Shown one piece after another: positions 1 to 64,000 of a stretch of 64,000 nucleotides of DNA; positions within the stretch are counted from its first letter, which is position 1, and each line of letters opens with the position of its first letter. Position numbers and translations under genes: made by a program. This DNA is from Pseudomonadota bacterium. Lineage in GTDB: Bacteria > Pseudomonadota > Alphaproteobacteria > Sphingomonadales > Sphingomonadaceae. Under the pieces are notes generated by a model, which made no database searches, was not told the origin of the DNA, and saw nothing but the letters and a program-made list of their open reading frames with translations. The stretch spans positions 1 through 64,000 of the forward strand of contig CAUJIW010000096.1 in assembly GCA_963205175.1 (NCBI GenBank). Reading direction: 5' to 3'.

Positions 1-101
1 GCCAGCACCATCGTCAGCGTCATCATCAGGGCCCGCGACCGACCCGCCCGCGACAGCCGGCCACGCCCCGCCGGTTGCCCGGCCACCATCTTCTTCGTCA
101 T
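1..101 (-). CDS. N-terminus of an exported or membrane protein (partial)
   Basis: A leftward reading frame starts at the ATG at 101 and is still open at the window edge, so only 33 codons are visible. GGAGAG at 109-114 lies 7 nt from the ATG, a good Shine-Dalgarno position. The peptide begins MTKKMVAG, continues with an Arg/Gly-rich stretch and then turns hydrophobic (ALMMTLTMVLA), which looks like the start of a signal peptide or membrane anchor. It is divergent from the acyl-CoA dehydrogenase gene, with a palindrome between them. Function cannot be assigned from this fragment. Confidence 0.5.
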   Translation of the reverse strand, partial: MTKKMVAGQPAGRGRLSRAGRSRALMMTLTMVL

Positions 102-181
102 CACGCCGCTCTCCAGTGCCATCGCCGACGCTTCCGCCCCCGTCAGCCCAACACGGCAACCACACCCCCCGTTGGCGCCTC

Positions 182-203
182 TTGACGCTTACGTAAACGT
201 CAA
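182..203. promoter_or_regulatory. 22-bp palindromic operator candidate upstream of acyl-CoA dehydrogenase
   Basis: The arms TTGACGCTTAC and GTAAACGTCAA form a 22-bp inverted repeat with one mismatched pair, centred on ACGT. It lies in the divergent gap, 57 bp before the acyl-CoA dehydrogenase start. ACGT-centred palindromes of this type resemble sites reported for MerR-family LiuR-like regulators of branched-chain amino acid and fatty acid breakdown. That link is from memory and inference; no regulator gene is in view. Confidence 0.55.
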
Positions 204-260
204 CGAAAGTCCTTGGCCTATTTTTATCACCATAGTTCCAGTTCCGAGGATTTTATCAGC

Positions 261-1397
261 ATGATCGAGACCCGCGCCATTTACGAGCCCGACCACGAGA
301 TGTTCCGCGACCAGGTTCGCAAGGTATTTGCCCGCGAACTGCTGCCCAACCTCGACCGCTTTGAGGAAGAGGGCATCTGCTCGCGCGCGTTCTGGCTGAA
401 ATGCGGCGAGGCCGGCCTGCTCTGCCCGACGGTGCCGGAAGCCTATGGCGGTCTCGGTCTCGACTTCCGCTATAACGCCATCATCGACGAGGAACTGGCC
501 TATGCCGGCTCGTCGGCCGGCATCACCCTGCAATCCGACATTGTCGCCGACTATCTGGTCGCCTACGGCTCGGAGGAAATGAAAAAGACCTGGCTGCCGA
601 AAATGGTCTCCGGCGAGGCCATCGGCGCCATCGCCATGACCGAACCCGGCGCCGGCTCCGATTTGCAGGGCGTGCGCACCACCGCCCGCAAGGATGGCAA
701 CCATTATGTCATCAGCGGCTCGAAGACCTACATCACCAACGGCCAGAACGCCGACATCGTCATCGTCGTCGCCAAGACCGACCCCGAGAAGGGCGCCAAG
801 GGCACCTCGCTGATCCTGGTGGAGACCGACCGCGAAGGTTACCGGCGCGGCCGCAACCTCGACAAGATCGGCCAGAACTCCGCCGACACCTCGGAAATGT
901 TCTTCGACGAGGTGCGGGTGCCGATCACCAACTGCCTTGGCGAGGAAAACAAGGGCTTCATCTACCTGATGAACCAGCTGCCGCAGGAGCGGCTGTCGAT
1001 CGCCGTCTCCGCCCAGGGCGCGGCCCAGAAGGCGTTCGACATCACCGTCGAGTTCGTCAAGGACCGCAAGGCCTTCGGCCGCACCGTGTTCGACTTCCAG
1101 AACACCAAGTTCACGCTCGCCGACCTCAAGACCAAGCTGCAGGTGGGCTGGGCGCACCTCGACTGGGCGATCGCCCGCCACATCAAGGGCGAGCTGAACG
1201 CCGCGGAAGCCTCCGCCGCCAAGCTGTGGCACACCGAGCTGCAATGGGAAATGGTGGACGCCTGCCTCCAGCTCCACGGCGGCGCCGGCTACATGAACGA
1301 GTATCCGATCGCCCGGCTGTGGCGCGATGCCCGTGTCCAGCGCATCTATGGCGGCACCTCGGAGATCATGAAGGAAGTGATCAGCCGGACCATCTGA
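261..1397 (+). CDS. acyl-CoA dehydrogenase
   Basis: FAD-dependent alpha,beta-dehydrogenation of an acyl-CoA, feeding electrons to ETF; the chain-length preference is not readable from sequence. The 378-residue protein has the family's full length and order: N-terminal helical domain, the beta-domain signature AMTEPGAGSDL with SGSKTYITNG, and a C-terminal helical domain with DRKAFGR and LHGGAGYMNEYP. The terminal motif RIYGGTSEIMKEVISR contains the Glu position that is the catalytic base in most short and medium-chain members. ATG 261 is chosen because GAGGA at 246-250 precedes it; an in-frame TTG at 213 has no such support. The upstream palindrome suggests regulated catabolic expression. Confidence 0.93.
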   Translation: MIETRAIYEPDHEMFRDQVRKVFARELLPNLDRFEEEGICSRAFWLKCGEAGLLCPTVPEAYGGLGLDFRYNAIIDEELAYAGSSAGITLQSDIVADYLVAYGSEEMKKTWLPKMVSGEAIGAIAMTEPGAGSDLQGVRTTARKDGNHYVISGSKTYITNGQNADIVIVVAKTDPEKGAKGTSLILVETDREGYRRGRNLDKIGQNSADTSEMFFDEVRVPITNCLGEENKGFIYLMNQLPQERLSIAVSAQGAAQKAFDITVEFVKDRKAFGRTVFDFQNTKFTLADLKTKLQVGWAHLDWAIARHIKGELNAAEASAAKLWHTELQWEMVDACLQLHGGAGYMNEYPIARLWRDARVQRIYGGTSEIMKEVISRTI

Positions 1398-1525
1398 GGC
1401 CGGACGGCGGCGATCCGGGATGGGGCGATGGCGCCGCCATCCCGGACGCCCGCTCCTGCCGCGCGGCCGCCGTTGCCGCCTGAGGCCCCGCGATGTGCCG
1501 TGGCCCAACGCCGCGGAACGCCGGC

Positions 1526-1555
1526 GCCCGGAAGATCGATGCCCGGAAGATCGAT
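1526..1555. repeat. 15-bp perfect tandem duplication
   Basis: GCCCGGAAGATCGAT occurs twice without a gap (1526-1540 and 1541-1555), immediately 3' of the stop codon of the leftward PAS protein gene. Probably a slippage duplication in noncoding sequence; no function is apparent. Confidence 0.8.
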
Positions 1556-1557
1556 GC

Positions 1558-2085
1558 TCAGAAGGCCGGCGTTGGCCGGTTGCTCATGCGCAGATCGCCA
1601 GCGCCGTCCGCCAGCGCTTCCGCCATGTCCTGCAAGGCCGCCAGCGCCAGCGTCGCGCCGCTGCCATCCCGCGCCAGCCGCGTCGCGGGCACCAGGGTCA
1701 CGGCGGCACACAGCGGTCGTGGCGGCGCGCCGGGCCGGCCCTGCACCACCAGCCCCGCCGCGCCATCCACCAGCAAGGGCTCGCCCGAGCCGCGATACAG
1801 CTGTACCTGAAACGTCACCCGCGCGCCGGTAACCACGGCGTCCCGCGCCCGCATGATCTGGAACAGGTCGGTCGCCTGGCCATACAGCGCGCTGGGCATC
1901 TGTCGCGCGAGCGCGCCGGGGCTGTAGCCCAGCAGCCGCTCGGCAAAGGCGTTGGCATAGAGAATGCGGTGATTGCCCCGCTCGCCCGCGCGCGTATCCA
2001 TGAGCAGGACCGGCACCGACTGCTGGTCCGCCAGCGCGAACACGCGGGCGGCCAGCTGGCGTAGTGGTTTACCTGTACCTGTCAC
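1558..2085 (-). CDS. single PAS-domain protein
   Basis: A 175-residue protein made essentially of one PAS sensory domain. Residues about 20-125 fit the PAS_9/PAS_3 pattern: a beta strand VPVLLMDT, then ILYANAFAERLLGYSPGAL, the N-A-F-x-x-L-x-G-Y motif that marks the PAS helix, then a strand around VTFQVQLYRGSGEPL. No kinase, GGDEF, HTH or other output domain is present, so it may act through a partner, as LOV-like and PAS-only proteins do. There is no NCRFLQ-type cysteine motif, so a flavin-binding LOV domain is unlikely. The start is GTG at 2085 with GAGG a few bases upstream. It is a single-gene unit. Confidence 0.75.
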   Translation of the reverse strand: MTGTGKPLRQLAARVFALADQQSVPVLLMDTRAGERGNHRILYANAFAERLLGYSPGALARQMPSALYGQATDLFQIMRARDAVVTGARVTFQVQLYRGSGEPLLVDGAAGLVVQGRPGAPPRPLCAAVTLVPATRLARDGSGATLALAALQDMAEALADGAGDLRMSNRPTPAF

Positions 2086-2397
2086 ATCGACCTCGGCGTG
2101 CGCCGCTCACGGCGCGAATCATGTCTGCCGGTAGTCTCTTTGTGTTAGAAGCGTGCGCCGTCAAGCTTGTTGCGTAGTCGAAACAATATCCGGGCCATTC
2201 AATCACTGCGCGCAAGTGATATTTCTTCACTATCGCAAGCAGTTAGCCAGAATACCGACAGATCGGGTCAACGCGCGGTCATCGCCGGCCGTCCCCCCGG
2301 CCTGGCGAGACATCATGGTTAACAACGCCCGGTTGCATCCACGTCGCGAGTCGTTCTCATTACAGCCCGCCACGCAGCCCGGCGGACGGATCGATCG
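2086..2397. other. intergenic region, no gene recognised
   Basis: This stretch separates two leftward genes. Its middle part (about 2150-2270) is noticeably richer in A+T than its surroundings, as expected for a promoter serving the PAS gene. A short open frame in the rightward direction here has no family resemblance and no ribosome site. I see no RNA or repeat structure. Confidence 0.5.
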
Positions 2398-3081
2398 CTA
2401 GCCGGCAAGAACCCGGTCGGCGACGAACGGGTTGCTGCGGCGTTCGGCGCCAAAGGTCGACATCGGGCCATGGCCGGGGACGAAATGCACATCATCGCCC
2501 AGCGGCCACAGGCGCTGAGTGATGGAGGTGATCAGCGTCGGCATGTCGCCACGCGGAAAATCGGTGCGGCCGATCGAGCCCTGGAACAGCACGTCACCAA
2601 CGAAGGCGAGCTTCACGCCCCGGTGGAAGAACACCACATGGCCGGGCGTATGACCGGGACAGTGCCGGACCTCCAGCGTCTGATCGCCCACCGTCACCGT
2701 GTCGCCGTCCACCAGCCAGCGGTCAGGCACGAAACTCCGGGCGGGCGGAAAGCCATATTGGCGGGCATTGTCCTCCAGCTGCTCGATCCAGAAGCGGTCG
2801 TCCTCGTGCGGTCCCTCGATCGGCACGCCGAGCCGCTCGGCCAGTTCGGCGGTGGCGCCGCAGTGGTCGAGGTGACCGTGGGTCACCAGCAGCTTCTCCA
2901 GCGTCACGCCATGGCGGGCCACCTCGGCGAGCAGGCGGTCGATGTCGCCGCCGGCATCGATCAGCGCGCCGCGCATCGTGCGGGTACACCACAGCAGGCT
3001 GCAGTTCTGCTGGAACGCGGTGACCGGAATGACGGCGACCTGGATCGGCGGCGGGCTTGGTGACGGTGCTGACTGGCTCAT
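2398..3081 (-). CDS. MBL-fold hydrolase, glyoxalase II-like
   Basis: Metallo-beta-lactamase-fold hydrolase, most like the short hydroxyacylglutathione hydrolases (GloC/YcbL type) that hydrolyse S-lactoylglutathione or related thioesters in the cytoplasm. The 227-residue protein has the metal motif THGHLDH near residue 67, followed by the ligands in RHCPGHTPGHVVFF, FVGDVLFQGSIGRTDFP and VPGHGPMSTFG. It lacks the C-terminal recognition domain of classical GloB, which fits the short type. The start has GGGAGAGC directly upstream. The substrate is inferred from the family, not shown. Confidence 0.88.
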   Translation of the reverse strand: MSQSAPSPSPPPIQVAVIPVTAFQQNCSLLWCTRTMRGALIDAGGDIDRLLAEVARHGVTLEKLLVTHGHLDHCGATAELAERLGVPIEGPHEDDRFWIEQLEDNARQYGFPPARSFVPDRWLVDGDTVTVGDQTLEVRHCPGHTPGHVVFFHRGVKLAFVGDVLFQGSIGRTDFPRGDMPTLITSITQRLWPLGDDVHFVPGHGPMSTFGAERRSNPFVADRVLAG

Positions 3082-3194
3082 GCTCTCCCTCGTGCCCGCC
3101 CGGGCCGCCCCTTGTCAACGCTCCGGTTGGCCCTGACAGGGGCAGGGCACCCACCCCGCGCGAGGGGCTGAAACGAACGCCGTCACAAACGGCG

Positions 3195-3261
3195 AGGGCC
3201 GCGCCATTGCTGGCGCGGCCCTGGCGGTCGGGCATCGCTGCCGCCCCGCTCGGGCGGCAGC
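3195..3261 (-). terminator. tandem hairpins downstream of PEP-CTERM gene
   Basis: Two strong hairpins follow the stop of the leftward PEP-CTERM gene. The first (3237-3261) has a 10-bp stem, GCTGCCGCCC with its complement, and a 5-nt loop. The second (3195-3222) has a perfect 12-bp stem, AGGGCCGCGCCA with its complement, and loop TTGC. No clear T-run follows either stem on the leftward strand, so they may stabilise the 3' end or act with Rho. Confidence 0.6.
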
Positions 3262-3275
3262 GACGATCCCGGGAC

Positions 3276-4106
3276 TTACTTCTTGCGGCGGCGCAGGGCC
3301 AGACCGCCCGCGACCAGGCCCGAACCCAGCAGCGCGAAGGCGGCCGGTTCCGGCGTCAGCACCGGACGGGTGGTGATGACGAAGCCGAACTTGGCTTCGT
3401 TGATCTTGCCTTCCTCGGTGACGAAGCCGATGCAGCCCGACGGCGCGCCGGCGGCGGCGCAGACATCGTCATCCAGCGCGGTCAGCGAATTGGTGACCTC
3501 GAAGATGCTGATGTAGTAGGTCTGGCCGTCATAGGAGAACGACTGGTTCAGCGAACCCGAACCCAGCACGAAAATGTCGGCGCAGTCCGGACCGACCGGA
3601 TCGGCGCAGGGCGCCTGGTTGACGGTCTCCGAGAATTCGATGTCGAAGGTCACCGCGATCGGCGCCAGCGGGCTGCCCGCCGGGCTGGTCGGGGTGAGCA
3701 GCAGGGTGGCGAACAGCTCGGCCGTCTCCAGCGTCGCGTAGCTGCCGCTGATCGAGTTGTTGATGTGGAAGATCGACGGCCCGAGGCCGGCGTTGACCAG
3801 ATCGTTGGTGTTGTAATTGCCGCTGGTCTCGGCCTGGCCGGCGCCATTGACGGTGTCGCCTTCCAGCTCGATACCGCTGCGGTTGCTGTTGAAGCGCGGA
3901 TCGCTGCTGCCGAACGAGGAACCCCAGTTGACCGCCAGCTGGTCCTCCACCTGGGAGCCGGTGCCGGACGAGAAGGTGGCGTCACCGAACTCGCTCTGCA
4001 GCACGTAGCTCCAGCTGTTGACCATCGCGGCGTTGGCCTGCGCGCCGAACAGACCCGCCACCGTGACCGCCGCCAGAGCCGTACCCTTCATGAAACCTGC
4101 GAACAT
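3276..4106 (-). CDS. PEP-CTERM sorting-domain protein, THxN-like family, copy 1
   Basis: Exported envelope protein of 276 residues. It has an N-terminal signal (MKGTALAAVTVAGLFGAQANA) and a C-terminal sorting tail: PEPAAFALLGSGLVAGGLAL followed by RRRKK, the PEP motif plus one membrane span plus basic cluster recognised by exosortase. The mature region shares spaced motifs with the adjacent gene product: a WSY start, CADP-GPDCADIFVL, Y-YISIFE and GCIGFVT, with four conserved cysteines. Here the THxN-like site reads FHINNSIS. ATG 4106 is chosen because GGAGAAGATC precedes it. PEP-CTERM proteins generally belong to biofilm or exopolysaccharide surfaces; no exosortase gene is in the window. Confidence 0.85.
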   Translation of the reverse strand: MFAGFMKGTALAAVTVAGLFGAQANAAMVNSWSYVLQSEFGDATFSSGTGSQVEDQLAVNWGSSFGSSDPRFNSNRSGIELEGDTVNGAGQAETSGNYNTNDLVNAGLGPSIFHINNSISGSYATLETAELFATLLLTPTSPAGSPLAPIAVTFDIEFSETVNQAPCADPVGPDCADIFVLGSGSLNQSFSYDGQTYYISIFEVTNSLTALDDDVCAAAGAPSGCIGFVTEEGKINEAKFGFVITTRPVLTPEPAAFALLGSGLVAGGLALRRRKK

Positions 4107-4270
4107 GATCTTCTCCAATAAACAAGCTTTGCCGGGATATAAGCAGGATGCGTGCCAAGAACAAAAAACGCCACAAAAACAAACAAATAGCTGAATCGTG
4201 CCGGTATCGTGACAACGCAAGTGTCAGATTCCTCGACAATCCGGCCGCCTTGCCTCGCCGGCAAAAGCGA

Positions 4271-4300
4271 AAGCCGCGACGCCTCCCGGCGCCGCGGCTT
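4271..4300 (-). terminator. hairpin downstream of second PEP-CTERM gene
   Basis: AAGCCGCG (4271-4278) pairs with CGCGGCTT (4293-4300) around a 14-nt loop. Read leftward, the stem is followed by TCGCTTTTGC, a weak T-run. It lies between the two leftward PEP-CTERM genes, which argues for separate transcription. Confidence 0.5.
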
Positions 4301-4310
4301 CACATTCTAT

Positions 4311-4350
4311 CGGATAAGCGCGTGGCTTAACCGGATAAGCGCGTGGCTTA
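4311..4350. repeat. 19-bp direct repeat spanning a stop codon
   Basis: CGGATAAGCGCGTGGCTTA is present at 4311-4329 and again at 4332-4350, with 2 nt between. The second copy contains the stop codon of the leftward PEP-CTERM gene at 4348-4350. It looks like a local duplication of the gene's 3' end. Confidence 0.85.
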
Positions 4351-5124
4351 CTTGCGGCGACGGCGCGCCGCGAGGCCCAGACCCGCCAGACCCGCGCCGA
4401 ACAGCGCGAAAGCCGCCGGCTCCGGCGCCTGGATGATGAAGCCGAACTGCGCGGAGGTCGCTTCGCCCTCGGAGGTGACGAAGCCGATGCAGCCGGCACC
4501 CTGGCCAACCGCGAGGCAGTCCGATTCATTGAGAACCTTGATCGCGCCGGTCAGCTCGAAGATGGTGATCTTGTAGGTCATGCCACCATAATCGATGAAC
4601 TGGGTCAGCGAACCCGGGTTGCTCAGCACGAAAATGTCCGCGCAGTCGGGCCCCTGCGGGTCGGAGCACGGCGCCTCGTTCAGCGTCTCGATGAACGAGA
4701 TGTCGAAGTTGACCGCGATCGGATCGGCGGCCGGACCCGCCGGCACAGCGGCGGTCAGATACAGCGTCGACAGCAGGGTCGCGCTGCTGAGCGTCGCATA
4801 CTGGGCCGGAATGGCGGTGTTGTTGTGGGTCAGCGTCGGACCGACGGCAATACCGCTGTTGGTGTTGACGACACCGTTGACCGTACCGTCGGCCGGCGAG
4901 ATCGTCAGCGAACTGCGCTGCGTCGGCGAGCCCCAGGAAATCTCGGTGGCGCTTTCGAACCAGCCGGCCGCCGAATCGTCGTTGGCGGTGTTGGTCGCGG
5001 CGGTGAATTCGTCGGTCAGCGTGTAGTTCCACGTCGTCACCAGAGCGGCGGACGCGGGCGTTGCGGCAAGCGCCAGCGCGGTGGCGGCGCCCAAAGCGAA
5101 GGTCTTGAGAGAGAGCATCTGCAT
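4348..5124 (-). CDS. PEP-CTERM sorting-domain protein, THxN family, copy 2
   Basis: Exported protein of 258 residues, clearly paralogous to the next gene downstream. It has a signal peptide (ALGAATALALAATPASA), the motif GPTLTHNN that gives the THxN family its name near residue 100, the shared cysteine motifs CSDPQGPDCADIFVL and GCIGFVT, and a C-terminal PEPAAFALFGAGLAGLGLAA plus RRRRK exosortase tail. Tandem arrangement and shared motifs point to duplication followed by divergence. The likely role is surface or matrix attachment after exosortase processing; the exact function is unknown. The ATG at 5124 has AGGGG about 8 nt upstream; an ATG two codons in is an alternative. Confidence 0.88.
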   Translation of the reverse strand: MQMLSLKTFALGAATALALAATPASAALVTTWNYTLTDEFTAATNTANDDSAAGWFESATEISWGSPTQRSSLTISPADGTVNGVVNTNSGIAVGPTLTHNNTAIPAQYATLSSATLLSTLYLTAAVPAGPAADPIAVNFDISFIETLNEAPCSDPQGPDCADIFVLSNPGSLTQFIDYGGMTYKITIFELTGAIKVLNESDCLAVGQGAGCIGFVTSEGEATSAQFGFIIQAPEPAAFALFGAGLAGLGLAARRRRK

Positions 5125-5354
5125 GGCCTTACCCCTGAAGTAGCTGCGTGGTTAATAATGCATTAACCGTGCCAACAGCCCGTTTTGTTGCGTTTCAATG
5201 TGTTAAACGCCCACGGAACGACCCACCGTCGCAAAGTTGTCAAAAACTTCGACGCTTCAACCCGGCGCGACGCACGCTCCGGCGCGTGTCGCTTGCCCGT
5301 CAGCGGCGCGTTTCCTAGGCTGGCGCCAGCGAAAACCATATCCACGGGGCATCC

Positions 5355-6893
5355 ATGATCCGTCCGACAACCCTGCTGGCGCTGGCCTTGGCGCTGGCGT
5401 CCCCCACCTTCACCGTCCCGGCCGCGGCCGCCGAGGCACCGGGCAAGACCGGTGCCCGGGCTGAAGCCGCCGCCATTCCCGAGCCCTACAGCGTCGTCAC
5501 CCGCCACGGCGGGCGCTTCAACGGCACCGACGTTCGCTACACCGCCATCGCCGGCGAGCTGCACCTGAAGGATGACAAGGACAAGCCGAAGGCGTCGATC
5601 TTCACAGTCTCCTATCTCCGCGAGGGCGTGCCGGACAGCAGCCGGCGGCCGGTGACCTTCGTCTTCAACGGCGGCCCGGGTTCGGCATCGCTGTGGCTGC
5701 ACATGGGCGTGTTCGGCCCCAAGCGGGTCGACCTGCCGTCGGACGCCCGCGACGATGGCGCCCCGCCCTACCGGGTGGTCGACAATCCGCTGAGCCTGCT
5801 CGATGTCTCCGACCTGGTGTTCATCGACCCCGTCGGCACCGGCTACAGCCGGCCGCTGGGCGAGCATGAGGGCAAGGCCTTCTGGGGCGTCAAGCAGGAC
5901 GCGGACTCGATGGCGGAGTTCATCCGGCTGTGGCTGACCACCCACAAGCGGTGGAACTCGCCCAAGTACCTCGCCGGCGAGAGCTATGGCACCACCCGGG
6001 CGGCGGCGCTGGCGGAACGGTTGCAGGAGGGTTTCAACGGCATCGCGCTCAACGGCGTGATGCTGATCTCCACCATCCTCGACTTCTCCACCGCCCGCTT
6101 CCAGACCGGCAACGAACTGCCCTACATCGGCTTCCTGCCAACCTACGCCGCCACCCACTGGTACCACAACCTGCGGGGCCGGACCGACGTCACGCTGACC
6201 CAGCACGTCGAGCGCGCCCGCCGCTTCGCGCTGGATGTCTATGCCCCCGCCCTGCTCAAGGGCGATCGCCTGCCGGCCGAGGAGCACGCGCGCGTCCGCA
6301 AGGAGCTGGCGGAGCTGACCGGCCTGTCCGAGACCTACCTCGACAACACCCGGCTGCGCATCCATGCGCTGCGTTTCATGAAGGAGTTCGGCCGCGCCGG
6401 CGGCTTTACCGTCGGTCGCTTCGACACCCGCTACAAGGGCCAGGACTTCGACAACGCCGGCGAGACCTTTGACGACGATCCGTCCGGCTACGCCATTCCC
6501 GGCGGCTACGCGGCGGCGCTCAACAGCTATTACCAGAGCGATCTGAAGGTCACCCTCGACCGTGAGTACAAGGTGCTCTCCGGCGAACCGGGCCGTCACT
6601 GGGACTGGAAGACGGCCGAACGCAGTTTCGGCTACGCCAATGTCAACGTCGCGACCGGACTGGGCAAGGCAATGCGCGAGAACGCCGACCTGCGGGTGCT
6701 GCAGGCCAGCGGCTACTATGATCTCGCCACGCCGTTCTTCGCCGCCGAGAACACGCTGGCCGGCAACGGACTGGTGCCGGACCGGGTGACCTACACCTAC
6801 TATGAGGCCGGCCACATGATGTATCTGCACCGGCCGTCGCTGGAGGCGCTGGCGCGCGACGCCCGCGCGTTCATCCTCGCCGGCGGGAAATAA
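5355..6893 (+). CDS. exported S10 family serine carboxypeptidase
   Basis: Secreted or periplasmic peptidase of the alpha/beta-hydrolase fold that removes C-terminal residues, usually at acidic pH in this family. The 512-residue protein has a signal peptide (LLALALALASPTFTVPAAAA). The oxyanion-hole motif is FNGGPGSAS at about 104-112. The catalytic triad is Ser210 in GESYG, Asp456 in GYYDLATPF and His487 in AGHMMY. All triad residues are present, so it should be active. ATG 5355 follows GGGG with good spacing. It is a monocistronic unit ended by a strong hairpin before pabBC. Confidence 0.92.
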   Translation: MIRPTTLLALALALASPTFTVPAAAAEAPGKTGARAEAAAIPEPYSVVTRHGGRFNGTDVRYTAIAGELHLKDDKDKPKASIFTVSYLREGVPDSSRRPVTFVFNGGPGSASLWLHMGVFGPKRVDLPSDARDDGAPPYRVVDNPLSLLDVSDLVFIDPVGTGYSRPLGEHEGKAFWGVKQDADSMAEFIRLWLTTHKRWNSPKYLAGESYGTTRAAALAERLQEGFNGIALNGVMLISTILDFSTARFQTGNELPYIGFLPTYAATHWYHNLRGRTDVTLTQHVERARRFALDVYAPALLKGDRLPAEEHARVRKELAELTGLSETYLDNTRLRIHALRFMKEFGRAGGFTVGRFDTRYKGQDFDNAGETFDDDPSGYAIPGGYAAALNSYYQSDLKVTLDREYKVLSGEPGRHWDWKTAERSFGYANVNVATGLGKAMRENADLRVLQASGYYDLATPFFAAENTLAGNGLVPDRVTYTYYEAGHMMYLHRPSLEALARDARAFILAGGK

Positions 6894-6925
6894 GCTCGCC
6901 GGGCCGAAAACAGGCCGTGACCCCG

Positions 6926-6960
6926 GGGCGGAGTGCGACAGCCGTTGTCGTGCTCCGCCC
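6926..6960 (+). terminator. long hairpin between S10 peptidase and pabBC
   Basis: GGGCGGAG (6926-6933) pairs with CTCCGCCC (6953-6960) and CGACA (6936-6940) with TGTCG (6946-6950), separated by a symmetric TG/TG internal loop, with a 5-nt apex. That gives 13 base pairs. The 3' flank lacks a U-run, so it may be a 3'-end stabiliser or a leader structure for the next gene, whose start is only 19 nt away. Confidence 0.55.
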
Positions 6961-6979
6961 GAGGGCTTAAAGGGCGCTC

Positions 6980-8785
6980 ATGCTGCCGCTTGCGCCCCTG
7001 CGCCCGTTCGCCCTGTTCGACGATGCCACCGGCACCGGCCCGTCGCGCCTGCTCACCGGGCTCGCCGATACCGCCGAGGCGCACGCCGCCGATGATCTCG
7101 CCACCGCCCTCGCCGCCATCCGCGCCGGGCTCGCGCGGGGCCTGCATGCCGGTGGCTGGCTCGCCTACGAGGCGGGGCTGCTGCTCGAACCCCGGCTCGC
7201 CGGCCTCTGGCGCGCGCCGGTGGAGGAACCGCTGGCGTGGTTCGGCCTGTTCCGCGACTGCCGGCTGCTGCCGCCCGAGGCCATGGACACGTTCTGGCGC
7301 GCCATCCGGCCGGCCGGCCAGGCCGCCGCCGTCACACCTGCCATCACCGAGGCGGCGTACACCCGTGCCGTGGCGCGCATCATCGACTATATCGCCGCCG
7401 GCGACGTCTATCAGGTCAACTATACCTTCCCCGCCGAGGTCGCCTTCACCGGCGATCCCGTCGCCCTGTATCGCCGCCTGCGGGAGGCCCAGCGCGCACC
7501 GCACGGCGCGCTGATCTGGACCGGCGCGCGCTGGCTGCTGTCGCTGTCGCCGGAGCTGTTCTTCGCGCTTGCCGGCGACCGGCTGACCGCCCGGCCGATG
7601 AAGGGCACCGCCGCCCGCCGCCCCGCGCCGGCGGCCGACCGCGCCGCCGCGGCGGCGCTCGCCGCGGACGCCAAGAACCGGGCGGAGAACCTGATGATCA
7701 CCGACCTGCTGCGCAACGACCTCGCGCGGGTGGCGACGGTGGGCTCCGTCAGGGTGCCGGCGCTGTTCACCGTCGAGAGCTACCCGACGGTGCACCAGAT
7801 GACCTCCACCGTCACCGCGACGCTGGCGCCCGGCCTCGACGCCGTGGACGTGCTGACGCGGCTGTTCCCCTGCGGCTCGATCACCGGGGCGCCGAAGATC
7901 CGCGCCATGGAGATCATCGCCGGGCAGGAAGCCCGCCCGCGCGGGGTCTACACCGGCGCCGTCGGCTGGCTCGCGCCGGCCGGCGCCACCGCCGGGCCGG
8001 GCGACGCCTGCTTCAGCGTCGCCATCCGCACCCTGCTGGTCACCGGCGACGGCCAGGCCCGCATGGGGCTGGGCAGCGGTATCGTCGCCGACAGCGACCC
8101 GGCCGCCGAATGGGCCGAGTGCGCGCTCAAAGGCAGCTTCGCCGCCACCACCCTGCCGCCGTTCGACCTCATCGAGACGATGGCATGGCTGCCCGGCGAG
8201 GGCTTCCGCCATCTGGAACGCCATCTCGCCCGGCTGACGGCGAGCGCGACCCACTGGCGTTTCAGGACCGATCCCCAAGCCTGGCGCGGCCTGCTGGCCG
8301 ATGCCGCGACGCACTGGCGCCAGCCGATGCGGGTGCGGCTGCTGGTGGGCCGTTCGGGCACCGCCAGCGTGCAGGCGGCCCCGATGCCGCCTGCTCCCGC
8401 CGAGCCGGTGACGGTGGTGCTGTCGCCTCGACGGCTCGACGCCCGCGATCCGCTGCGCGCGCACAAGACCAGCCATCGCGGCTTCTATGACAGCGAACGG
8501 GCACGGCTCGCCACCGCCACCGGCTGCTTCGAGGTGCTGTTCGCCAATCAGGACGATGCGGTGGTGGAAGGCTCGTTCACCAATGTCTTCGTCGAGCGCG
8601 ACGGCCGGTTGCTGACCCCGCCGGTCACCGCGGGCGCGTTGCCCGGCGTGCTGCGCGCGGCGCTGCTGGACAGCGGCCAGGCGATCGAGGCGGCGTTGAC
8701 GCTCGACGACATCAAGGCCGCCGACGCCCTGTGGGTGGGCAACAGTCTGCGCGGCCTGCTGCGTGCCCGACTGGTGGCGGCGTAG
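6980..8785 (+). CDS. pabB: aminodeoxychorismate synthase component I / 4-amino-4-deoxychorismate lyase fusion
   Basis: Bifunctional p-aminobenzoate enzyme for folate synthesis. The first half (about 1-390) is the chorismate-binding PabB part: PMKGT with the catalytic Lys, ENLMITDLLRNDL and GSITGAPKIRAMEI. The second half (about 395-601) is a PLP-dependent fold-type IV lyase (PabC): the Lys motif HKTSHRGFYD, EGSFTNVF and the phosphate-binding region PPVTAGALPGVLR. PabB makes 4-amino-4-deoxychorismate from chorismate with ammonia from a PabA glutaminase, which is not in the window; PabC releases pyruvate to give PABA. The protein length of 601 matches known PabBC fusions. AAAGGG precedes the ATG. 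Confidence 0.93.
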   Translation: MLPLAPLRPFALFDDATGTGPSRLLTGLADTAEAHAADDLATALAAIRAGLARGLHAGGWLAYEAGLLLEPRLAGLWRAPVEEPLAWFGLFRDCRLLPPEAMDTFWRAIRPAGQAAAVTPAITEAAYTRAVARIIDYIAAGDVYQVNYTFPAEVAFTGDPVALYRRLREAQRAPHGALIWTGARWLLSLSPELFFALAGDRLTARPMKGTAARRPAPAADRAAAAALAADAKNRAENLMITDLLRNDLARVATVGSVRVPALFTVESYPTVHQMTSTVTATLAPGLDAVDVLTRLFPCGSITGAPKIRAMEIIAGQEARPRGVYTGAVGWLAPAGATAGPGDACFSVAIRTLLVTGDGQARMGLGSGIVADSDPAAEWAECALKGSFAATTLPPFDLIETMAWLPGEGFRHLERHLARLTASATHWRFRTDPQAWRGLLADAATHWRQPMRVRLLVGRSGTASVQAAPMPPAPAEPVTVVLSPRRLDARDPLRAHKTSHRGFYDSERARLATATGCFEVLFANQDDAVVEGSFTNVFVERDGRLLTPPVTAGALPGVLRAALLDSGQAIEAALTLDDIKAADALWVGNSLRGLLRARLVAA

Positions 8786-8794
8786 AACGCCCTG

Positions 8795-9955
8795 TCAGAC
8801 CCGCCGGCGCAGGCTGAGCGCCAGCAACACGCCGCCCGCCACCGCCAGCACGACCGTGAAGCCGATCGGTCCGGCGGCCATCATGGCGCCGCCGCCCAGC
8901 GACGGGCCGACCAGCGAACCGCCCTGATAGGCGAGCAGGAAGCCGGCATTGGCCTTGACCACGTCCTCGCCGTGAAAATGGTCACCCAGCAGGATCAGCC
9001 CGAGCGAATAGAAGGCCAGCACCCCCCCGCCCAGCAGGAACGACAGCAGCAGGGCGACGGTCGGCTGGGTGGTGACCAGCGACAGCCCCACCACCGCCAG
9101 CGCGGTGATCATGGAGATCAGCGACAGCACCCGCCGGCGCGACCAGCGGTCGGCCAGCCAGCCGATCGGATATTGCAGCACGATGCCCCCCACCAGCAGC
9201 GCGGTGTAGGTGTGCAGCGATTGCGAGGCGCCCCAGCCGAGATCGAGGCCGTAGACCACGAACAGGCCGAAGCACAGGCTTTCCGTCAGGCCGGCGGCCA
9301 GCGCCGCGATGGCGACGACCGGCGCCCGGCGGAGCACCGGGAACGGGTTGTCGAGGCCGTGAATGGCGATGACAGGCGCGTAACGGCGGGCGACCATCAG
9401 CGGCAGGGCGGCGCCAACCAGGAACAGGATGGCGCCAATGATGGGCGCCCACCCCTGATAGCCGACGATATCGATGAGGATCGGCCCGGCGGAAAAGCCG
9501 ACGAAGAAAGCGGCGGCATAGCTGGCGACGATGCGGCCGCGCAGATGTTCCGGCGCCGCCAGATTGACCCAGCTTTCACCGAGCAGCCACGGCATGGTCA
9601 GCCCCAGCGCCGATACGAACCGCAGGCCGATCCACGCCCAGGTATCCGGCAGCAGCTGCATGGCGACGAGCGCGGCGGCGCCGACCGCGCAACCGGCTCC
9701 CATGATGATGGTGGGATTGACCCTGGGCAGGCGCGCCAGCAGCGGGATCATCACCAGCAGCGCCAGTGCCGTCATGCCGCCGGCCAGGCCGACCTCCAGC
9801 GGGCTGGCGCCCCACGCCTTGAAGCGCAGCGCGGTCAGCGGCGCCAGCACGCCCACCGTCGCGCCGACAAAGCCCATATGCAGGATCACCGCCACCAGTC
9901 CGGGGATGGGGTTACGCACCAGTGGTGGCGGGGGCGTGGTCAGTTCAGCACGCAT
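8795..9955 (-). CDS. MFS transporter
   Basis: Twelve-span major facilitator of 386 residues, in the inner membrane. Hydrophobic spans run from LVAVILHMGFVGATVGVLAPL to the C-terminal FTVVLAVAGGVLLALSL. The cytoplasmic loop motif between the halves is visible as GWLADRWSRRRV, the standard MFS motif A region after TM8; the first-half counterpart is not typical. The substrate is unknown, and the sequence resembles the small UMF/YcaD-like carriers. The ATG at 9955 is the first that gives a membrane start; no strong ribosome site is visible. It is convergent with pabBC, 9 bp apart. Confidence 0.82.
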   Translation of the reverse strand: MRAELTTPPPPLVRNPIPGLVAVILHMGFVGATVGVLAPLTALRFKAWGASPLEVGLAGGMTALALLVMIPLLARLPRVNPTIIMGAGCAVGAAALVAMQLLPDTWAWIGLRFVSALGLTMPWLLGESWVNLAAPEHLRGRIVASYAAAFFVGFSAGPILIDIVGYQGWAPIIGAILFLVGAALPLMVARRYAPVIAIHGLDNPFPVLRRAPVVAIAALAAGLTESLCFGLFVVYGLDLGWGASQSLHTYTALLVGGIVLQYPIGWLADRWSRRRVLSLISMITALAVVGLSLVTTQPTVALLLSFLLGGGVLAFYSLGLILLGDHFHGEDVVKANAGFLLAYQGGSLVGPSLGGGAMMAAGPIGFTVVLAVAGGVLLALSLRRRV

Positions 9956-10056
9956 CGGCAATCGTTGGCGACCTTGTCCCGTTCTTGTCGGGCACCCGAT
10001 TGCCAGAAAAGCACCGCCCGGTCGAGACCTTGATCGGCCGGCGCGGGAATGGCCAC

Positions 10057-10133
10057 GGTCCCTGCCATGAGGGCAGGACCAGCGCCGGAGGTCCGGCGGG
10101 CGGCAGGGATGGAGACACGAATGCCTCCATCCC
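10057..10133 (-). terminator. paired hairpins downstream of TonB-dependent receptor
   Basis: GGGATGGAG (10106-10114) and CTCCATCCC (10125-10133) form a perfect 9-bp stem with a 10-nt loop. A second hairpin at 10057-10080 pairs GGTC/GACC and CTGCC/GGCAG with one bulged C. Both lie between the receptor's stop codon and the next leftward gene. No U-run follows, so Rho-independent termination is uncertain. Confidence 0.45.
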
Positions 10134-10193
10134 GGTTGGCTCGCCGCCAGCAGCGGCCGGACCGCCCCCTGTCCGGTCGTGGCCGCCAGGCGA

Positions 10194-12659
10194 TCAGAAG
10201 GCCAGGCGCAGGGTCGCCTGCACCGTCCGCGGTGCGCCGATCGCATAGGTCGGCTGGGTCGCCGACAGGGTGACCGGCGTGCCGTTGACGCTGTCGACCG
10301 TGGTCGCCACCGCATTGCGGGTCGAGCTGATGTTGCCGAGGTAGTCGGCGCCGAACAGGTTGGTGACGTTCACCTGGAGGTACGAGCCCTTGAGGTTGAA
10401 CAGATCGCCCAGGTCGTAGCGGACGTCGAGGTCGACCACCGTGTAGGCGGGCGACTTCTGGTCGTTGAGATCGGTGGCCCAGCGGGCACCGACATGCTTG
10501 ACCTGACCGCCCAGGGTGAAGCCTTCATAGTCATACTGGGCGCGGGCCGAGAAGGTCCACTCCGGCGTTTCCACCAGGCGCTTGCCCTTGGTCGGCACCT
10601 CGACGATCTGCGAGCTGGTGAAGGTCAGGTAGTTGGCCTGGATCTCGCTCTTCGACCACGACGCCGAAGCGTAGACGGTCAGCGACTTCACCGGCTGCAC
10701 GCCGATCTCGAAATCGGCGCCCCACAGATCGACGGCACCGACGTTGCGGTCCTCGAACAGGCCGGTTTCGTCGTTGTAGGAGGTGACGATACGGTTCTTG
10801 TACTTGGTGTACCAGCCCGCCAGCGAGGCGGTCACCGTGTCGCCCTGGAAGCGGTAGCCGAGGTCGTAGGCCTGGGTCGTTTCCGGCTGCGGATTGGCGA
10901 TCTGGATACCGTAGAGGAAGTCCGTGCGCGGTGCCGACAGGCCCTCGGCGTAGCTGGCATACAGCTGATGGCCGCCGTCCAGCCGGTAGGAAACGCCGAG
11001 GTTCGGCAGCACCTTGTCATACTTCCTGGTCGCCTCGTACGGCGCGACGACGGTCGAACCGAAGGTGACGCCGGTGGCGTTGGCGACCGTGCCCGTGGTG
11101 CAGTACTGGTTGGAGTTCAGCGTGTAGGTGCCCGAGAAGGCGCCCGACACGCTCATGCTGTTGATGGTGTAGCAGTACTGGTTCAGCTCGCGCTTGAAGA
11201 ACGGCGCGCGGACACCGAGGTTGACGCGCAGCGCGTTGTCGAACGCCTTCAGCGTGTACTCGCCCGACACCTGGTGCAGCTGGGCAATCGACAGACGGTC
11301 GCGGGTGCGCAGCACATTGCCGTCGGCGGTCTCGATCGGATCGCCCTTCAGGCCGGCGAACACGTTCTCCGGCGAACCGTCGGCGCTGATGTAGCCGACG
11401 CGGCCGGTCTGCCGGTGACGGCCGCGGTCGAAGGTATAGGCGACGCGGACCTTGTTGTTGTCGTTGATGTCCCAGATCAGCGAGCTGGTCAGGCCGTAGC
11501 GGCGGGTGTTGGTGGTGTTGGGGGCATACAGGCGCACCCGGTCGAGGACATCACCGTCGCCGTTGAGATCGACGCCGGTCGCCGAGCTGGTGCCGCGCAG
11601 ACGCGGGTCGGTCTCGGCGAACAGCTGGCTGCCGCCGCCGTTGGCCAGCACGTACTGGAACGACGGGTCGACGGTCAGGATCACGCCCTCGGCCAGGGTG
11701 AAACGCGACTGGACACGGATGTTGCCGGTGTTCGACGGGTTGATGCGCAGCTTGTAGTAGTTGGACATGCCGCTGCCGTCGTTGTCGGCGACGCCGGCGG
11801 TCGGCGCGTCGATCACATAGTCGCCGTCAAGGTACTCGAAATCCTCGCCCGACTTGTCGAGCCGCCAGTTGGCGAGATTGATGTTGTTGTAGAAGTTGTT
11901 GCGGTTGACGTTCCAGTGGCCGGCGATCGAGATGAAATCCCCGTTGTCGCCGATCGGCTGGTAGATGCGGCCGTTGTACTGCTGCTTCTCCATCTCGCCC
12001 GGGCCCTTGAACTTGTCGTAGTTCGTATAGGACGCGGCGAACCAGGCCTTGGTGCCGATCGCGGTGAACTCGCCGGTATCGACCATGCCGAACAGGCGGC
12101 GATAGTTGAAGCTGCCGATGCTCGGTTGCAGCACGACGCCGAAGTCGTTGGCCGGCGTGCGCGACACATAGTTGATGGTGCCGCCGGTCGCCGAGGCGGT
12201 CGGGCTGTCGACATCGGTGGTGCCGAGATTGACGTTGACCCGCTCCATCAGTTCGGAGTCGAGCTGCTGGTTGGTGTAGAGCGCGTAGTTGCCGGTGTCA
12301 TTGAGCGGCACGCCGTCGAAGGTCATCGAGACGCGGGCGCCATCGAAACCGCGGATACGCAGGTTACCGCCGGAGTTGCCGTACGGGTCGCTGTTGGTGA
12401 AGTTGACGCCGGGCAGCAGGTTGATCAGCTGGGCCACCGTCTGGCCGGCGGCCTGCGAGCCAATGAACTCCTCGGTGATGGTCGAGCGGGTCTTGGGCGC
12501 CTGCTCGGCCTTGATCAGACCGCCGACGCTCTGCTGCGTGGCGGTCGCGGTGACGACGATATCCTGCATCTGCGAGGCGGTGGACTGCGCCAGCGCCGGC
12601 GCGGCGACACCCAGGGCAAGCGCGCCGACGGCGCACCCGGAAAGCAAACGGCTCATCAT
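10194..12659 (-). CDS. TonB-dependent outer-membrane receptor
   Basis: Outer-membrane beta-barrel that imports a ligand (iron chelate, vitamin or oligosaccharide) using TonB energy. The 821-residue precursor has a signal peptide ending PALAQ, a TonB-box-like segment DIVVTATA, a plug domain containing LLPGVNFTNSDPYGNSGGN and LRIRGFDGARVSMTFDGVPLND, and a barrel ending with the aromatic terminus ATLRLAF. An extracellular-loop region near residues 500-530 carries two NQYC motifs, probably a disulfide-bonded loop. ATG 12659 is selected because GGGG lies 9 nt before it and a standard signal peptide follows. There is no adjacent ABC importer or sigma/anti-sigma pair, so the ligand cannot be inferred. 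Confidence 0.93.
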   Translation of the reverse strand: MMSRLLSGCAVGALALGVAAPALAQSTASQMQDIVVTATATQQSVGGLIKAEQAPKTRSTITEEFIGSQAAGQTVAQLINLLPGVNFTNSDPYGNSGGNLRIRGFDGARVSMTFDGVPLNDTGNYALYTNQQLDSELMERVNVNLGTTDVDSPTASATGGTINYVSRTPANDFGVVLQPSIGSFNYRRLFGMVDTGEFTAIGTKAWFAASYTNYDKFKGPGEMEKQQYNGRIYQPIGDNGDFISIAGHWNVNRNNFYNNINLANWRLDKSGEDFEYLDGDYVIDAPTAGVADNDGSGMSNYYKLRINPSNTGNIRVQSRFTLAEGVILTVDPSFQYVLANGGGSQLFAETDPRLRGTSSATGVDLNGDGDVLDRVRLYAPNTTNTRRYGLTSSLIWDINDNNKVRVAYTFDRGRHRQTGRVGYISADGSPENVFAGLKGDPIETADGNVLRTRDRLSIAQLHQVSGEYTLKAFDNALRVNLGVRAPFFKRELNQYCYTINSMSVSGAFSGTYTLNSNQYCTTGTVANATGVTFGSTVVAPYEATRKYDKVLPNLGVSYRLDGGHQLYASYAEGLSAPRTDFLYGIQIANPQPETTQAYDLGYRFQGDTVTASLAGWYTKYKNRIVTSYNDETGLFEDRNVGAVDLWGADFEIGVQPVKSLTVYASASWSKSEIQANYLTFTSSQIVEVPTKGKRLVETPEWTFSARAQYDYEGFTLGGQVKHVGARWATDLNDQKSPAYTVVDLDVRYDLGDLFNLKGSYLQVNVTNLFGADYLGNISSTRNAVATTVDSVNGTPVTLSATQPTYAIGAPRTVQATLRLAF

Positions 12660-12740
12660 GTAAATAACCCCTATCATTGTTGCCGAACGTCGTCGGCCCC
12701 TGACGCTGCACCTGCGCAGGCAATGTTTCAGCTGGATGAC

Positions 12741-12754
12741 AACATGATGATGTT
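12741..12754. promoter_or_regulatory. short inverted repeat upstream of TonB-dependent receptor
   Basis: AACAT (12741-12745) and ATGTT (12750-12754) face each other across 4 nt, in an A+T-rich patch about 82 bp before the receptor start. Receptors of this type are often under Fur- or Zur-like control, but the match to either consensus is poor. Treat it as a candidate only. Confidence 0.25.
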
Positions 12755-12910
12755 TTGATCTAACCGAGGGAAGCAGCGATACTGCATTGCAACATCCGCC
12801 ACCGCTGTGGCGCGGCGGCAACAACCGTTGGCGGCGTGGCGGGCGGCACGGCCGACGTCAGAAGGCGCCTCGGCGGCCAGACCGGGCGACCGGCATGGCG
12901 CCCCGGCCCG

Positions 12911-14299
12911 TCAGAGCGACGTGCGCAGGTGGAATGACTTGGGTCGCGTCAGCGCCTCGAAGCCGACCCGGCTCAAGGTGGCGCCCCGGCCGGTGTCCTT
13001 GACGCCGGTCCAGGCCAGTGCGGGGTCGAGATAGTCGCAGCGGTTCATGAACACGGTGCCGGTTTCCAGCTGGTCGCCCAGCCGTTCGGCGGCTTCGAGA
13101 TCACGGGTCCAGACGCTGGCGGTCAGGCCGTAGGGAGAATCGTTCATCAGCCGCAGCGCCTCGGCATCGTCGCTCACCTTCATGATGCCGACCACCGGGC
13201 CGAAGCTTTCCTCCACCATCACCGACATCGAGTGGTCGACCTCCACCAGCACCTGCGGGGCCAGATAGGTGCCGGTGCCGACATCGGCCGCGAACCGGCG
13301 GGCGTCGATCAGCGCCTCGGCGCCGCGATTGAGCGCGTCCTCGGTCTGGCGCCGCACCGTATCGGCGATACGGGCCTGGGCCATCGGCCCCAGCGTCGTC
13401 GCGTCTTCCAGCGGGTTGCCCAGCGTATAGCCGTTGGTCAGCGTCACGAAGCCGTCGACGAAATCGTCATAGACATCCTCGTGCACATAGATGCGTTCGA
13501 TGCCGCAGCAGCACTGGCCGCTGTTGTAGAAGGCGCCGTCCACCAGATTCTCGATGGCGTGCTCCAGCGACACGTCCGCCCGCACGTAGGCCGGGTCCTT
13601 GCCGCCCAGTTCCAGCCCGACCGGCGTGAAGGTGCCGGCCGCCGCCCGCTCGATCACCTGTCCGCCGGCCACCGAGCCGGTGAAGCAGACCAGATCGACC
13701 TCGCCCGAACCGATGAGGCGGGTGGTGTCGTCGTGCGACAATGCCAGCGTGCGGAACAGGCCGGCCGGCGCGCCGGCCGCCTCGAAGGCCTGCTGGAAGC
13801 GATCGCCGACCAGGATGGTCTGGGCGGCGTGCTTGAGCACCACGGCGTTACCGGCCAGCAGCGCCGGCACGATGGAGTTGACCGCTGTCAGATAGGGGTA
13901 GTTCCACGGCGCCACGGTGAACACCACGCCCAGCGGCTCGCGTTTGATGTAGCGCTTGAAACCCTGCCATTCCTCCGGCGGCCGCACCGGTTCGAGATAC
14001 TCCTCGGCATGGCGGGCCATGAAGCGGATACGCTCCTCGAAGCCCTTGAACTCGCCGCCATAGCGCACCGGCCGGCCCATCTGCCAGGCCAGCTCCGGCA
14101 CGATGTCGTCGCTCATCGCCACCATGGCATCGAGGAACTTCAGGCATAACTCGGCCCGTTCGGCGATCGGCGTCCGCTTCCAGCCGGCCTGGGCCGCCCG
14201 CGCCGCCGCCAGCGCCAGCTCGATGTCGGCGCCCGAGGCGGTGGGCCGGCGATCAACGATCCGGCCATCGATCGGCGAGGTACAGACGATGTCGCTCAT
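12911..14299 (-). CDS. aldehyde dehydrogenase family protein
   Basis: NAD(P)-dependent oxidation of an aldehyde to the acid. The 462-residue protein has full ALDH architecture: VAPWNYPYLTAVNSIVPAL for the cofactor domain, FTGSVAGGQ, the catalytic Glu in GLELGGKDPAY, and the nucleophilic Cys in NSGQCCCGIERIYV, where three cysteines occur in a row. The C-terminal ESFGPVVGI and TGVKDTGRG motifs are present. It resembles the succinate-semialdehyde-like subgroup, but the substrate is not determined. GGAG precedes the ATG by 7 nt. It lies upstream of, and on the same strand as, the TonB-dependent receptor. Confidence 0.9.
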   Translation of the reverse strand: MSDIVCTSPIDGRIVDRRPTASGADIELALAAARAAQAGWKRTPIAERAELCLKFLDAMVAMSDDIVPELAWQMGRPVRYGGEFKGFEERIRFMARHAEEYLEPVRPPEEWQGFKRYIKREPLGVVFTVAPWNYPYLTAVNSIVPALLAGNAVVLKHAAQTILVGDRFQQAFEAAGAPAGLFRTLALSHDDTTRLIGSGEVDLVCFTGSVAGGQVIERAAAGTFTPVGLELGGKDPAYVRADVSLEHAIENLVDGAFYNSGQCCCGIERIYVHEDVYDDFVDGFVTLTNGYTLGNPLEDATTLGPMAQARIADTVRRQTEDALNRGAEALIDARRFAADVGTGTYLAPQVLVEVDHSMSVMVEESFGPVVGIMKVSDDAEALRLMNDSPYGLTASVWTRDLEAAERLGDQLETGTVFMNRCDYLDPALAWTGVKDTGRGATLSRVGFEALTRPKSFHLRTSL

Positions 14300-14389
14300 A
14301 CGGAGGCTCCAGCAGCAGGGAAGGCACCAGACTAGCCGTACCCGCCGACCGGCGTCGAGAGCCGAGATCGTGCCGCGAACGCGCGCCCT

Positions 14390-15091
14390 TCAGCAGCCGG
14401 CGAGGCGATAGAAGCCGGCGGCGAAAAACGGCACCAGACGGGCCTCCAGCGCCCGGAAGTCGCCCGAGCGCACCATGCCCGCCGACAGCGCGTCGATGGC
14501 GCCGGTCTCGGCCACCAGATAAACGATGCTGCCCTGCAGGAAATAGAAGGAGCTGTAGAGATTCTCCGGCGAGGCCGCCGGCAGCGCCCGCTGCAGCGCC
14601 GCGATGTAGGCCGTCACCACCGGATCATAGCGTTCGTTGAACGGTTGCATGTAGGGGCCGCGTTCGGGCGAATCCGCCACCTGGCCCAGCAACCGGATAT
14701 AGTTCTTCCAGCCCTGCCCGCCGAACTGGGTGCGCTCGAAGATCGGATGGCAGAAGGCGGCGATGATCGCCTCCACGCCCGGCGGCCGGTCGCCGGCCGC
14801 GCGTGTCGCCTCCGCCAGCGAACCCATCAGTGCGTCGCAATGGCTTTCCGCCCGCCGGCCCACCACCTGGCGGAACAGCTCCTCCTTGGCGCCGAAGTGG
14901 TAATTGACCAGCCCCAGTTCGACGCCGGCATGACCGGTGATCTCGCGCAGCCCGACGCCATGATAGCCACGCAGCGAGAACAGCGCCTCGGCCGCGTCGA
15001 GAATGCGCTCCTTGGTGGTCCGCTCGTCGCCCGCCCCCATCGCGCGGGCGCCACGCGACGGCCGCCGTCGCGGTTTCACCGTCTGCCGCAT
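14390..15091 (-). CDS. TetR family transcriptional regulator
   Basis: DNA-binding repressor-type protein. An N-terminal TetR HTH begins TTKERILDAAEALFSLRGY and includes the recognition helix region GLREITGHAGVELGLVNYHF, followed by FGAKEELFRQVV. The C-terminal ligand domain resembles the CecR/YbiH-like group (FERTQFGGQGWKNYIRLLG). The start is uncertain: ATG 15091 gives 233 residues, a GTG at 15112 has a better ribosome site, and ATG 15040 would trim the basic N-terminus. It is divergent from the MDR oxidoreductase gene, which is its most likely target together with itself. Confidence 0.85.
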   Translation of the reverse strand: MRQTVKPRRRPSRGARAMGAGDERTTKERILDAAEALFSLRGYHGVGLREITGHAGVELGLVNYHFGAKEELFRQVVGRRAESHCDALMGSLAEATRAAGDRPPGVEAIIAAFCHPIFERTQFGGQGWKNYIRLLGQVADSPERGPYMQPFNERYDPVVTAYIAALQRALPAASPENLYSSFYFLQGSIVYLVAETGAIDALSAGMVRSGDFRALEARLVPFFAAGFYRLAGC

Positions 15092-15185
15092 GTCCGCATC
15101 CGCGTCCGCCACGTGCCGCCCGCCTTCCGTCTCCGGCACCGTCCTATGACAAGCGCCTGTTGCACCGCGCGGGACCATCCCGCAA

Positions 15186-15205
15186 GTTTGGTCAACCGTA
15201 CAAAC
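15186..15205. promoter_or_regulatory. candidate TetR operator between divergent genes
   Basis: GTTTG and CAAAC, separated by 10 nt, form an imperfect 20-bp palindrome in the gap between the TetR regulator and the oxidoreductase. Size, symmetry and position fit a TetR-family operator, but only six of ten base pairs are symmetric. Confidence 0.35.
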
Positions 15206-15279
15206 AACAACTGTGCCGGGGAAGGCCTGAACGGTGCCGGATGGCGCGCCTCCCCCCGGCAGCCGGAGCACCTCAACCC

Positions 15280-16323
15280 ATGCCTGCCCAGACGCCCGCC
15301 GACACGCCCGCCGACACACCCGCCCGCAACCGCCGTATCCTGCTCGCCCGTCGCCCCTGCGGCGTGCCGGTGCCCGACGACTTCCGGCAGGTCGAGGAGG
15401 CGGTGCCGACGGCCGGCGACGGCGAGATTCTGGTGCGCAACCGGCTGTTGTCGGTGGACCCGGCGATCCGCGGCTGGCTGGATGACAAGGAAAGCTATTT
15501 CCCGCCGATCCAGCTCGGCGCGCTGATCAACGCCATCGTCATCGGCACGGTGGTCGAGTCGCGGGTGCCCGGTTACGCGCCCGGCGACATCGTCACCGGC
15601 TTCGGCGGCTGGGAGGACTACTCCCGCCTCACCCCGTCGCCGATCGTCAGCAAGCTCGACCCCGCGCCCGACGTGCCGCTGTCGCGTTACCTCAGCGCGC
15701 TGGGGCCGACCGGGCTGACCGCGCATGTCGGCCTGCACGTCATCGCGCCGGTGCGCGCCGGCGAGACGGTGGTGGTGAGCGCGGCCGCCGGCGCCGTGGG
15801 CTCGATCGCGGTGCAGATCGGCCGCCTGCGCGGTTGCCGGGTGGTCGGCATCGCCGGCGGCGCCGACAAATGCCGCTGGCTGGTGGAGACGCTGGGCGTT
15901 GGCGCCGCCATCGACCGCCATGACCCCACCCCGCTGGACGACGCGCTGAAGGCCCACTGCCCGGCGGGCATCGACGTCTATTTCGACAATGTCGGCGGTG
16001 CGACGCTGGACACCATCCTGGGGCACATGAATATCGGCGGCCGCATCGCCACCTGCGGCATGATCGCCGACTACAATGCCGCCGAGCCCTATGGGGTGAA
16101 GAACCTCTGGCAACTGGTGGTGAAGCGCCTGAACATGCGCGGCTTCCTCACCTACGACCATGAGGACGCACTGCCCGCCGCCCGGCGCGATCTTGGCCAA
16201 TGGGTCGCGCAAGGCGCGCTGATCTCGACCGAGGAAGTGGTCGACGGCCTCGACAACACGGTAGCCACCTTCCTGCGGCTGTTCACCGGCAGCCACAGCG
16301 GCAAGCTGCTGGTGCGCCCCTGA
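15280..16323 (+). CDS. NADP-dependent MDR-family oxidoreductase (CurA/PTGR-like)
   Basis: Zinc-independent medium-chain reductase of 347 residues, which in this subfamily reduces the C=C bond of alpha,beta-unsaturated ketones or aldehydes with NADPH. The diagnostic pieces are LSVDPAIRGWLDD, the cofactor loop SAAAGAVGSIAVQIGRL, GIAGGADKCRWL and DVYFDNVGGATLDTIL. No zinc-ligand cysteines are present, as expected. The N-terminus carries a short PADT repeat and is probably flexible. ATG 15280 is chosen because homology begins soon after and GGAG lies upstream. Regulation by the divergent TetR gene is inferred from position. Confidence 0.87.
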   Translation: MPAQTPADTPADTPARNRRILLARRPCGVPVPDDFRQVEEAVPTAGDGEILVRNRLLSVDPAIRGWLDDKESYFPPIQLGALINAIVIGTVVESRVPGYAPGDIVTGFGGWEDYSRLTPSPIVSKLDPAPDVPLSRYLSALGPTGLTAHVGLHVIAPVRAGETVVVSAAAGAVGSIAVQIGRLRGCRVVGIAGGADKCRWLVETLGVGAAIDRHDPTPLDDALKAHCPAGIDVYFDNVGGATLDTILGHMNIGGRIATCGMIADYNAAEPYGVKNLWQLVVKRLNMRGFLTYDHEDALPAARRDLGQWVAQGALISTEEVVDGLDNTVATFLRLFTGSHSGKLLVRP

Positions 16324-16770
16324 GCACCCCCGCCGGTCCCGGCACGGAGAAACCCCTCGGCGAGCGCTGGCTTCGGGCCTGTGCCGAAGCCATGTCATGG
16401 GGAGCGATCGTCAGCACGCCCGCCGAGGGGGCCGCCGCAACGACGGCGGACATCAGGCCCGGGTCCGGTCGGTACCGGCGCGCACGCCGGCACCGCTGGA
16501 TCGCGCCATTATGGCACCGGATTGCACGGTCGTTTAACGCCCACTTTTACCAGCCCCCGCCATACCGTCCGCCGCTGTCGGCAATCCACCGATTTCCGGC
16601 GACACCCTCTCAAGCTTGATAGGCTCGACCGCCCCCAACTTGACGGCCGCACCCCGGTACCGCAGAGTTTATTTGAACGATCGTGCAATGTAGAATCGCA
16701 CAATGGCGCGACAGGCGGCTGTCGGCAGGACGATCGATCACGTGGCATGGGGACGGACGGAGGCATCGGC
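16324..16770. other. intergenic region upstream of Rieske oxygenase
   Basis: No convincing gene lies in these 447 bases. The part from about 16500 to 16720 is richer in A+T than the flanks and probably holds the oxygenase promoter. An imperfect inverted repeat (GTGC-A-AT, 5-nt centre, AT-C-GCAC) sits at 16683-16701, 70 bp before the start codon, and could be an operator. Confidence 0.45.
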
Positions 16771-18093
16771 ATGACGGCACAGGCGTTGAAGATCATGGGC
16801 ACCCCGCGCGACAAGGCGCCGGAGATCGAACTTCGCGGCGATCCGCTCAGCGGCGACCGCTACTGGTCGCGCGAGTTCATGGAGAAGGAGTGGGAGCGGA
16901 TGTGGACCCGCACCTGGCACATCGGCGGCCTGGTGTCGGAACTGCCCAACCCCGGCGACTTCATCACCTGCAAGCTGGGGCGCGAGTCGATCCTGATCAG
17001 CCGCGCCCGCGATGGCGCCATCCACGCCTTCTACAATTTCTGCATCCATCGCGGCAACCGGCTGGTGCAGACCGAGCGCGGCAACACCCCCTATTTCCGC
17101 TGCACCTACCACGGCTGGGCCTTCGACAACGAGGGCGTGCTGCGCGGCGTGCAGAACCCCGAGGATTTCCCCGGCAGCAACCCCTGCGGCAAGAACAAGC
17201 TGAAGGAAATCCGCTGCGAGACCTGGGGCGGCTTCGTCTGGTACAACATGGATGAAAACGCCCCGCCGCTGGCCGAGGCGCTCGACCCGGTCTATGACCA
17301 GCTGCTGCCCTACAACATGGACAAGATGGTGCGCGTCCTCTGGCTGACGGCGGAAGCCGACTGCAACTGGAAGATCATCCACGACAATTTCAACGAATCC
17401 TACCATCTGCCGACCATCCATCCGGAGCTGAACACCTTCATCGAGGACAGCTACAAGCAGTGCCAGTTCGACATGTACGCCAACGGCCACAACCGGATGC
17501 TGATGCCCGGCGGCCAGCCCGCCTACAGCTCGCGCAACTGCGACATCCCGCAGGCGCCGCTCACCGACATGCTGGCCTACTGGGATCTCGACCCCGCCCG
17601 GTTCGAGGGCCGGGCGCGTGAAGCGCGCGAGGCATTGCAGCAGCAGAAGCGCAAGCTCGGGCCATCGCGCGGCTACCTGCATTACGTCGATCTCAGCGAC
17701 GAGCAGCTCACCGATTACTACCATTACACCCTGTTCCCCAACACCTCGCTGACCATGAGTTCCGACGGCTTCCAGGTGCTGCGGCCGCAGCCGCACCCCA
17801 CCGACCCGGAAAAGTGCATCTTCGACCACTGGTTCTTCGTGCCGGTGGTGGAGGGCCAGACGACGGTGGAAACGCCGGTCGGTCCGCGCCCGGTGGCGCC
17901 GGCGGCGCACGAGGTATTCCGGCATGGCGACCAGTCGCTGGGTTTCGTCGCCGACCAGGATCTCAGCGTCATCCCCGGCCAGCAGCAGGGGCTGCGCTCG
18001 CGCGGCTACACCGACTCGCTGCTCAGCGGTCAGGAAGCCCGCATCCGCCGCTACCACGAAGTGCTGAACGACTATCTGGAAGGGCGGCGCTGA
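16771..18093 (+). CDS. Rieske ring-hydroxylating oxygenase, alpha subunit
   Basis: Iron-sulfur/non-heme-iron oxygenase subunit of 440 residues. The Rieske [2Fe-2S] ligands are Cys91, His93, Cys111 and His114 (CIHRGN and RCTYHGW). The mononuclear iron site appears in DNFNESYHLPTIHPEL, with His212 and His217, and Asp205 as the bridging acid. It would hydroxylate an aromatic or other small substrate with electrons from a reductase and possibly a ferredoxin; no reductase or beta subunit is adjacent, so the system is split or single-component-like. Substrate unknown. ATG 16771 follows GGAGG by 7 nt. A strong terminator follows. Confidence 0.92.
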   Translation: MTAQALKIMGTPRDKAPEIELRGDPLSGDRYWSREFMEKEWERMWTRTWHIGGLVSELPNPGDFITCKLGRESILISRARDGAIHAFYNFCIHRGNRLVQTERGNTPYFRCTYHGWAFDNEGVLRGVQNPEDFPGSNPCGKNKLKEIRCETWGGFVWYNMDENAPPLAEALDPVYDQLLPYNMDKMVRVLWLTAEADCNWKIIHDNFNESYHLPTIHPELNTFIEDSYKQCQFDMYANGHNRMLMPGGQPAYSSRNCDIPQAPLTDMLAYWDLDPARFEGRAREAREALQQQKRKLGPSRGYLHYVDLSDEQLTDYYHYTLFPNTSLTMSSDGFQVLRPQPHPTDPEKCIFDHWFFVPVVEGQTTVETPVGPRPVAPAAHEVFRHGDQSLGFVADQDLSVIPGQQQGLRSRGYTDSLLSGQEARIRRYHEVLNDYLEGRR

Positions 18094-18120
18094 CGCCACC
18101 CGTCACGGCGCGCAGGGCCT

Positions 18121-18153
18121 GGCGTCCGCCACCGGCGGACGCCCGTGCGTTTT
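18121..18153 (+). terminator. intrinsic terminator of the Rieske oxygenase gene
   Basis: GGCGTCCGCC (18121-18130) and GGCGGACGCC (18134-18143) form a perfect 10-bp stem with a 3-nt loop, followed rightward by CGTGCGTTTT. This is the clearest intrinsic terminator in the window and sits 28 bp after the stop codon. Confidence 0.75.
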
Positions 18154-18189
18154 CCAGGCGGCGCGGTTCGTTCCGAACCTCGCCGGGGC

Positions 18190-19428
18190 TTAATCGCGCT
18201 CGGGCGGATCGAGATGACCCCAGCGGGTCAGCGCGTCCGTCACCAGCCGATGCGCCACCTCGGCCGGTTCGCTGAGATCGCCGAGCCGCTCGGTGAGCAC
18301 TTCCTGCAGCACCTGACGCACTTCAGGATGGTCGCTCAAGATATCCTCGAACGACAGCGGGTCGAGGATCAGCAGCCGGCACGGCGTATCGGCAACCACC
18401 GAGATTTCATGGGGCGCGTCGTGCAGCAGCGCCAGTTCCCCGAAGAAATCCCCCGCCCCCAGCCACCACGTCTTGCGGCGGCGGCGGGCGCGGGCGCGCC
18501 CGTCGACCAGGAAGAACAGGCCCTCGCTCGGCGTACCGACCCGGCAGATCGCTTCGCCGCGCCGCACCCGGCGGGTGCGCAGCAGATGGCTGATCTCACC
18601 GATGGTGCGGGCATCGAGATTGCGAAACAGCGGCACGCGGGCGACCATTTCCCAGCGCACCAGGAAATCCTGGCGGTGCATCTCGTTGGTGAAGCCCGAG
18701 GCGATGATGCCGATCGGAATGGCGAAGAAGGCGAGCCCGCCCATGATGACGAGACCGGCCACCAGCTTGCCCAGCAGCGTCACCGGCACCACATCGCCAT
18801 AGCCCAGCGTCGCCAGTGTCACCACCGACCACCACATCGCCGCCGGAATCGATCCGAACGCCGCCGGCTGCGCGTGTCGCTCGATCACGTACATCACCGT
18901 CGCCGCCATGAACACCATGATGACCATGACGAAGCCGGCCGCCGCCAGCGCCTTCAGTTCGCTGCGCAACACCCGGATCAGCGAATCCAGCGCCGTGGAA
19001 TAGCGGGCCAGCTTGAACAGGCGCAGCAGACGCAGCAGCAGCAGGAATTCAAGCCCGCCACCCGTCGCCCACTCCACGAGCGCCGGCACGACCGCGGCCA
19101 GATCGATCAGCGCGAACGGCGTCACCATGTAGGCCAGCCGCGCCCGCAGCGGGGTCTGCCCGCGCGCCTCCAGCCGCTCCACCGAGACCCACAGCCGCAG
19201 GGCATACTCCAGGGCGAACACGACCAGCGTGGCGCGCTCGATGCCGGTGAACACCGTGCCGAACCGCGCGGCCTGGGCCGGGACCGTGCTGGCGACGATG
19301 ACCACCGCGCTGGAGACGATCAGCGCGATGATGCACCAGTCGACAACCCGGGACCACGGATCACCGTGGCGGCTGACTTCCAGGATCTCGAAGACCCTGC
19401 GTCGGATCTGGCGGATGGCGTCGGTCAC
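18190..19428 (-). CDS. cyclic-nucleotide-gated potassium channel, MloK1-like
   Basis: Six-span inner-membrane K+ channel with a cytoplasmic ligand domain. The S4 helix carries spaced arginines (LLLLRLLRLFKLARYS), the pore has the K+ selectivity filter TLGYGD, and S6 is LVAGLVIMGGLAFFAIPIGI. Residues about 275-400 form a cyclic-nucleotide-binding fold with the phosphate-binding cassette GDFFGELALLHDAPHEISV. In this cassette the position that is Arg in cAMP-binding proteins appears as His (APHE), so nucleotide affinity is uncertain. The length of 412 is longer than MloK1, mostly at the two ends. The start is GTG at 19428. It is probably co-oriented with alaS, 37 bp downstream of it. Confidence 0.9.
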   Translation of the reverse strand: MTDAIRQIRRRVFEILEVSRHGDPWSRVVDWCIIALIVSSAVVIVASTVPAQAARFGTVFTGIERATLVVFALEYALRLWVSVERLEARGQTPLRARLAYMVTPFALIDLAAVVPALVEWATGGGLEFLLLLRLLRLFKLARYSTALDSLIRVLRSELKALAAAGFVMVIMVFMAATVMYVIERHAQPAAFGSIPAAMWWSVVTLATLGYGDVVPVTLLGKLVAGLVIMGGLAFFAIPIGIIASGFTNEMHRQDFLVRWEMVARVPLFRNLDARTIGEISHLLRTRRVRRGEAICRVGTPSEGLFFLVDGRARARRRRKTWWLGAGDFFGELALLHDAPHEISVVADTPCRLLILDPLSFEDILSDHPEVRQVLQEVLTERLGDLSEPAEVAHRLVTDALTRWGHLDPPERD

Positions 19429-19465
19429 GCGATGGGATCACTCCCGTCGAGCGTGCGGACCGGCA

Positions 19466-22123
<2,658 letters not shown>

Positions 22124-22501
22124 GATGGTCCTCACCTGTTGCTTCCCCCGCCAGCCGGCGCCGTTCTTGCCGAACAACCCTCCGGGACAGGGACTCTTGC
22201 ATGCCTGACGACATATAGTGTCAGCGGTCGAGATGGAAGCAAGGATGCGGGGCGCCCGTCCGCAAATCCGCCGCGTACGGAGTTGCCGTCCCCCCGCGCG
22301 CGAAGACGACCGCTTGGTCCTGTGTGAGCCGGTCGGAGACGAGTTCACCGCCCCCCCGCGCGAAGTCGACCGTCGCCATGGCGTACACCCGACCCCAGCC
22401 CCCCGACCTCAGGCCCCAGACCACTCAGGCCCCAGACCACTCAGGCTCCCGAACCACTCAGGCTCCCGAACCACTCAGGCACCGCCTTCCGCGGCCCGCC
22501 C
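22124..22501. other. intergenic region between alaS and VOC gene
   Basis: No gene is supported here. It holds the alaS leader and promoter (near 22130-22220), a degenerate duplicated C-rich block ending CGAAGACGACCG / CGAAGTCGACCG (about 22289-22312 and 22350-22373), and a tandem repeat described separately. Confidence 0.5.
22408..22480. repeat. 16-17 bp tandem repeat, about 4.4 copies
   Basis: The unit CTCAGGCCCCAGACCA occurs at 22408-22423 and 22424-22439, then a one-base-longer variant CTCAGGCTCCCGAACCA at 22440-22456 and 22457-22473, followed by a partial CTCAGGC. The pairs of identical neighbours suggest recent stepwise slippage. It lies in noncoding DNA between alaS and the VOC gene. 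Confidence 0.9.
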
Positions 22502-22891
22502 TCAGGCGTCCGCGTAGCAGACCGCGTTCAGCTTGTTGCCGTCGGGATCACGGACATATCCGGCATAGAAGGAGGGTCCGTAATGGGGTCGCAGGCCCGG
22601 CGCGCCCTCGCAGGTGCCGCCATGGGCCAGCGCGGCGGCGTGGAAGGCGTCCACCGTCGGCCGGTCCGGCGCCAGCAGCGACACCATGGTGCCGTTGCCC
22701 GCACCCGCCGGTTGGCCATCGAAGGGCCGGCACACCCACAGGGTCGGCTTCAGGCCGCCGTCATAGACGCCCCAGCCGGCGAACTGGTCGTCGGTGTGGA
22801 AGCGCGTGTGCCCCAGGGGCGCGAGCACCGCGTCATAGAAGGCGATGGCGCGCGCCATGTCATCGGCGCCGAGCGTCACGTAACTGAACAT
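22502..22891 (-). CDS. VOC superfamily (glyoxalase/bleomycin-resistance fold) protein
   Basis: Small metalloprotein-type fold of 129 residues. It starts [20 protein letters not shown], the typical first beta-alpha-beta of a VOC module, and ends with [18 protein letters not shown], the characteristic DPDGN strand. Only one two-module unit is present, so it likely dimerises. Family members include lyases, dioxygenases and drug-binding proteins; the substrate cannot be told. AAAGGGG lies 5 nt before the ATG. It is downstream of recA on the same strand, 45 bp away. Confidence 0.87.
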
Positions 22892-22936
22892 GCCGACCCC
22901 TTTCGCGCGGCGTCTCCCGCCGCCCCGACGTCACCC

Positions 22937-24001
22937 TCAGATGTCGTCGTCTTCTTCCGGCGAGGCCATCAACGCTTCCGACACCAGGCCGGCGTTGCGA
23001 CGGATGGCGGCCTCGATCTGGTTGGCCATGTCGGGATTCTCGGTCAGGAACTTCTTGGCGTTCTCGCGACCCTGGCCGATGCGCTGGCTGTCGTAGGAGA
23101 ACCAGGCGCCCGACTTCTCCACCACCCCGGCCTTGACGCCGAGATCGAGGATCTCGCCGGTCTTGGAGATGCCGGCGCCGTACATGATGTCGAACTCCAC
23201 CTGCTTGAACGGGGGCGCCAGCTTGTTCTTCACCACCTTGACCCGGGTGGTGTTGCCGACGATGTCCTCCCGGTCCTTGATCTGGCCGGTGCGGCGGATG
23301 TCGAGGCGGATCGACGCATAGAATTTCAGCGCGTTGCCACCCGTGGTCGTCTCCGGGTTGCCGTACATCACGCCGATCTTCATGCGCACCTGGTTGATGA
23401 AGATCACCATTGCCCGCGACTTCGAGATGGAGCCGGTCAGCTTGCGCAGCGCCTGGCTCATCAGGCGGGCCTGCAGGCCGACATGGCTGTCGCCCATCTC
23501 GCCCTCCAGCTCCGCCCGCGGCGTCAGCGCCGCCACCGAGTCGATGACCAGCACGTCGATGGCGCCGGAGCGGACCAGCGTGTCGGCGATCTCCAGCGCC
23601 TGCTCGCCGGTATCCGGCTGCGAGATCAGCAGCTCGTCGATATTGACGCCAAGTTTGCGGGCATAAATCGGGTCGAGGGCATGTTCAGCGTCGATGAACG
23701 CCGCCGTTCCACCCGCCTTCTGGGCTTCCGCGATGGCGTGCAGCGCCAGCGTCGTCTTGCCCGAGGACTCCGGACCATAGATCTCGATGATGCGGCCGCG
23801 CGGCAGGCCGCCGATGCCCAGCGCCATGTCGAGGCCCAGCGACCCGGTCGACACCGCCTCGATCTCGATCCCCGTCGAGCGCTGGCCGAGCTTCATCACC
23901 GAGCCCTTGCCGAACGCGCGATCGATCTGCGCCAATGCCGCTTCCAACGCCTTCGACTTGTCCATATCGTCCTTCTCGACCACCCGGAGCCCTGCTGCCA
24001 T
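22937..24001 (-). CDS. recA: recombinase A
   Basis: ATP-dependent strand-exchange protein and co-protease for LexA. The 354-residue protein has Walker [10 protein letters not shown], Walker B region [13 protein letters not shown]-binding loops around [11 protein letters not shown] and [10 protein letters not shown], and an acidic C-terminus ending EEDDDI. ATG 24001 ([16 protein letters not shown]) is chosen since GAGAGG lies 8 nt upstream; an ATG 12 codons in would also leave the core intact. A candidate LexA half-site pair lies upstream. It sits between cckA and the VOC gene on one strand. Confidence 0.97.
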
Positions 24002-24053
24002 CGTCTTGTCCTCTCGCATAGAGTTTAGCGGCACTGAACGCAATGCGGTCTTT

Positions 24054-24068
24054 GTACGCCATTTGTTC
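24054..24068 (-). promoter_or_regulatory. candidate LexA (SOS) box upstream of recA
   Basis: GTAC-N7-GTTC occurs 53 bp before the recA start, one base off the alphaproteobacterial direct-repeat LexA box GTTC-N7-GTTC. Position and gene make it plausible, but with a mismatch in one half. Confidence 0.45.
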
Positions 24069-24146
24069 TCACACGCAAGCGGCATCGTTAACTGGTTGAT
24101 TTTCGTTTAAAATTTACGGTTTGTTCCGGATTTGATCCGGCCCGAA

Positions 24147-26642
24147 TCAACCGGCGTCCGTGTCGGCCGCCGCCGGTACGCGCGCCAGCGCCTCGCGCAC
24201 CGCCTCCGCCAGTTGCTGGACCGAGAAGGGCTTGGGCAGGAAGGCGACATCCGGCACGTCGATCGAGCGGCGCAGCTGTTCCTCGGCGTAGCCGGAAATG
24301 AAGATGATCCGCAGATCGGGGTAGCGCTGGCGGGCATGGCCGACCAGCGTCGGGCCGTCCATCGTCGGCATCACGACGTCGGAGATCAGCAGGTCGACCG
24401 GCTCGGCCCGCGCCTCCAGCAGCTCCAGTGCTTCCTCGCCGTTGGTGGCGGTCAGCACCTCGTAGCCCTTGCGTTCCAGCGCCCGCTTGGCGACCGCGCG
24501 CACCATTGCCTCGTCTTCCACCAGCAGCACCGTGCCCCGGCCCCACAGGTCGGGCACCGGCTCGGCCGCCGCCGCACCTGGCGGCTGATCGGATGCCGCC
24601 GCCGGCTGGGGCGTTTCCGCCGCCGCGTGGACCGGCAGATAGAGAATGAAGGTGGTGCCGCGGCCCAGCTCGGATTCGGCGAAGATGAAACCGCCGGTCT
24701 GCTTCACGATGCCATAGACGGTCGACAGCCCGAGCCCGGTGCCCTTGCCGACCTCTTTGGTGGTGAAGAACGGCTCGAAGATTTTTGACAGGTTCTCCGG
24801 CGGAATGCCGCAGCCGGTATCGCTGACCGCGATCACCACATAGTCGGCCGGCGGCATGATCTCGTGGCCAAGCCGGCGGACCTCCTCCGGTCCCACCTGG
24901 GAGGTGCGGATGGTCAGTTCCCCGACGCCGTTCATGGCATCGCGTGCGTTGACCACGAGGTTGACGATCACCTGCTCCAGCTGGCCGGGATCGACCCGCA
25001 CCGGCCCCAGGTTGCGGCCGTGGTTGATCCTGAGGCTGATGGTCTCGCCGATCAGCCGCTTGAGCAGATTGGACAGCTCGGCCAGCACGTCGGTCACCTG
25101 CAACACCTGCGGCCGCAGCGTCTGCTGGCGCGAGAAGGCCAGCAGCTGGCGCACCAGGTTGGCGGCGCGGTTGGCGTTCTGGCGAATCTGGTTGAGGTCG
25201 CCGAAGTCGGCGTCGCCGGGCGCGTGGCGCAGCAGCATCAGGTCGCAATAGCCGATGATGGCGGTGAGGATGTTGTTGAAGTCGTGCGCCACGCCGCCGG
25301 CAAGCTGGCCCACCGCCTGCATCTTGGTGGCCTGGGTGATCTGCTGCTGCAGCTTGCGCTGCTCGGCGTCATCCCACAGCGCCAGCACGGCGGCCGCCTC
25401 GTGCAGGCCGGTGACATGCAGCACCGACATGCGGATGGAATCCTCCGGCCGGCCGCGCAGCCGCACCTGGAGGTCGCGCGACTTCAGGTGCCCCAGTGCC
25501 ACCCGGCGCACCACGTCGGCGACCATCGTCGCGTCTTCCTCGTGCACCAGTTCGCTGGGGTAGAGCAGATCGCCGGGGGTCGCCACCCCCGCCGCCGCGC
25601 AGAAGCCCGGCGCCATGTGCAGGAAACGGCTGTTGTGGTCGACGGTCGCCAGACCCAGCGGCAGGCTGTCCAGCAGCGCATCGATCGCCCGGGTGGTCTG
25701 GGTGGCATCGGCCACCGTTCGCTCGGCGCCGGCAATCAGCGCGAACAGATAACCCTCCGCCTCCACCTCGCCCGCCGGAACGATCGGCAGCTCCACCAGC
25801 CGCACCGGCATGCGCGCGCCGTCGACGGCGTTGAAATAGACCTGACGATCCTCGGAAACGGCCACCATGGCGGCGATGTCGCTGCCTGGCATCTGATCCA
25901 TCGACAGCTGTCGCCACGCGGCGGTGGTGGCGTTGACGGCCAGGACGCGGCCGCTGGCGTCCGTCACGATGGCGCCGACACCGGCACCGGCCAGCCAGGC
26001 GCCGACATGACCGGCGACCGCGGTCACCGTCGCCGACAACGTCGATTCCATGTCCGCCGGCGACACCTGCCAGATCAGATGCTCGCCCGGATCGCCCGCC
26101 GGTCTGCAGACCACCCGCAAGGCCACCGGCCTGCCCTCGCCGCCGCGGTAGATCACCGTCTCGCCGACACCGGCACTGCGGGCCAGCTCGCCGGCGGCGA
26201 CAAGCGGCGAGCCTTCCTCGCCGGCGCCGCCGTCAAGATGGAAGGGCGAGGGATAGCCGCCGCAGCGCTCGCCATAGGCCTCGTTGGCACACACCAGGTT
26301 GCCGGCGGCATCGGTAACGGCAATGGCCTCGTCGCGCGCATCGATCGCGGCACGCACCAGCGCCCGGCTGACCGCGCCACCGCCGCGCCGCTGCTGGCCG
26401 GTGGACCAGGCATAGGCCACCGCGACGGCACCGACGATCAGGCCGGCATAAAGGATGGTCACTTCCCACAGGCCGGTGCCCCAGCCGATCAGCGCCGCCG
26501 AGGCCATGCCCATGACAATGGCCAGCGCCGCCGACACCCCCAGCTGGCGCGAGGCATGGGCCGCCGGCGGCCCCTCCATCGGGTCCGGCAGGTCGAGACT
26601 GTCAGCCTCGCCCAGCAGCCAGCGGGTCATTGCCATGGTCAT
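24147..26642 (-). CDS. cckA: cell-cycle hybrid histidine kinase CckA
   Basis: Inner-membrane sensor kinase that, through ChpT, phosphorylates CtrA and CpdR in alphaproteobacteria. The 831-residue protein has two N-terminal membrane spans (about 35-54 and 62-78), PAS-like sensing regions (about 95-430), a HisKA domain with phospho-His453 in [20 protein letters not shown], an ATPase domain with [11 protein letters not shown] and SDTGCGIP, and a C-terminal receiver with phospho-acceptor Asp755 in [14 protein letters not shown]. The HisKA sequence is characteristic of CckA. The start among three closely spaced ATGs (26642, 26636, 26630) is unresolved. ChpT and CtrA are not in the window. Confidence 0.94.
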
Positions 26643-26756
26643 CGTCGCGCGCGATCGTCGGTCCTCATCGTCAGGCGACCGTCGCTGCAACCGCGCCCGG
26701 CGTCAAGTCCGCGCCATCGGGCCGGCCACGGTCGGAACGCCCGACACACCCGGCGT

Positions 26757-28193
26757 CTATTCCGCCGCATCCGGCACGGCCGGCGCCGTCAGCCGCAGAT
26801 CGCGGCCGGGGTCCGGCAACCGCACCGCCGGCTCCACCTTGTCGATGGCCGGCAGCGGCTCGGCGGCGCCATCCTCCAGTTGCAGTTCGGCGAACTTGCG
26901 CGCCTGGGGCATCACCCGCGCCTCCAGCGAGGCGACGAAGCCGTTGTAGCGGTTGACCGTCTGCGACAGGCTCTTGCCCAGCGCCGTGATGGCATCCCCC
27001 ATGCCGGCCATGCGCTTGTAGAGTTCCTTGCCCAGGCCGCCGATCTCGCGCGCCTGCACCGCCAGCTTCTCCTGCCGCCAGACATGGCTGACGGTGCGGG
27101 CGATGGCGATCAGGTTGGTCGGCGTGGCGATCAGCACCCGCTTGCCGAAGGCATATTCCCACAAGCCGGGGTCGGCCTCCAGCGCGGCGGTGACGAAATG
27201 CTCGCCAGGCACGAACATCACCACGAAGTCGGCGGTGTCCTTGAACTGGTCCCAGTAGCGCTTGGCGCCTAGCTGGTCGGCGTGGACCTTCAGCGCGCGG
27301 GCATGCGCCGCCAGATGGGTGGCGCGGCTGGCCTCGTCGGGCGCGTCCATGGCTTCCAGGAACGCCGTCAGCGAGGTCTTGGCGTCCACCACCAGCGAGC
27401 GGCCGCCGGGCAGGCGGATCAGCACATCGGGCCGCAGCGCGCCATCGTCGGTGCCGACATGCACTTCGGTCTGGAAATCGACGTAGGCGGCAAGGCCGGC
27501 CATCTCCAGCACATTCTTCAGCTGTTGTTCGCCCCAGCGACCGCGCGCCTTGGGCGCCGACTTCAGCGCGTGCACCAGCCGCACCGTCTCCGCCCGCAGC
27601 TGCGCCTGGTCGGCGAGCATCGACTGGAGCTGGCCGGAAAGGCCGCCATAGGCCTCGGCGCGCGCCTTCTCGATTTCGGCGAGATTGGTCTCATAGCGCC
27701 CCAGCGTCTCGCGCACCGGCCCCAGCAGCGATTCCAGCTCGGCCTTGTTCCTGGCAAGCTCCTCCGCCGATCCGGCCCGGTGGCGCGCCAGCGTCTGGTC
27801 GGCCAGCGTCAGGAACTGCTGCTGGCTCTGTTGCAGCGCGCTGTTGGCCAGCGCCTCGAAATCCTGCAGCAACTGCGCCTTCTGTTCCGTCAGCGCCCGC
27901 TCGCGCTCCGCCAGCTGCGCCTCCAGGGCGGCAAGCCTGGTCTGCGCCGCCATCCGCTCGCCCCGTTCCGCCGCCAGCGCCGCGTCCAGCGCGTCCACCC
28001 GGGCGGCCTTTTCCTGCTCGGCCCGCAGATCGCCGATGGCCCGTACGAAGCGCTCGTGTTCAGCCTGTGCCTCGGCGGCGCGGGCGTCCCGCTCGGCGCG
28101 CGTCTGCGCCAGCGCCCGGCCCCACAGCAGCCAGCCGGCGCCCGATCCTACAACCAGTGCGGCACCCGCCGCGAGAATCAGCCAAAAGAACAT
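26757..28193 (-). CDS. rmuC: DNA recombination protein RmuC
   Basis: Membrane-anchored protein linked to limiting inversions at short repeats. The 478-residue protein has one N-terminal membrane helix (FFWLILAAGAALVVGSGAGWLLW), a long Ala/Glu/Arg-rich coiled coil from about 30 to 170, and the RmuC nuclease-like domain (about 180-430) with RGRWGEQQLKNVLEMAG, DFQTEVHV, RPDVLIRLPGG and VDAKTSL, the PD-(D/E)xK-like core. The C-terminal tail is low-complexity. ATG 28193 gives a membrane helix right at the start; the ribosome site is weak. Next to cckA on the same strand, 114 bp apart. Confidence 0.93.
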   Translation of the reverse strand: MFFWLILAAGAALVVGSGAGWLLWGRALAQTRAERDARAAEAQAEHERFVRAIGDLRAEQEKAARVDALDAALAAERGERMAAQTRLAALEAQLAERERALTEQKAQLLQDFEALANSALQQSQQQFLTLADQTLARHRAGSAEELARNKAELESLLGPVRETLGRYETNLAEIEKARAEAYGGLSGQLQSMLADQAQLRAETVRLVHALKSAPKARGRWGEQQLKNVLEMAGLAAYVDFQTEVHVGTDDGALRPDVLIRLPGGRSLVVDAKTSLTAFLEAMDAPDEASRATHLAAHARALKVHADQLGAKRYWDQFKDTADFVVMFVPGEHFVTAALEADPGLWEYAFGKRVLIATPTNLIAIARTVSHVWRQEKLAVQAREIGGLGKELYKRMAGMGDAITALGKSLSQTVNRYNGFVASLEARVMPQARKFAELQLEDGAAEPLPAIDKVEPAVRLPDPGRDLRLTAPAVPDAAE

Positions 28194-28347
28194 AAGACGA
28201 ACATCTACCCCACGGACAGGCTTGTAGGAAAGCGGAAAATGACGCCCCGTGTCATCCCCCCCCGCCGGCGCCCATTGCCGGCGCGGGGCCGGCGCGGCAC
28301 GCTGGCCGGCAGCCATCACGGGGCAACCATAGCGGGGGATGAGATCG

Positions 28348-29298
28348 ATGGACATGGAGAACAGGTCCGACGAGCCGGCGCTGGCCGCCGGCATGGAGAT
28401 CGTCGCCGAGGGGCTGGGCTTCCCCGAAGGGCCGGTATGGCTGGCCGACGGCAGCGTCGTCGTCGTCGAGATCAAGACCGGCCGGATCACCCGACTGTGG
28501 CCCGATGGCCGCCGGCGGGTGGTGGCGACGCCGGGCGGCGGCCCCAACGGCGCCGCGCTGGGGCCCGACGGCAAGCTCTATGTCTGCAACAACGGCGGCT
28601 TCGAGTGGCCCGACCATGGCGGCCTGATGGTGCCCGCCGGTGTCGCCGCCGACTACGAGGTCGGCCGCATCGAGCGCATCGACCTCGACACCGGCGCCGT
28701 CGAGCGGCTGTACGATCATGTCGACGGCCGGCCGCTGTCGGGCCCCAACGACATCGTGTTCGACGCCCAGGGCGGCTTCTGGTTCACCGACCTCGGCAAG
28801 GTCCGCGCCACCGGCACCGACCATGGCGGCATCTACTACGCCCGGGCCGATGGCAGCCTGATCCGCGCCGCGCTCTACCCGCTGGGCGGCCCCAACGGCA
28901 TCGGCCTGTCGCCGGACGGCCGCACCCTCTATGTCGCCCAGACCCACGAGCGCAACCTGCTGGCCTTCGATGTGGTGGCGCCGGGCGAGCTGGCGCCGCC
29001 GGGGCTGGTGCCGGGCCGGGTGGTCGCCTCCTTCCCCGGCCATACCCTGCTCGATTCGCTGGCTGTCACCGCCAGCGGCAATATCTGCGTCGGCACGCTG
29101 GTGGAGCGGCCGGGCATCGCTAGCGTCGACCCGGCGACCGGCGCCATCACCTGGCACCCCTTCCCCGACCTGCTGACCACCAACATCTGCTTCGGCGGGA
29201 CGGACATGCGCGATGCCTGGGTCTGCCTGTCCACCACCGGCAAACTCGCCCGGGTGCGCTGGCCGGAGCCCGGCCTGCGGCTGGCGCCGCAACGCTGA
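28348..29298 (+). CDS. SMP-30/gluconolactonase family hydrolase
   Basis: Six-bladed beta-propeller, metal-dependent lactonase of 316 residues. Signature segments are EGLGFPEGPVW with the metal-binding Glu, GGGPNGAALGPDGKLYV, LSGPNDIVFDAQGGFWFTD with the conserved Asn-Asp, GGPNGIGLSPDGRTLYVAQT, and LLDSLAVTASGNI with the catalytic Asp region. It would hydrolyse a sugar or aromatic-pathway lactone; the specific lactone is unknown. Several ATGs crowd the start; 28348 has GGGGG 9 nt upstream, while 28339 abuts it. Divergent from rmuC. Confidence 0.89.
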   Translation: MDMENRSDEPALAAGMEIVAEGLGFPEGPVWLADGSVVVVEIKTGRITRLWPDGRRRVVATPGGGPNGAALGPDGKLYVCNNGGFEWPDHGGLMVPAGVAADYEVGRIERIDLDTGAVERLYDHVDGRPLSGPNDIVFDAQGGFWFTDLGKVRATGTDHGGIYYARADGSLIRAALYPLGGPNGIGLSPDGRTLYVAQTHERNLLAFDVVAPGELAPPGLVPGRVVASFPGHTLLDSLAVTASGNICVGTLVERPGIASVDPATGAITWHPFPDLLTTNICFGGTDMRDAWVCLSTTGKLARVRWPEPGLRLAPQR

Positions 29299-29400
29299 AC
29301 CGGCTGCGCCCGATCGCCGCTGGCGGGCCTTACGGCCCGTGCCGCTCATTCCACGTTAAGGGAGTTGCGTTAACGATAAACGCCACACGAATCGCTCCCG

Positions 29401-30606
29401 ATGCATCACGCCCCCGTTGCATCGCCTCGGGACCGGTCGGAGTCGGGTGTGCGCGTGCCGAATACAGAAGCTGCCTCGCTGAAAGAATATGGCCGCCGCC
29501 GGGCGTGGCGCGATCTCTACGCCCGCTCCCTGGTTGGCATTCCCTTCTACCTCGCCGGCTGCCTGGTGCTGATCTGGACCGGCGACCTGCTGACCCGGAG
29601 CCCGTCGGAAGCGATCATCGTGGTGAGCGTGTTCGCGATCCTGCTGCTGGCGCGGCGCTGGCACCGGGCACCGCTGGGCGCGCTCGAACCGGCACTGGCG
29701 CGCTGGGAGAAGCGACACTGGGCGCTGATCCATATCGGCTCGCTGGCCTGGGGCCTGATCGTCGTCCGGCTGGGACTGGTCGAAGCCGCCCCCACCCCGC
29801 CGGTGCTGATCGCCATCATCTGCTCGGTCGCCTATGGCGCCGCCACCAGCCCGACCTACGCCATGAAGCCACGCATGGCCCTGACCAGCGTCGCGCTGCT
29901 GTTCCTGCCCGCCATCGTCGTGCTGTCGCTGGCCGTGCCATCGCTGCGGCCGTTCATGCTGACACTGGCGATCTTCGGCATCTACGTGCTGCTGTCGCTC
30001 AAGCGCTATACCGCCGAGTACGGCCACCAGCTGGAGATCGAGTACGCGCTCATCGAAAGCCGGCGCGAGATCGAGCAGCTGTCGCTCACCGACGCGCTGA
30101 CCGGCCTTGGCAACCGCCGGCGCCTCGACCTTGCATGGCACCAGGCCTGGCACGAGGCCCGCCGCCAGCGCACGCCGCTGGCGCTGCTGATGATCGACCT
30201 CGACCATTTCAAGCAGATCAACGACACCCACGGTCACCAGGCCGGCGATCATTGCCTCGCCCATGTCGCCAGCCTGCTGCGCGATCATTTCCGCCGCGAG
30301 ACCGACCTCATCGCCCGCTTCGGCGGCGAGGAGTTCGTCGTCGTCATCCACGCGCCGGCGAGCCAGGCCCTGCCATCGGCCCACCGCTTCCTGACGCTGC
30401 TGCGCGAAACCCCGGTGATCTGGAATGGCGAGGCCATCCGGCTGACCGCCAGCATCGGCGTCGCCGAGGTCGATTTCGACTTCGACGTCACCCCGGACGT
30501 GACGCTCTACCGCGCCGATCAGGCGACCTACGCCGTCAAGCACGCCGGCCGCGATGCCGTGCGGCTGGCCTCCAGCGAGGATGACCGGCTGCCCGAGCAG
30601 GTCTGA
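29401..30606 (+). CDS. membrane diguanylate cyclase (GGDEF)
   Basis: Makes cyclic di-GMP from GTP at the inner membrane. About six hydrophobic spans lie in residues 45-200, with no recognisable named sensor domain, and the GGDEF domain follows from about 230. The active site reads GGEEF, and an intact inhibitory I-site RETD is placed five residues upstream, predicting product feedback. LTDALTGLGNRRRLD and DLDHFKQINDTHGHQAGD are the usual substrate motifs. ATG 29401 has no ribosome site; a GTG at 29449 has GGAG at the right distance and may be the true start. It is preceded by a small GC hairpin at 29324-29339 after the lactonase gene. Confidence 0.9.
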   Translation: MHHAPVASPRDRSESGVRVPNTEAASLKEYGRRRAWRDLYARSLVGIPFYLAGCLVLIWTGDLLTRSPSEAIIVVSVFAILLLARRWHRAPLGALEPALARWEKRHWALIHIGSLAWGLIVVRLGLVEAAPTPPVLIAIICSVAYGAATSPTYAMKPRMALTSVALLFLPAIVVLSLAVPSLRPFMLTLAIFGIYVLLSLKRYTAEYGHQLEIEYALIESRREIEQLSLTDALTGLGNRRRLDLAWHQAWHEARRQRTPLALLMIDLDHFKQINDTHGHQAGDHCLAHVASLLRDHFRRETDLIARFGGEEFVVVIHAPASQALPSAHRFLTLLRETPVIWNGEAIRLTASIGVAEVDFDFDVTPDVTLYRADQATYAVKHAGRDAVRLASSEDDRLPEQV

Positions 30607-30634
30607 GCCGCCCCAGGCAACCCGCCGTTCAGGC

Positions 30635-33013
30635 TCAGCCGCGCAGGGTCGCGCCCACTTTGGCCGCCGCGGCGACGATCCTGGCCGACAGCGCGTCGAG
30701 ATCGGCCTCGGTAAAGCTGGCCGCCCCCGGTTGCAGCGTCACCGCCACCGCCAGCGACTTCATGCCCGGTTCGACGCCGGCGCCCTGGAACACGTCGAAC
30801 AGTTCGACCGCCGTGATCGCCTGCTTGTCGGCGCCCCTGACCGCCTGCACCAGCCTGGCGGCTTCCAGTTCGGCCTTGACGATGAAAGCAAAGTCGCGGC
30901 TCACCGGTTGCAGGTCGCTGGGCGCATATTTCGGCCGCGCCCGCCTGACCGCCTTGGGCGCTGGAATGGCGTCGAGATAGACCTCCACCGCCACCACCGT
31001 GCCCTTGATGTCGAGCGCGCGCGCCACCGCCGGATGCAGCTCGCCGAAATGGGCCAGCGGGTTGCGCGGATCGAGCCGCAGCGAGCCCGAGCGGCCGGGG
31101 TGGAACCAGCCCGGCGCGTCCGCCGTGGTCTGCACGCGGTCGACCGGCGCGCCGGCCGCCTCCAGCACCGCCAGCGCCTCGGCCTTGGCGTCGTAGACGT
31201 CGAAGCCGGTCGCGGCCCCGGTCTGCCAGTGACGACCGCCCTTCTCGCCGGTGGCGACCAGCGCCAGCGTCGGGCGTTCGCCATCGGCGAGGTATCGCTT
31301 GCCGACCTCGAACAGCCGGATCGTCGTGGCGCCGCGATCGCGGTTGCGCGCCGCCGCCCGCACCAGCCCCGGCAGCAGCGACGGCCGCATCACGGCAAGT
31401 TCGGCCGAGATCGGGTTATCCAGCGTGTGCGTGCCACCGCCAAACGGTGCCGCTTCGGCCGGCGCGACAAAGCTCCAGGTCACCGCCTCGTTGAAGCCGC
31501 GCGCGGCGGCCGCCCGGCGCGCCCGACGCGCCCGCAGCTGCGCCAGCGTCGCCGTCGGCCGCGCCACCCCGTCCGGGCGCGGCAGCGGCGTCGACGGCAC
31601 GGCGTCCAGCCCCACCAGCCGCAGCACTTCTTCCACCAGGTCCGGCTCGCCATCAACGTCGCGCCGCCAGCTCGGCACCCGCACCGACCAGACGTCACCG
31701 TCGCCCTCGACGGTGAAGCCGAGCCGGGTCAGGATGTCGCGCTGGGTGCCGGCGTCGACATCGACGCCACCCAGGCTCGCCACCCGGGCCGGGCGATAGC
31801 TTACCACCTTGTCGCACGCCGGCACGGCGCCGGCGGTGGTGACGGCCGAGGCCTCGCCGCCACACAGGTCGAGGATCATCCGCGTCGCCAGCTCCATGCC
31901 CGGCGCCACGAAGGCGGGGTCGATGCCGCGCTCGAAGCGGGCGCGCGCGTCCGAGGTCAGGCCGAGCCTGCGGCCGGTGGCGCCAATGCGCACCGGGTCG
32001 AACCAGGCGCACTCGATCACGACGTCGGTGGTCGCCTCGGTGCAGCCGCTGTGCTCACCGCCCATGACGCCGGCGATGCCGTGCGCCACCGCGTCGTCGG
32101 CGATCACCGTCACCGACGGGTCGAGCGTGTAGCTCTTGCCGTTGAGGGCCAGCAGCTGCTCGCCCTCGCCCGCGCGCCGGGCGGTCAGCCCGCCGGTGAG
32201 CTTGGCGAGGTCATAGACGTGCAGCGGCCGGCCGCGATCGATCATGACATACTGGGTGACGTCGACCAGCGCCGAGATCGGCCGCAGGCCGATGGCGGTC
32301 AGCCGCTTGCGCAGCCAGTCCGGCGACGGGCCGTTGGTCACCCCGCGCACCAGCCGGCCGAGAAAGGCCGGGCAGCCTTCCGTGTCGGTGATGGCGATCG
32401 GCACCGGGTTGGCGAAGACGCCCGCCACCGGTTCGACCGCCGGCGTTTTGAGGGTGCCGAGCCCGGCGGCCGCCAGATCGCGGGCAATGCCGGCGACACC
32501 CAGGCAGTCCTGCCGGTTCGGCGTGATGGCGACGTCGATGACCGGATCGTTGAGACCGATCCAGTCGACATAGCGCGCGCCCACCGGCGCGTCGGCCGGC
32601 AGGTCGAGGATGCCCTCGTGGTCGCTGGAGAGTTCCAGCTCGCGGCCCGAGCACATCATGCCCCGGCTCTCGACGCCACGGATGGCCGAGATCTTGAGGG
32701 TGACATCGAGGCCCGGCACATAGGCGCCGGGCGCGCCGAACACCGCCTTCATGCCCGCCCGCGCGTTGGGGGCGCCGCACACCACCTGCACCGGCTCGCC
32801 GGCGCCGGTATCCACCTTCAGCACCCTGAGCTTGTCGGCATTGGGGTGCGGTTCGGCCTCCAGCACATGGGCGATGGTGAAGGCGGCCAGCTTGTCGGCC
32901 GGGTTCTCGATGCCCTCGACCTCCAGGCCCAGACGCACCAGCGCCGTGGCGATGTCGTCGAGCGAGGCATCGGTATCGAGATGGTCCTTCAGCCAGGACA
33001 GGGTGAACTTCAT
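30635..33013 (-). CDS. pheT: phenylalanyl-tRNA synthetase beta subunit
   Basis: Beta chain of the (alpha beta)2 enzyme that charges tRNA-Phe. The 792-residue protein shows the whole domain series: the tRNA-binding EMAP/OB domain ([20 protein letters not shown]), the B3/B4 editing domain ([16 protein letters not shown]), B5 domain, a catalytic-like core, and the C-terminal ferredoxin-like anticodon domain ([17 protein letters not shown]). The start overlaps the pheS stop by 4 nt, implying translational coupling, and a G-rich ribosome site lies within the end of pheS. Confidence 0.97.
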
Positions 33014-34086
33014 GCCCCCACTCCCCCCGACAGCGTCGGAACGTCGAGAAAACTGAAACCGTAATGCCGCAGCCAGCGCAGGTCGGCGTCGAAAAAGGCG
33101 CGCAGGTCGGTCATGCCGTACTTCAGCATCGCCAGCCGGTCGACGCCACAGCCGAAGGCGAAGCCCTGCCACTCGTCGGGATCAAGGTTGCAGGCTTCCA
33201 GCACATGCGGATTGACCATGCCGCAGCCGAGAATCTCCAGCCAGTCGCTGCCCTCGCCGACCTTCAGCTCGCCACCGGACCAGGAGCACTGCACGTCGAC
33301 CTCGGCCGACGGCTCGGTGAACGGGAAGTAGCTGGGCCGCAGTCGCATGGTCACATGGTCGACCTCGAAGAACGCCTTGACGAAGGTCTCCAGCGTCCAC
33401 TTCAGGTGGGCCATGGTGATGTCGCGGCCGATCACCAGCCCTTCCACCTGATGGAACATCGGCGTGTGGGTGGCATCGGAATCGCAGCGATAGACCCGCC
33501 CCGGCGCGATGATCCGCAGCGGCGGCTTGCTTTCCAGCATGGTCCGCACCTGCACCGGCGAGGTGTGGGTGCGCAGCACATGCCGCTCGCCCTTGTCGTC
33601 GGGCGGGAAGTAGAAGGTGTCGTGCATCGCGCGCGCCGGATGCTCCGGCGGGATGTTGAGCGCGGTGAAATTGTGCCAGTCGGTCTCGATCTCCGGGCCT
33701 TCCGCCACCGAGAAGCCGAGGTCGGCGAAAATCTCGGTCAGCTCGTCCATCACCTGGCTGATCGGGTGGATCGACCCCCGGGGCGCCAGCGGCGGGTTCA
33801 GCGTCACGTCGACCCGCTCGCTGGCCAGCCGCGCGTCCAGCGCCGCCGTCTCCAGCGCCGCCTTGCGGTCGGTCAGCGCCGCCGTCACCTGCTCGCGCAG
33901 GCCATTGAACCGCGGGCCTTTGACCTGCCGCTCCTCAGGGCTGAGGCTGCCCAGCGTCTTGAGCAGCGCGGTGACGCTGCCGGACTTGCCCAGCGCCTTG
34001 ACGCGGATGTCCTCAAGGTCGGCAAGGGTGCCGGCCGCCGCGATGGCGCCCAGCAGCTCGGTTTCGAGCGATTGGATATCGGTCAT
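33010..34086 (-). CDS. pheS: phenylalanyl-tRNA synthetase alpha subunit
   Basis: Catalytic subunit of the tRNA-Phe ligase. The 358-residue protein has an N-terminal coiled coil (about 1-85) and class II motifs: motif 1 region [19 protein letters not shown], motif 2 [21 protein letters not shown] and motif 3 [29 protein letters not shown] is the Phe-binding segment. It is followed by pheT with a 4-nt overlap and preceded by rplT, 81 bp away, with a hairpin in between. Confidence 0.97.
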
Positions 34087-34108
34087 GATCTGGTCCAGAC
34101 AAACGACA

Positions 34109-34135
34109 AGGGGTCCGCGCGACGCACGGACCCCT
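34109..34135 (-). terminator. hairpin between rplT and pheS
   Basis: AGGGGTCCG (34109-34117) pairs with CGGACCCCT (34127-34135) in a 9-bp stem around a 9-nt loop. Read leftward it is followed by TGTCGTTTGTCT, a broken U-rich stretch. It could terminate or attenuate between the ribosomal protein pair and pheST. Confidence 0.6.
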
Positions 34136-34167
34136 CAACGCTATACCGAGAAACTCGGGAAAACGGC

Positions 34168-34530
34168 TTACGCCGCGCTCAGGGCCGACTGCGCCTTTTC
34201 GACGAGCGCCTTGAAGCTTGCCGGTTCGCGGGTGGCGATGTCCGAGAGCACCTTGCGGTCGACCTCGATGCCGGCCAGCTTCAGGCCGTTCATGAAACGA
34301 CCGTAGGTCATGCCCAGCTCGCGGCAACCGGCATTGATGCGCTGGATCCAGAGCGCCCGGAACGTGCGCTTCTTCGCCTTGCGATCGCGATAAGCGTACT
34401 GGCCGGCCTTCTCGACCGCCTGACGCGCAACCTTGATGGTGGACTTGCGGCGGCCATAATAGCCCTTCGCTGCGTCCAGAACCCGCTTGTGACGGGCATG
34501 AGCGGCTTGACCGCGCTTCACACGTGCCAT
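34168..34530 (-). CDS. rplT: 50S ribosomal protein L20
   Basis: Large-subunit assembly protein that binds 23S rRNA early. The 120-residue sequence is typical throughout: basic N-terminus with [27 protein letters not shown] and [24 protein letters not shown] lies 7 nt upstream of the ATG. It is the second gene of the rpmI-rplT pair, 22 bp from rpmI. L20 autoregulates its operon in several bacteria; I cannot identify the matching leader structure here. Confidence 0.98.
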
Positions 34531-34552
34531 GTCAGTTCTCCTCTAGCCTGTC

Positions 34553-34756
34553 TCAATCGAGCCCGTAGGGCGCCCACTTTTTCACGGTGCGCGTATCGGC
34601 GTCGGAGAGCACGGACGTGCCGCGGTTCTGACGGATATAGTTGGCGGTGTGGCTGATCAGGCGGTGGCGCTTGCCGGCGACACCATGCTTGATCTTGCCG
34701 GTGGCGGTGATCTTGAAACGCTTCTTGACCCCGCTCTTGGTCTTCAACTTGGGCAT
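34553..34756 (-). CDS. rpmI: 50S ribosomal protein L35
   Basis: Small basic 50S protein of 67 residues with the standard sequence: [33 protein letters not shown] and a C-terminal LDAD-like [12 protein letters not shown] strong ribosome site, AGGAGGT, lies 7 nt upstream. Often infC precedes rpmI; here the upstream neighbour is a PAS-GGDEF gene, so infC lies elsewhere. A small 5-bp hairpin (GGACT/AGTCC at 34774-34787) lies just before the ribosome site. Confidence 0.98.
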
Positions 34757-34910
34757 TTTGCATTACCTCCTAAGGACTTGACAGTCCCCGTCTAGAGTCG
34801 CGTTACAGATCGCCACGGCAGCCCATACCGGCCGGGCGATCCCACGAAGGCAGGGGCTATACACAAGACCACCGGGCGAGGCAAGGCGACAGTTGCGCCC
34901 GCCCCCGCCG

Positions 34911-36410
34911 TCAGATGATATAGTCGGACGACGATGCGCCGCCGGACCGCGCCACCGCCTCGCTCGCGTCACCATAGACGCACAGCCGGCTCCGGCCGCC
35001 GTCCTTGGCCTGATAAAGCGCGATGTCGGCCAGCCGCAGCAACCGTTCCGGATCATCGGTATGCAGCGGGTAGAGCGACGCCCCGATGCTGACGCCAATC
35101 TCCACCAGTCGCCCCTCGACCAGAAAGGGCGCGGCGAAAGCGGCGATCAGCCGTCGCGCCACCGTTCGCACGTCGTCGACACAACCGACGGCCGGCAGAA
35201 TGACAGCGAATTCATCGCCGCCCAGCCGAGCCGGACTGCCCCGCGCACCAAGAGTGGCGGCCAGCCGTGCCGCCACCTGCCGCAGCAGCTCGTCACCAAC
35301 GGCATGGCCGAAACTGTCATTGACCGGCTTGAACCGATCAAGGTCGAGCATCAGCAACCCGATGCAGGCCCCGCTGGGGTCGCGGCCGGCCAGCGCCGCC
35401 TTGAACTGCGCCTGGAAGGCCAGCCGGTTGGGCAGGCCGGTGAGCGGGTCCTGGTGGGCCAGCCGCGCAATCGCCGTCGTTTCCGCCTTGTGGTCGGTGA
35501 TATCGGTGACGATCGCCACCAGATGGCCCGAGGGGGTCGCGCGCTCCGTGACCTGCAGCCAGCGGCCGCTCGCCAGCGGCAGTTCATAACAGCCACCGGT
35601 CCGGTGGCCGGCCATGCGGGCGCGGGTGCGCTCCAGCACCTCCGGTGCCAGCGGCGCGAAGATCCGCTGCTCCTTGCCCCTCGTCATCAGCTCCGCAAAG
35701 CCGATGCCCGGCCGGATGATCGGCTCGACCCCGGCGAACAGGCTGACCAGCCGTTGATTGTAGTGCAGCAGATGATCGTCGGCGCTCCACAACGCGAAGC
35801 CCTCGCTGATGCTGTCCACCGCGTCATGCAGCATGAAGCGGGCCTCGTGCAGCTCCTCGGCCATGGCGATCGCATCGGCGGCCTGCTGTTCCAGCCGCCG
35901 GGAGACGAACTGCAATTCAGCCACCTTGGCCTCCAGCGCGTTCTTGGCCTGCGCCAGCTCGCCCTGAAGGGCTCGCCTTTCGGTAACATCGCGCACCGAG
36001 GCGAGGATCAGCCGGGAGTCGCCCATGGAAATCGGGCTGAGCCCGATCTCGACCGGGATCAGCCGGCCATCACGCGCGCGGGCGAGCAGATCCTGGGTCT
36101 GGCCCATCGGGCGCGGCGTCGAATCGCGCTTGAAGCCGTTGCGGTAGCCAACATGACGGGCGCGCAGCGATTCCGGCACCAGCAGCTCGATGGAGGCCCC
36201 CACCAGTTCTTCCTGGCTGTAGCCGAACAGCCGCTCGCACTGGGTATTGGCAAGCACGATGCAGGCCGCTTCATCCACCAGGACCAACGCATCGGGCGCA
36301 TGATCGATCAACCGGGCAAACAGCTCGCGCTCCTGCACGGCGTTGGCTGTCGCCTCCACCTCCAGATGTTCGCCATATGGCTTGAGTTGCAACTCGGCCC
36401 GAAGCGGCAT
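34911..36410 (-). CDS. PAS-PAS diguanylate cyclase
   Basis: Soluble c-di-GMP synthase of 499 residues. It has a first PAS domain (about 30-145, with NTQCERLFGYSQEELVG), a coiled-coil linker (ELAQAKNALEAKVAELQFV), a second PAS_7-type domain (about 190-310, DSISEGFALWSADD), and a GGDEF domain from about 320 with active-site GGDEF. The I-site position reads RGSP rather than RxxD, so feedback inhibition by c-di-GMP at that site is probably lost. There are no membrane spans. ATG 36410 has AGGGG at 9 nt; an ATG three codons upstream (36419) abuts that site. Sits between rpmI and infA, transcribed in the same direction. Confidence 0.9.
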   Translation of the reverse strand: MPLRAELQLKPYGEHLEVEATANAVQERELFARLIDHAPDALVLVDEAACIVLANTQCERLFGYSQEELVGASIELLVPESLRARHVGYRNGFKRDSTPRPMGQTQDLLARARDGRLIPVEIGLSPISMGDSRLILASVRDVTERRALQGELAQAKNALEAKVAELQFVSRRLEQQAADAIAMAEELHEARFMLHDAVDSISEGFALWSADDHLLHYNQRLVSLFAGVEPIIRPGIGFAELMTRGKEQRIFAPLAPEVLERTRARMAGHRTGGCYELPLASGRWLQVTERATPSGHLVAIVTDITDHKAETTAIARLAHQDPLTGLPNRLAFQAQFKAALAGRDPSGACIGLLMLDLDRFKPVNDSFGHAVGDELLRQVAARLAATLGARGSPARLGGDEFAVILPAVGCVDDVRTVARRLIAAFAAPFLVEGRLVEIGVSIGASLYPLHTDDPERLLRLADIALYQAKDGGRSRLCVYGDASEAVARSGGASSSDYII

Positions 36411-36549
36411 CGTGGTCATCCCCTATGCTCTCAGGGGATGCGTCCCCAGTCGTTATCCAAACAGATAGCGACTGAAAATTAGTAAAAGGCTAAAATAATC
36501 GGATTTGACTATCCAGCTGGTGAGCAGCCCCGGGCCGGCTCACCGCGCC

Positions 36550-36828
36550 TCAGCGCCGCTTGAACTGCCCGCGCGCCGGCGGACGGCCGGTCGCCGCCAT
36601 CGAGCGCTCGTCCTTGTGACGGAACACCAGGCGCCCCTTGTCGAGGTCGTAGGGCGACATCTCGACAGTCACGCGGTCACCCGCCAGGGTCTTGATGCGG
36701 TTCTTCTTCATCTTGCCGGCGGTGTAGGCGATCACCGTGTGGCCGCTGTCCAGCTCGACGCGAAAGCGCGCGTCCGGCAGCACCTCGATCACCAGCCCTT
36801 CGAAGGGCAATAGTTCTTCCTTGGCCAT
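36550..36828 (-). CDS. infA: translation initiation factor IF-1
   Basis: Single OB-fold protein that occupies the ribosomal A site during initiation. The 92-residue protein has the standard core ([49 protein letters not shown]) and a basic C-terminal extension ARGQFKRR, making it longer than the 72-residue enterobacterial form, as in many alphaproteobacteria. GGAGAAGG precedes the ATG. Confidence 0.96.
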
Positions 36829-36857
36829 AAGCCTTCTCCGTTCGAGAAAAGGTGGAT

Positions 36858-36885
36858 GGCGGGCGGGCGTCGCGCCCTGCCCGCC
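36858..36885 (-). terminator. hairpin between cold-shock gene and infA
   Basis: GGCGGGC (36858-36864) pairs with GCCCGCC (36879-36885). On the leftward strand it is followed by ATCCACCTTTTCTCG. It lies just after the cold-shock gene stop and inside the infA leader, so it could be a weak terminator. Confidence 0.4.
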
Positions 36886-36893
36886 GGCCAAGC

Positions 36894-37103
36894 TCAGACG
36901 GTCTGCAAGTTGACAGCCGAGACCTTGTTGGAACGCTGATCGGTCTGCAGTTCGAAGCCGATCTTGTCGCCTTCGTTCAGCGAACGCATGCCAGCGCGCT
37001 CCAGCGCCGTGGCGTGGACGAACACGTCCTTGCCGCCATCATCCGGCTGAATGAAGCCGTAACCTTTTTGACCATTGTACCATTTCACGGTGCCAGTCTG
37101 CAT
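36894..37103 (-). CDS. cold-shock protein (CspA family)
   Basis: RNA chaperone of 69 residues with a single cold-shock domain. RNP1 is KGYGFIQ and RNP2 is VFVHATAL, both intact. It starts [17 protein letters not shown]. No strong ribosome site is visible, and a long A+T-richer leader lies upstream (37104-37300), which fits the temperature-controlled leaders of csp mRNAs. Leftward, upstream of infA. Confidence 0.95.
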
Positions 37104-37306
37104 GGGACTATCTTTCGTAGAGAGAAAACGATGCGCGGGGCAGCACGATGCCACCTCGCACGACGCAAGATTTGGTGAGATAATCCGATCGCCCCGGGCT
37201 AGGCCCGGCCTTGCGGCCCAATCGTCCGGCCAAATGCGCGCGCACCATAACCTCAGGCGGGACCATTTTGCAAGCAACCCGCGCCTGTTCGCGACCGGAC
37301 CGCCCG

Positions 37307-37714
37307 TCAGTCCTGGCCGAGCGGCTGTCCGAAGCTGAACTCGACCACCCGGCCATCAGGGTCGCATACACCACAATAGGTCCCCACGGGCGGTGGATTA
37401 TCGGTCACCGGCCAGGCCAGCAGGCCGGCGGCGGCGGCGCGCCCGGCCGTGGCCTCGACCGCGTCCCGGCTGTCCAGCGCGATGCCCAGATGGCTGAAAT
37501 CACCAGCCGCCTGACGGTCGACGTGGCCGCCGGGAATCAGCACGATAACGAAACGACTATCCTGCCCCGGCTGCGCCAGCCACACCACCCGGTGCCCGGT
37601 ACCGGCATCAATGCGGTCGTGCGCCAGGTGCATCCCGCACCAGTCGCGGTAGAATGCGATGCTGGCGTCGAGATCGCGGACATGCAGGGCGATGTGGGTC
37701 AACCGTGCGGCCAT
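37307..37714 (-). CDS. VOC superfamily protein
   Basis: A 135-residue glyoxalase-fold protein. It has an N-terminal THIALHVRDLDASIAFYRDW, with the metal-ligand His of the first module, a central DFSHLGIALDSRDAVE, with the second-module His, and a C-terminal CGVCDPDGRVVEFSF, whose Glu is the usual fourth ligand. All expected metal ligands are present, so it is probably an enzyme, possibly lactoylglutathione lyase-like, but the substrate is not determined. It lies 20 bp after the HisN-type phosphatase gene on the same strand. Confidence 0.88.
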   Translation of the reverse strand: MAARLTHIALHVRDLDASIAFYRDWCGMHLAHDRIDAGTGHRVVWLAQPGQDSRFVIVLIPGGHVDRQAAGDFSHLGIALDSRDAVEATAGRAAAAGLLAWPVTDNPPPVGTYCGVCDPDGRVVEFSFGQPLGQD

Positions 37715-37734
37715 GCCTGCACAGTACGCGCGGT

Positions 37735-38547
37735 TCAGCCGGCTGTCGCGCCCAGAATGGCGTCCAGCAGCCGGGGGTCACCGCAGGCCAGCACCCGGCC
37801 ATCGCTGTCATGCCCCAGCGGTTTGCCCGACCAGTCGGTGATGATGCCGCCGGCGCCCTGCACCACTGGCACCAGAGCGGCATAGTCGTTCAGCTTGTGA
37901 TCCGCCTCGATCACCAGATCGAGAAAGCCCGACGCCAGCAGGCCATAGTTGATGCAGTCGCCGCCATAGAGCGTGGTGCGGGCGCCATCACGGAACGCCT
38001 CGAACACCCGGCGCTCCTGTTCCGAGAACATCTCCGGGCTGGTGGTGGCCAGCAGCGCCTGGCTGAGCGCCGGGCAGGCGCGGGTGCGCGCCGGCGCGTT
38101 GTTGAACCATGTCATCTGGCCCTTGACGCCGATCCAGCGGTCGCCGGTGATCGGCTGATCGATGATGCCGACCACCGGCATCCCCTCCCACAGCAGCGCG
38201 ATCAGGGTGCCGAAGATCGGCCGGCCGGCGATGAACGACTTGGTACCGTCAATGGGGTCCAGCACCCACACCCAGTCGGCGCCTTCCCGTTCGCGGCCAT
38301 GTTCCTCGCCGATGATGCCATCGCCGGGGCGCTCGCGGTTGATCAGCGCCCGCATGGCGGCTTCCGCCTCACGGTCGGCGATGGTGACCGGCGTCGCGTC
38401 GGCCTTGGTGTCGACCTCCACTGGCGACCGGTAGTAGCGGCGGGTGACCGGGCGCGCGGCGTCGGCCAGGCTGACGGCGAAATCGATGATGTCCTGCGGG
38501 ATCAGGACCATGGGATCGGACACGAAGGCTCTCGCTGCAATGGACAC
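37735..38547 (-). CDS. hisN: inositol-monophosphatase family protein, probable histidinol-phosphatase
   Basis: Mg-dependent phosphomonoesterase of 270 residues. The metal site is built from GEEHG (Glu), WVLDPIDGTKSF (the DPIDGT motif) and CINYGLLASGFLDLVIEADHKLNDYAAL, the second IMPase signature. Its overall pattern, with ITDWSGKPL near the end, is closest to HisN, the IMPase-type histidinol-phosphatase of alphaproteobacteria and actinobacteria. The start is taken as GTG 38547, since GGGAGAG lies 5-8 nt upstream; ATG 38511 is the fallback. hisI lies elsewhere in the window (56,333), so histidine genes are scattered. Substrate assignment is inferred. Confidence 0.8.
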   Translation of the reverse strand: MSIAARAFVSDPMVLIPQDIIDFAVSLADAARPVTRRYYRSPVEVDTKADATPVTIADREAEAAMRALINRERPGDGIIGEEHGREREGADWVWVLDPIDGTKSFIAGRPIFGTLIALLWEGMPVVGIIDQPITGDRWIGVKGQMTWFNNAPARTRACPALSQALLATTSPEMFSEQERRVFEAFRDGARTTLYGGDCINYGLLASGFLDLVIEADHKLNDYAALVPVVQGAGGIITDWSGKPLGHDSDGRVLACGDPRLLDAILGATAG

Positions 38548-38559
38548 GCGCTCTCTCCC

Positions 38560-38609
38560 ATCGACGGCAGGGGCCGTCAAGTTAATCGACGGCAGGGGCC
38601 GTCGAGTTA
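38560..38609. repeat. 25-bp tandem repeat carrying a hairpin
   Basis: Two 25-bp units (38560-38584 and 38585-38609) differ by one base. Each contains GACGGC-AGGG-GCCGTC, a 6-bp hairpin, followed by AGTTA, and a third unit begins as ATCAACGG. It lies 12 bp upstream of the HisN-type gene's start, so the hairpins fall in its leader or promoter. Confidence 0.85.
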
Positions 38610-38745
38610 ATCAACGGTTGCGGTCGCTGAGGTTAGAGATTTCGAGCCGATTGCGGCGTATCGATGCGCCTGCGCAGCGATATTTCACCCTGGCGTCACG
38701 ATCAGAGGCCCGGCCCCGGCTGACGCCGGGATCAGGCCGCCGTCG

Positions 38746-40206
38746 TTACTTGCGGATTTCCCGCGCCAGCGTCTTGTCCAGCGCCGGACCGTAGGGCGGC
38801 TTGACGCCACCGAGCTTGGCGACGTCGACCCCGGTCTGGCGGAACACCGCCTTGGCGTGGCTGAACGTCTTGAAGCCATCGAAGCCGTGATAGGCGCCCA
38901 TGCCGGCGGGACCGACGCCGCCGAACGGCAGGTCTTCCTGGCTGACGTGGAACACCACGTCATTGACGGTGACGCCACCCGAGGTCGTGCGATCGAGCAC
39001 CCGGCGCTGCTCGGCGGCGTCGGTACCGAAATAGTAGAGACCCAGCGGACGCGGATGGGCATTGACGTAGTCGATGGCCTCGTCAACCTGCCGGTAGGTC
39101 ATCACCGGCAGCACCGGGCCGAAAATCTCGTCCTGCATCACCTTCATCTGGTCATGAACGTCGCGCAGGATGGTCAGCGGCAGCTTGTTGGTGCCCTGCT
39201 GCTGGCTGAAGTCCTCGCCCGCCGGATTGACCGTGATCGCCCGCGCGCCCTTGGCGGTGGCGTCCGTCACGTAGGATTCGATGCGCTCGCGGTGGCGCGG
39301 GTTGACGACCGAGGTGTAATCCGGATTGCCGACCAGCGTCGGGTAGAATTTCGCCGCGCTCTGCGCCAGGGCATCGGTCAGCGCGTCGGCCTTCTCCTCG
39401 GGCACCAGCATATAGTCCGGCGCCAGGCAGATCTGCCCGGCGTTGAGCATCTTGCCCACCACCACCCGCTCGGCGGTCCGGGCGATGTCGGCCGACCGAC
39501 TGACGATCACCGGCGACTTGCCGCCCAGCTCCAGCGTCACCGGCACCAGGTTGTCGGCCGCCGCGCGCATCACATGGCGGCCCACCGAGGTGGCGCCGGT
39601 GAACAGCAGATGGTCGAACGGCAGGCCGGAGAAGGCCTGACCGACCTCCGGGCCGCCGGTGAAGGTCGCCACCTCGGTCTCGTCGTAGACGGAAGCGAAC
39701 AGCTCCTTCATCAACTCGGAGGTGATCGGCGTGTACTCCGACGGCTTGATCATCGCCCGATTGCCGGCAGCGAACACGCCGGCCAGCGGCCCGAAGGTCA
39801 GCTGTACCGGGAAGTTCCACGGACTGATGATGCCGACCACCCCCAGCGGCTGATACTCCACCCACGCCTTGGCGCCGAGCAGGTTGAACGGGAAGTTGGG
39901 CCGGCGCTTGTCGGGGCGCATCCAGCGGTCAAGATGCTTGAGCGCCTGCTTGAGCGGGCCGATGGAACCGGCGATGTCGGTCAGACGCGACATCGGCGTC
40001 GGGCGGTGGCCGAAATCCGCCGCCATGGCGTCAACCAGCCGCTTCTCATGGTCCACCAGCAGGTCGATGGCGCGGCGCAGCCGGTCCTTGCGGATCGCCG
40101 CCGGCACCGGGCTGTCTTTCAGGTGCGCCGCCTTCTGCCGCTCCAGCACCCGCAGCATGGCCTCCCGCGCCTCCACCGCAGACAAATCGTTCACCTTCGT
40201 TGCCAT
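38746..40206 (-). CDS. coniferyl-aldehyde-type dehydrogenase
   Basis: NAD(P)-dependent aldehyde dehydrogenase of 486 residues, class 3-like. IISPWNFPVQLTFGPLAG, FTGATSVGRHVM, the catalytic Glu in TLELGGKSPVIV and the catalytic Cys in NAGQICLAPDYML are intact. The C-terminal DLPFGGVGPAGMGAYHGFDG matches the CalB (coniferyl aldehyde dehydrogenase) subgroup and the fatty-aldehyde dehydrogenases. A hydrophobic substrate is likely; coniferyl aldehyde is only the family label. GGGGGAG precedes the ATG. Monocistronic. Confidence 0.9.
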   Translation of the reverse strand: MATKVNDLSAVEAREAMLRVLERQKAAHLKDSPVPAAIRKDRLRRAIDLLVDHEKRLVDAMAADFGHRPTPMSRLTDIAGSIGPLKQALKHLDRWMRPDKRRPNFPFNLLGAKAWVEYQPLGVVGIISPWNFPVQLTFGPLAGVFAAGNRAMIKPSEYTPITSELMKELFASVYDETEVATFTGGPEVGQAFSGLPFDHLLFTGATSVGRHVMRAAADNLVPVTLELGGKSPVIVSRSADIARTAERVVVGKMLNAGQICLAPDYMLVPEEKADALTDALAQSAAKFYPTLVGNPDYTSVVNPRHRERIESYVTDATAKGARAITVNPAGEDFSQQQGTNKLPLTILRDVHDQMKVMQDEIFGPVLPVMTYRQVDEAIDYVNAHPRPLGLYYFGTDAAEQRRVLDRTTSGGVTVNDVVFHVSQEDLPFGGVGPAGMGAYHGFDGFKTFSHAKAVFRQTGVDVAKLGGVKPPYGPALDKTLAREIRK

Positions 40207-40451
40207 GGTCCACTCCCCCGCTTGTCTGGTTCAGTACAGGTCTATTTTGATTACCACTCAGAATAGTCCAGCCCCATGCGGTGCGCCAGTCCGCAATTCA
40301 GCCCCCCCCGCCGGCGTCGGGCTTCCCCCCTGCCGAGCGACGGCCAGCGAATTGCCGGTGGCGTCGGCGCGTCGAGCCTCTATAAGCGCCGGGCGGCGGG
40401 ATGTTTGTGCACCCGCGAACCGTTAACGAACAGGACGACAGGCCCCGCCCG

Positions 40452-42032
<1,581 letters not shown>

Positions 42033-42071
42033 TGCCGTCGCGTTCGCCGTCGAGCGAGTGTAGCACCCCCC

Positions 42072-43223
42072 TCAGGCCAGCGGATGGTTGGGTTCCAGCC
42101 CGAGCTGGTGGCGCCCCACCAGTTCGCGCGTCGCGTCCCAATCCCAGAAGGCGTGGGTGCACAAGGTGTTGAGGTCGCGCCAGTAACGCTGGATCGGCCG
42201 ATCGTGATGGAAACTCGACGAGCCGGCACGCGACATCATCTGGTTGACACTGTCGAGGCACAGCCGCGACAGGAACGCCACCTTGGCCTTCAGGTCGAGC
42301 CGCTGCTCCAGCGTGAAGGGCTCCTTGCGCGCCAGGGCCGTGGTGCGGGCAACCGTCAGCCGCGCCAGGTCGGACGCCATCTGGGTGGCGATGCGGGCCT
42401 CGCCCAGCATGATGTGGAAATGCTGCTGGTCCTTGACCACCGCGCCGCTGAAATTGCGCACCCGCCGCGTGACAGTGGCCTCGAACTCCTCGTACGCCCC
42501 GCGCAGACCGCCTGACAGCACCCCGGAGATGGTGTTGTAGGCGATCGGCAGCATTGGAATGGAATAGAGCGGATTGTCATAACGCAGCGAGGCTTCCGTC
42601 GGCCCCTGGCCGAACTCGGCGTGTTCGATGGCGCGGTGCTCGGGCACGAACACCTCTTCGAGCACGATGTCGTTACTGCCCGTGGCGGCCATGCCGGCGA
42701 AGTGCCAGACGTCGGCGACCTTGGCGTCGGCCGCCGGCAGCAGGAACAGCCGCGAGGCGGCCTCGTCGATCCCGCTCACCAACACCCAGTCGGCGTGCAT
42801 GATGCCGCTGCCCCACGGCGCGCGACCACTGACCAGCCAGCCACCGTCGACCCGTTTGGCTTTCATCGTCGCGGCGTTGGCCGCCGGCAGCAACGCGAAG
42901 CCGCGCGGGCCGAACACTTCTTCCTGCACCCGCTCGTTCATCTTGGTGATGTAGAGGTTGTGGTTGATGTAGAAGGACGCGATCCAGCCGGTGGACATGC
43001 AGGCGCCGCTGATGATTTCCACCACCTCGACCATGGTGGCGAGGTCGGCCTCCGCCCCGCCCCAGCGGCGCGGCACCAGCATCTGGATGATGCCGGCGTC
43101 GATCAGCTCGCGGATGCTGTCGTCATGCGGCCGGCGCAACTGCTCGGCTTGTGCCGCCCGCGCCTTGATCCCCGGGGCCAGCGCCCTGGCGCGCGCGATC
43201 AGTTCCTCGTCTTTCCCCGCCAT
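42072..43223 (-). CDS. flavin-dependent monooxygenase, acyl-CoA dehydrogenase fold (HsaA/HpaH-like)
   Basis: A 383-residue member of the group D flavoprotein monooxygenases, which use reduced flavin from a separate reductase to hydroxylate phenols or steroids. It has the acyl-CoA dehydrogenase fold: VPRRWGGAEADLATMVEVVE, ACMSTGWIASFYINHNLYI, a central DWVLVSGI and VWHFAGMAATGSNDIVLEEVFVPEHR, and C-terminal SRAGSSSFHHDRPIQRYWRDLN. The FHHDRPIQRYWRD region is typical of HsaA-like enzymes. No flavin reductase is adjacent. GGGAGG precedes ATG 43223. Convergent with the ABC-F gene, 39 bp apart. Confidence 0.85.
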   Translation of the reverse strand: MAGKDEELIARARALAPGIKARAAQAEQLRRPHDDSIRELIDAGIIQMLVPRRWGGAEADLATMVEVVEIISGACMSTGWIASFYINHNLYITKMNERVQEEVFGPRGFALLPAANAATMKAKRVDGGWLVSGRAPWGSGIMHADWVLVSGIDEAASRLFLLPAADAKVADVWHFAGMAATGSNDIVLEEVFVPEHRAIEHAEFGQGPTEASLRYDNPLYSIPMLPIAYNTISGVLSGGLRGAYEEFEATVTRRVRNFSGAVVKDQQHFHIMLGEARIATQMASDLARLTVARTTALARKEPFTLEQRLDLKAKVAFLSRLCLDSVNQMMSRAGSSSFHHDRPIQRYWRDLNTLCTHAFWDWDATRELVGRHQLGLEPNHPLA

Positions 43224-43522
43224 GGCATCCCTCCCTGCTGGCGCACCGTCGTGGAATGCCTCCTGTTTTTGCCTGGCGACCCGTTCTGCAAGAGGCTCCC
43301 AAGGGCTAACCCGACACCCTGCGGCGGCTGCGTCGCCGGATGTGGATTGGCCGCCTGTCGGATGCCGGGGTCGGTCCGCCCCCACCACGGCCACCGGCCG
43401 GCCGCCGGTGTGGCGACGCCGGGTCTCGCGGAATCAGGCCGCCACCGCTTACCGTTCAAGATTGACGGGGCGCGACAACCAATGGCCGAGTGCCCATGTG
43501 CCGGGAGTGATCGTGTCCGACG

Positions 43523-44464
43523 TCACACCGCTGCGAGCGTCGCCGGTGCGACGGCGTCGGTCCGCAGCTCATCGTGGGCCGCGCGCAGGAAGCCGGCGAG
43601 CAGACGGAACTCCTCGTCGCGCGGGCTGCGCCGGCGCCACACCAGCGCGATGCGCCGGGTGGTGTGGTCCGACGCCAGCGGCCGGGTGACCACGTCGGTG
43701 CCCTCCAGGATGCCGGCATCGATCGCCATCTGCGGCAGCAGGGTGAGGCCCAGCCGGTTGTCCACCATCTGCACCAGCGTGTGCAGCGAGGTGCCGAGGA
43801 TGGCGCGGTCGCCGCGCAGGTCCGGCCGTTCGCAGGCCGCCAGCGAATGGTCGCGCAGGCAGTGGCCGTCCTCCAGCAGCAGCAGATGCTCGTTGTCCAG
43901 CGTCGAGGGCAGCACGGCGCTGGTGGTCGCCGGCAGGTCCTGCCTGTGGAAGGCGGCGACCAGCGTGTCGTCGAACAGCTCCGCCACCTCGACGTCGCCG
44001 CACGGATAGGGCAGCGCCAGCAGCACGCAGTCGACATGCCCGCGCGCCAGCGCGTCGCAGGCGACGTGGCTCATCTCCTCGCGCAGGTAGAGCTTCAGCT
44101 CGGGATAGGCGGCGCGCAGGCCCGGCAGCACCTTGGGCAGAAAGAACGGCGCGATGGTGGGGATCACCCCCAGCCGCAGCTCCCCGGCCAGCGGCTTGCC
44201 GGCAGCACGTGCCAGATGGGCAATTTCCGTCGCCTCTCGAAGAACCAAGTAGGCCTTGCGGGCGATCTTCTCGCCCAGCGGCGTGAACCGCACCACCCGC
44301 TTGGTGCGCTCGACCAGGGCGGCGTCCAGCGCCGTTTCCAGCTCGCGCAGGCCGGCCGACAGGGTGGACTGGGTGACGAAGCAGGCCTCCGCCGCCTTGC
44401 CGAAATGGCCATGCTCGAACAGGGCGGTGAGATATTGCAGCTGCTTGATGGTCGGCAGGATCAT
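43523..44464 (-). CDS. oxyR: hydrogen peroxide-sensing regulator OxyR
   Basis: LysR-type transcription factor that activates peroxide defence when oxidised. The N-terminal HTH is KQLQYLTALFEHGHFGKAAE plus TQSTLSAGLRELE. In the sensor domain the redox pair is Cys202 and Cys211 (EDGHCLRDH and LAACER), matching the spacing of the E. coli Cys199-Cys208 disulfide. TSLHTLVQMVDNRLGLTLLPQ is also typical. The 313-residue length is standard. A T-N11-A motif lies directly upstream and suggests autoregulation. No catalase or ahpC gene is adjacent. Confidence 0.93.
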   Translation of the reverse strand: MILPTIKQLQYLTALFEHGHFGKAAEACFVTQSTLSAGLRELETALDAALVERTKRVVRFTPLGEKIARKAYLVLREATEIAHLARAAGKPLAGELRLGVIPTIAPFFLPKVLPGLRAAYPELKLYLREEMSHVACDALARGHVDCVLLALPYPCGDVEVAELFDDTLVAAFHRQDLPATTSAVLPSTLDNEHLLLLEDGHCLRDHSLAACERPDLRGDRAILGTSLHTLVQMVDNRLGLTLLPQMAIDAGILEGTDVVTRPLASDHTTRRIALVWRRRSPRDEEFRLLAGFLRAAHDELRTDAVAPATLAAV

Positions 44465-44465
44465 G

Positions 44466-44500
44466 ATCGATACTTTCGATTTATTTCTGCATTATATGCA
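44466..44500 (-). promoter_or_regulatory. A+T-rich oxyR upstream region with symmetric motifs
   Basis: ATC-N9-GAT at 44466-44480 contains the T-N11-A core typical of LysR-type binding sites and directly abuts the oxyR start. TGCAT-TAT-ATGCA at 44488-44500 is a 13-bp palindrome. The block is strikingly A+T-rich for this genome, consistent with a promoter. Confidence 0.4.
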
Positions 44501-44725
44501 TATTTTACGATAAGTCCAGCCTGAAGGACGCGCCGGCGCGCGCCCTGATCCCGCCTGCCCGGCCTGACGTCGGCCTGCCGGGCCTGACGAAAGCTTGACC
44601 TGACCAATGCGCACCCGTACCGCCGCGCTCCTGCGGCACGTTTCGGACGTAGAGGTTGCGGCGATGAGCAGCGATCCCCGTGGGACCTAAACCCGGCTGG
44701 GCGCCGCCGGGAGGCAGGGCCGGGC

Positions 44726-45478
44726 CTAAAGCAGCGTCTGGGCCAGCCGGTAGACGCTGGTGACAATGACCAGCAGGCCGACACCGACCATCAACGTCTT
44801 GGCCGGCAGCTGGCGGGCGAAGCGGGCGGCGAACGGCGCCGCGATGATGGCGCCGATCAGCAGCCCGAGCACCGCCTTGGAGAAGTTTTCCAGCCCGATG
44901 TGGTGCGCCAGCATCAGCGATACGACAAGCGCTACCACCGTCTCGGCCAGATTGCCCGACCCCACAGCATAACGCGGGTTGGCGCCCAGCGCGATCAGGT
45001 TGCTGGTGACCAGCGGCCCCCACACGCCGGCGGTGGCTTCCAGGAAGCCGCCGGCGGTGCCGACCATGGCGGTACGCTTGTGGCCGACATGCACCTGGAT
45101 GTGCCGGAAGGCCCGCCAGACGATATAGACGCCGACCCCGATCAGATAAACGGCAATCACCGGCTTGAGGATGTCGGAGGGCATCCGTGTCAGCACCAGC
45201 ACCCCGACAACGCCCCCCACCGAACCGCAGACAGCGAGCAGACCGAAGAGCTTCCAGTCGATGTTCTTGTGGCTGATGTGGGCCAGCCCGGACGCCGAGC
45301 CGGTAAATATCTTGGCGCCATTGACACTGGCCGACACCACCGCATGCGGCACGCCCATGCCGGTGAGCACGGTATAACTGATGACACCGAAGCCCATGCC
45401 CAGCGCGCCGTCGAACAGCTGCGCGACAAAGCCGATCGCGACAAAGATCAGGGTATCGGCGGCAAACAGATCCGGCAC
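44726..45478 (-). CDS. TauE/SafE (TSUP) family membrane protein
   Basis: Inner-membrane permease-like protein of 250 residues with about eight hydrophobic spans. It starts with FVAIGFVAQLFDGALGMGFGVISYT, the conserved first repeat of the family, and carries the second repeat AGGFLEATAGVWGPLVTSNLI. Members are proposed to export sulfite, sulfoacetate or other organosulfur anions. cysE lies about 1.7 kb away, but that does not prove a sulfur link. Divergent from the dicarboxylate symporter gene. Confidence 0.9.
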   Translation of the reverse strand: MPDLFAADTLIFVAIGFVAQLFDGALGMGFGVISYTVLTGMGVPHAVVSASVNGAKIFTGSASGLAHISHKNIDWKLFGLLAVCGSVGGVVGVLVLTRMPSDILKPVIAVYLIGVGVYIVWRAFRHIQVHVGHKRTAMVGTAGGFLEATAGVWGPLVTSNLIALGANPRYAVGSGNLAETVVALVVSLMLAHHIGLENFSKAVLGLLIGAIIAAPFAARFARQLPAKTLMVGVGLLVIVTSVYRLAQTLL

Positions 45479-45775
45479 GCGGTAAGGATTCCCCAGTTGA
45501 TACCCAGATCAGGGCGGCGTCTGAACGGCGCGACCCTAACGGCTGCCCCTCTCGCGGCGCAACACAGATTTGCTGACGCATCGACAAGCTAAGCTTGGAA
45601 GCCGGCAAACCTCCGGGCCATCCCGGCACCAGACACAGGCCGCCGCGCGCGCGAAACCCGGCGACCGCGGCGGGAGCCGGAACGACCAGCCACGACGGGA
45701 CCGGACTTGCACTCGCTCCGGGCGCCGCCTATCCGTGGTGCGGACAGTCTTACAACACGCCAGGGGGGCAGCGAC

Positions 45776-47056
45776 ATGTCGCGGCGTTTCACCGTCTACA
45801 TCGTGATCGGCATGCTGCTGGGCATCATCGTTGGTTATATCGGCCATGCCTACAGTGCCGATGCGGACCAGGCCAAGACCTTGGCCGGCTACTTCTCCAT
45901 CCTCACCGACATCTTCCTGCGGCTGATCAAGATGATCATCGCGCCGCTGGTGTTCTCGACGCTGGTGGTCGGCATCGCCCACATGGAGGACTCCGCGTCG
46001 GTCGGCCGGGTCGGCGTGAAAACCATGGCCTGGTTCATCGGCGCCTCGCTGGTATCGCTGACACTCGGGCTCATACTGGTGCATCTGTTCTCGCCTGGCG
46101 CCGGCCTGTCGCTGCCGCTGCCCGAGGCAGGAGCGGACGCCGGCATCAAGACGACCTCGCTCAACCTCCGTGAGTTCATCACCCACGTCTTCCCGCGATC
46201 GTTCATCGAGGCGATGGCGAACAACGAGATTTTGCAGATCGTCGTGTTCTCGATCTTCGTCGGCACCGCCATTGCCGCGCTGGGGGACAAGGCGCGCGGG
46301 CTGGCCCATATCGCCGAGCAGATGGCGGAAGTGATGCTAACCATCACCGGCTACGTGATGAAGCTCGCGCCGCTGGCGGTGTTCGCGGCGGTGGCCGCCA
46401 CTATCACCACCCAGGGGCTGGGTGTGCTGCTGACTTACGGCAAGTTCATCGGCAGTTTTTATGTGGCGCTGGCGGTACTGTGGCTGGTGCTGGTGGGCGC
46501 CGGCTTCGTCGTGCTGGGGTCCCGCATCCGCGGCCTGGTGCGGGCGATGCGCGATCCGCTGCTGCTGGCCTTCTCCACCGCCAGTTCGGAGGCCGCGTAC
46601 CCGCGCATCCTCGAACGGCTGGAGCATTTCGGCGTGTCGAAGCGCATCTCCAGCTTCGTGCTGCCGCTGGGCTACTCCTTCAACCTCGATGGCTCGATGA
46701 TGTACTGCACCTTCGCGGCGCTGTTCATCGCCCAGGTCTATGGCATCGAGCTCAGCCTAGGCCAGCAGATCACCATGCTGCTGCTGCTGATGGTGACGTC
46801 GAAGGGCATGGCCGGGGTGCCGCGCGCCTCGCTGGTGGTGATCGCCGCCACCCTGCCGGTGTTCCATATCCCCGAGGAGGGCCTGCTGCTGGTGCTGGCG
46901 GTGGACCAGTTCCTCGACATGGGCCGCTCCGCCACCAACGTCGTCGGCAACTCGGTGGCCACCGCCGTGGTCGCCAAGTGGGAAAAGCAACTCGGGCCCG
47001 GCCACGCGAGCGCGGATCCGGGCGCCGGCATCGACCCAACTGTCCGCCATTCATGA
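45776..47056 (+). CDS. dicarboxylate/amino acid:cation symporter (DAACS family)
   Basis: Inner-membrane Na+ or H+ coupled importer of C4-dicarboxylates or acidic amino acids, 426 residues. It has the elevator-fold motifs: LIKMIIAPLVFSTLVVGIAH, the hairpin 1 serine-rich FSTASSEAAYPR, FVLPLGYSFNLDGSMMYC (NLDG, where other members have NMDG), SKGMAGVPRASLVV and VDQFLDMGRSATNVVGN with the substrate-binding Asp and Arg-Ser. Arg in GRSATN suggests acidic substrates. ATG 45776 follows AGGGGGG by about 7 nt. Confidence 0.92.
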   Translation: MSRRFTVYIVIGMLLGIIVGYIGHAYSADADQAKTLAGYFSILTDIFLRLIKMIIAPLVFSTLVVGIAHMEDSASVGRVGVKTMAWFIGASLVSLTLGLILVHLFSPGAGLSLPLPEAGADAGIKTTSLNLREFITHVFPRSFIEAMANNEILQIVVFSIFVGTAIAALGDKARGLAHIAEQMAEVMLTITGYVMKLAPLAVFAAVAATITTQGLGVLLTYGKFIGSFYVALAVLWLVLVGAGFVVLGSRIRGLVRAMRDPLLLAFSTASSEAAYPRILERLEHFGVSKRISSFVLPLGYSFNLDGSMMYCTFAALFIAQVYGIELSLGQQITMLLLLMVTSKGMAGVPRASLVVIAATLPVFHIPEEGLLLVLAVDQFLDMGRSATNVVGNSVATAVVAKWEKQLGPGHASADPGAGIDPTVRHS

Positions 47057-47151
47057 ACAATCCGTCCCATTTCAGGAGCGTTGTTGGCGATTGCAGGCCG
47101 ACACCAATTCTGACATAAGCCAGGCTCAAGGAAGATTGTGGGGAGCCTGCC

Positions 47152-47883
47152 ATGATGCACGCGCTCGTGGCCTATCTGGACTCGATCAAGGCGCGCGATC
47201 CGGCCCCGCGCAGCCGCTGGGAAGTGCTGCTTTATGCCGGCGTCCACGCGGTGGCGCTGCACCGGGTCGCCCACTGGCTGTTTGAAGCGCACCTGTTCTG
47301 GCTGGCCCGGCTGGTGTCGCAGTTCAGCCGCTTCCTCACCGGCATCGAGATTCACCCCGGCGCCCGCATCGGCCGCAACTTCTTCATCGACCACGGCATG
47401 GGCGTGGTGATCGGCGAGACCGCCGAGATCGGCGATGATGTCACCATGTACCAGGGCATCACGCTGGGCGGCGTCGACCCCTCCTCGGGCAAGGGCGGCA
47501 AGCGCCACCCGACCATCGGCGACGGCGCCATCATCGGCGCCAACGCGCAGATTCTCGGCCCGATCACCGTCGGCACCCGGGCGCGCATCGGCGCCAACGC
47601 GGTGGTGACCAAGGACGTGGCGGACGGCGCCACCATGGTCGGCAACCCGGCCAAGCCGGTGCTGATGGACGCCAAGGTGTTCGCGCAGGACTTCATGGCC
47701 TACGGCACCCCGTGCGACGAGAAGTACGACCCGCAGACCCAGAAGTTCGACATCCTGCGCTGCGAGATGGAGCGTCTGCGCGCCCGCTTGGCCGCGCTGG
47801 AGAGCGAGCAGACCGGCCGCCTGCCCGCCCCGGCCGCCCCGGCCAATGGCGACGACGACGCGCCGCGGCATTCCGTCGGCTGA
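47152..47883 (+). CDS. cysE: serine O-acetyltransferase
   Basis: Transfers acetyl from acetyl-CoA to L-serine, the first step of cysteine synthesis. The 243-residue protein has a short helical N-terminus and a left-handed beta-helix of hexapeptide repeats from about 60 to 175 ([60 protein letters not shown]). The catalytic His is in IDHGMG. The long C-terminal tail (about 185-243) is unusual, and its last five residues are encoded by a tandem repeat unit. GGGGAG precedes the ATG. Confidence 0.94.
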
Positions 47884-48026
47884 GCCGACAAGTCTGCGAA
47901 CCTCGGCTGAGCCGACAGGCCGGCCTTCCGTGGGCTGAGCCCACAAGTCGGCATTCCGTGGGCTAAGCCCACAAGTCGGCATTCCGTCGGCTGAGCCCAC
48001 AAGCGCCATTCCGTGGGCTGAGCCCC
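47869..48026. repeat. 28-bp palindromic tandem repeat, six units
   Basis: Six head-to-tail units begin near 47869, 47897, 47924, 47952, 47980 and 48007. The consensus is CATTCCGTSGGCTGAGCC plus SACAAGTCGG, where the centre GTSGGCT-G-AGCCSAC is a 15-bp palindrome. Units 1 and 2 carry GTCGGCT or CTCGGCT with AGCCGAC, while units 3, 4 and 6 use GTGGGCT with AGCCCAC (unit 6 is degraded). Unit 1 supplies the last codons and stop of cysE. There is no spacer sequence between units. Confidence 0.92.
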
Positions 48027-48099
48027 CCCCCAAATCCGTCCCGGAAAGTTGATCTAGGTCGCTGTGTGGCGGTCCTGATCGGACTATATTGGTCGGGTC

Positions 48100-48534
48100 A
48101 TGGAGAATGTCACACCCATAAGGCCCGGCCCCGCCGCGTCGTCCGACGACCGGCCCGGCCTGTCCGACAACCGCCCGTCCGACCACCGCCTGCCCGATCA
48201 CCGCCTGCCCGACAGGGTCTCCCCCAGAACGCCGCAGGTGGTGTTCGACCGCCGCGAGCTGGGCGCCCTGCTCAACATCTACGGGCGCGGCGTCGCCTCG
48301 GGCATCTGGCGCGACTACGCCATCGACATGGGCCGCGACCAGGCGACCTTCTCGATCTTCCAGCGCGCCTCGGAACGACCGGATGCCCAGATTGTCAAAC
48401 GCCCCGACCTCACCCGTCGTCAGGGTGCCTACGCGCTGCTGGGGCCGGCCGGCGCCGTGCTCAAGCGCGGTCACGAGCTGGCGAATATTCTCAATCTGCT
48501 GGAGCGCAAGCTTCTGAAAGTGGTGGACCGTTGA
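48100..48534 (+). CDS. DUF2794 domain-containing protein
   Basis: Conserved alphaproteobacterial protein of unknown function, 144 residues. The DUF2794 core (about 46-143) is recognisable from VVFDRRELGALLNIYGR, SGIWRDYAIDMGRDQATFS, RPDLTRRQGAYALLGP and LKRGHELANILNLLERKL. The N-terminal 45 residues are Pro/Asp/Arg-rich with a duplicated DHRLP segment and are probably disordered. The stop codon overlaps the TTG start of the methyltransferase gene, so the two are likely translated together. Confidence 0.87.
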   Translation: MENVTPIRPGPAASSDDRPGLSDNRPSDHRLPDHRLPDRVSPRTPQVVFDRRELGALLNIYGRGVASGIWRDYAIDMGRDQATFSIFQRASERPDAQIVKRPDLTRRQGAYALLGPAGAVLKRGHELANILNLLERKLLKVVDR

Positions 48535-49283
48535 GCAACTTCCAGGATCATTTCTCCCGCCATGCCGCCCTCTACCGGGACTATCGCCCGCGCTATCCGG
48601 CGGCGCTGTTCACCGCCATCGCCGAGGCGGCGCCGGCCCGCGAGGCGGCGTGGGACTGCGGCTGCGGCAACGGCCAGGCCAGCCTCGGGCTGGCGGCGGC
48701 CTTCGACCGGGTGTTCGCCACCGATGCCAGCGCCCAGCAGGTCGGCTCGGCCGAGCGGCACCCGAAGGTGCACTATTCGGTGTCGACGGCGGAGGCCTCG
48801 ACGCTGGACAGCAACACCGTGGACGCCGTGCTGGTGGCCCAGGCGCTGCACTGGTTCGACGTGCCGCGCTTCTACGACGAAGTGGCGCGGGTGTGTCGGC
48901 CGGGCGGGCTGTTCGTCGCGGTGATGTACGAGCTGGCGACCATCGACGAGGCAATCGACACTGCCGTGCTGGAGTTCTACCGGGGCGACATCGGCCCCTA
49001 CTGGCCAGGCGATCGCCGCCATATCGATAGCGGTTACGCCAGCATCCCGCGCCGCTTCCCCGAGGTGCCCTTTCCCACCCTCACCATGACTGTCGCGTGG
49101 ACGCTGGAGCAGTTCACCGGCTACCTCGCCACCTGGTCGGCGGTGCAGCGCTACCGCAGCGCCACCGGCCGCGATCCGCTGCCGGCACTCGCGCAGACCC
49201 TGGCGCCGCTATGGGGCGACACGCCGGAAGCCCGCCGCACTGTCAGCTGGCCGTTGCGCACCATCACCGGCCGGGTGGCGTAG
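48531..49283 (+). CDS. class I SAM-dependent methyltransferase
   Basis: Small-molecule methyltransferase of 250 residues. The SAM-binding motif I is AWDCGCGNGQASLGLA and the acidic loop is FATDAS; DAVLVAQALHWFDVPRFYDE and VCRPGGLFVAV are the following core motifs, giving the UbiE/Methyltransf_11 type. It is closest to the family with an N-terminal HAALYRDYRPRYP segment. The start is TTG 48531, overlapping the preceding TGA as TTGA, with GGTGGA 5 nt upstream. The substrate is unknown. Confidence 0.86.
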   Translation: MSNFQDHFSRHAALYRDYRPRYPAALFTAIAEAAPAREAAWDCGCGNGQASLGLAAAFDRVFATDASAQQVGSAERHPKVHYSVSTAEASTLDSNTVDAVLVAQALHWFDVPRFYDEVARVCRPGGLFVAVMYELATIDEAIDTAVLEFYRGDIGPYWPGDRRHIDSGYASIPRRFPEVPFPTLTMTVAWTLEQFTGYLATWSAVQRYRSATGRDPLPALAQTLAPLWGDTPEARRTVSWPLRTITGRVA

Positions 49284-49336
49284 GAGACAAGAGGCGGGGG
49301 CCGGTCGCGGCCGACCGGACGAGCGCCGCAGGCCGG

Positions 49337-49427
49337 TGGCGGAGAGGGCGGGATTCGAACCCGCGATAGGCTTTTGACCTATACTCACTTTCCAGGCGAG
49401 CGCCTTCGACCACTCGGCCACCTCTCC
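49337..49427 (-). tRNA. tRNA-Ser (GGA)
   Basis: A 91-nt tRNA on the leftward strand. The acceptor stem is GGAGAGG/CCTCTCC, and a G discriminator is followed by an encoded CCA. The anticodon arm is CTCGC-CT-GGA-AA-GTGAG, anticodon GGA for UCC/UCU serine codons. A long variable arm (TATAGGTCAAAAGCCTATC region) is the class II feature expected for serine. The T-loop is TTCGAAT. It is intact and should be functional. Confidence 0.96.
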
Positions 49428-49729
49428 GCATGCTGCACCAGCAAGAGCCTGTAAAGCGGCGCGCACTATACGGATTTGCCGCCCGCCCGCAAGCGGAACC
49501 TCATGGGCGCCGGTCAGGCCGGCCCACCCCGTCCACCTCACCCCGCCCGAGCCGTCCCCCGGCTACCCCGCCCTGCCCGTGCCGCCGCGCCATCCGCCCG
49601 CCCGCGACCCGATCCGCCAGACCCTGCTTGCCGGGCGGGGCGGCCTTTGATAGGCAGCGGCCTTGTCGCCGGCTGGCGCGCTTCCCGGGGCGTGCGGCCG
49701 CTCCCCGGTTTTCAGGAAGGCCTCGCCCT
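49428..49729. other. intergenic region between tRNA-Ser and purB
   Basis: It contains the tRNA promoter (leftward, near 49430-49480) and then a very proline-codon-like, C-rich stretch up to the purB ribosome site AGGAAGG at 49714-49720. I see no gene or structured RNA in it. Confidence 0.5.
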
Positions 49730-51034
<1,305 letters not shown>

Positions 51035-51406
51035 GCCGCCCGGCACCCCCGAGGCTTCCGGCGCGGCGGACTCCGCGACGCCGCGCGGTCGCCGGGCGTC
51101 GACGCGCGCCCCCCGGCCGTCGCCGCCAATGGCCGGCCGCCGGCGCGGTGTGCGCCGCTGGATCGGTCTGGCCTGCGTGCTGCTGGCGCTACTCAGCCTG
51201 TCGAGCGCGCTGGTTCAGGTGTCGCACGGCGCCGTCGCCGACATCACCCGCGCGGTGTGGGAATCCTTCCTCGGCCTGCTGCTGCTCGGCTTCGGCCTGT
51301 GGATGGCCCGCCGGGGGCGGTCGTGATCGCGCGCATCCGGCTGGACGACACGGTGATGCGGGTCGGGCGCGCGCCGCCATCGCCAATCTCGACATGTAGC
51401 CGGCCC

Positions 51407-51456
51407 CGACACTGGGGGTGTGGGGCTCGGAGGTTCGAATCCTCTCGTTCCGACCA
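51407..51456 (+). pseudogene. 3' fragment of tRNA-Pro (GGG)
   Basis: Structure runs in order: anticodon arm CGACA-CTGGGGG-TGTGG (anticodon GGG, one mismatched pair), variable loop, T-arm GGAGG-TTCGAAT-CCTCT, acceptor 3' strand CGTTCCG, discriminator A, then CCA. The 5' acceptor strand CGGAACG and a D-arm are absent from the sequence to the left, so this is not a complete tRNA. Such 3' tRNA fragments are the hallmark of an integrase attachment site or its remnant. A lower-GC islet follows directly. Confidence 0.75.
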
Positions 51457-51594
51457 ATTTTTCCTAACAATTAAAGTCACTTACGCGAACACCCTTTTGG
51501 GACACTGAGCCGCCACTGGCGCACTTCAAGCGTATTTCTAGCACCGCCGCTGAAATGCTGCGCATATGACCTCATGAGAGGGGGTGCGTTGACC

Positions 51595-52305
51595 ATGCAG
51601 ATTGGAACCAATTCGAGTGCCGCACCGAATAAGATGTGGCGATATATGAAATTTTCCCGCTTTCTGTGGATGCTTCAACGCAAGCAACTATGGCTTTCCA
51701 GAGCCGATCTGTTGGGCGACCCTTGGGAAATGGCACTAGCGGGCAACCAACTTCAGCACGTCATCCAGCACCATCCGCCTCCGCAGCTACCGTTAAACGG
51801 CGGGCCGATTGAATCTGCCATAGAGCGTGCCATGCGGATTATCCCGAAGTGGCGCAAAACGACCTTCGTAAATTGCTGGCGCGCGTCAGAACATGAATCT
51901 CACGCGCTCTGGCGGATTTACTGTGGGTCAGCGGAAGGTGTCGCACTCGAAACCACCTACGACAAGCTCGTTGCATCGCTGCATGGTCCCCAGCTCTTCA
52001 AAGTATCATATGAAAACCCCGGTAGCGCCAAGCGGACCCCCACACGAGAAGACCTCATAACGAAGAAGCGGCCCCCATTTGAATATGAGCAAGAGTTTCG
52101 AATCTTGCTGACGAATGAGGATGCCAGTGAAGAGAGCGGCCTTCCTTTGGACTGGCCTCCAGAAGAACACCTTGTCGGCATCCGAGTGCATCCCGAGGCT
52201 GACGATTCCTTTATGCAGACGGTTGTGGCTGCTGTCACCGACTACGCCCCCGCCTTGAAGGACTGGGTCATATGGTCGGACATGCGAGCGCCGCCGCCCG
52301 TGTAG
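51595..52305 (+). CDS. DUF2971-like protein in low-GC islet
   Basis: A 236-residue soluble protein of unknown function. Features fitting the DUF2971 family are WLSRADLLGDPWEMA near the start, TTFVNCWRASEHESHALWRIY and GVALETTYDKL in the middle, and PPFEYEQEFRILL near the end, i.e. the W-R-x-Y-G-Gly-Val-Ala and E-E-x-R patterns. Codon use and base composition are clearly less GC-rich than the neighbours, marking recent transfer. DUF2971 genes are common in accessory and defence-rich regions. ATG 51595 has GGGGG upstream; an ATG seven codons earlier is possible. Confidence 0.75.
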   Translation: MQIGTNSSAAPNKMWRYMKFSRFLWMLQRKQLWLSRADLLGDPWEMALAGNQLQHVIQHHPPPQLPLNGGPIESAIERAMRIIPKWRKTTFVNCWRASEHESHALWRIYCGSAEGVALETTYDKLVASLHGPQLFKVSYENPGSAKRTPTREDLITKKRPPFEYEQEFRILLTNEDASEESGLPLDWPPEEHLVGIRVHPEADDSFMQTVVAAVTDYAPALKDWVIWSDMRAPPPV

Positions 52306-52329
52306 TGGCAGCACCCCACGCCCGAGGGT

Positions 52330-52381
52330 GCAGAATGCGGCTGGAATTTCCGGGGACAGTATACCTATTTTGACATTCTGC
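52330..52381. repeat. inverted repeat upstream of REP-associated transposase
   Basis: GCAGAATG (52330-52337) and CATTCTGC (52374-52381) are perfect 8-bp inverted arms around 36 nt. Inside lie GGAATTTCC (52343-52351) and GTATAC (52359-52364). Folded, it could present a stem-loop as bound by HUH/Y1 transposases, which sit next to their targets. It abuts the transposase gene start at 52404 and the right end of the low-GC islet. Confidence 0.55.
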
Positions 52382-52403
52382 GCCTGCTGTGACACGGTGG
52401 GCC

Positions 52404-53117
52404 ATGGCCAGACTCGCCCGTATCGTCCTGCCCGATGTTCCTCATCACGTCACCCAGCGCGGCAACCGTCGCCTGCCGGTGTTCTTCCATGACGACGACC
52501 GTGAGCTTTACCTCGGTCTGCTGGCCGAGGCGGCGCGGGCCAGCGACACCCGCTGCCTCGCCTGGTGCCTGATGGACAACCACGTCCATCTGGTGCTGGT
52601 GCCGCGCACGGCGGACGGCCTGCGCGCGACGCTGGGCGAGGCGCACCGGCGCTACACCCGCCATGTCAACTTCCGCGAGGGCTGGCGTGGCCACCTGTTC
52701 CAGGGCCGTTTCGCCAGCTACCCGATGGACGACGGCCACCTGATGGCGGCGGTGCGTTATGTCGAGCAGAACCCGGTGGCGGCGGGGCTGGTGGCGACGG
52801 CGGCCGACTGGCACTGGTCGAGCGCGCGCAGCCATGTGGCGGGCAAACGGGTGGCGGACGATCCGCTGACCGATGTCGCGGCGCTGGGCCGGCATGTGCG
52901 CAACTGGCGGGCGCTGCTGCGCCGGGGGATGGCGGCGGGCGGGCTGGACGCGGCGGCGGTGGAGGCCATCGAGGCGCGGCTGCGCACCGGCCGGCCGCTG
53001 GCCGACCCGGACTGGATCGCCGCCCGCGAGGCCGAGGTCGGCCGGGCGCTGGCGCCGCGCAAGCCGGGGCGCAAGCCGGGGCGCAAGCCCGGCGGCAGGG
53101 CGGCGACATCACCCTGA
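52404..53117 (+). mobile_element. REP-associated tyrosine transposase (Y1_Tnp / IS200-like HUH family)
   Basis: Single-strand DNA transposase-like protein of 237 residues. The HUH motif is NHVHLVLVP and the catalytic Tyr lies in HRRYTRHVN, matching the Y1_Tnp domain in about residues 1-140. LPDVPHHVTQRGNRRLPVFF and GHLFQGRFASYPMDD are the typical RAYT segments. The C-terminus has a KPGRKPGRKPGG basic repeat. Composition is as GC-rich as the core genome, so it is long-resident. It stands between the DUF2971 islet and clpA. Confidence 0.9.
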
Positions 53118-53141
53118 ATCGCCGCCCGGGCCTTTCTCCCT

Positions 53142-53170
53142 CTTGATTGCCGGGCAAAAGCGTCCAATCT
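53142..53170 (+). promoter_or_regulatory. possible heat-shock promoter of clpA
   Basis: CTTGATT (53142-53148) and TCCAATCT (53163-53170), separated by 14 nt, resemble a sigma-32 -35/-10 pair (consensus CTTGAAA and CCCCATNT), with five of seven matches in each. The position, 53 bp before clpA, fits a promoter for a protease gene induced by heat, but a chance match cannot be ruled out. Confidence 0.35.
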
Positions 53171-53223
53171 TTCTGGCATGGGTTCGGTCTCACCCCCGCG
53201 GCTGACCCCACGGGAGTGCGTAG

Positions 53224-55587
53224 ATGCCGTCCTTCTCCAAGCAGCTCGAACAGACCCTGCACAAGGCGCTGGCGGAAGCCGGGCGCCGCCGGCACGAATA
53301 TGCCACGCTGGAACATCTGCTGATGGCGCTGGTCGGCGACCGCGACGCCGCCGCGGTGATGCGCGCCTGCGGCGTCGACATCGACGAACTGGGCCAGCAG
53401 GTCAGCCAGTATCTCGACACCGAGCTGGACTCGCTGAAGGCCGAGGACGGCGTCGAGCCCTCCCCCACCGCCGGCTTCCAGCGGGTGGTGCAGCGGGCGA
53501 TCCTGCATGTGCAGTCGTCCGGCCGGGAGGACGTGACCGGCGCCAACGTGCTGGTGGCGCTGTTTTCCGAACGCGAGAGCCATGCCGTCTACTTCCTGCA
53601 GCAACAGGACATGACCCGGCTGGACGCCGTGTCGTTCATCTCCCACGGCATCGCCAAGACCGGCACCGCCGAGCCGCGCCGGGTGCGCGGCACCGCCGAT
53701 GAAACACCGCCGCGCGACGAACAGGAGCCGAAGGGCGCCAAGGGCAAGGGCCAGGCCAAGCCCCAGGATTCGGCGCTCAAGCAGTTCTGCGTCAACCTCA
53801 ACGACAAGGCGCGTACCGGCAAGATCGACCCGCTGATCGGCCGCGAGGCCGAGGTCGAGCGCACTATCCAGATTCTCTGCCGGCGCTCGAAGAACAACCC
53901 GCTGTATGTCGGCGATCCCGGCGTCGGCAAGACCGCCATCGCCGAGGGCCTAGCGCGCAAGATCATTGAACATCAGGTGCCGGAAGTGCTGGAGCCGGCG
54001 GTCATCTACGCGCTGGACATGGGCGCGCTGCTGGCTGGCACCCGCTATCGCGGCGACTTCGAGGAGCGGCTGAAGGCGGTCGTCACCGAGCTGGAGGCGA
54101 TGCCGCACGCCATCCTGTTCATCGACGAGATTCACACGGTCATCGGCGCCGGCGCCACCTCCGGCGGCGCCATGGACGCCTCCAACCTGCTGAAACCGGC
54201 GCTGTCGTCGGGCGCCATCCGCTGCATCGGCTCGACCACCTACAAGGAGTTCCGCTCCCACTTCGAGAAGGACCGGGCGCTGCTGCGCCGGTTCCAGAAG
54301 ATCGACGTCAACGAGCCGTCCGTCGAGGACTCGATCAAGATCATGATGGGGCTGAAGCCCTATTTCGAAGAGCACCACAAGGTGAAGTACACCGCCGAGG
54401 CCATCAAGTCGGCGGTGGAGCTGGCGGCGCGCTACATCAACGACCGCAAGCTGCCGGACAAGGCGATCGACGTCATCGACGAGGTCGGCGCCTCGCAGAT
54501 GCTGGTGCCGCCCAACAAGCGCAAGAAGGTCATCGGCGTGCGCGAGGTGGAAGGCGTGGTCGCCAAGATCGCCCGCATCCCGCCCAAGTCGGTCTCCACC
54601 GACGACAAGAAGACGCTGGCCAACCTCGACGGCGAGCTCAAGCGGGTGGTGTTCGGCCAGGACAAGGCGATCGAGGCGCTGGCGGCGGCGATCAAGCTCA
54701 GCCGCGCCGGCCTGCGCGAGCCCAACAAGCCGATCGGCTGCTACCTGTTCTCCGGCCCCACCGGCGTCGGCAAGACCGAGGTCGCCAAGCAGCTCGCCGA
54801 ACTGATGGGCATTCCGCTCACCCGCTTCGACATGTCGGAATATATGGAGCGCCACTCGGTCAGCCGGCTGATCGGCGCGCCGCCGGGCTATGTCGGCTTC
54901 GACCAGGGCGGCCAGCTCACCGATGCCGTCGACCAGCACCCCCACTGCGTGCTGCTGCTCGACGAGATCGAGAAGGCCCACCCGGACCTGTTCAACATCC
55001 TGCTGCAGGTGATGGACAACGGTCGGCTGACCGACCACCACGGCAAGACCGTCGACTTCCGCAACGTCGTGCTGATCATGACCACCAACGCCGGCGCCGC
55101 AGAGATGGCCAAGGATGCCATCGGGTTCGGCCGTTCGACCCGCGAGGGCGAGGACGAGGAGGCGATCAGGCGGATGTTCGCGCCGGAGTTCCGCAACCGT
55201 CTGGATGCGGTGATCCCGTTCGACTATCTGCCGACCCCGGTGGTCGCCCGCGTCGTCGACAAGTTCATCCTCCAGCTGGAGATGCAGCTGGCCGATCGCA
55301 ACGTTCACATCGCGCTCACCGACGAGGCCAAGGACTGGCTGACCGCGCGCGGCTACGACCGGCTCTACGGCGCCCGGCCGATGTCCCGTCTGATCCAGGA
55401 AGAGATCAAGAAGCCGCTGGCCGACGAGCTGCTGTTCGGCAAGCTGGTCAACGGCGGCGAGGTGCGGGTACATCTCAAGGACGACAAGCTCGCCTTCGAG
55501 ATCGTGCCGGCGGCCCCCAGTGCCAAGGCAAGCAAGGGAGGGGCCAGCAAGGGCGGCACCCGTGGCAAGCCGAGGATCGAGGCCTGA
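53224..55587 (+). CDS. clpA: ATP-dependent Clp protease ATP-binding subunit ClpA
   Basis: AAA+ unfoldase that feeds substrates into ClpP. The 787-residue protein has N-terminal repeats (about 1-145, KALAEAGRRRHEYATLEHLL), AAA+ module 1 with Walker A GDPGVGKTAIAE near 230 and LFIDEIHTVIGAG, AAA+ module 2 with GPTGVGKTEVAKQ and LLLDEIEKAHPDLFN, and the ClpP-docking tripeptide IGF in DAIGFGR. It lacks the ClpB middle coiled coil, so ClpA is certain. GGGAG precedes the ATG. The usual neighbour clpS is not upstream; the transposase gene lies there instead. Confidence 0.96.
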   Translation: MPSFSKQLEQTLHKALAEAGRRRHEYATLEHLLMALVGDRDAAAVMRACGVDIDELGQQVSQYLDTELDSLKAEDGVEPSPTAGFQRVVQRAILHVQSSGREDVTGANVLVALFSERESHAVYFLQQQDMTRLDAVSFISHGIAKTGTAEPRRVRGTADETPPRDEQEPKGAKGKGQAKPQDSALKQFCVNLNDKARTGKIDPLIGREAEVERTIQILCRRSKNNPLYVGDPGVGKTAIAEGLARKIIEHQVPEVLEPAVIYALDMGALLAGTRYRGDFEERLKAVVTELEAMPHAILFIDEIHTVIGAGATSGGAMDASNLLKPALSSGAIRCIGSTTYKEFRSHFEKDRALLRRFQKIDVNEPSVEDSIKIMMGLKPYFEEHHKVKYTAEAIKSAVELAARYINDRKLPDKAIDVIDEVGASQMLVPPNKRKKVIGVREVEGVVAKIARIPPKSVSTDDKKTLANLDGELKRVVFGQDKAIEALAAAIKLSRAGLREPNKPIGCYLFSGPTGVGKTEVAKQLAELMGIPLTRFDMSEYMERHSVSRLIGAPPGYVGFDQGGQLTDAVDQHPHCVLLLDEIEKAHPDLFNILLQVMDNGRLTDHHGKTVDFRNVVLIMTTNAGAAEMAKDAIGFGRSTREGEDEEAIRRMFAPEFRNRLDAVIPFDYLPTPVVARVVDKFILQLEMQLADRNVHIALTDEAKDWLTARGYDRLYGARPMSRLIQEEIKKPLADELLFGKLVNGGEVRVHLKDDKLAFEIVPAAPSAKASKGGASKGGTRGKPRIEA

Positions 55588-55784
55588 GGCCGGACGCCGG
55601 CCCGGCCCGCAACCGCTGCGGGTCCGGCGAGTCGCCGGTGCCGATGGGCCATTGGTCTCCTCCGGCGGCGCGGCTGGACAAGCATTTACGTTTCGTTGAC
55701 GTCTGTGCCGTTTGATGGTGCCAGTCATCCGGTCGATGACGAACCTACAGGGCATTGAGGCAGTTGGCGACAGACGGTACGAGT

Positions 55785-56297
55785 ATGGCGCGCAAGGAGA
55801 TTTCCGTTGATCATCTGATGGCCGTCGCGGCGCCGCGCAATCCCAAGGCGGCGGTGCTGATGGACATGCTGCTCTATGAACGCGCACTCGCCCAGGGGCT
55901 GGTGAGCGCCAACCCGACCGACCTCGACGCCGCCGGCCTGAAGACGATCCTGCAACGGGCGCTGATCGGCCAGCGATCACTGAAAGTGGTGGTCCCGGCC
56001 GCCGCCGCGCTGACGGTCGATATTCCGGCGCTCAACCACGTGCTGCTGGTGATCGGCGACTATTTCAAGGACAGTTCGCAGATGACCGTCCAGGTCGCCG
56101 CCTCCCGCAGCATCGTCAAGATCGGTTTCAAGTCGCTGGGCTACAAGCCCAACGTCGACGCCGCGACCCTGAAGAGGAAACTGGCCAAGGCAATCACCAT
56201 GACCGGCAGCAAGCTCGACATCGACCCGCTGGCACCCGGCGCCGTCAACCTGTTCGTGCCGGTCGCCCCTCGTTCGAGCACGCAGGACGCCGCCTGA
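55785..56297 (+). CDS. conserved-looking hypothetical protein, 170 residues
   Basis: Soluble protein with no signal peptide or membrane span. It begins MARKEISVDHLMAVAAPRNP, has helical Ala/Leu segments in the middle (LIGQRSLKVVVPAAAAL, ALNHVLLVIGDYF), and ends with APGAVNLFVPVAPRSS. Codon usage agrees with neighbours, and there is no overlap with other genes, so it is probably real. I do not recognise the family. ATG 55785 is preferred to a TTG at 55755. It lies in the same direction as clpA, about 200 bp after it, and convergent with hisI. Confidence 0.62.
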   Translation: MARKEISVDHLMAVAAPRNPKAAVLMDMLLYERALAQGLVSANPTDLDAAGLKTILQRALIGQRSLKVVVPAAAALTVDIPALNHVLLVIGDYFKDSSQMTVQVAASRSIVKIGFKSLGYKPNVDAATLKRKLAKAITMTGSKLDIDPLAPGAVNLFVPVAPRSSTQDAA

Positions 56298-56332
56298 ACC
56301 CGCGCCGCGCCAGCACCCGCGCCTCCGCCGGG

Positions 56333-56782
56333 TTAATGGCCGTACACCGCCTTGGGGTCGTAGGCCTTGGCCTCCACCGTTTCCAGCCGCACCGGCTCGC
56401 CCGCCGGCTGGCCGAGCGGCGCCCGCCGGTAGAAACAGCCCGGATAGCCGACATGGCACTGGCCCGGCCCGTGCGGCAGCACCTTCAGCCACACCGCGTC
56501 CTGGTCGCAGTCGACCCTGAGTTCGACCACTGTCTGCACATGCCCCGAGGTGGCGCCCTTGTGCCAGATTTCGGCCCGCGAGCGCGACCAGTAGTGCGCC
56601 TCGCCGGTCGCGATGGTGCGCGCCAGCGCCTCGGCGTTCATGTAGGCCAGCATCAGCACCTCGCCGGTCTCGGCATGGGTCGCTACCGCCGCCACCAGGC
56701 CGCGCTCGTCGAAGCGCGGCAGCAGCCGGCTGCCTTCCTCCCGCTCGGCGGTGGTGATGTCGTCCGGTGTCGTCCCTGCCAT
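56333..56782 (-). CDS. hisI: phosphoribosyl-AMP cyclohydrolase
   Basis: Third step of histidine synthesis, opening the adenine ring of PR-AMP. The 149-residue protein contains [15 protein letters not shown] and [22 protein letters not shown] near the substrate site, then the zinc and magnesium ligands in [12 protein letters not shown] and [12 protein letters not shown]. It is the single-domain HisI, without the HisE domain found fused in enterobacteria. AGGA lies 8 nt before ATG 56782. Divergent from purF, 176 bp apart. Confidence 0.95.
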
Positions 56783-56958
56783 CGCTGTTCCTGCCCTTGC
56801 CGTCCGGACCGGTGCCCGTCCGCTGATGCTGGTAGCGCGTCCGGCACCGGACGCACAATAGGGGAGGACAAAGCGGCTCAAGACAGTTATATGACCGCCC
56901 GAGTCACCACCACCGGGGCAGGACGGCGGCGGGACGCGTGTGTCGTTGGGGGGCAAGT

Positions 56959-58446
56959 ATGGAAGCCGCGATGAATCAACCGTTCGCCGCCTTTACCACC
57001 AACCCCTTCGATGACGACAAGCTGCGCGAGGAGTGCGGCATCTTCGGCATCTATGGCACCGATGGCGCCGCCGCCATCACCGCGCTCGGGCTGCATGCCC
57101 TGCAGCATCGCGGCCAGGAAGCCGCCGGCATCACCAGCTGGGACGGCGCCAACTTCAACAACCACCGCGCCATGGGGCATGTCGCCGGCAACTTCGACCG
57201 CGCCGAGATCATCGACAAGCTGCCCGGCACCTCGGCCATCGGTCATGTCCGCTACTCCACCACCGGCGAGACGGCGCTGCGCAACGTCCAGCCGCTGTTC
57301 GCCGAACTGGCCACCGGTGGCTTCGCCGTCGCCCACAACGGCAACCTCACCAACGCGACGACGCTGCGCCGCCAGCTGGTCCGCCAGGGTTCGATCTTCC
57401 AGTCGACCTCCGACACCGAGGTCATCATCCACCTGGTGGCGACGTCGAGCTACCGCACGCTGCTGGACCGCTTCATCGACGCCCTGCGCCGCATCGAGGG
57501 CGCCTACAGCCTGGTCTGCCTCACCCGCGAGGGCCTGATCGCGGTGCGCGACCCGCTGGGCGTGCGGCCACTGGTGCTCGGCCGGCTGAACGACTCGTAC
57601 ATTCTCGCCTCCGAGACCTGCGCGCTGGATATCGTCGGCGCCACCTTCATCCGCTCGCTGGACCCCGGCGAGCTGATCGTGCTGTCGGAGCGCGGCCTGC
57701 AGTCGCACAAGCCGTTCGCCGCCGTGCGGGCGCGGCCGTGCATTTTCGAGCACGTCTATTTCTCCCGCCCCGATTCGGTGGTGGATGGCCTCAGCGTCTA
57801 CGAAATCCGCAAGCGCATTGGCGCCCAGCTGGCGCTGGAAAGCGGCGTCGAGGCCGACATGGTGGTGCCGGTGCCGGATTCCGGCACGCCGGCGGCCATC
57901 GGGTACTCCCAGGCCTCCGGTCTGCCGTTCGAGCTGGGCATCATCCGCAGCCACTATATCGGCCGCACCTTCATCCAGCCCGGCGACCACATCCGCCACC
58001 TCGGCGTCAAGCTGAAGCACAACGCCAACCGCGCCCAGATCGCCGGCAAGCGCATCGTGCTGATCGACGATTCGATCGTCCGCGGCACCACCTCGGTGAA
58101 GATCGTGCAGATGCTGCGCGAGGCCGGCGCGGCCGAGGTCCACATGCGCATCGCCAGCCCGCCGACCCGGCACAGCTGCTTCTACGGCGTCGACACGCCG
58201 GAGCGCTCGAAGCTGCTGGCGGCGCAGATGGATGTCGAACGCATGGCCAGCTACATCAAGGTGGACAGCCTCGCCTTCCTGTCGATCAACGGCCTCTACC
58301 GGGCGGTCGGCGAGGACATGCGGGTGGACGACGCGCCGCAGTATTGCGACGCCTGCTTCACGGGCGATTACCCGACCCGGCTCACCGACCTGGAGGACAA
58401 CGACCGTCCGGACCAGCTGTCACTGCTGGCGGAGCGGGTGATTTGA
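56959..58446 (+). CDS. purF: amidophosphoribosyltransferase
   Basis: Commits PRPP to purine synthesis by adding glutamine nitrogen. The 495-residue protein has a short propeptide ([20 protein letters not shown]) ending before the nucleophile Cys26 in [10 protein letters not shown], which must be exposed by processing. The glutaminase domain ([27 protein letters not shown]) is followed by the phosphoribosyltransferase domain with the PRPP loop [24 protein letters not shown] and the conserved CDTPE-like region near the end resemble the Fe-S-containing type. ATG 56959 follows GGGGGG; ATG 56971 is an alternative. It overlaps the next gene by 4 nt. Confidence 0.96.
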
Positions 58447-59159
58447 CCCAGCCGCTGGCGGATCGCATCGCGCTCGTCACCGGCGCCAGCCGGGGTATCG
58501 GCGCGGTCACCGCGGTGGCACTGGCCAGGGCCGGCGCTCACGTGGTGCTGGTCGGCCGCACCGAAGGCGGGCTCACCCACGCGGAGGAGCAGATCCACGC
58601 CGCCGGCGGCTCGGCCACCATCGTACCGATGGACATCACCCAGGGCGAGCATGTCGACCAGCTGGCCGCCCACGTCGCTGAACGCTGGGGCAGGCTCGAT
58701 ATCCTGGTGATGAACGCCGCCGTGCTGGGGCCGCTGTCGCCACTGAGCCACGTCCCGCCCAAGGACTGGGATCAGGTGATCGCCACCAACCTGACCGCCG
58801 GTTACCGGCTGATCCGTGATTTCGACGCCCTGCTGCGGGCCAGCCCCGCCGGCCGCGTCGTCGCGCTGACCTCCTCGGTCGCCACCCGGCCGCGCGCCTA
58901 CTGGGGTCCCTACGCCGCCAGCAAGGCCGGGCTGGAGACGATGCTCGACTGCTATGCGGAGGAAGTGGCGCGTCTCACCAGTGTCCGGGTTGCCATCGTC
59001 AACCCCGGCGCCACCCGCACCGCCATGCGCAAGGACGCCTTCCCCGGCGAGGACCCGGCGACGCTGAAGCCCGCCGCGGTGGTCGCCGACGCCATCACCG
59101 ACCTGCTGGTGCGGGACTTCGAGACCGGCCACCGGCTCGACCTCGGACAGAAGGCCTGA
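58443..59159 (+). CDS. short-chain dehydrogenase/reductase (YciK-like)
   Basis: NAD(P)-dependent oxidoreductase of 238 residues. The cofactor motif is TGASRGIG, followed by NAAVLG in the fourth strand, and the active site is Ser in LTSSVATR plus YAASK. NPGATRTAM is the SDR loop after the active site. It resembles the YciK/FabG-like group, and its substrate is unknown. It starts at TTG 58443, sharing TTGA with the purF stop, with GGAG upstream, so expression is coupled to purF. It ends 2 nt before the TraB/GumN gene. Confidence 0.88.
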   Translation: MTQPLADRIALVTGASRGIGAVTAVALARAGAHVVLVGRTEGGLTHAEEQIHAAGGSATIVPMDITQGEHVDQLAAHVAERWGRLDILVMNAAVLGPLSPLSHVPPKDWDQVIATNLTAGYRLIRDFDALLRASPAGRVVALTSSVATRPRAYWGPYAASKAGLETMLDCYAEEVARLTSVRVAIVNPGATRTAMRKDAFPGEDPATLKPAAVVADAITDLLVRDFETGHRLDLGQKA

Positions 59160-59161
59160 CG

Positions 59162-60100
59162 ATGCGTCCGTCGCGCCTGCGCGGCCTGATTAACGCCGTC
59201 ACGGCGGGTGTCCTCGCGTGCGGCCTGCTGCTGGGCGGCGCGACCGCCGCGCGGGCCCGCCAGGACGCGCCGGCGGCGACGGTGGCGACCCCGGCGCTCT
59301 GGGTGATCCACGATCACGACACCGTCATCTTCCTGTTCGGCACCTCCCACCTGCTGCCCGAGGGCCTGCGCTGGTTCGACGGCCCGGTGAAGGCGGCGTG
59401 CGACACCGCCGACACGCTGGTGCTGGAACCCGTGATGCCCGACGACCCGGCCGCCATCGCGCCGCTGATCCGCCAGCTCGGCCTCAACCCGCCCGACCGG
59501 CGGCTCACCGACCAGCTGCCGCCCAAGGTGTTGACCCAGCTGGAGACCGTTGCCGGGCAGGTCGGCCTGCCGATGGCGGCGCTGGACACCATGCGTCCAT
59601 GGCTGGCCGGCACCACCATTGCCGTCACCAGTCTGACCCAGCTCGGCTTCGACCCCCGGCACGGCGCCGAGGAAGTGCTGAAAACGCAGGCGCGCGCGGC
59701 CGGCAAGACCATCATGGGCCTGGAAACGCCGGGCCAGCAGTTCGGCTTCTTCGCCAGCCTGCCGCCGGCGGAAGAGACCGCGCTGCTCGCCGCGACGCTG
59801 AACGATTTCGGCAAGCTGCGTCAGGAATCCGGCGCCCTGATCGACGACTGGGCGCGTGGTGACGTCGAGAAAGTCGGCGAGCGGCTCAATGAATCAATGA
59901 GCACGACGCCGCTGCTGGCCAGAGTGCTGATCGATGACCGCAATGCCCGCTGGGCCGAATGGATCGCCGCGCGGCTGGCCAAGCCCGGCCGGTTGGTCGT
60001 GGCCGTCGGCGCCGGCCACCTGGCCGGCGGCAAGAGCGTGCAGAACCTGCTCGCCGCCAAGGGGCTCACCGTCGCTCGCCTGGCCAACCCCGGTCAGTAG
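59162..60100 (+). CDS. TraB/GumN family protein, probable exported metallohydrolase
   Basis: Exported protein of 312 residues of the TraB/GumN (TIKI-like) superfamily, some of which are metal-dependent proteases. A signal peptide is seen in LINAVTAGVLACGLLLGGATAARA. The family motifs are present: FLFGTSHLLPEG (GTSH), MGLETPGQQFG (GxxE), DDRNARWAEWI (RNxxW), and VVAVGAGHLAGGKSV (GAGH). All four conserved sites are intact, which suggests activity, with unknown target. It begins 2 nt after the SDR stop and is the last gene of the purF unit. Confidence 0.88.
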   Translation: MRPSRLRGLINAVTAGVLACGLLLGGATAARARQDAPAATVATPALWVIHDHDTVIFLFGTSHLLPEGLRWFDGPVKAACDTADTLVLEPVMPDDPAAIAPLIRQLGLNPPDRRLTDQLPPKVLTQLETVAGQVGLPMAALDTMRPWLAGTTIAVTSLTQLGFDPRHGAEEVLKTQARAAGKTIMGLETPGQQFGFFASLPPAEETALLAATLNDFGKLRQESGALIDDWARGDVEKVGERLNESMSTTPLLARVLIDDRNARWAEWIAARLAKPGRLVVAVGAGHLAGGKSVQNLLAAKGLTVARLANPGQ

Positions 60101-60131
60101 GCCGTTATCAGGCCACGGCCTTTGCGCCCAT

Positions 60132-60162
60132 AAAAGGAGGGGCCGCTGTTTTCAGCGACCCC
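60132..60162 (-). terminator. intrinsic terminator of phaB
   Basis: GGGG-C-CGCTG (60139-60148) pairs with CAGCG-A-CCCC (60153-60162) with one mismatched pair and a TTTT loop. Read leftward, it is followed by TCCTTTTATG. It lies 43 bp past the phaB stop and also between two convergent genes. Confidence 0.7.
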
Positions 60163-60204
60163 TTCCCCAACGGCACTCCTCCCCAAAAGCGCGGCGTTGT
60201 CTGT

Positions 60205-60927
60205 TCAGTACATGTGTTGTCCGCCGTTGATCGACATGGTCGAGCCGGTGATGAAGCCGGCGTCGTCCGAACACAGGAAGCCGACGCCGCGCGCGATCTC
60301 CTCGGCATGGCCGAGCCGGCCCACCGGAATCTTGGCGACGATCTTGTCCAGCACGTCCCGGGGGACGGCCGCGACCATCTCGGTATCGATGTAACCCGGC
60401 GCGATGGCATTGACGGTGATGCCGAACTTGGCGCCCTCCTGCGCCAGTGCCTTGGTGAAGCCGTGGATGCCGGATTTGGCGGCCGCATAGTTGACCTGGC
60501 CGTACTGGCCGGCCTGGCCGTTGATCGAGCCGATGTTGACGATGCGGCCGAAGCCGCGTTCGCGCATGCCGCCGAACACCGCCTTGGCCATGTTGAAGCA
60601 GCCACCGAGATTGACGTCGATGACCTCCTTCCACATTTCGTAGGTCATCTTCAGCATGGTGCCGTCACGGGTGATGCCGGCATTATTCACCAGCACCTCC
60701 ACCGGACCCAACTCGCCGGCGATGCGTGTCACCGCCTCCTGGCAGGCTTCATGGTCAGCGACATTCCACTTGTAGGCACGAATGCCGGTGCGCGCCGTGA
60801 ATTCCCCGGCCTTGACGTCGTTACCGGCGTAGTTGGCGGCAACGGTCATGCCCATGTCCTTGAGCCGGATCGAAATCGCCTCGCCAATCCCCCGTGTGCC
60901 GCCGGTTACTATGGCCACTCGTGACAT
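60205..60927 (-). CDS. phaB: acetoacetyl-CoA reductase
   Basis: NADPH-dependent SDR that converts acetoacetyl-CoA to (R)-3-hydroxybutyryl-CoA for polyhydroxybutyrate. The 240-residue protein has TGGTRGIG, LVNNAGITRD, active-site Ser134 in NIGSINGQ, Tyr147 and Lys151 in NYAAAKSG. The PhaB-specific features are KMTYEMWKEVIDVNLGGCFNM and GSINGQAGQYGQVNYA. GGAGGGG lies 5 nt upstream. phaA and phaC are not adjacent, so the PHB genes are not clustered here. Confidence 0.94.
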   Translation of the reverse strand: MSRVAIVTGGTRGIGEAISIRLKDMGMTVAANYAGNDVKAGEFTARTGIRAYKWNVADHEACQEAVTRIAGELGPVEVLVNNAGITRDGTMLKMTYEMWKEVIDVNLGGCFNMAKAVFGGMRERGFGRIVNIGSINGQAGQYGQVNYAAAKSGIHGFTKALAQEGAKFGITVNAIAPGYIDTEMVAAVPRDVLDKIVAKIPVGRLGHAEEIARGVGFLCSDDAGFITGSTMSINGGQHMY

Positions 60928-61085
60928 AAAGACCCCTCCAGATCCGTGATGACGCTAGAGCGCGTTGCAGCGCACAATCAAGAGCTAACCAGATTTATTG
61001 GCCGCTTCCAAGCAAATGACAGCGAGGTGTGACTCAATCGTGACGGGTCGCCGCCCGTCGTCAGCGCGCCGCCCGTCCTGTGGAG

Positions 61086-62123
61086 TCAGATCCAGCCCTG
61101 CAGCTCCCGGCGCACCAGCCCGGCCAGCATGGCCATGCCGTCACTGCCGGCGTTGAGACACGGGACATAGGCGAAGGCCTCGCCGCCATGGCTGAGGAAC
61201 AGGTCGCGGTTGGCCAGCGACAACTCCTCCAGCGTTTCAATGCAGTCGGCGGTGAAGGCCGGCGCGATGATCGCCAGCCGTTTCACGCCCTTGCCGGCCA
61301 GCGCGCGCAGCGTCTGGTCGGTATAGGGGCGCAGCCACTCCGCCCGCCCGAAACGCGACTGGAACGTGATATGGAAACGCGCCGCGGGCCAGTCCAGCGC
61401 CTCGCGCAGCAGCCGGCCGGTCTTCTGGCAATGGCAGTGATAGGGATCGCCAAGATCGAGCGTCCGGCGCGGCATGCCATGGAAGGAGGCCAGCAGCACC
61501 TCCGGTTCCCAGTCCAGTGTGTTGATGCGCGCACGCACGCTGCCCGCCAGTGCCGCGATATAGCCCGGATCGTCGTAATAGGGCGGCAAGGTGCGCAGCG
61601 CCGGCTGCCAGCGCATGGCCATCATTGCCTCGCCCACCTTGTCCACCACCGAGGCCGTGGTGGCGCCGCTGTACTGCGGATAGAGCGGCGCGATCAGGAT
61701 TCGATCACAACCGCGCGCCTTCATCGCTGTCAGCCGCCCGGCGATGGAGGGGTTGCCGTAGCGCATCGCCCAGTCGACGTCGACATCCGGCCCCAGCAGC
61801 GCCTGCAACGCCGCCGCCTGGTCCTCGGTGATGCTTTTCAGTGGCGACTGGTTGCGGCTGCGATCCCAGATCTGCGCATAGGCATGGCCGGAGCGTCGGG
61901 GCCGCGTGGTCAGGATAATCCCCTGCAGGATCGGCTGCCACAGCAGGCGCGGCAGCTCCACCACCCGGCGGTCGGACAGGAACTCCGACAGGTAACGGCG
62001 CACCGACCAGAAATCGGTGGCATCCGGCGTGCCAAGATTGACCAGCAGCACGCCGACGCGGCCAAACGCGACGGGCGGGTGATCAGGCGGACGGGCGGCG
62101 GTGTCTGTGGTCATTGAACTCAT
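61086..62123 (-). CDS. hemH: ferrochelatase
   Basis: Inserts Fe2+ into protoporphyrin IX in the last step of heme synthesis. The 345-residue protein has the catalytic His in LLASFHGMPRR and the metal-site Glu in CIETLEEL. LLVNLGTPDA near the start, APLYPQYSGATTASV and DPYHCHCQKTGRLL are family hallmarks; the CHCQKT motif is typical of proteobacterial HemH. The N-terminal 20 residues are a variable extension. It lies 38 bp downstream of the molybdenum hydroxylase gene, transcribed in the same direction. Confidence 0.95.
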   Translation of the reverse strand: MSSMTTDTAARPPDHPPVAFGRVGVLLVNLGTPDATDFWSVRRYLSEFLSDRRVVELPRLLWQPILQGIILTTRPRRSGHAYAQIWDRSRNQSPLKSITEDQAAALQALLGPDVDVDWAMRYGNPSIAGRLTAMKARGCDRILIAPLYPQYSGATTASVVDKVGEAMMAMRWQPALRTLPPYYDDPGYIAALAGSVRARINTLDWEPEVLLASFHGMPRRTLDLGDPYHCHCQKTGRLLREALDWPAARFHITFQSRFGRAEWLRPYTDQTLRALAGKGVKRLAIIAPAFTADCIETLEELSLANRDLFLSHGGEAFAYVPCLNAGSDGMAMLAGLVRRELQGWI

Positions 62124-62161
62124 GGTCTCGCAGATAAGCGCCGACAGGCCGTGTGCAAGGG

Positions 62162-64000
62162 CTAAAGCCCGATCGGCGTGCTGTTGCGCAGCGGCTGATC
62201 GGCGATCGGCAGCCGGCGGATGCGAATGCCGGTGGCGGCCGCGATGGCGTTGACGACAGCCGGCGCGATCGGTGGTGTGCCGGGTTCACCGACGCCGCCC
62301 AGCGGCCGGCTGGACGGACTGACGATATGCACGTCGATCGCCGGCGTCTCCGCCAGTGTCAGCAGCGGATAGCCATCGAAGTTGGTCTGCTGGGTCATGC
62401 CGTCGGCGAAGGTGATCTCGCCCTTGAGCGCCGCGGTCAGGCCGAAAATGATGCCGCCCTCCATCTGGCCGGCGATGATGTCGGGGTGGATGGCTGGCCC
62501 GCAGTCAATGGCGCAGGTGACACGCTTGATGCTGAGCGCGCCCTCGGCCGATACGAACACCTCGGCCACCTGGGCGACAATGGAACCGAACGACTCGTGC
62601 AGCGCGACACCTCGCCCATGACCCGGCGGCAACGGCGCCAGATAACTGGCCTTCTCCGCCGCCAGGGCGAGCACCGCCGCATGCGCCGGCGCCTCCTTCA
62701 GCAGGTCGAGGCGGAACTGCAACGGATCCTTGCCGGCGGCGCCCGCCAGTTCGTCGATGAAGCATTCGATGAAGAAGGCATTGTAGCTGTGACCGACCGA
62801 GCGCCACGACCCCACCGGCACCGGCGCGTCGACCACCGCATGGCTGACACGCCGCGCACCCAGGGCGTAGGGCAGATGCACGGCTCCCTGCACCGAGGTC
62901 ACATCGGGTTCACTGAAACTGACCCTGGGCATCAGCCGCGCCATGGAACTGCCCTGGACCGAGGCACCGGCCATGTGATGATGCCAGACGGTAACCCCTC
63001 CCGATTTCGATACCGCGCCACGCAGGCGCGCCACCACCGCCGGGCGAAACTTGTCCTGCGTTATGTCCTCCTGCCGGTTCCACAGCAGTTGCACCGGCCG
63101 GCCAGCCTCGCGCGCGATCAGAGCCGCCTGCACCACGGCATCCGTCTCGACCTTGCGACCAAAGCCGCCGCCCAGCAGGGTCGGATAGACGGCGACACGC
63201 GCCTCGGCGACATCCAGCGCCCGCGCCAGCGCCATGACCGCCAGCGTCGTCGACTGCACCGGCGCCCACACCTCGACCTTGTCCGCTGTCACCCGCGCAG
63301 TGGCGGTCATGGGCTCCAGACACGCGTGTGCCAGATAGGGCACCTTGTAGGACGCCTCGACAACATCGGTCGCGGCACCCAGCGCGGCGTCCACATCACC
63401 GGATTCGGCGTAGACCCGGCCACTGCCGGCCAGCGCCTCCGTCAGCGCCTTGTCGAGGGCCGCGGTCGCGACGTGCTCCAGTCCGTCGGTGTCGAAGGTC
63501 AGCTTGAGATCGTCGAGCGCCTGATTGGCCTGCCACCAGCTGCCGGCGACCACCGCCGCCCAGGTCGGACCGCGCACCACCGCCAGCACGCCCGGCCGGG
63601 CCTTCGCCGCCGCGTCGTCGACCGTGACCAGTGCCGCGCCGTTGACCGGCCCGGCGCGAACCGAGGCATAGACCATGTCCGGCACGCGCACATCGACGCC
63701 GAAGCGCGACGACCCGTCGACCTTCGAGGGCAGATCGAGCCGGGCCGGGCTCTTGCCGATCAGCGTGAAGTCCCGCCGTTTCTTCAGCTTCGGGTTGACC
63801 GGCGGCTCCTCCAGCGCGGCCGCGGCCGCCAGCTGCGCGAACGACAGCCGCTGCTCGCCCGCCACCACCTCGCTGTTCTCGGTCCGGCACTGCGAAATGT
63901 CGATACCCCAGCGTCGCGCCGCCGCCTGGCACAGCATTTCACGCGCCGTGGCGCCCGCCAGCCGCAAGGTGTCATGGAAGGCCCGCACCGAGGTGCTGCC
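62162..64000 (-). CDS. molybdopterin-dependent hydroxylase large subunit (IorB-like), partial
   Basis: C-terminal 612 residues of a xanthine-oxidase-superfamily large subunit; the N-terminus lies past the right edge. The visible first codons read [20 protein letters not shown], a molybdenum-cofactor loop. [40 protein letters not shown] and [14 protein letters not shown] are the isoquinoline 1-oxidoreductase beta-subunit type signatures, with the active-site Glu in GVGEPG. Such enzymes hydroxylate N-heterocycles or oxidise aldehydes, in a complex with a small [2Fe-2S] subunit that would be expected just upstream, outside this window. Confidence 0.9.

Follow-up and report, generated by a model that had tools for sequence, protein, structure and literature searches.

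The locus described here lies in a stretch of 64,000 nt (hereafter the window) from the genome of a member of the Sphingomonadaceae (GenBank assembly GCA_963205175.1, contig CAUJIW010000096.1), where a tRNA-Pro(GGG) gene is represented by its 3' half alone, which borders a short islet of low-GC DNA (Table 1). The fragment is 48 nt long and reads ACA CTGGGGG TGT ... GGTTCGAATCC ... CCGACCA. To its left is GC-rich DNA following purB, and the islet to its right extends for about 0.9 kb at 55% GC. The GC fraction drops from 0.74-0.76 before the fragment to 0.53-0.58 directly after it, and is back to about 0.70 near position 52400. A similar step is seen in codon usage, the DUF2971 gene having a GC3 of 0.62, whereas purB, clpA and the transposase gene next to the islet reach 0.90-0.94. 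In its composition the islet is foreign. The original prediction had described about 0.9 kb of less GC-rich DNA with a DUF2971-like gene directly after the fragment, and had proposed a plot of GC and codon usage across the locus; the GC profile and Pfam bear out the description, and the plot gave both the drop in GC and the low GC3. The islet itself therefore stands as predicted, with the exception of its end, which is to be placed not at 52305 but at about 52345, the REP-associated transposase unit starting at 52346.

Table 1. Features of the tRNA-Pro(GGG) fragment, the low-GC islet and its right-hand neighbour (window coordinates).
Feature	Position	Strand	Remarks
tRNA-Pro(GGG) 3' half of Sphingomonadaceae type, orphan	51409..51456	+	From ACA and the anticodon loop through the encoded CCA
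Presumed crossover core CTGGGGG, in the anticodon loop	51412..51418	+	tRNA identity starts there, or a few bases off, in 34 orphan loci
A+T-richer leader, fragment to gene	51457..51573	+	Starts ATTTTTCC, similar to what follows several tRNA-Pro(GGG) genes of sphingomonads on their 3' side
DUF2971 gene, 243 aa	51574..52305	+	Alternative start 51592; sole gene seen in the islet; Pfam, PADLOC PDC-S31
Possible element right end	52324..52344	+	GGGTGCAGAATGCGG then CTGG; resembles the element ends of loci L217/L241
REP-associated tyrosine transposase unit	52346..53117	+	Neighbour outside the islet; coding region 52389-53117

Neither ARAGORN nor Rfam finds a complete tRNA at the position of the fragment, and no tRNA-Pro 5' half lies nearby, in agreement with the claim that the 5' acceptor strand is missing. 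Compared with other genomes, the fragment best matches tRNA-Pro(GGG) genes that are intact, at 95-96% over 51-55 nt and with E ~1e-18, so that the predicted precise 3' fragment of tRNA-Pro(GGG), running from the anticodon arm to CCA, is confirmed. A genome-wide scan with a T-arm plus CCA pattern returned 32 sites, 31 of which coincide by position with tRNA genes (from a set of 38 genes found separately with RF00005), the remaining one being the window fragment, the sole orphan of this kind found in the genome by the pattern scan; the reversed pattern, used as a control, returned 0 sites genome-wide. Given the E value of its matches, its position as the single orphan among the 32 sites and the empty control, the fragment lies far beyond chance.

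The intact tRNA-Pro(GGG) of the host, which the original prediction had proposed to locate elsewhere in the genome, was found on contig C167 (9057-9133). Over the 45 positions from CTGGGGG to CCA, the fragment differs from this gene at 8, from the tRNA-Pro(GGG) of G450, the relative closest in ClpA, at 7, and from the commonest tRNA-Pro(GGG) of the Sphingomonadaceae at 2. In its T-stem and in the 3' strand of its anticodon stem, the fragment agrees with the family-standard gene, and the bases following the CCA (ATTTT) resemble those of several family-standard tRNA-Pro(GGG) genes. Since the fragment is so much nearer to the family standard than to the host gene, it is xenologous, having arrived with imported DNA; in other words, it is part of the tRNA-Pro gene of another sphingomonad, brought in with foreign DNA. 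An attR scar left in place in the host's own tRNA-Pro is ruled out by the 8 mismatches. In contrast, an ordinary attR orphan (L213) agrees letter for letter with the corresponding half of the intact tRNA in G487, apparently the same genome.

A search of 397 family genomes found no DNA of the islet, and in 40 relatives its protein has only weak matches of 33-37%, which excludes an islet conserved among relatives. No close relatives of the DUF2971 protein were detected in the genome contigs or viral contigs searched, no second copy of the islet in the genomes searched, and neither the exact fragment nor the fragment-plus-flank patterns in the viral contigs; these absences hold for the genomes searched. 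Around the islet there is neither a second att copy nor a direct repeat, the matches between its flanks being short, of low identity and of a sort usual in GC-rich coding DNA. From a functional perspective, the match of the islet protein to DUF2971 (PF11185) is barely over the Pfam cut-off (22.2 vs 22 bits), and the PADLOC candidate defence model PDC-S31 gives 1.8e-19 (68 bits, best stretch residues 92-137), with three more PDC-S31 models matching at 3.1e-9 to 5e-5. Homologues with 44% identity are carried by Bradyrhizobium plasmids, beside HipA, Abi-family, DUF87 and AAA/HNH genes. A defence (anti-phage) role of the gene would be plausible; PDC-S31 is named in no paper of the literature searched, and a single-sequence fold of the protein (pLDDT 45) was unusable.

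The tRNA-Pro(GGG) gene was surveyed in 84,980 species genomes by means of a pattern requiring the 3' half and forbidding two conserved bases of the 5' half. This orphan scan returned 34 loci, nearly all of them in Sphingomonadales and a few in Azospirillum and Nitrospirillum, with no complete tRNA in the fetched stretches; among viral contigs, the general orphan pattern found one contig, matching an Azospirillum locus (L239). In all 34 orphans the sequence switches from unrelated element ends to tRNA at or next to the CTGGGGG of the anticodon loop, and the window fragment starts at this same crossover. The ORF adjoining the orphan on the left is a tyrosine integrase in 29 of the 33 cases tested, usually with an arm-binding domain, a result that upholds the earlier claim that 3' tRNA fragments mark integrase attachment sites. 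In these ordinary attR scars the element and its integrase are 5' of the fragment, which represents the end of the host gene displaced by integration, and to the right comes the host's own tRNA flank, often of low GC for the first 0.5 kb. One pair of sites, occupied at L220 (where the fragment follows the element) and empty at L170 (where the tRNA is intact), has the same flank downstream of CCA and displays the mechanism of integration. The 34-locus pattern is that of standard tDNA integration with a crossover in the anticodon loop (Islander, PMC4383910), and tRNA-Pro(GGG) is in frequent use as an integration site among Sphingomonadales. The integrase-bearing elements observed at this gene (L213-L246) belong to several distinct families, distinguished by their end sequences. 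An odd tRNA-like remnant of another kind, a T-arm plus CCA piece after a long G run, was seen near a tRNA-Lys gene in G486 (L278, ~3864, minus strand).

The window locus differs from these ordinary scars in that the foreign DNA is on the opposite, 3' side of the fragment. Moreover, a profile search that recovered all its positive controls (33/33) finds no integrase of these families on the whole 73-kb contig (C96), as the original prediction had claimed for this locus, and the contig has a single tRNA, for Ser, which lies in the window, and no regenerated tRNA-Pro. On the right, the bases preceding the REP unit are CGAGGGTGCAGAATGCGG-CTGG-A. The CTGG site at 52341 shows a 14/17 match to the L217/L241 element end and is tied best among the 1152 CTGG sites of the window (top 0.5%), in a pairwise comparison for which this site was picked after looking; with a profile of many element ends it ranks 30th of 1152. 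The putative right end is without the arm region of 110-190 bp (the integrase-to-core spacing) usual in intact elements. A right end at 52341 is, on this resemblance, suggestive.

The neighbour beyond this site is the REP-associated transposase unit. Its transposase gene matches Pfam Y1_Tnp (1.4e-7) and NCBIfam REP_Tyr_transpos (8.9e-17, below its cut-off), and an 85% similar copy of the unit on contig C46 starts at the counterpart of 52346, the terminus ATTTCCGGGGACAG being common to both; shorter matches to the leader of the unit, GGGGACAGTATACCTATTTTG, were noted on C1 and C95. As purB and clpA are at separate places in the family genomes compared, the islet has no direct empty-site comparison there, and no empty site of it was found. 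The clpS gene is immediately upstream of clpA in the close relatives G450 and G007, while in the genome of the window it is on another contig (C21, L210). From the separation of purB and clpA in relatives and the displacement of clpS it follows that the islet sits at a lineage-specific junction. The separation of clpS from clpA, seen at window positions 53118-53224, is a lineage-specific rearrangement bordering the islet.

The best reading of the fragment and the islet, to which a probability of about 0.55 is given, is that they are the att half borne by an element specific for tRNA-Pro, together with a single-gene remnant of its cargo, which underwent recombination at a secondary site and of which the integrase was lost; the locus would thus be the eroded remnant of a mobile element of a known kind. 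The parent would be an integrative element that normally enters the tRNA-Pro(GGG) of Sphingomonadales by a tyrosine-recombinase crossover in the anticodon loop, and the 48-nt piece would be the tRNA 3' half carried in its attachment site. We infer that all or part of the element recombined with the chromosome at a secondary site outside any tRNA gene, where a target resembling ACACTGG lay between the REP-transposase unit and the end of purB, and that the chromosome was so joined at CTGGGGG to the foreign tRNA 3' half of the element and to its first cargo, the PDC-S31-like DUF2971 gene. The integrase and the rest may have been lost subsequently, or the integrase may have been supplied in trans. 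If 51412-52340 was inserted, the expected empty site would be GCCCCGACACTGG joined to AATTTCCGGGGACAGTATACC. At a non-tRNA site, the element's side of attP would be expected to yield a foreign 3' half with foreign DNA after it, and the ACA preceding the core also matches the tRNA, as expected of a secondary site, three bases being weak evidence. Of the possibilities offered by the original prediction, namely a decayed element, an att scar or a satellite insertion, an att-derived mark of a decayed or satellite element is retained in view of the shared crossover and of an islet unseen among the family genomes, while a simple scar of the host tRNA falls with the mismatches.

Part of this evidence could also be accommodated by other histories. 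The islet could be a chromosomal fragment of another sphingomonad, comprising a tRNA-Pro 3' end or an attR scar and a flank with the DUF2971 gene, acquired through recombination of the illegitimate or homologous type, without any site-specific step in this genome; the often low GC of the host flank to the right of ordinary attR scars and the lack of an att repeat around the islet are consistent with this, but such DNA was found in none of the 397 family genomes and a random break would have fallen on the site-specific crossover just by chance, so that this origin is considered unlikely. The position of the locus at a synteny break, with clpS beside clpA in G450 and G007 and on a different contig here, would suit an attR scar left by an element once present in the tRNA-Pro of this very lineage and then relocated by a chromosomal rearrangement. 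This seems quite improbable for a fragment that departs from the tRNA of the host and, nearly as much, from that of G450, and whose left neighbour is GC-rich DNA beside purB with no sign of element DNA.

The third possibility, again with small odds of being right, is that the islet is not a remnant at all, but a complete miniature element of about 0.93 kb without integrase, in which an imported tRNA 3' half and a short right end enclose a single candidate defence gene, and that it was moved in trans by the integrases of tRNA-Pro elements; the empty site would in that improbable case be ACACTGG joined to AATTTCCGGGG. The islet is indeed bounded by CTGGGGG at 51412 and by CTGG at 52341, with its top 0.5% resemblance to a right end; on the other hand, no second copy was found and the right end has no arm-type region. 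A partial parallel comes from G007 (L200, contig C1, ~2065391), where a tRNA-Pro(GGG) 3' fragment directly follows an esterase-like gene and is itself followed by 2.3 kb of low-GC DNA with no integrase, this insert being flanked by a 102-bp direct repeat (98%) of the 3' end of the preceding gene. However, the G007 insert has different genes and another kind of flank, and its assembly is 86% complete, so that it is to be taken as a lead rather than a confirmation.

Among known systems, the closest in mechanism are the Islander-type genomic islands, which insert into tRNA genes and leave displaced 3' tDNA fragments (PMC4383910). As in these islands, the window fragment begins at the anticodon-loop subsite and adjoins foreign DNA, and tyrosine integrases act in this way at the tRNA-Pro(GGG) of sphingomonads. 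Unlike them, the window has no integrase and no restored tRNA at the other end, its fragment is not identical to the host tRNA, and the foreign DNA is 3' of the fragment. The islet is also comparable to a cis-mobilizable element (CIME), that is, a decayed ICE or IME retaining attL and attR (PMC5704250), in that it consists of an att half and a short remnant of cargo and lacks genes for integration or transfer; of the two att halves in the definition, one is secure here and the other suggestive, and the islet is tiny, with one gene and with no functional element recognized around or beside it. Finally, the attP of Escherichia phage Eeyore (PP925821) has the same part of tRNA-Pro on mobile DNA, immediately beside the phage integrase, which in the window has no counterpart; this arrangement may be regarded as a precedent for element-borne halves.

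What the locus adds is that a lone tRNA fragment can be traced to an element rather than to the host by comparison with the host's own tRNA. The islet is ordinary in kind, and the more useful part is the frequent use of tRNA-Pro(GGG), seen in the 34 orphan halves, most of which adjoin a tyrosine integrase. Should such small cargo units lacking an integrase recur, they would constitute a quiet route for single defence genes and, if the miniature-element explanation were true, defence genes could spread like cassettes to non-tRNA sites.
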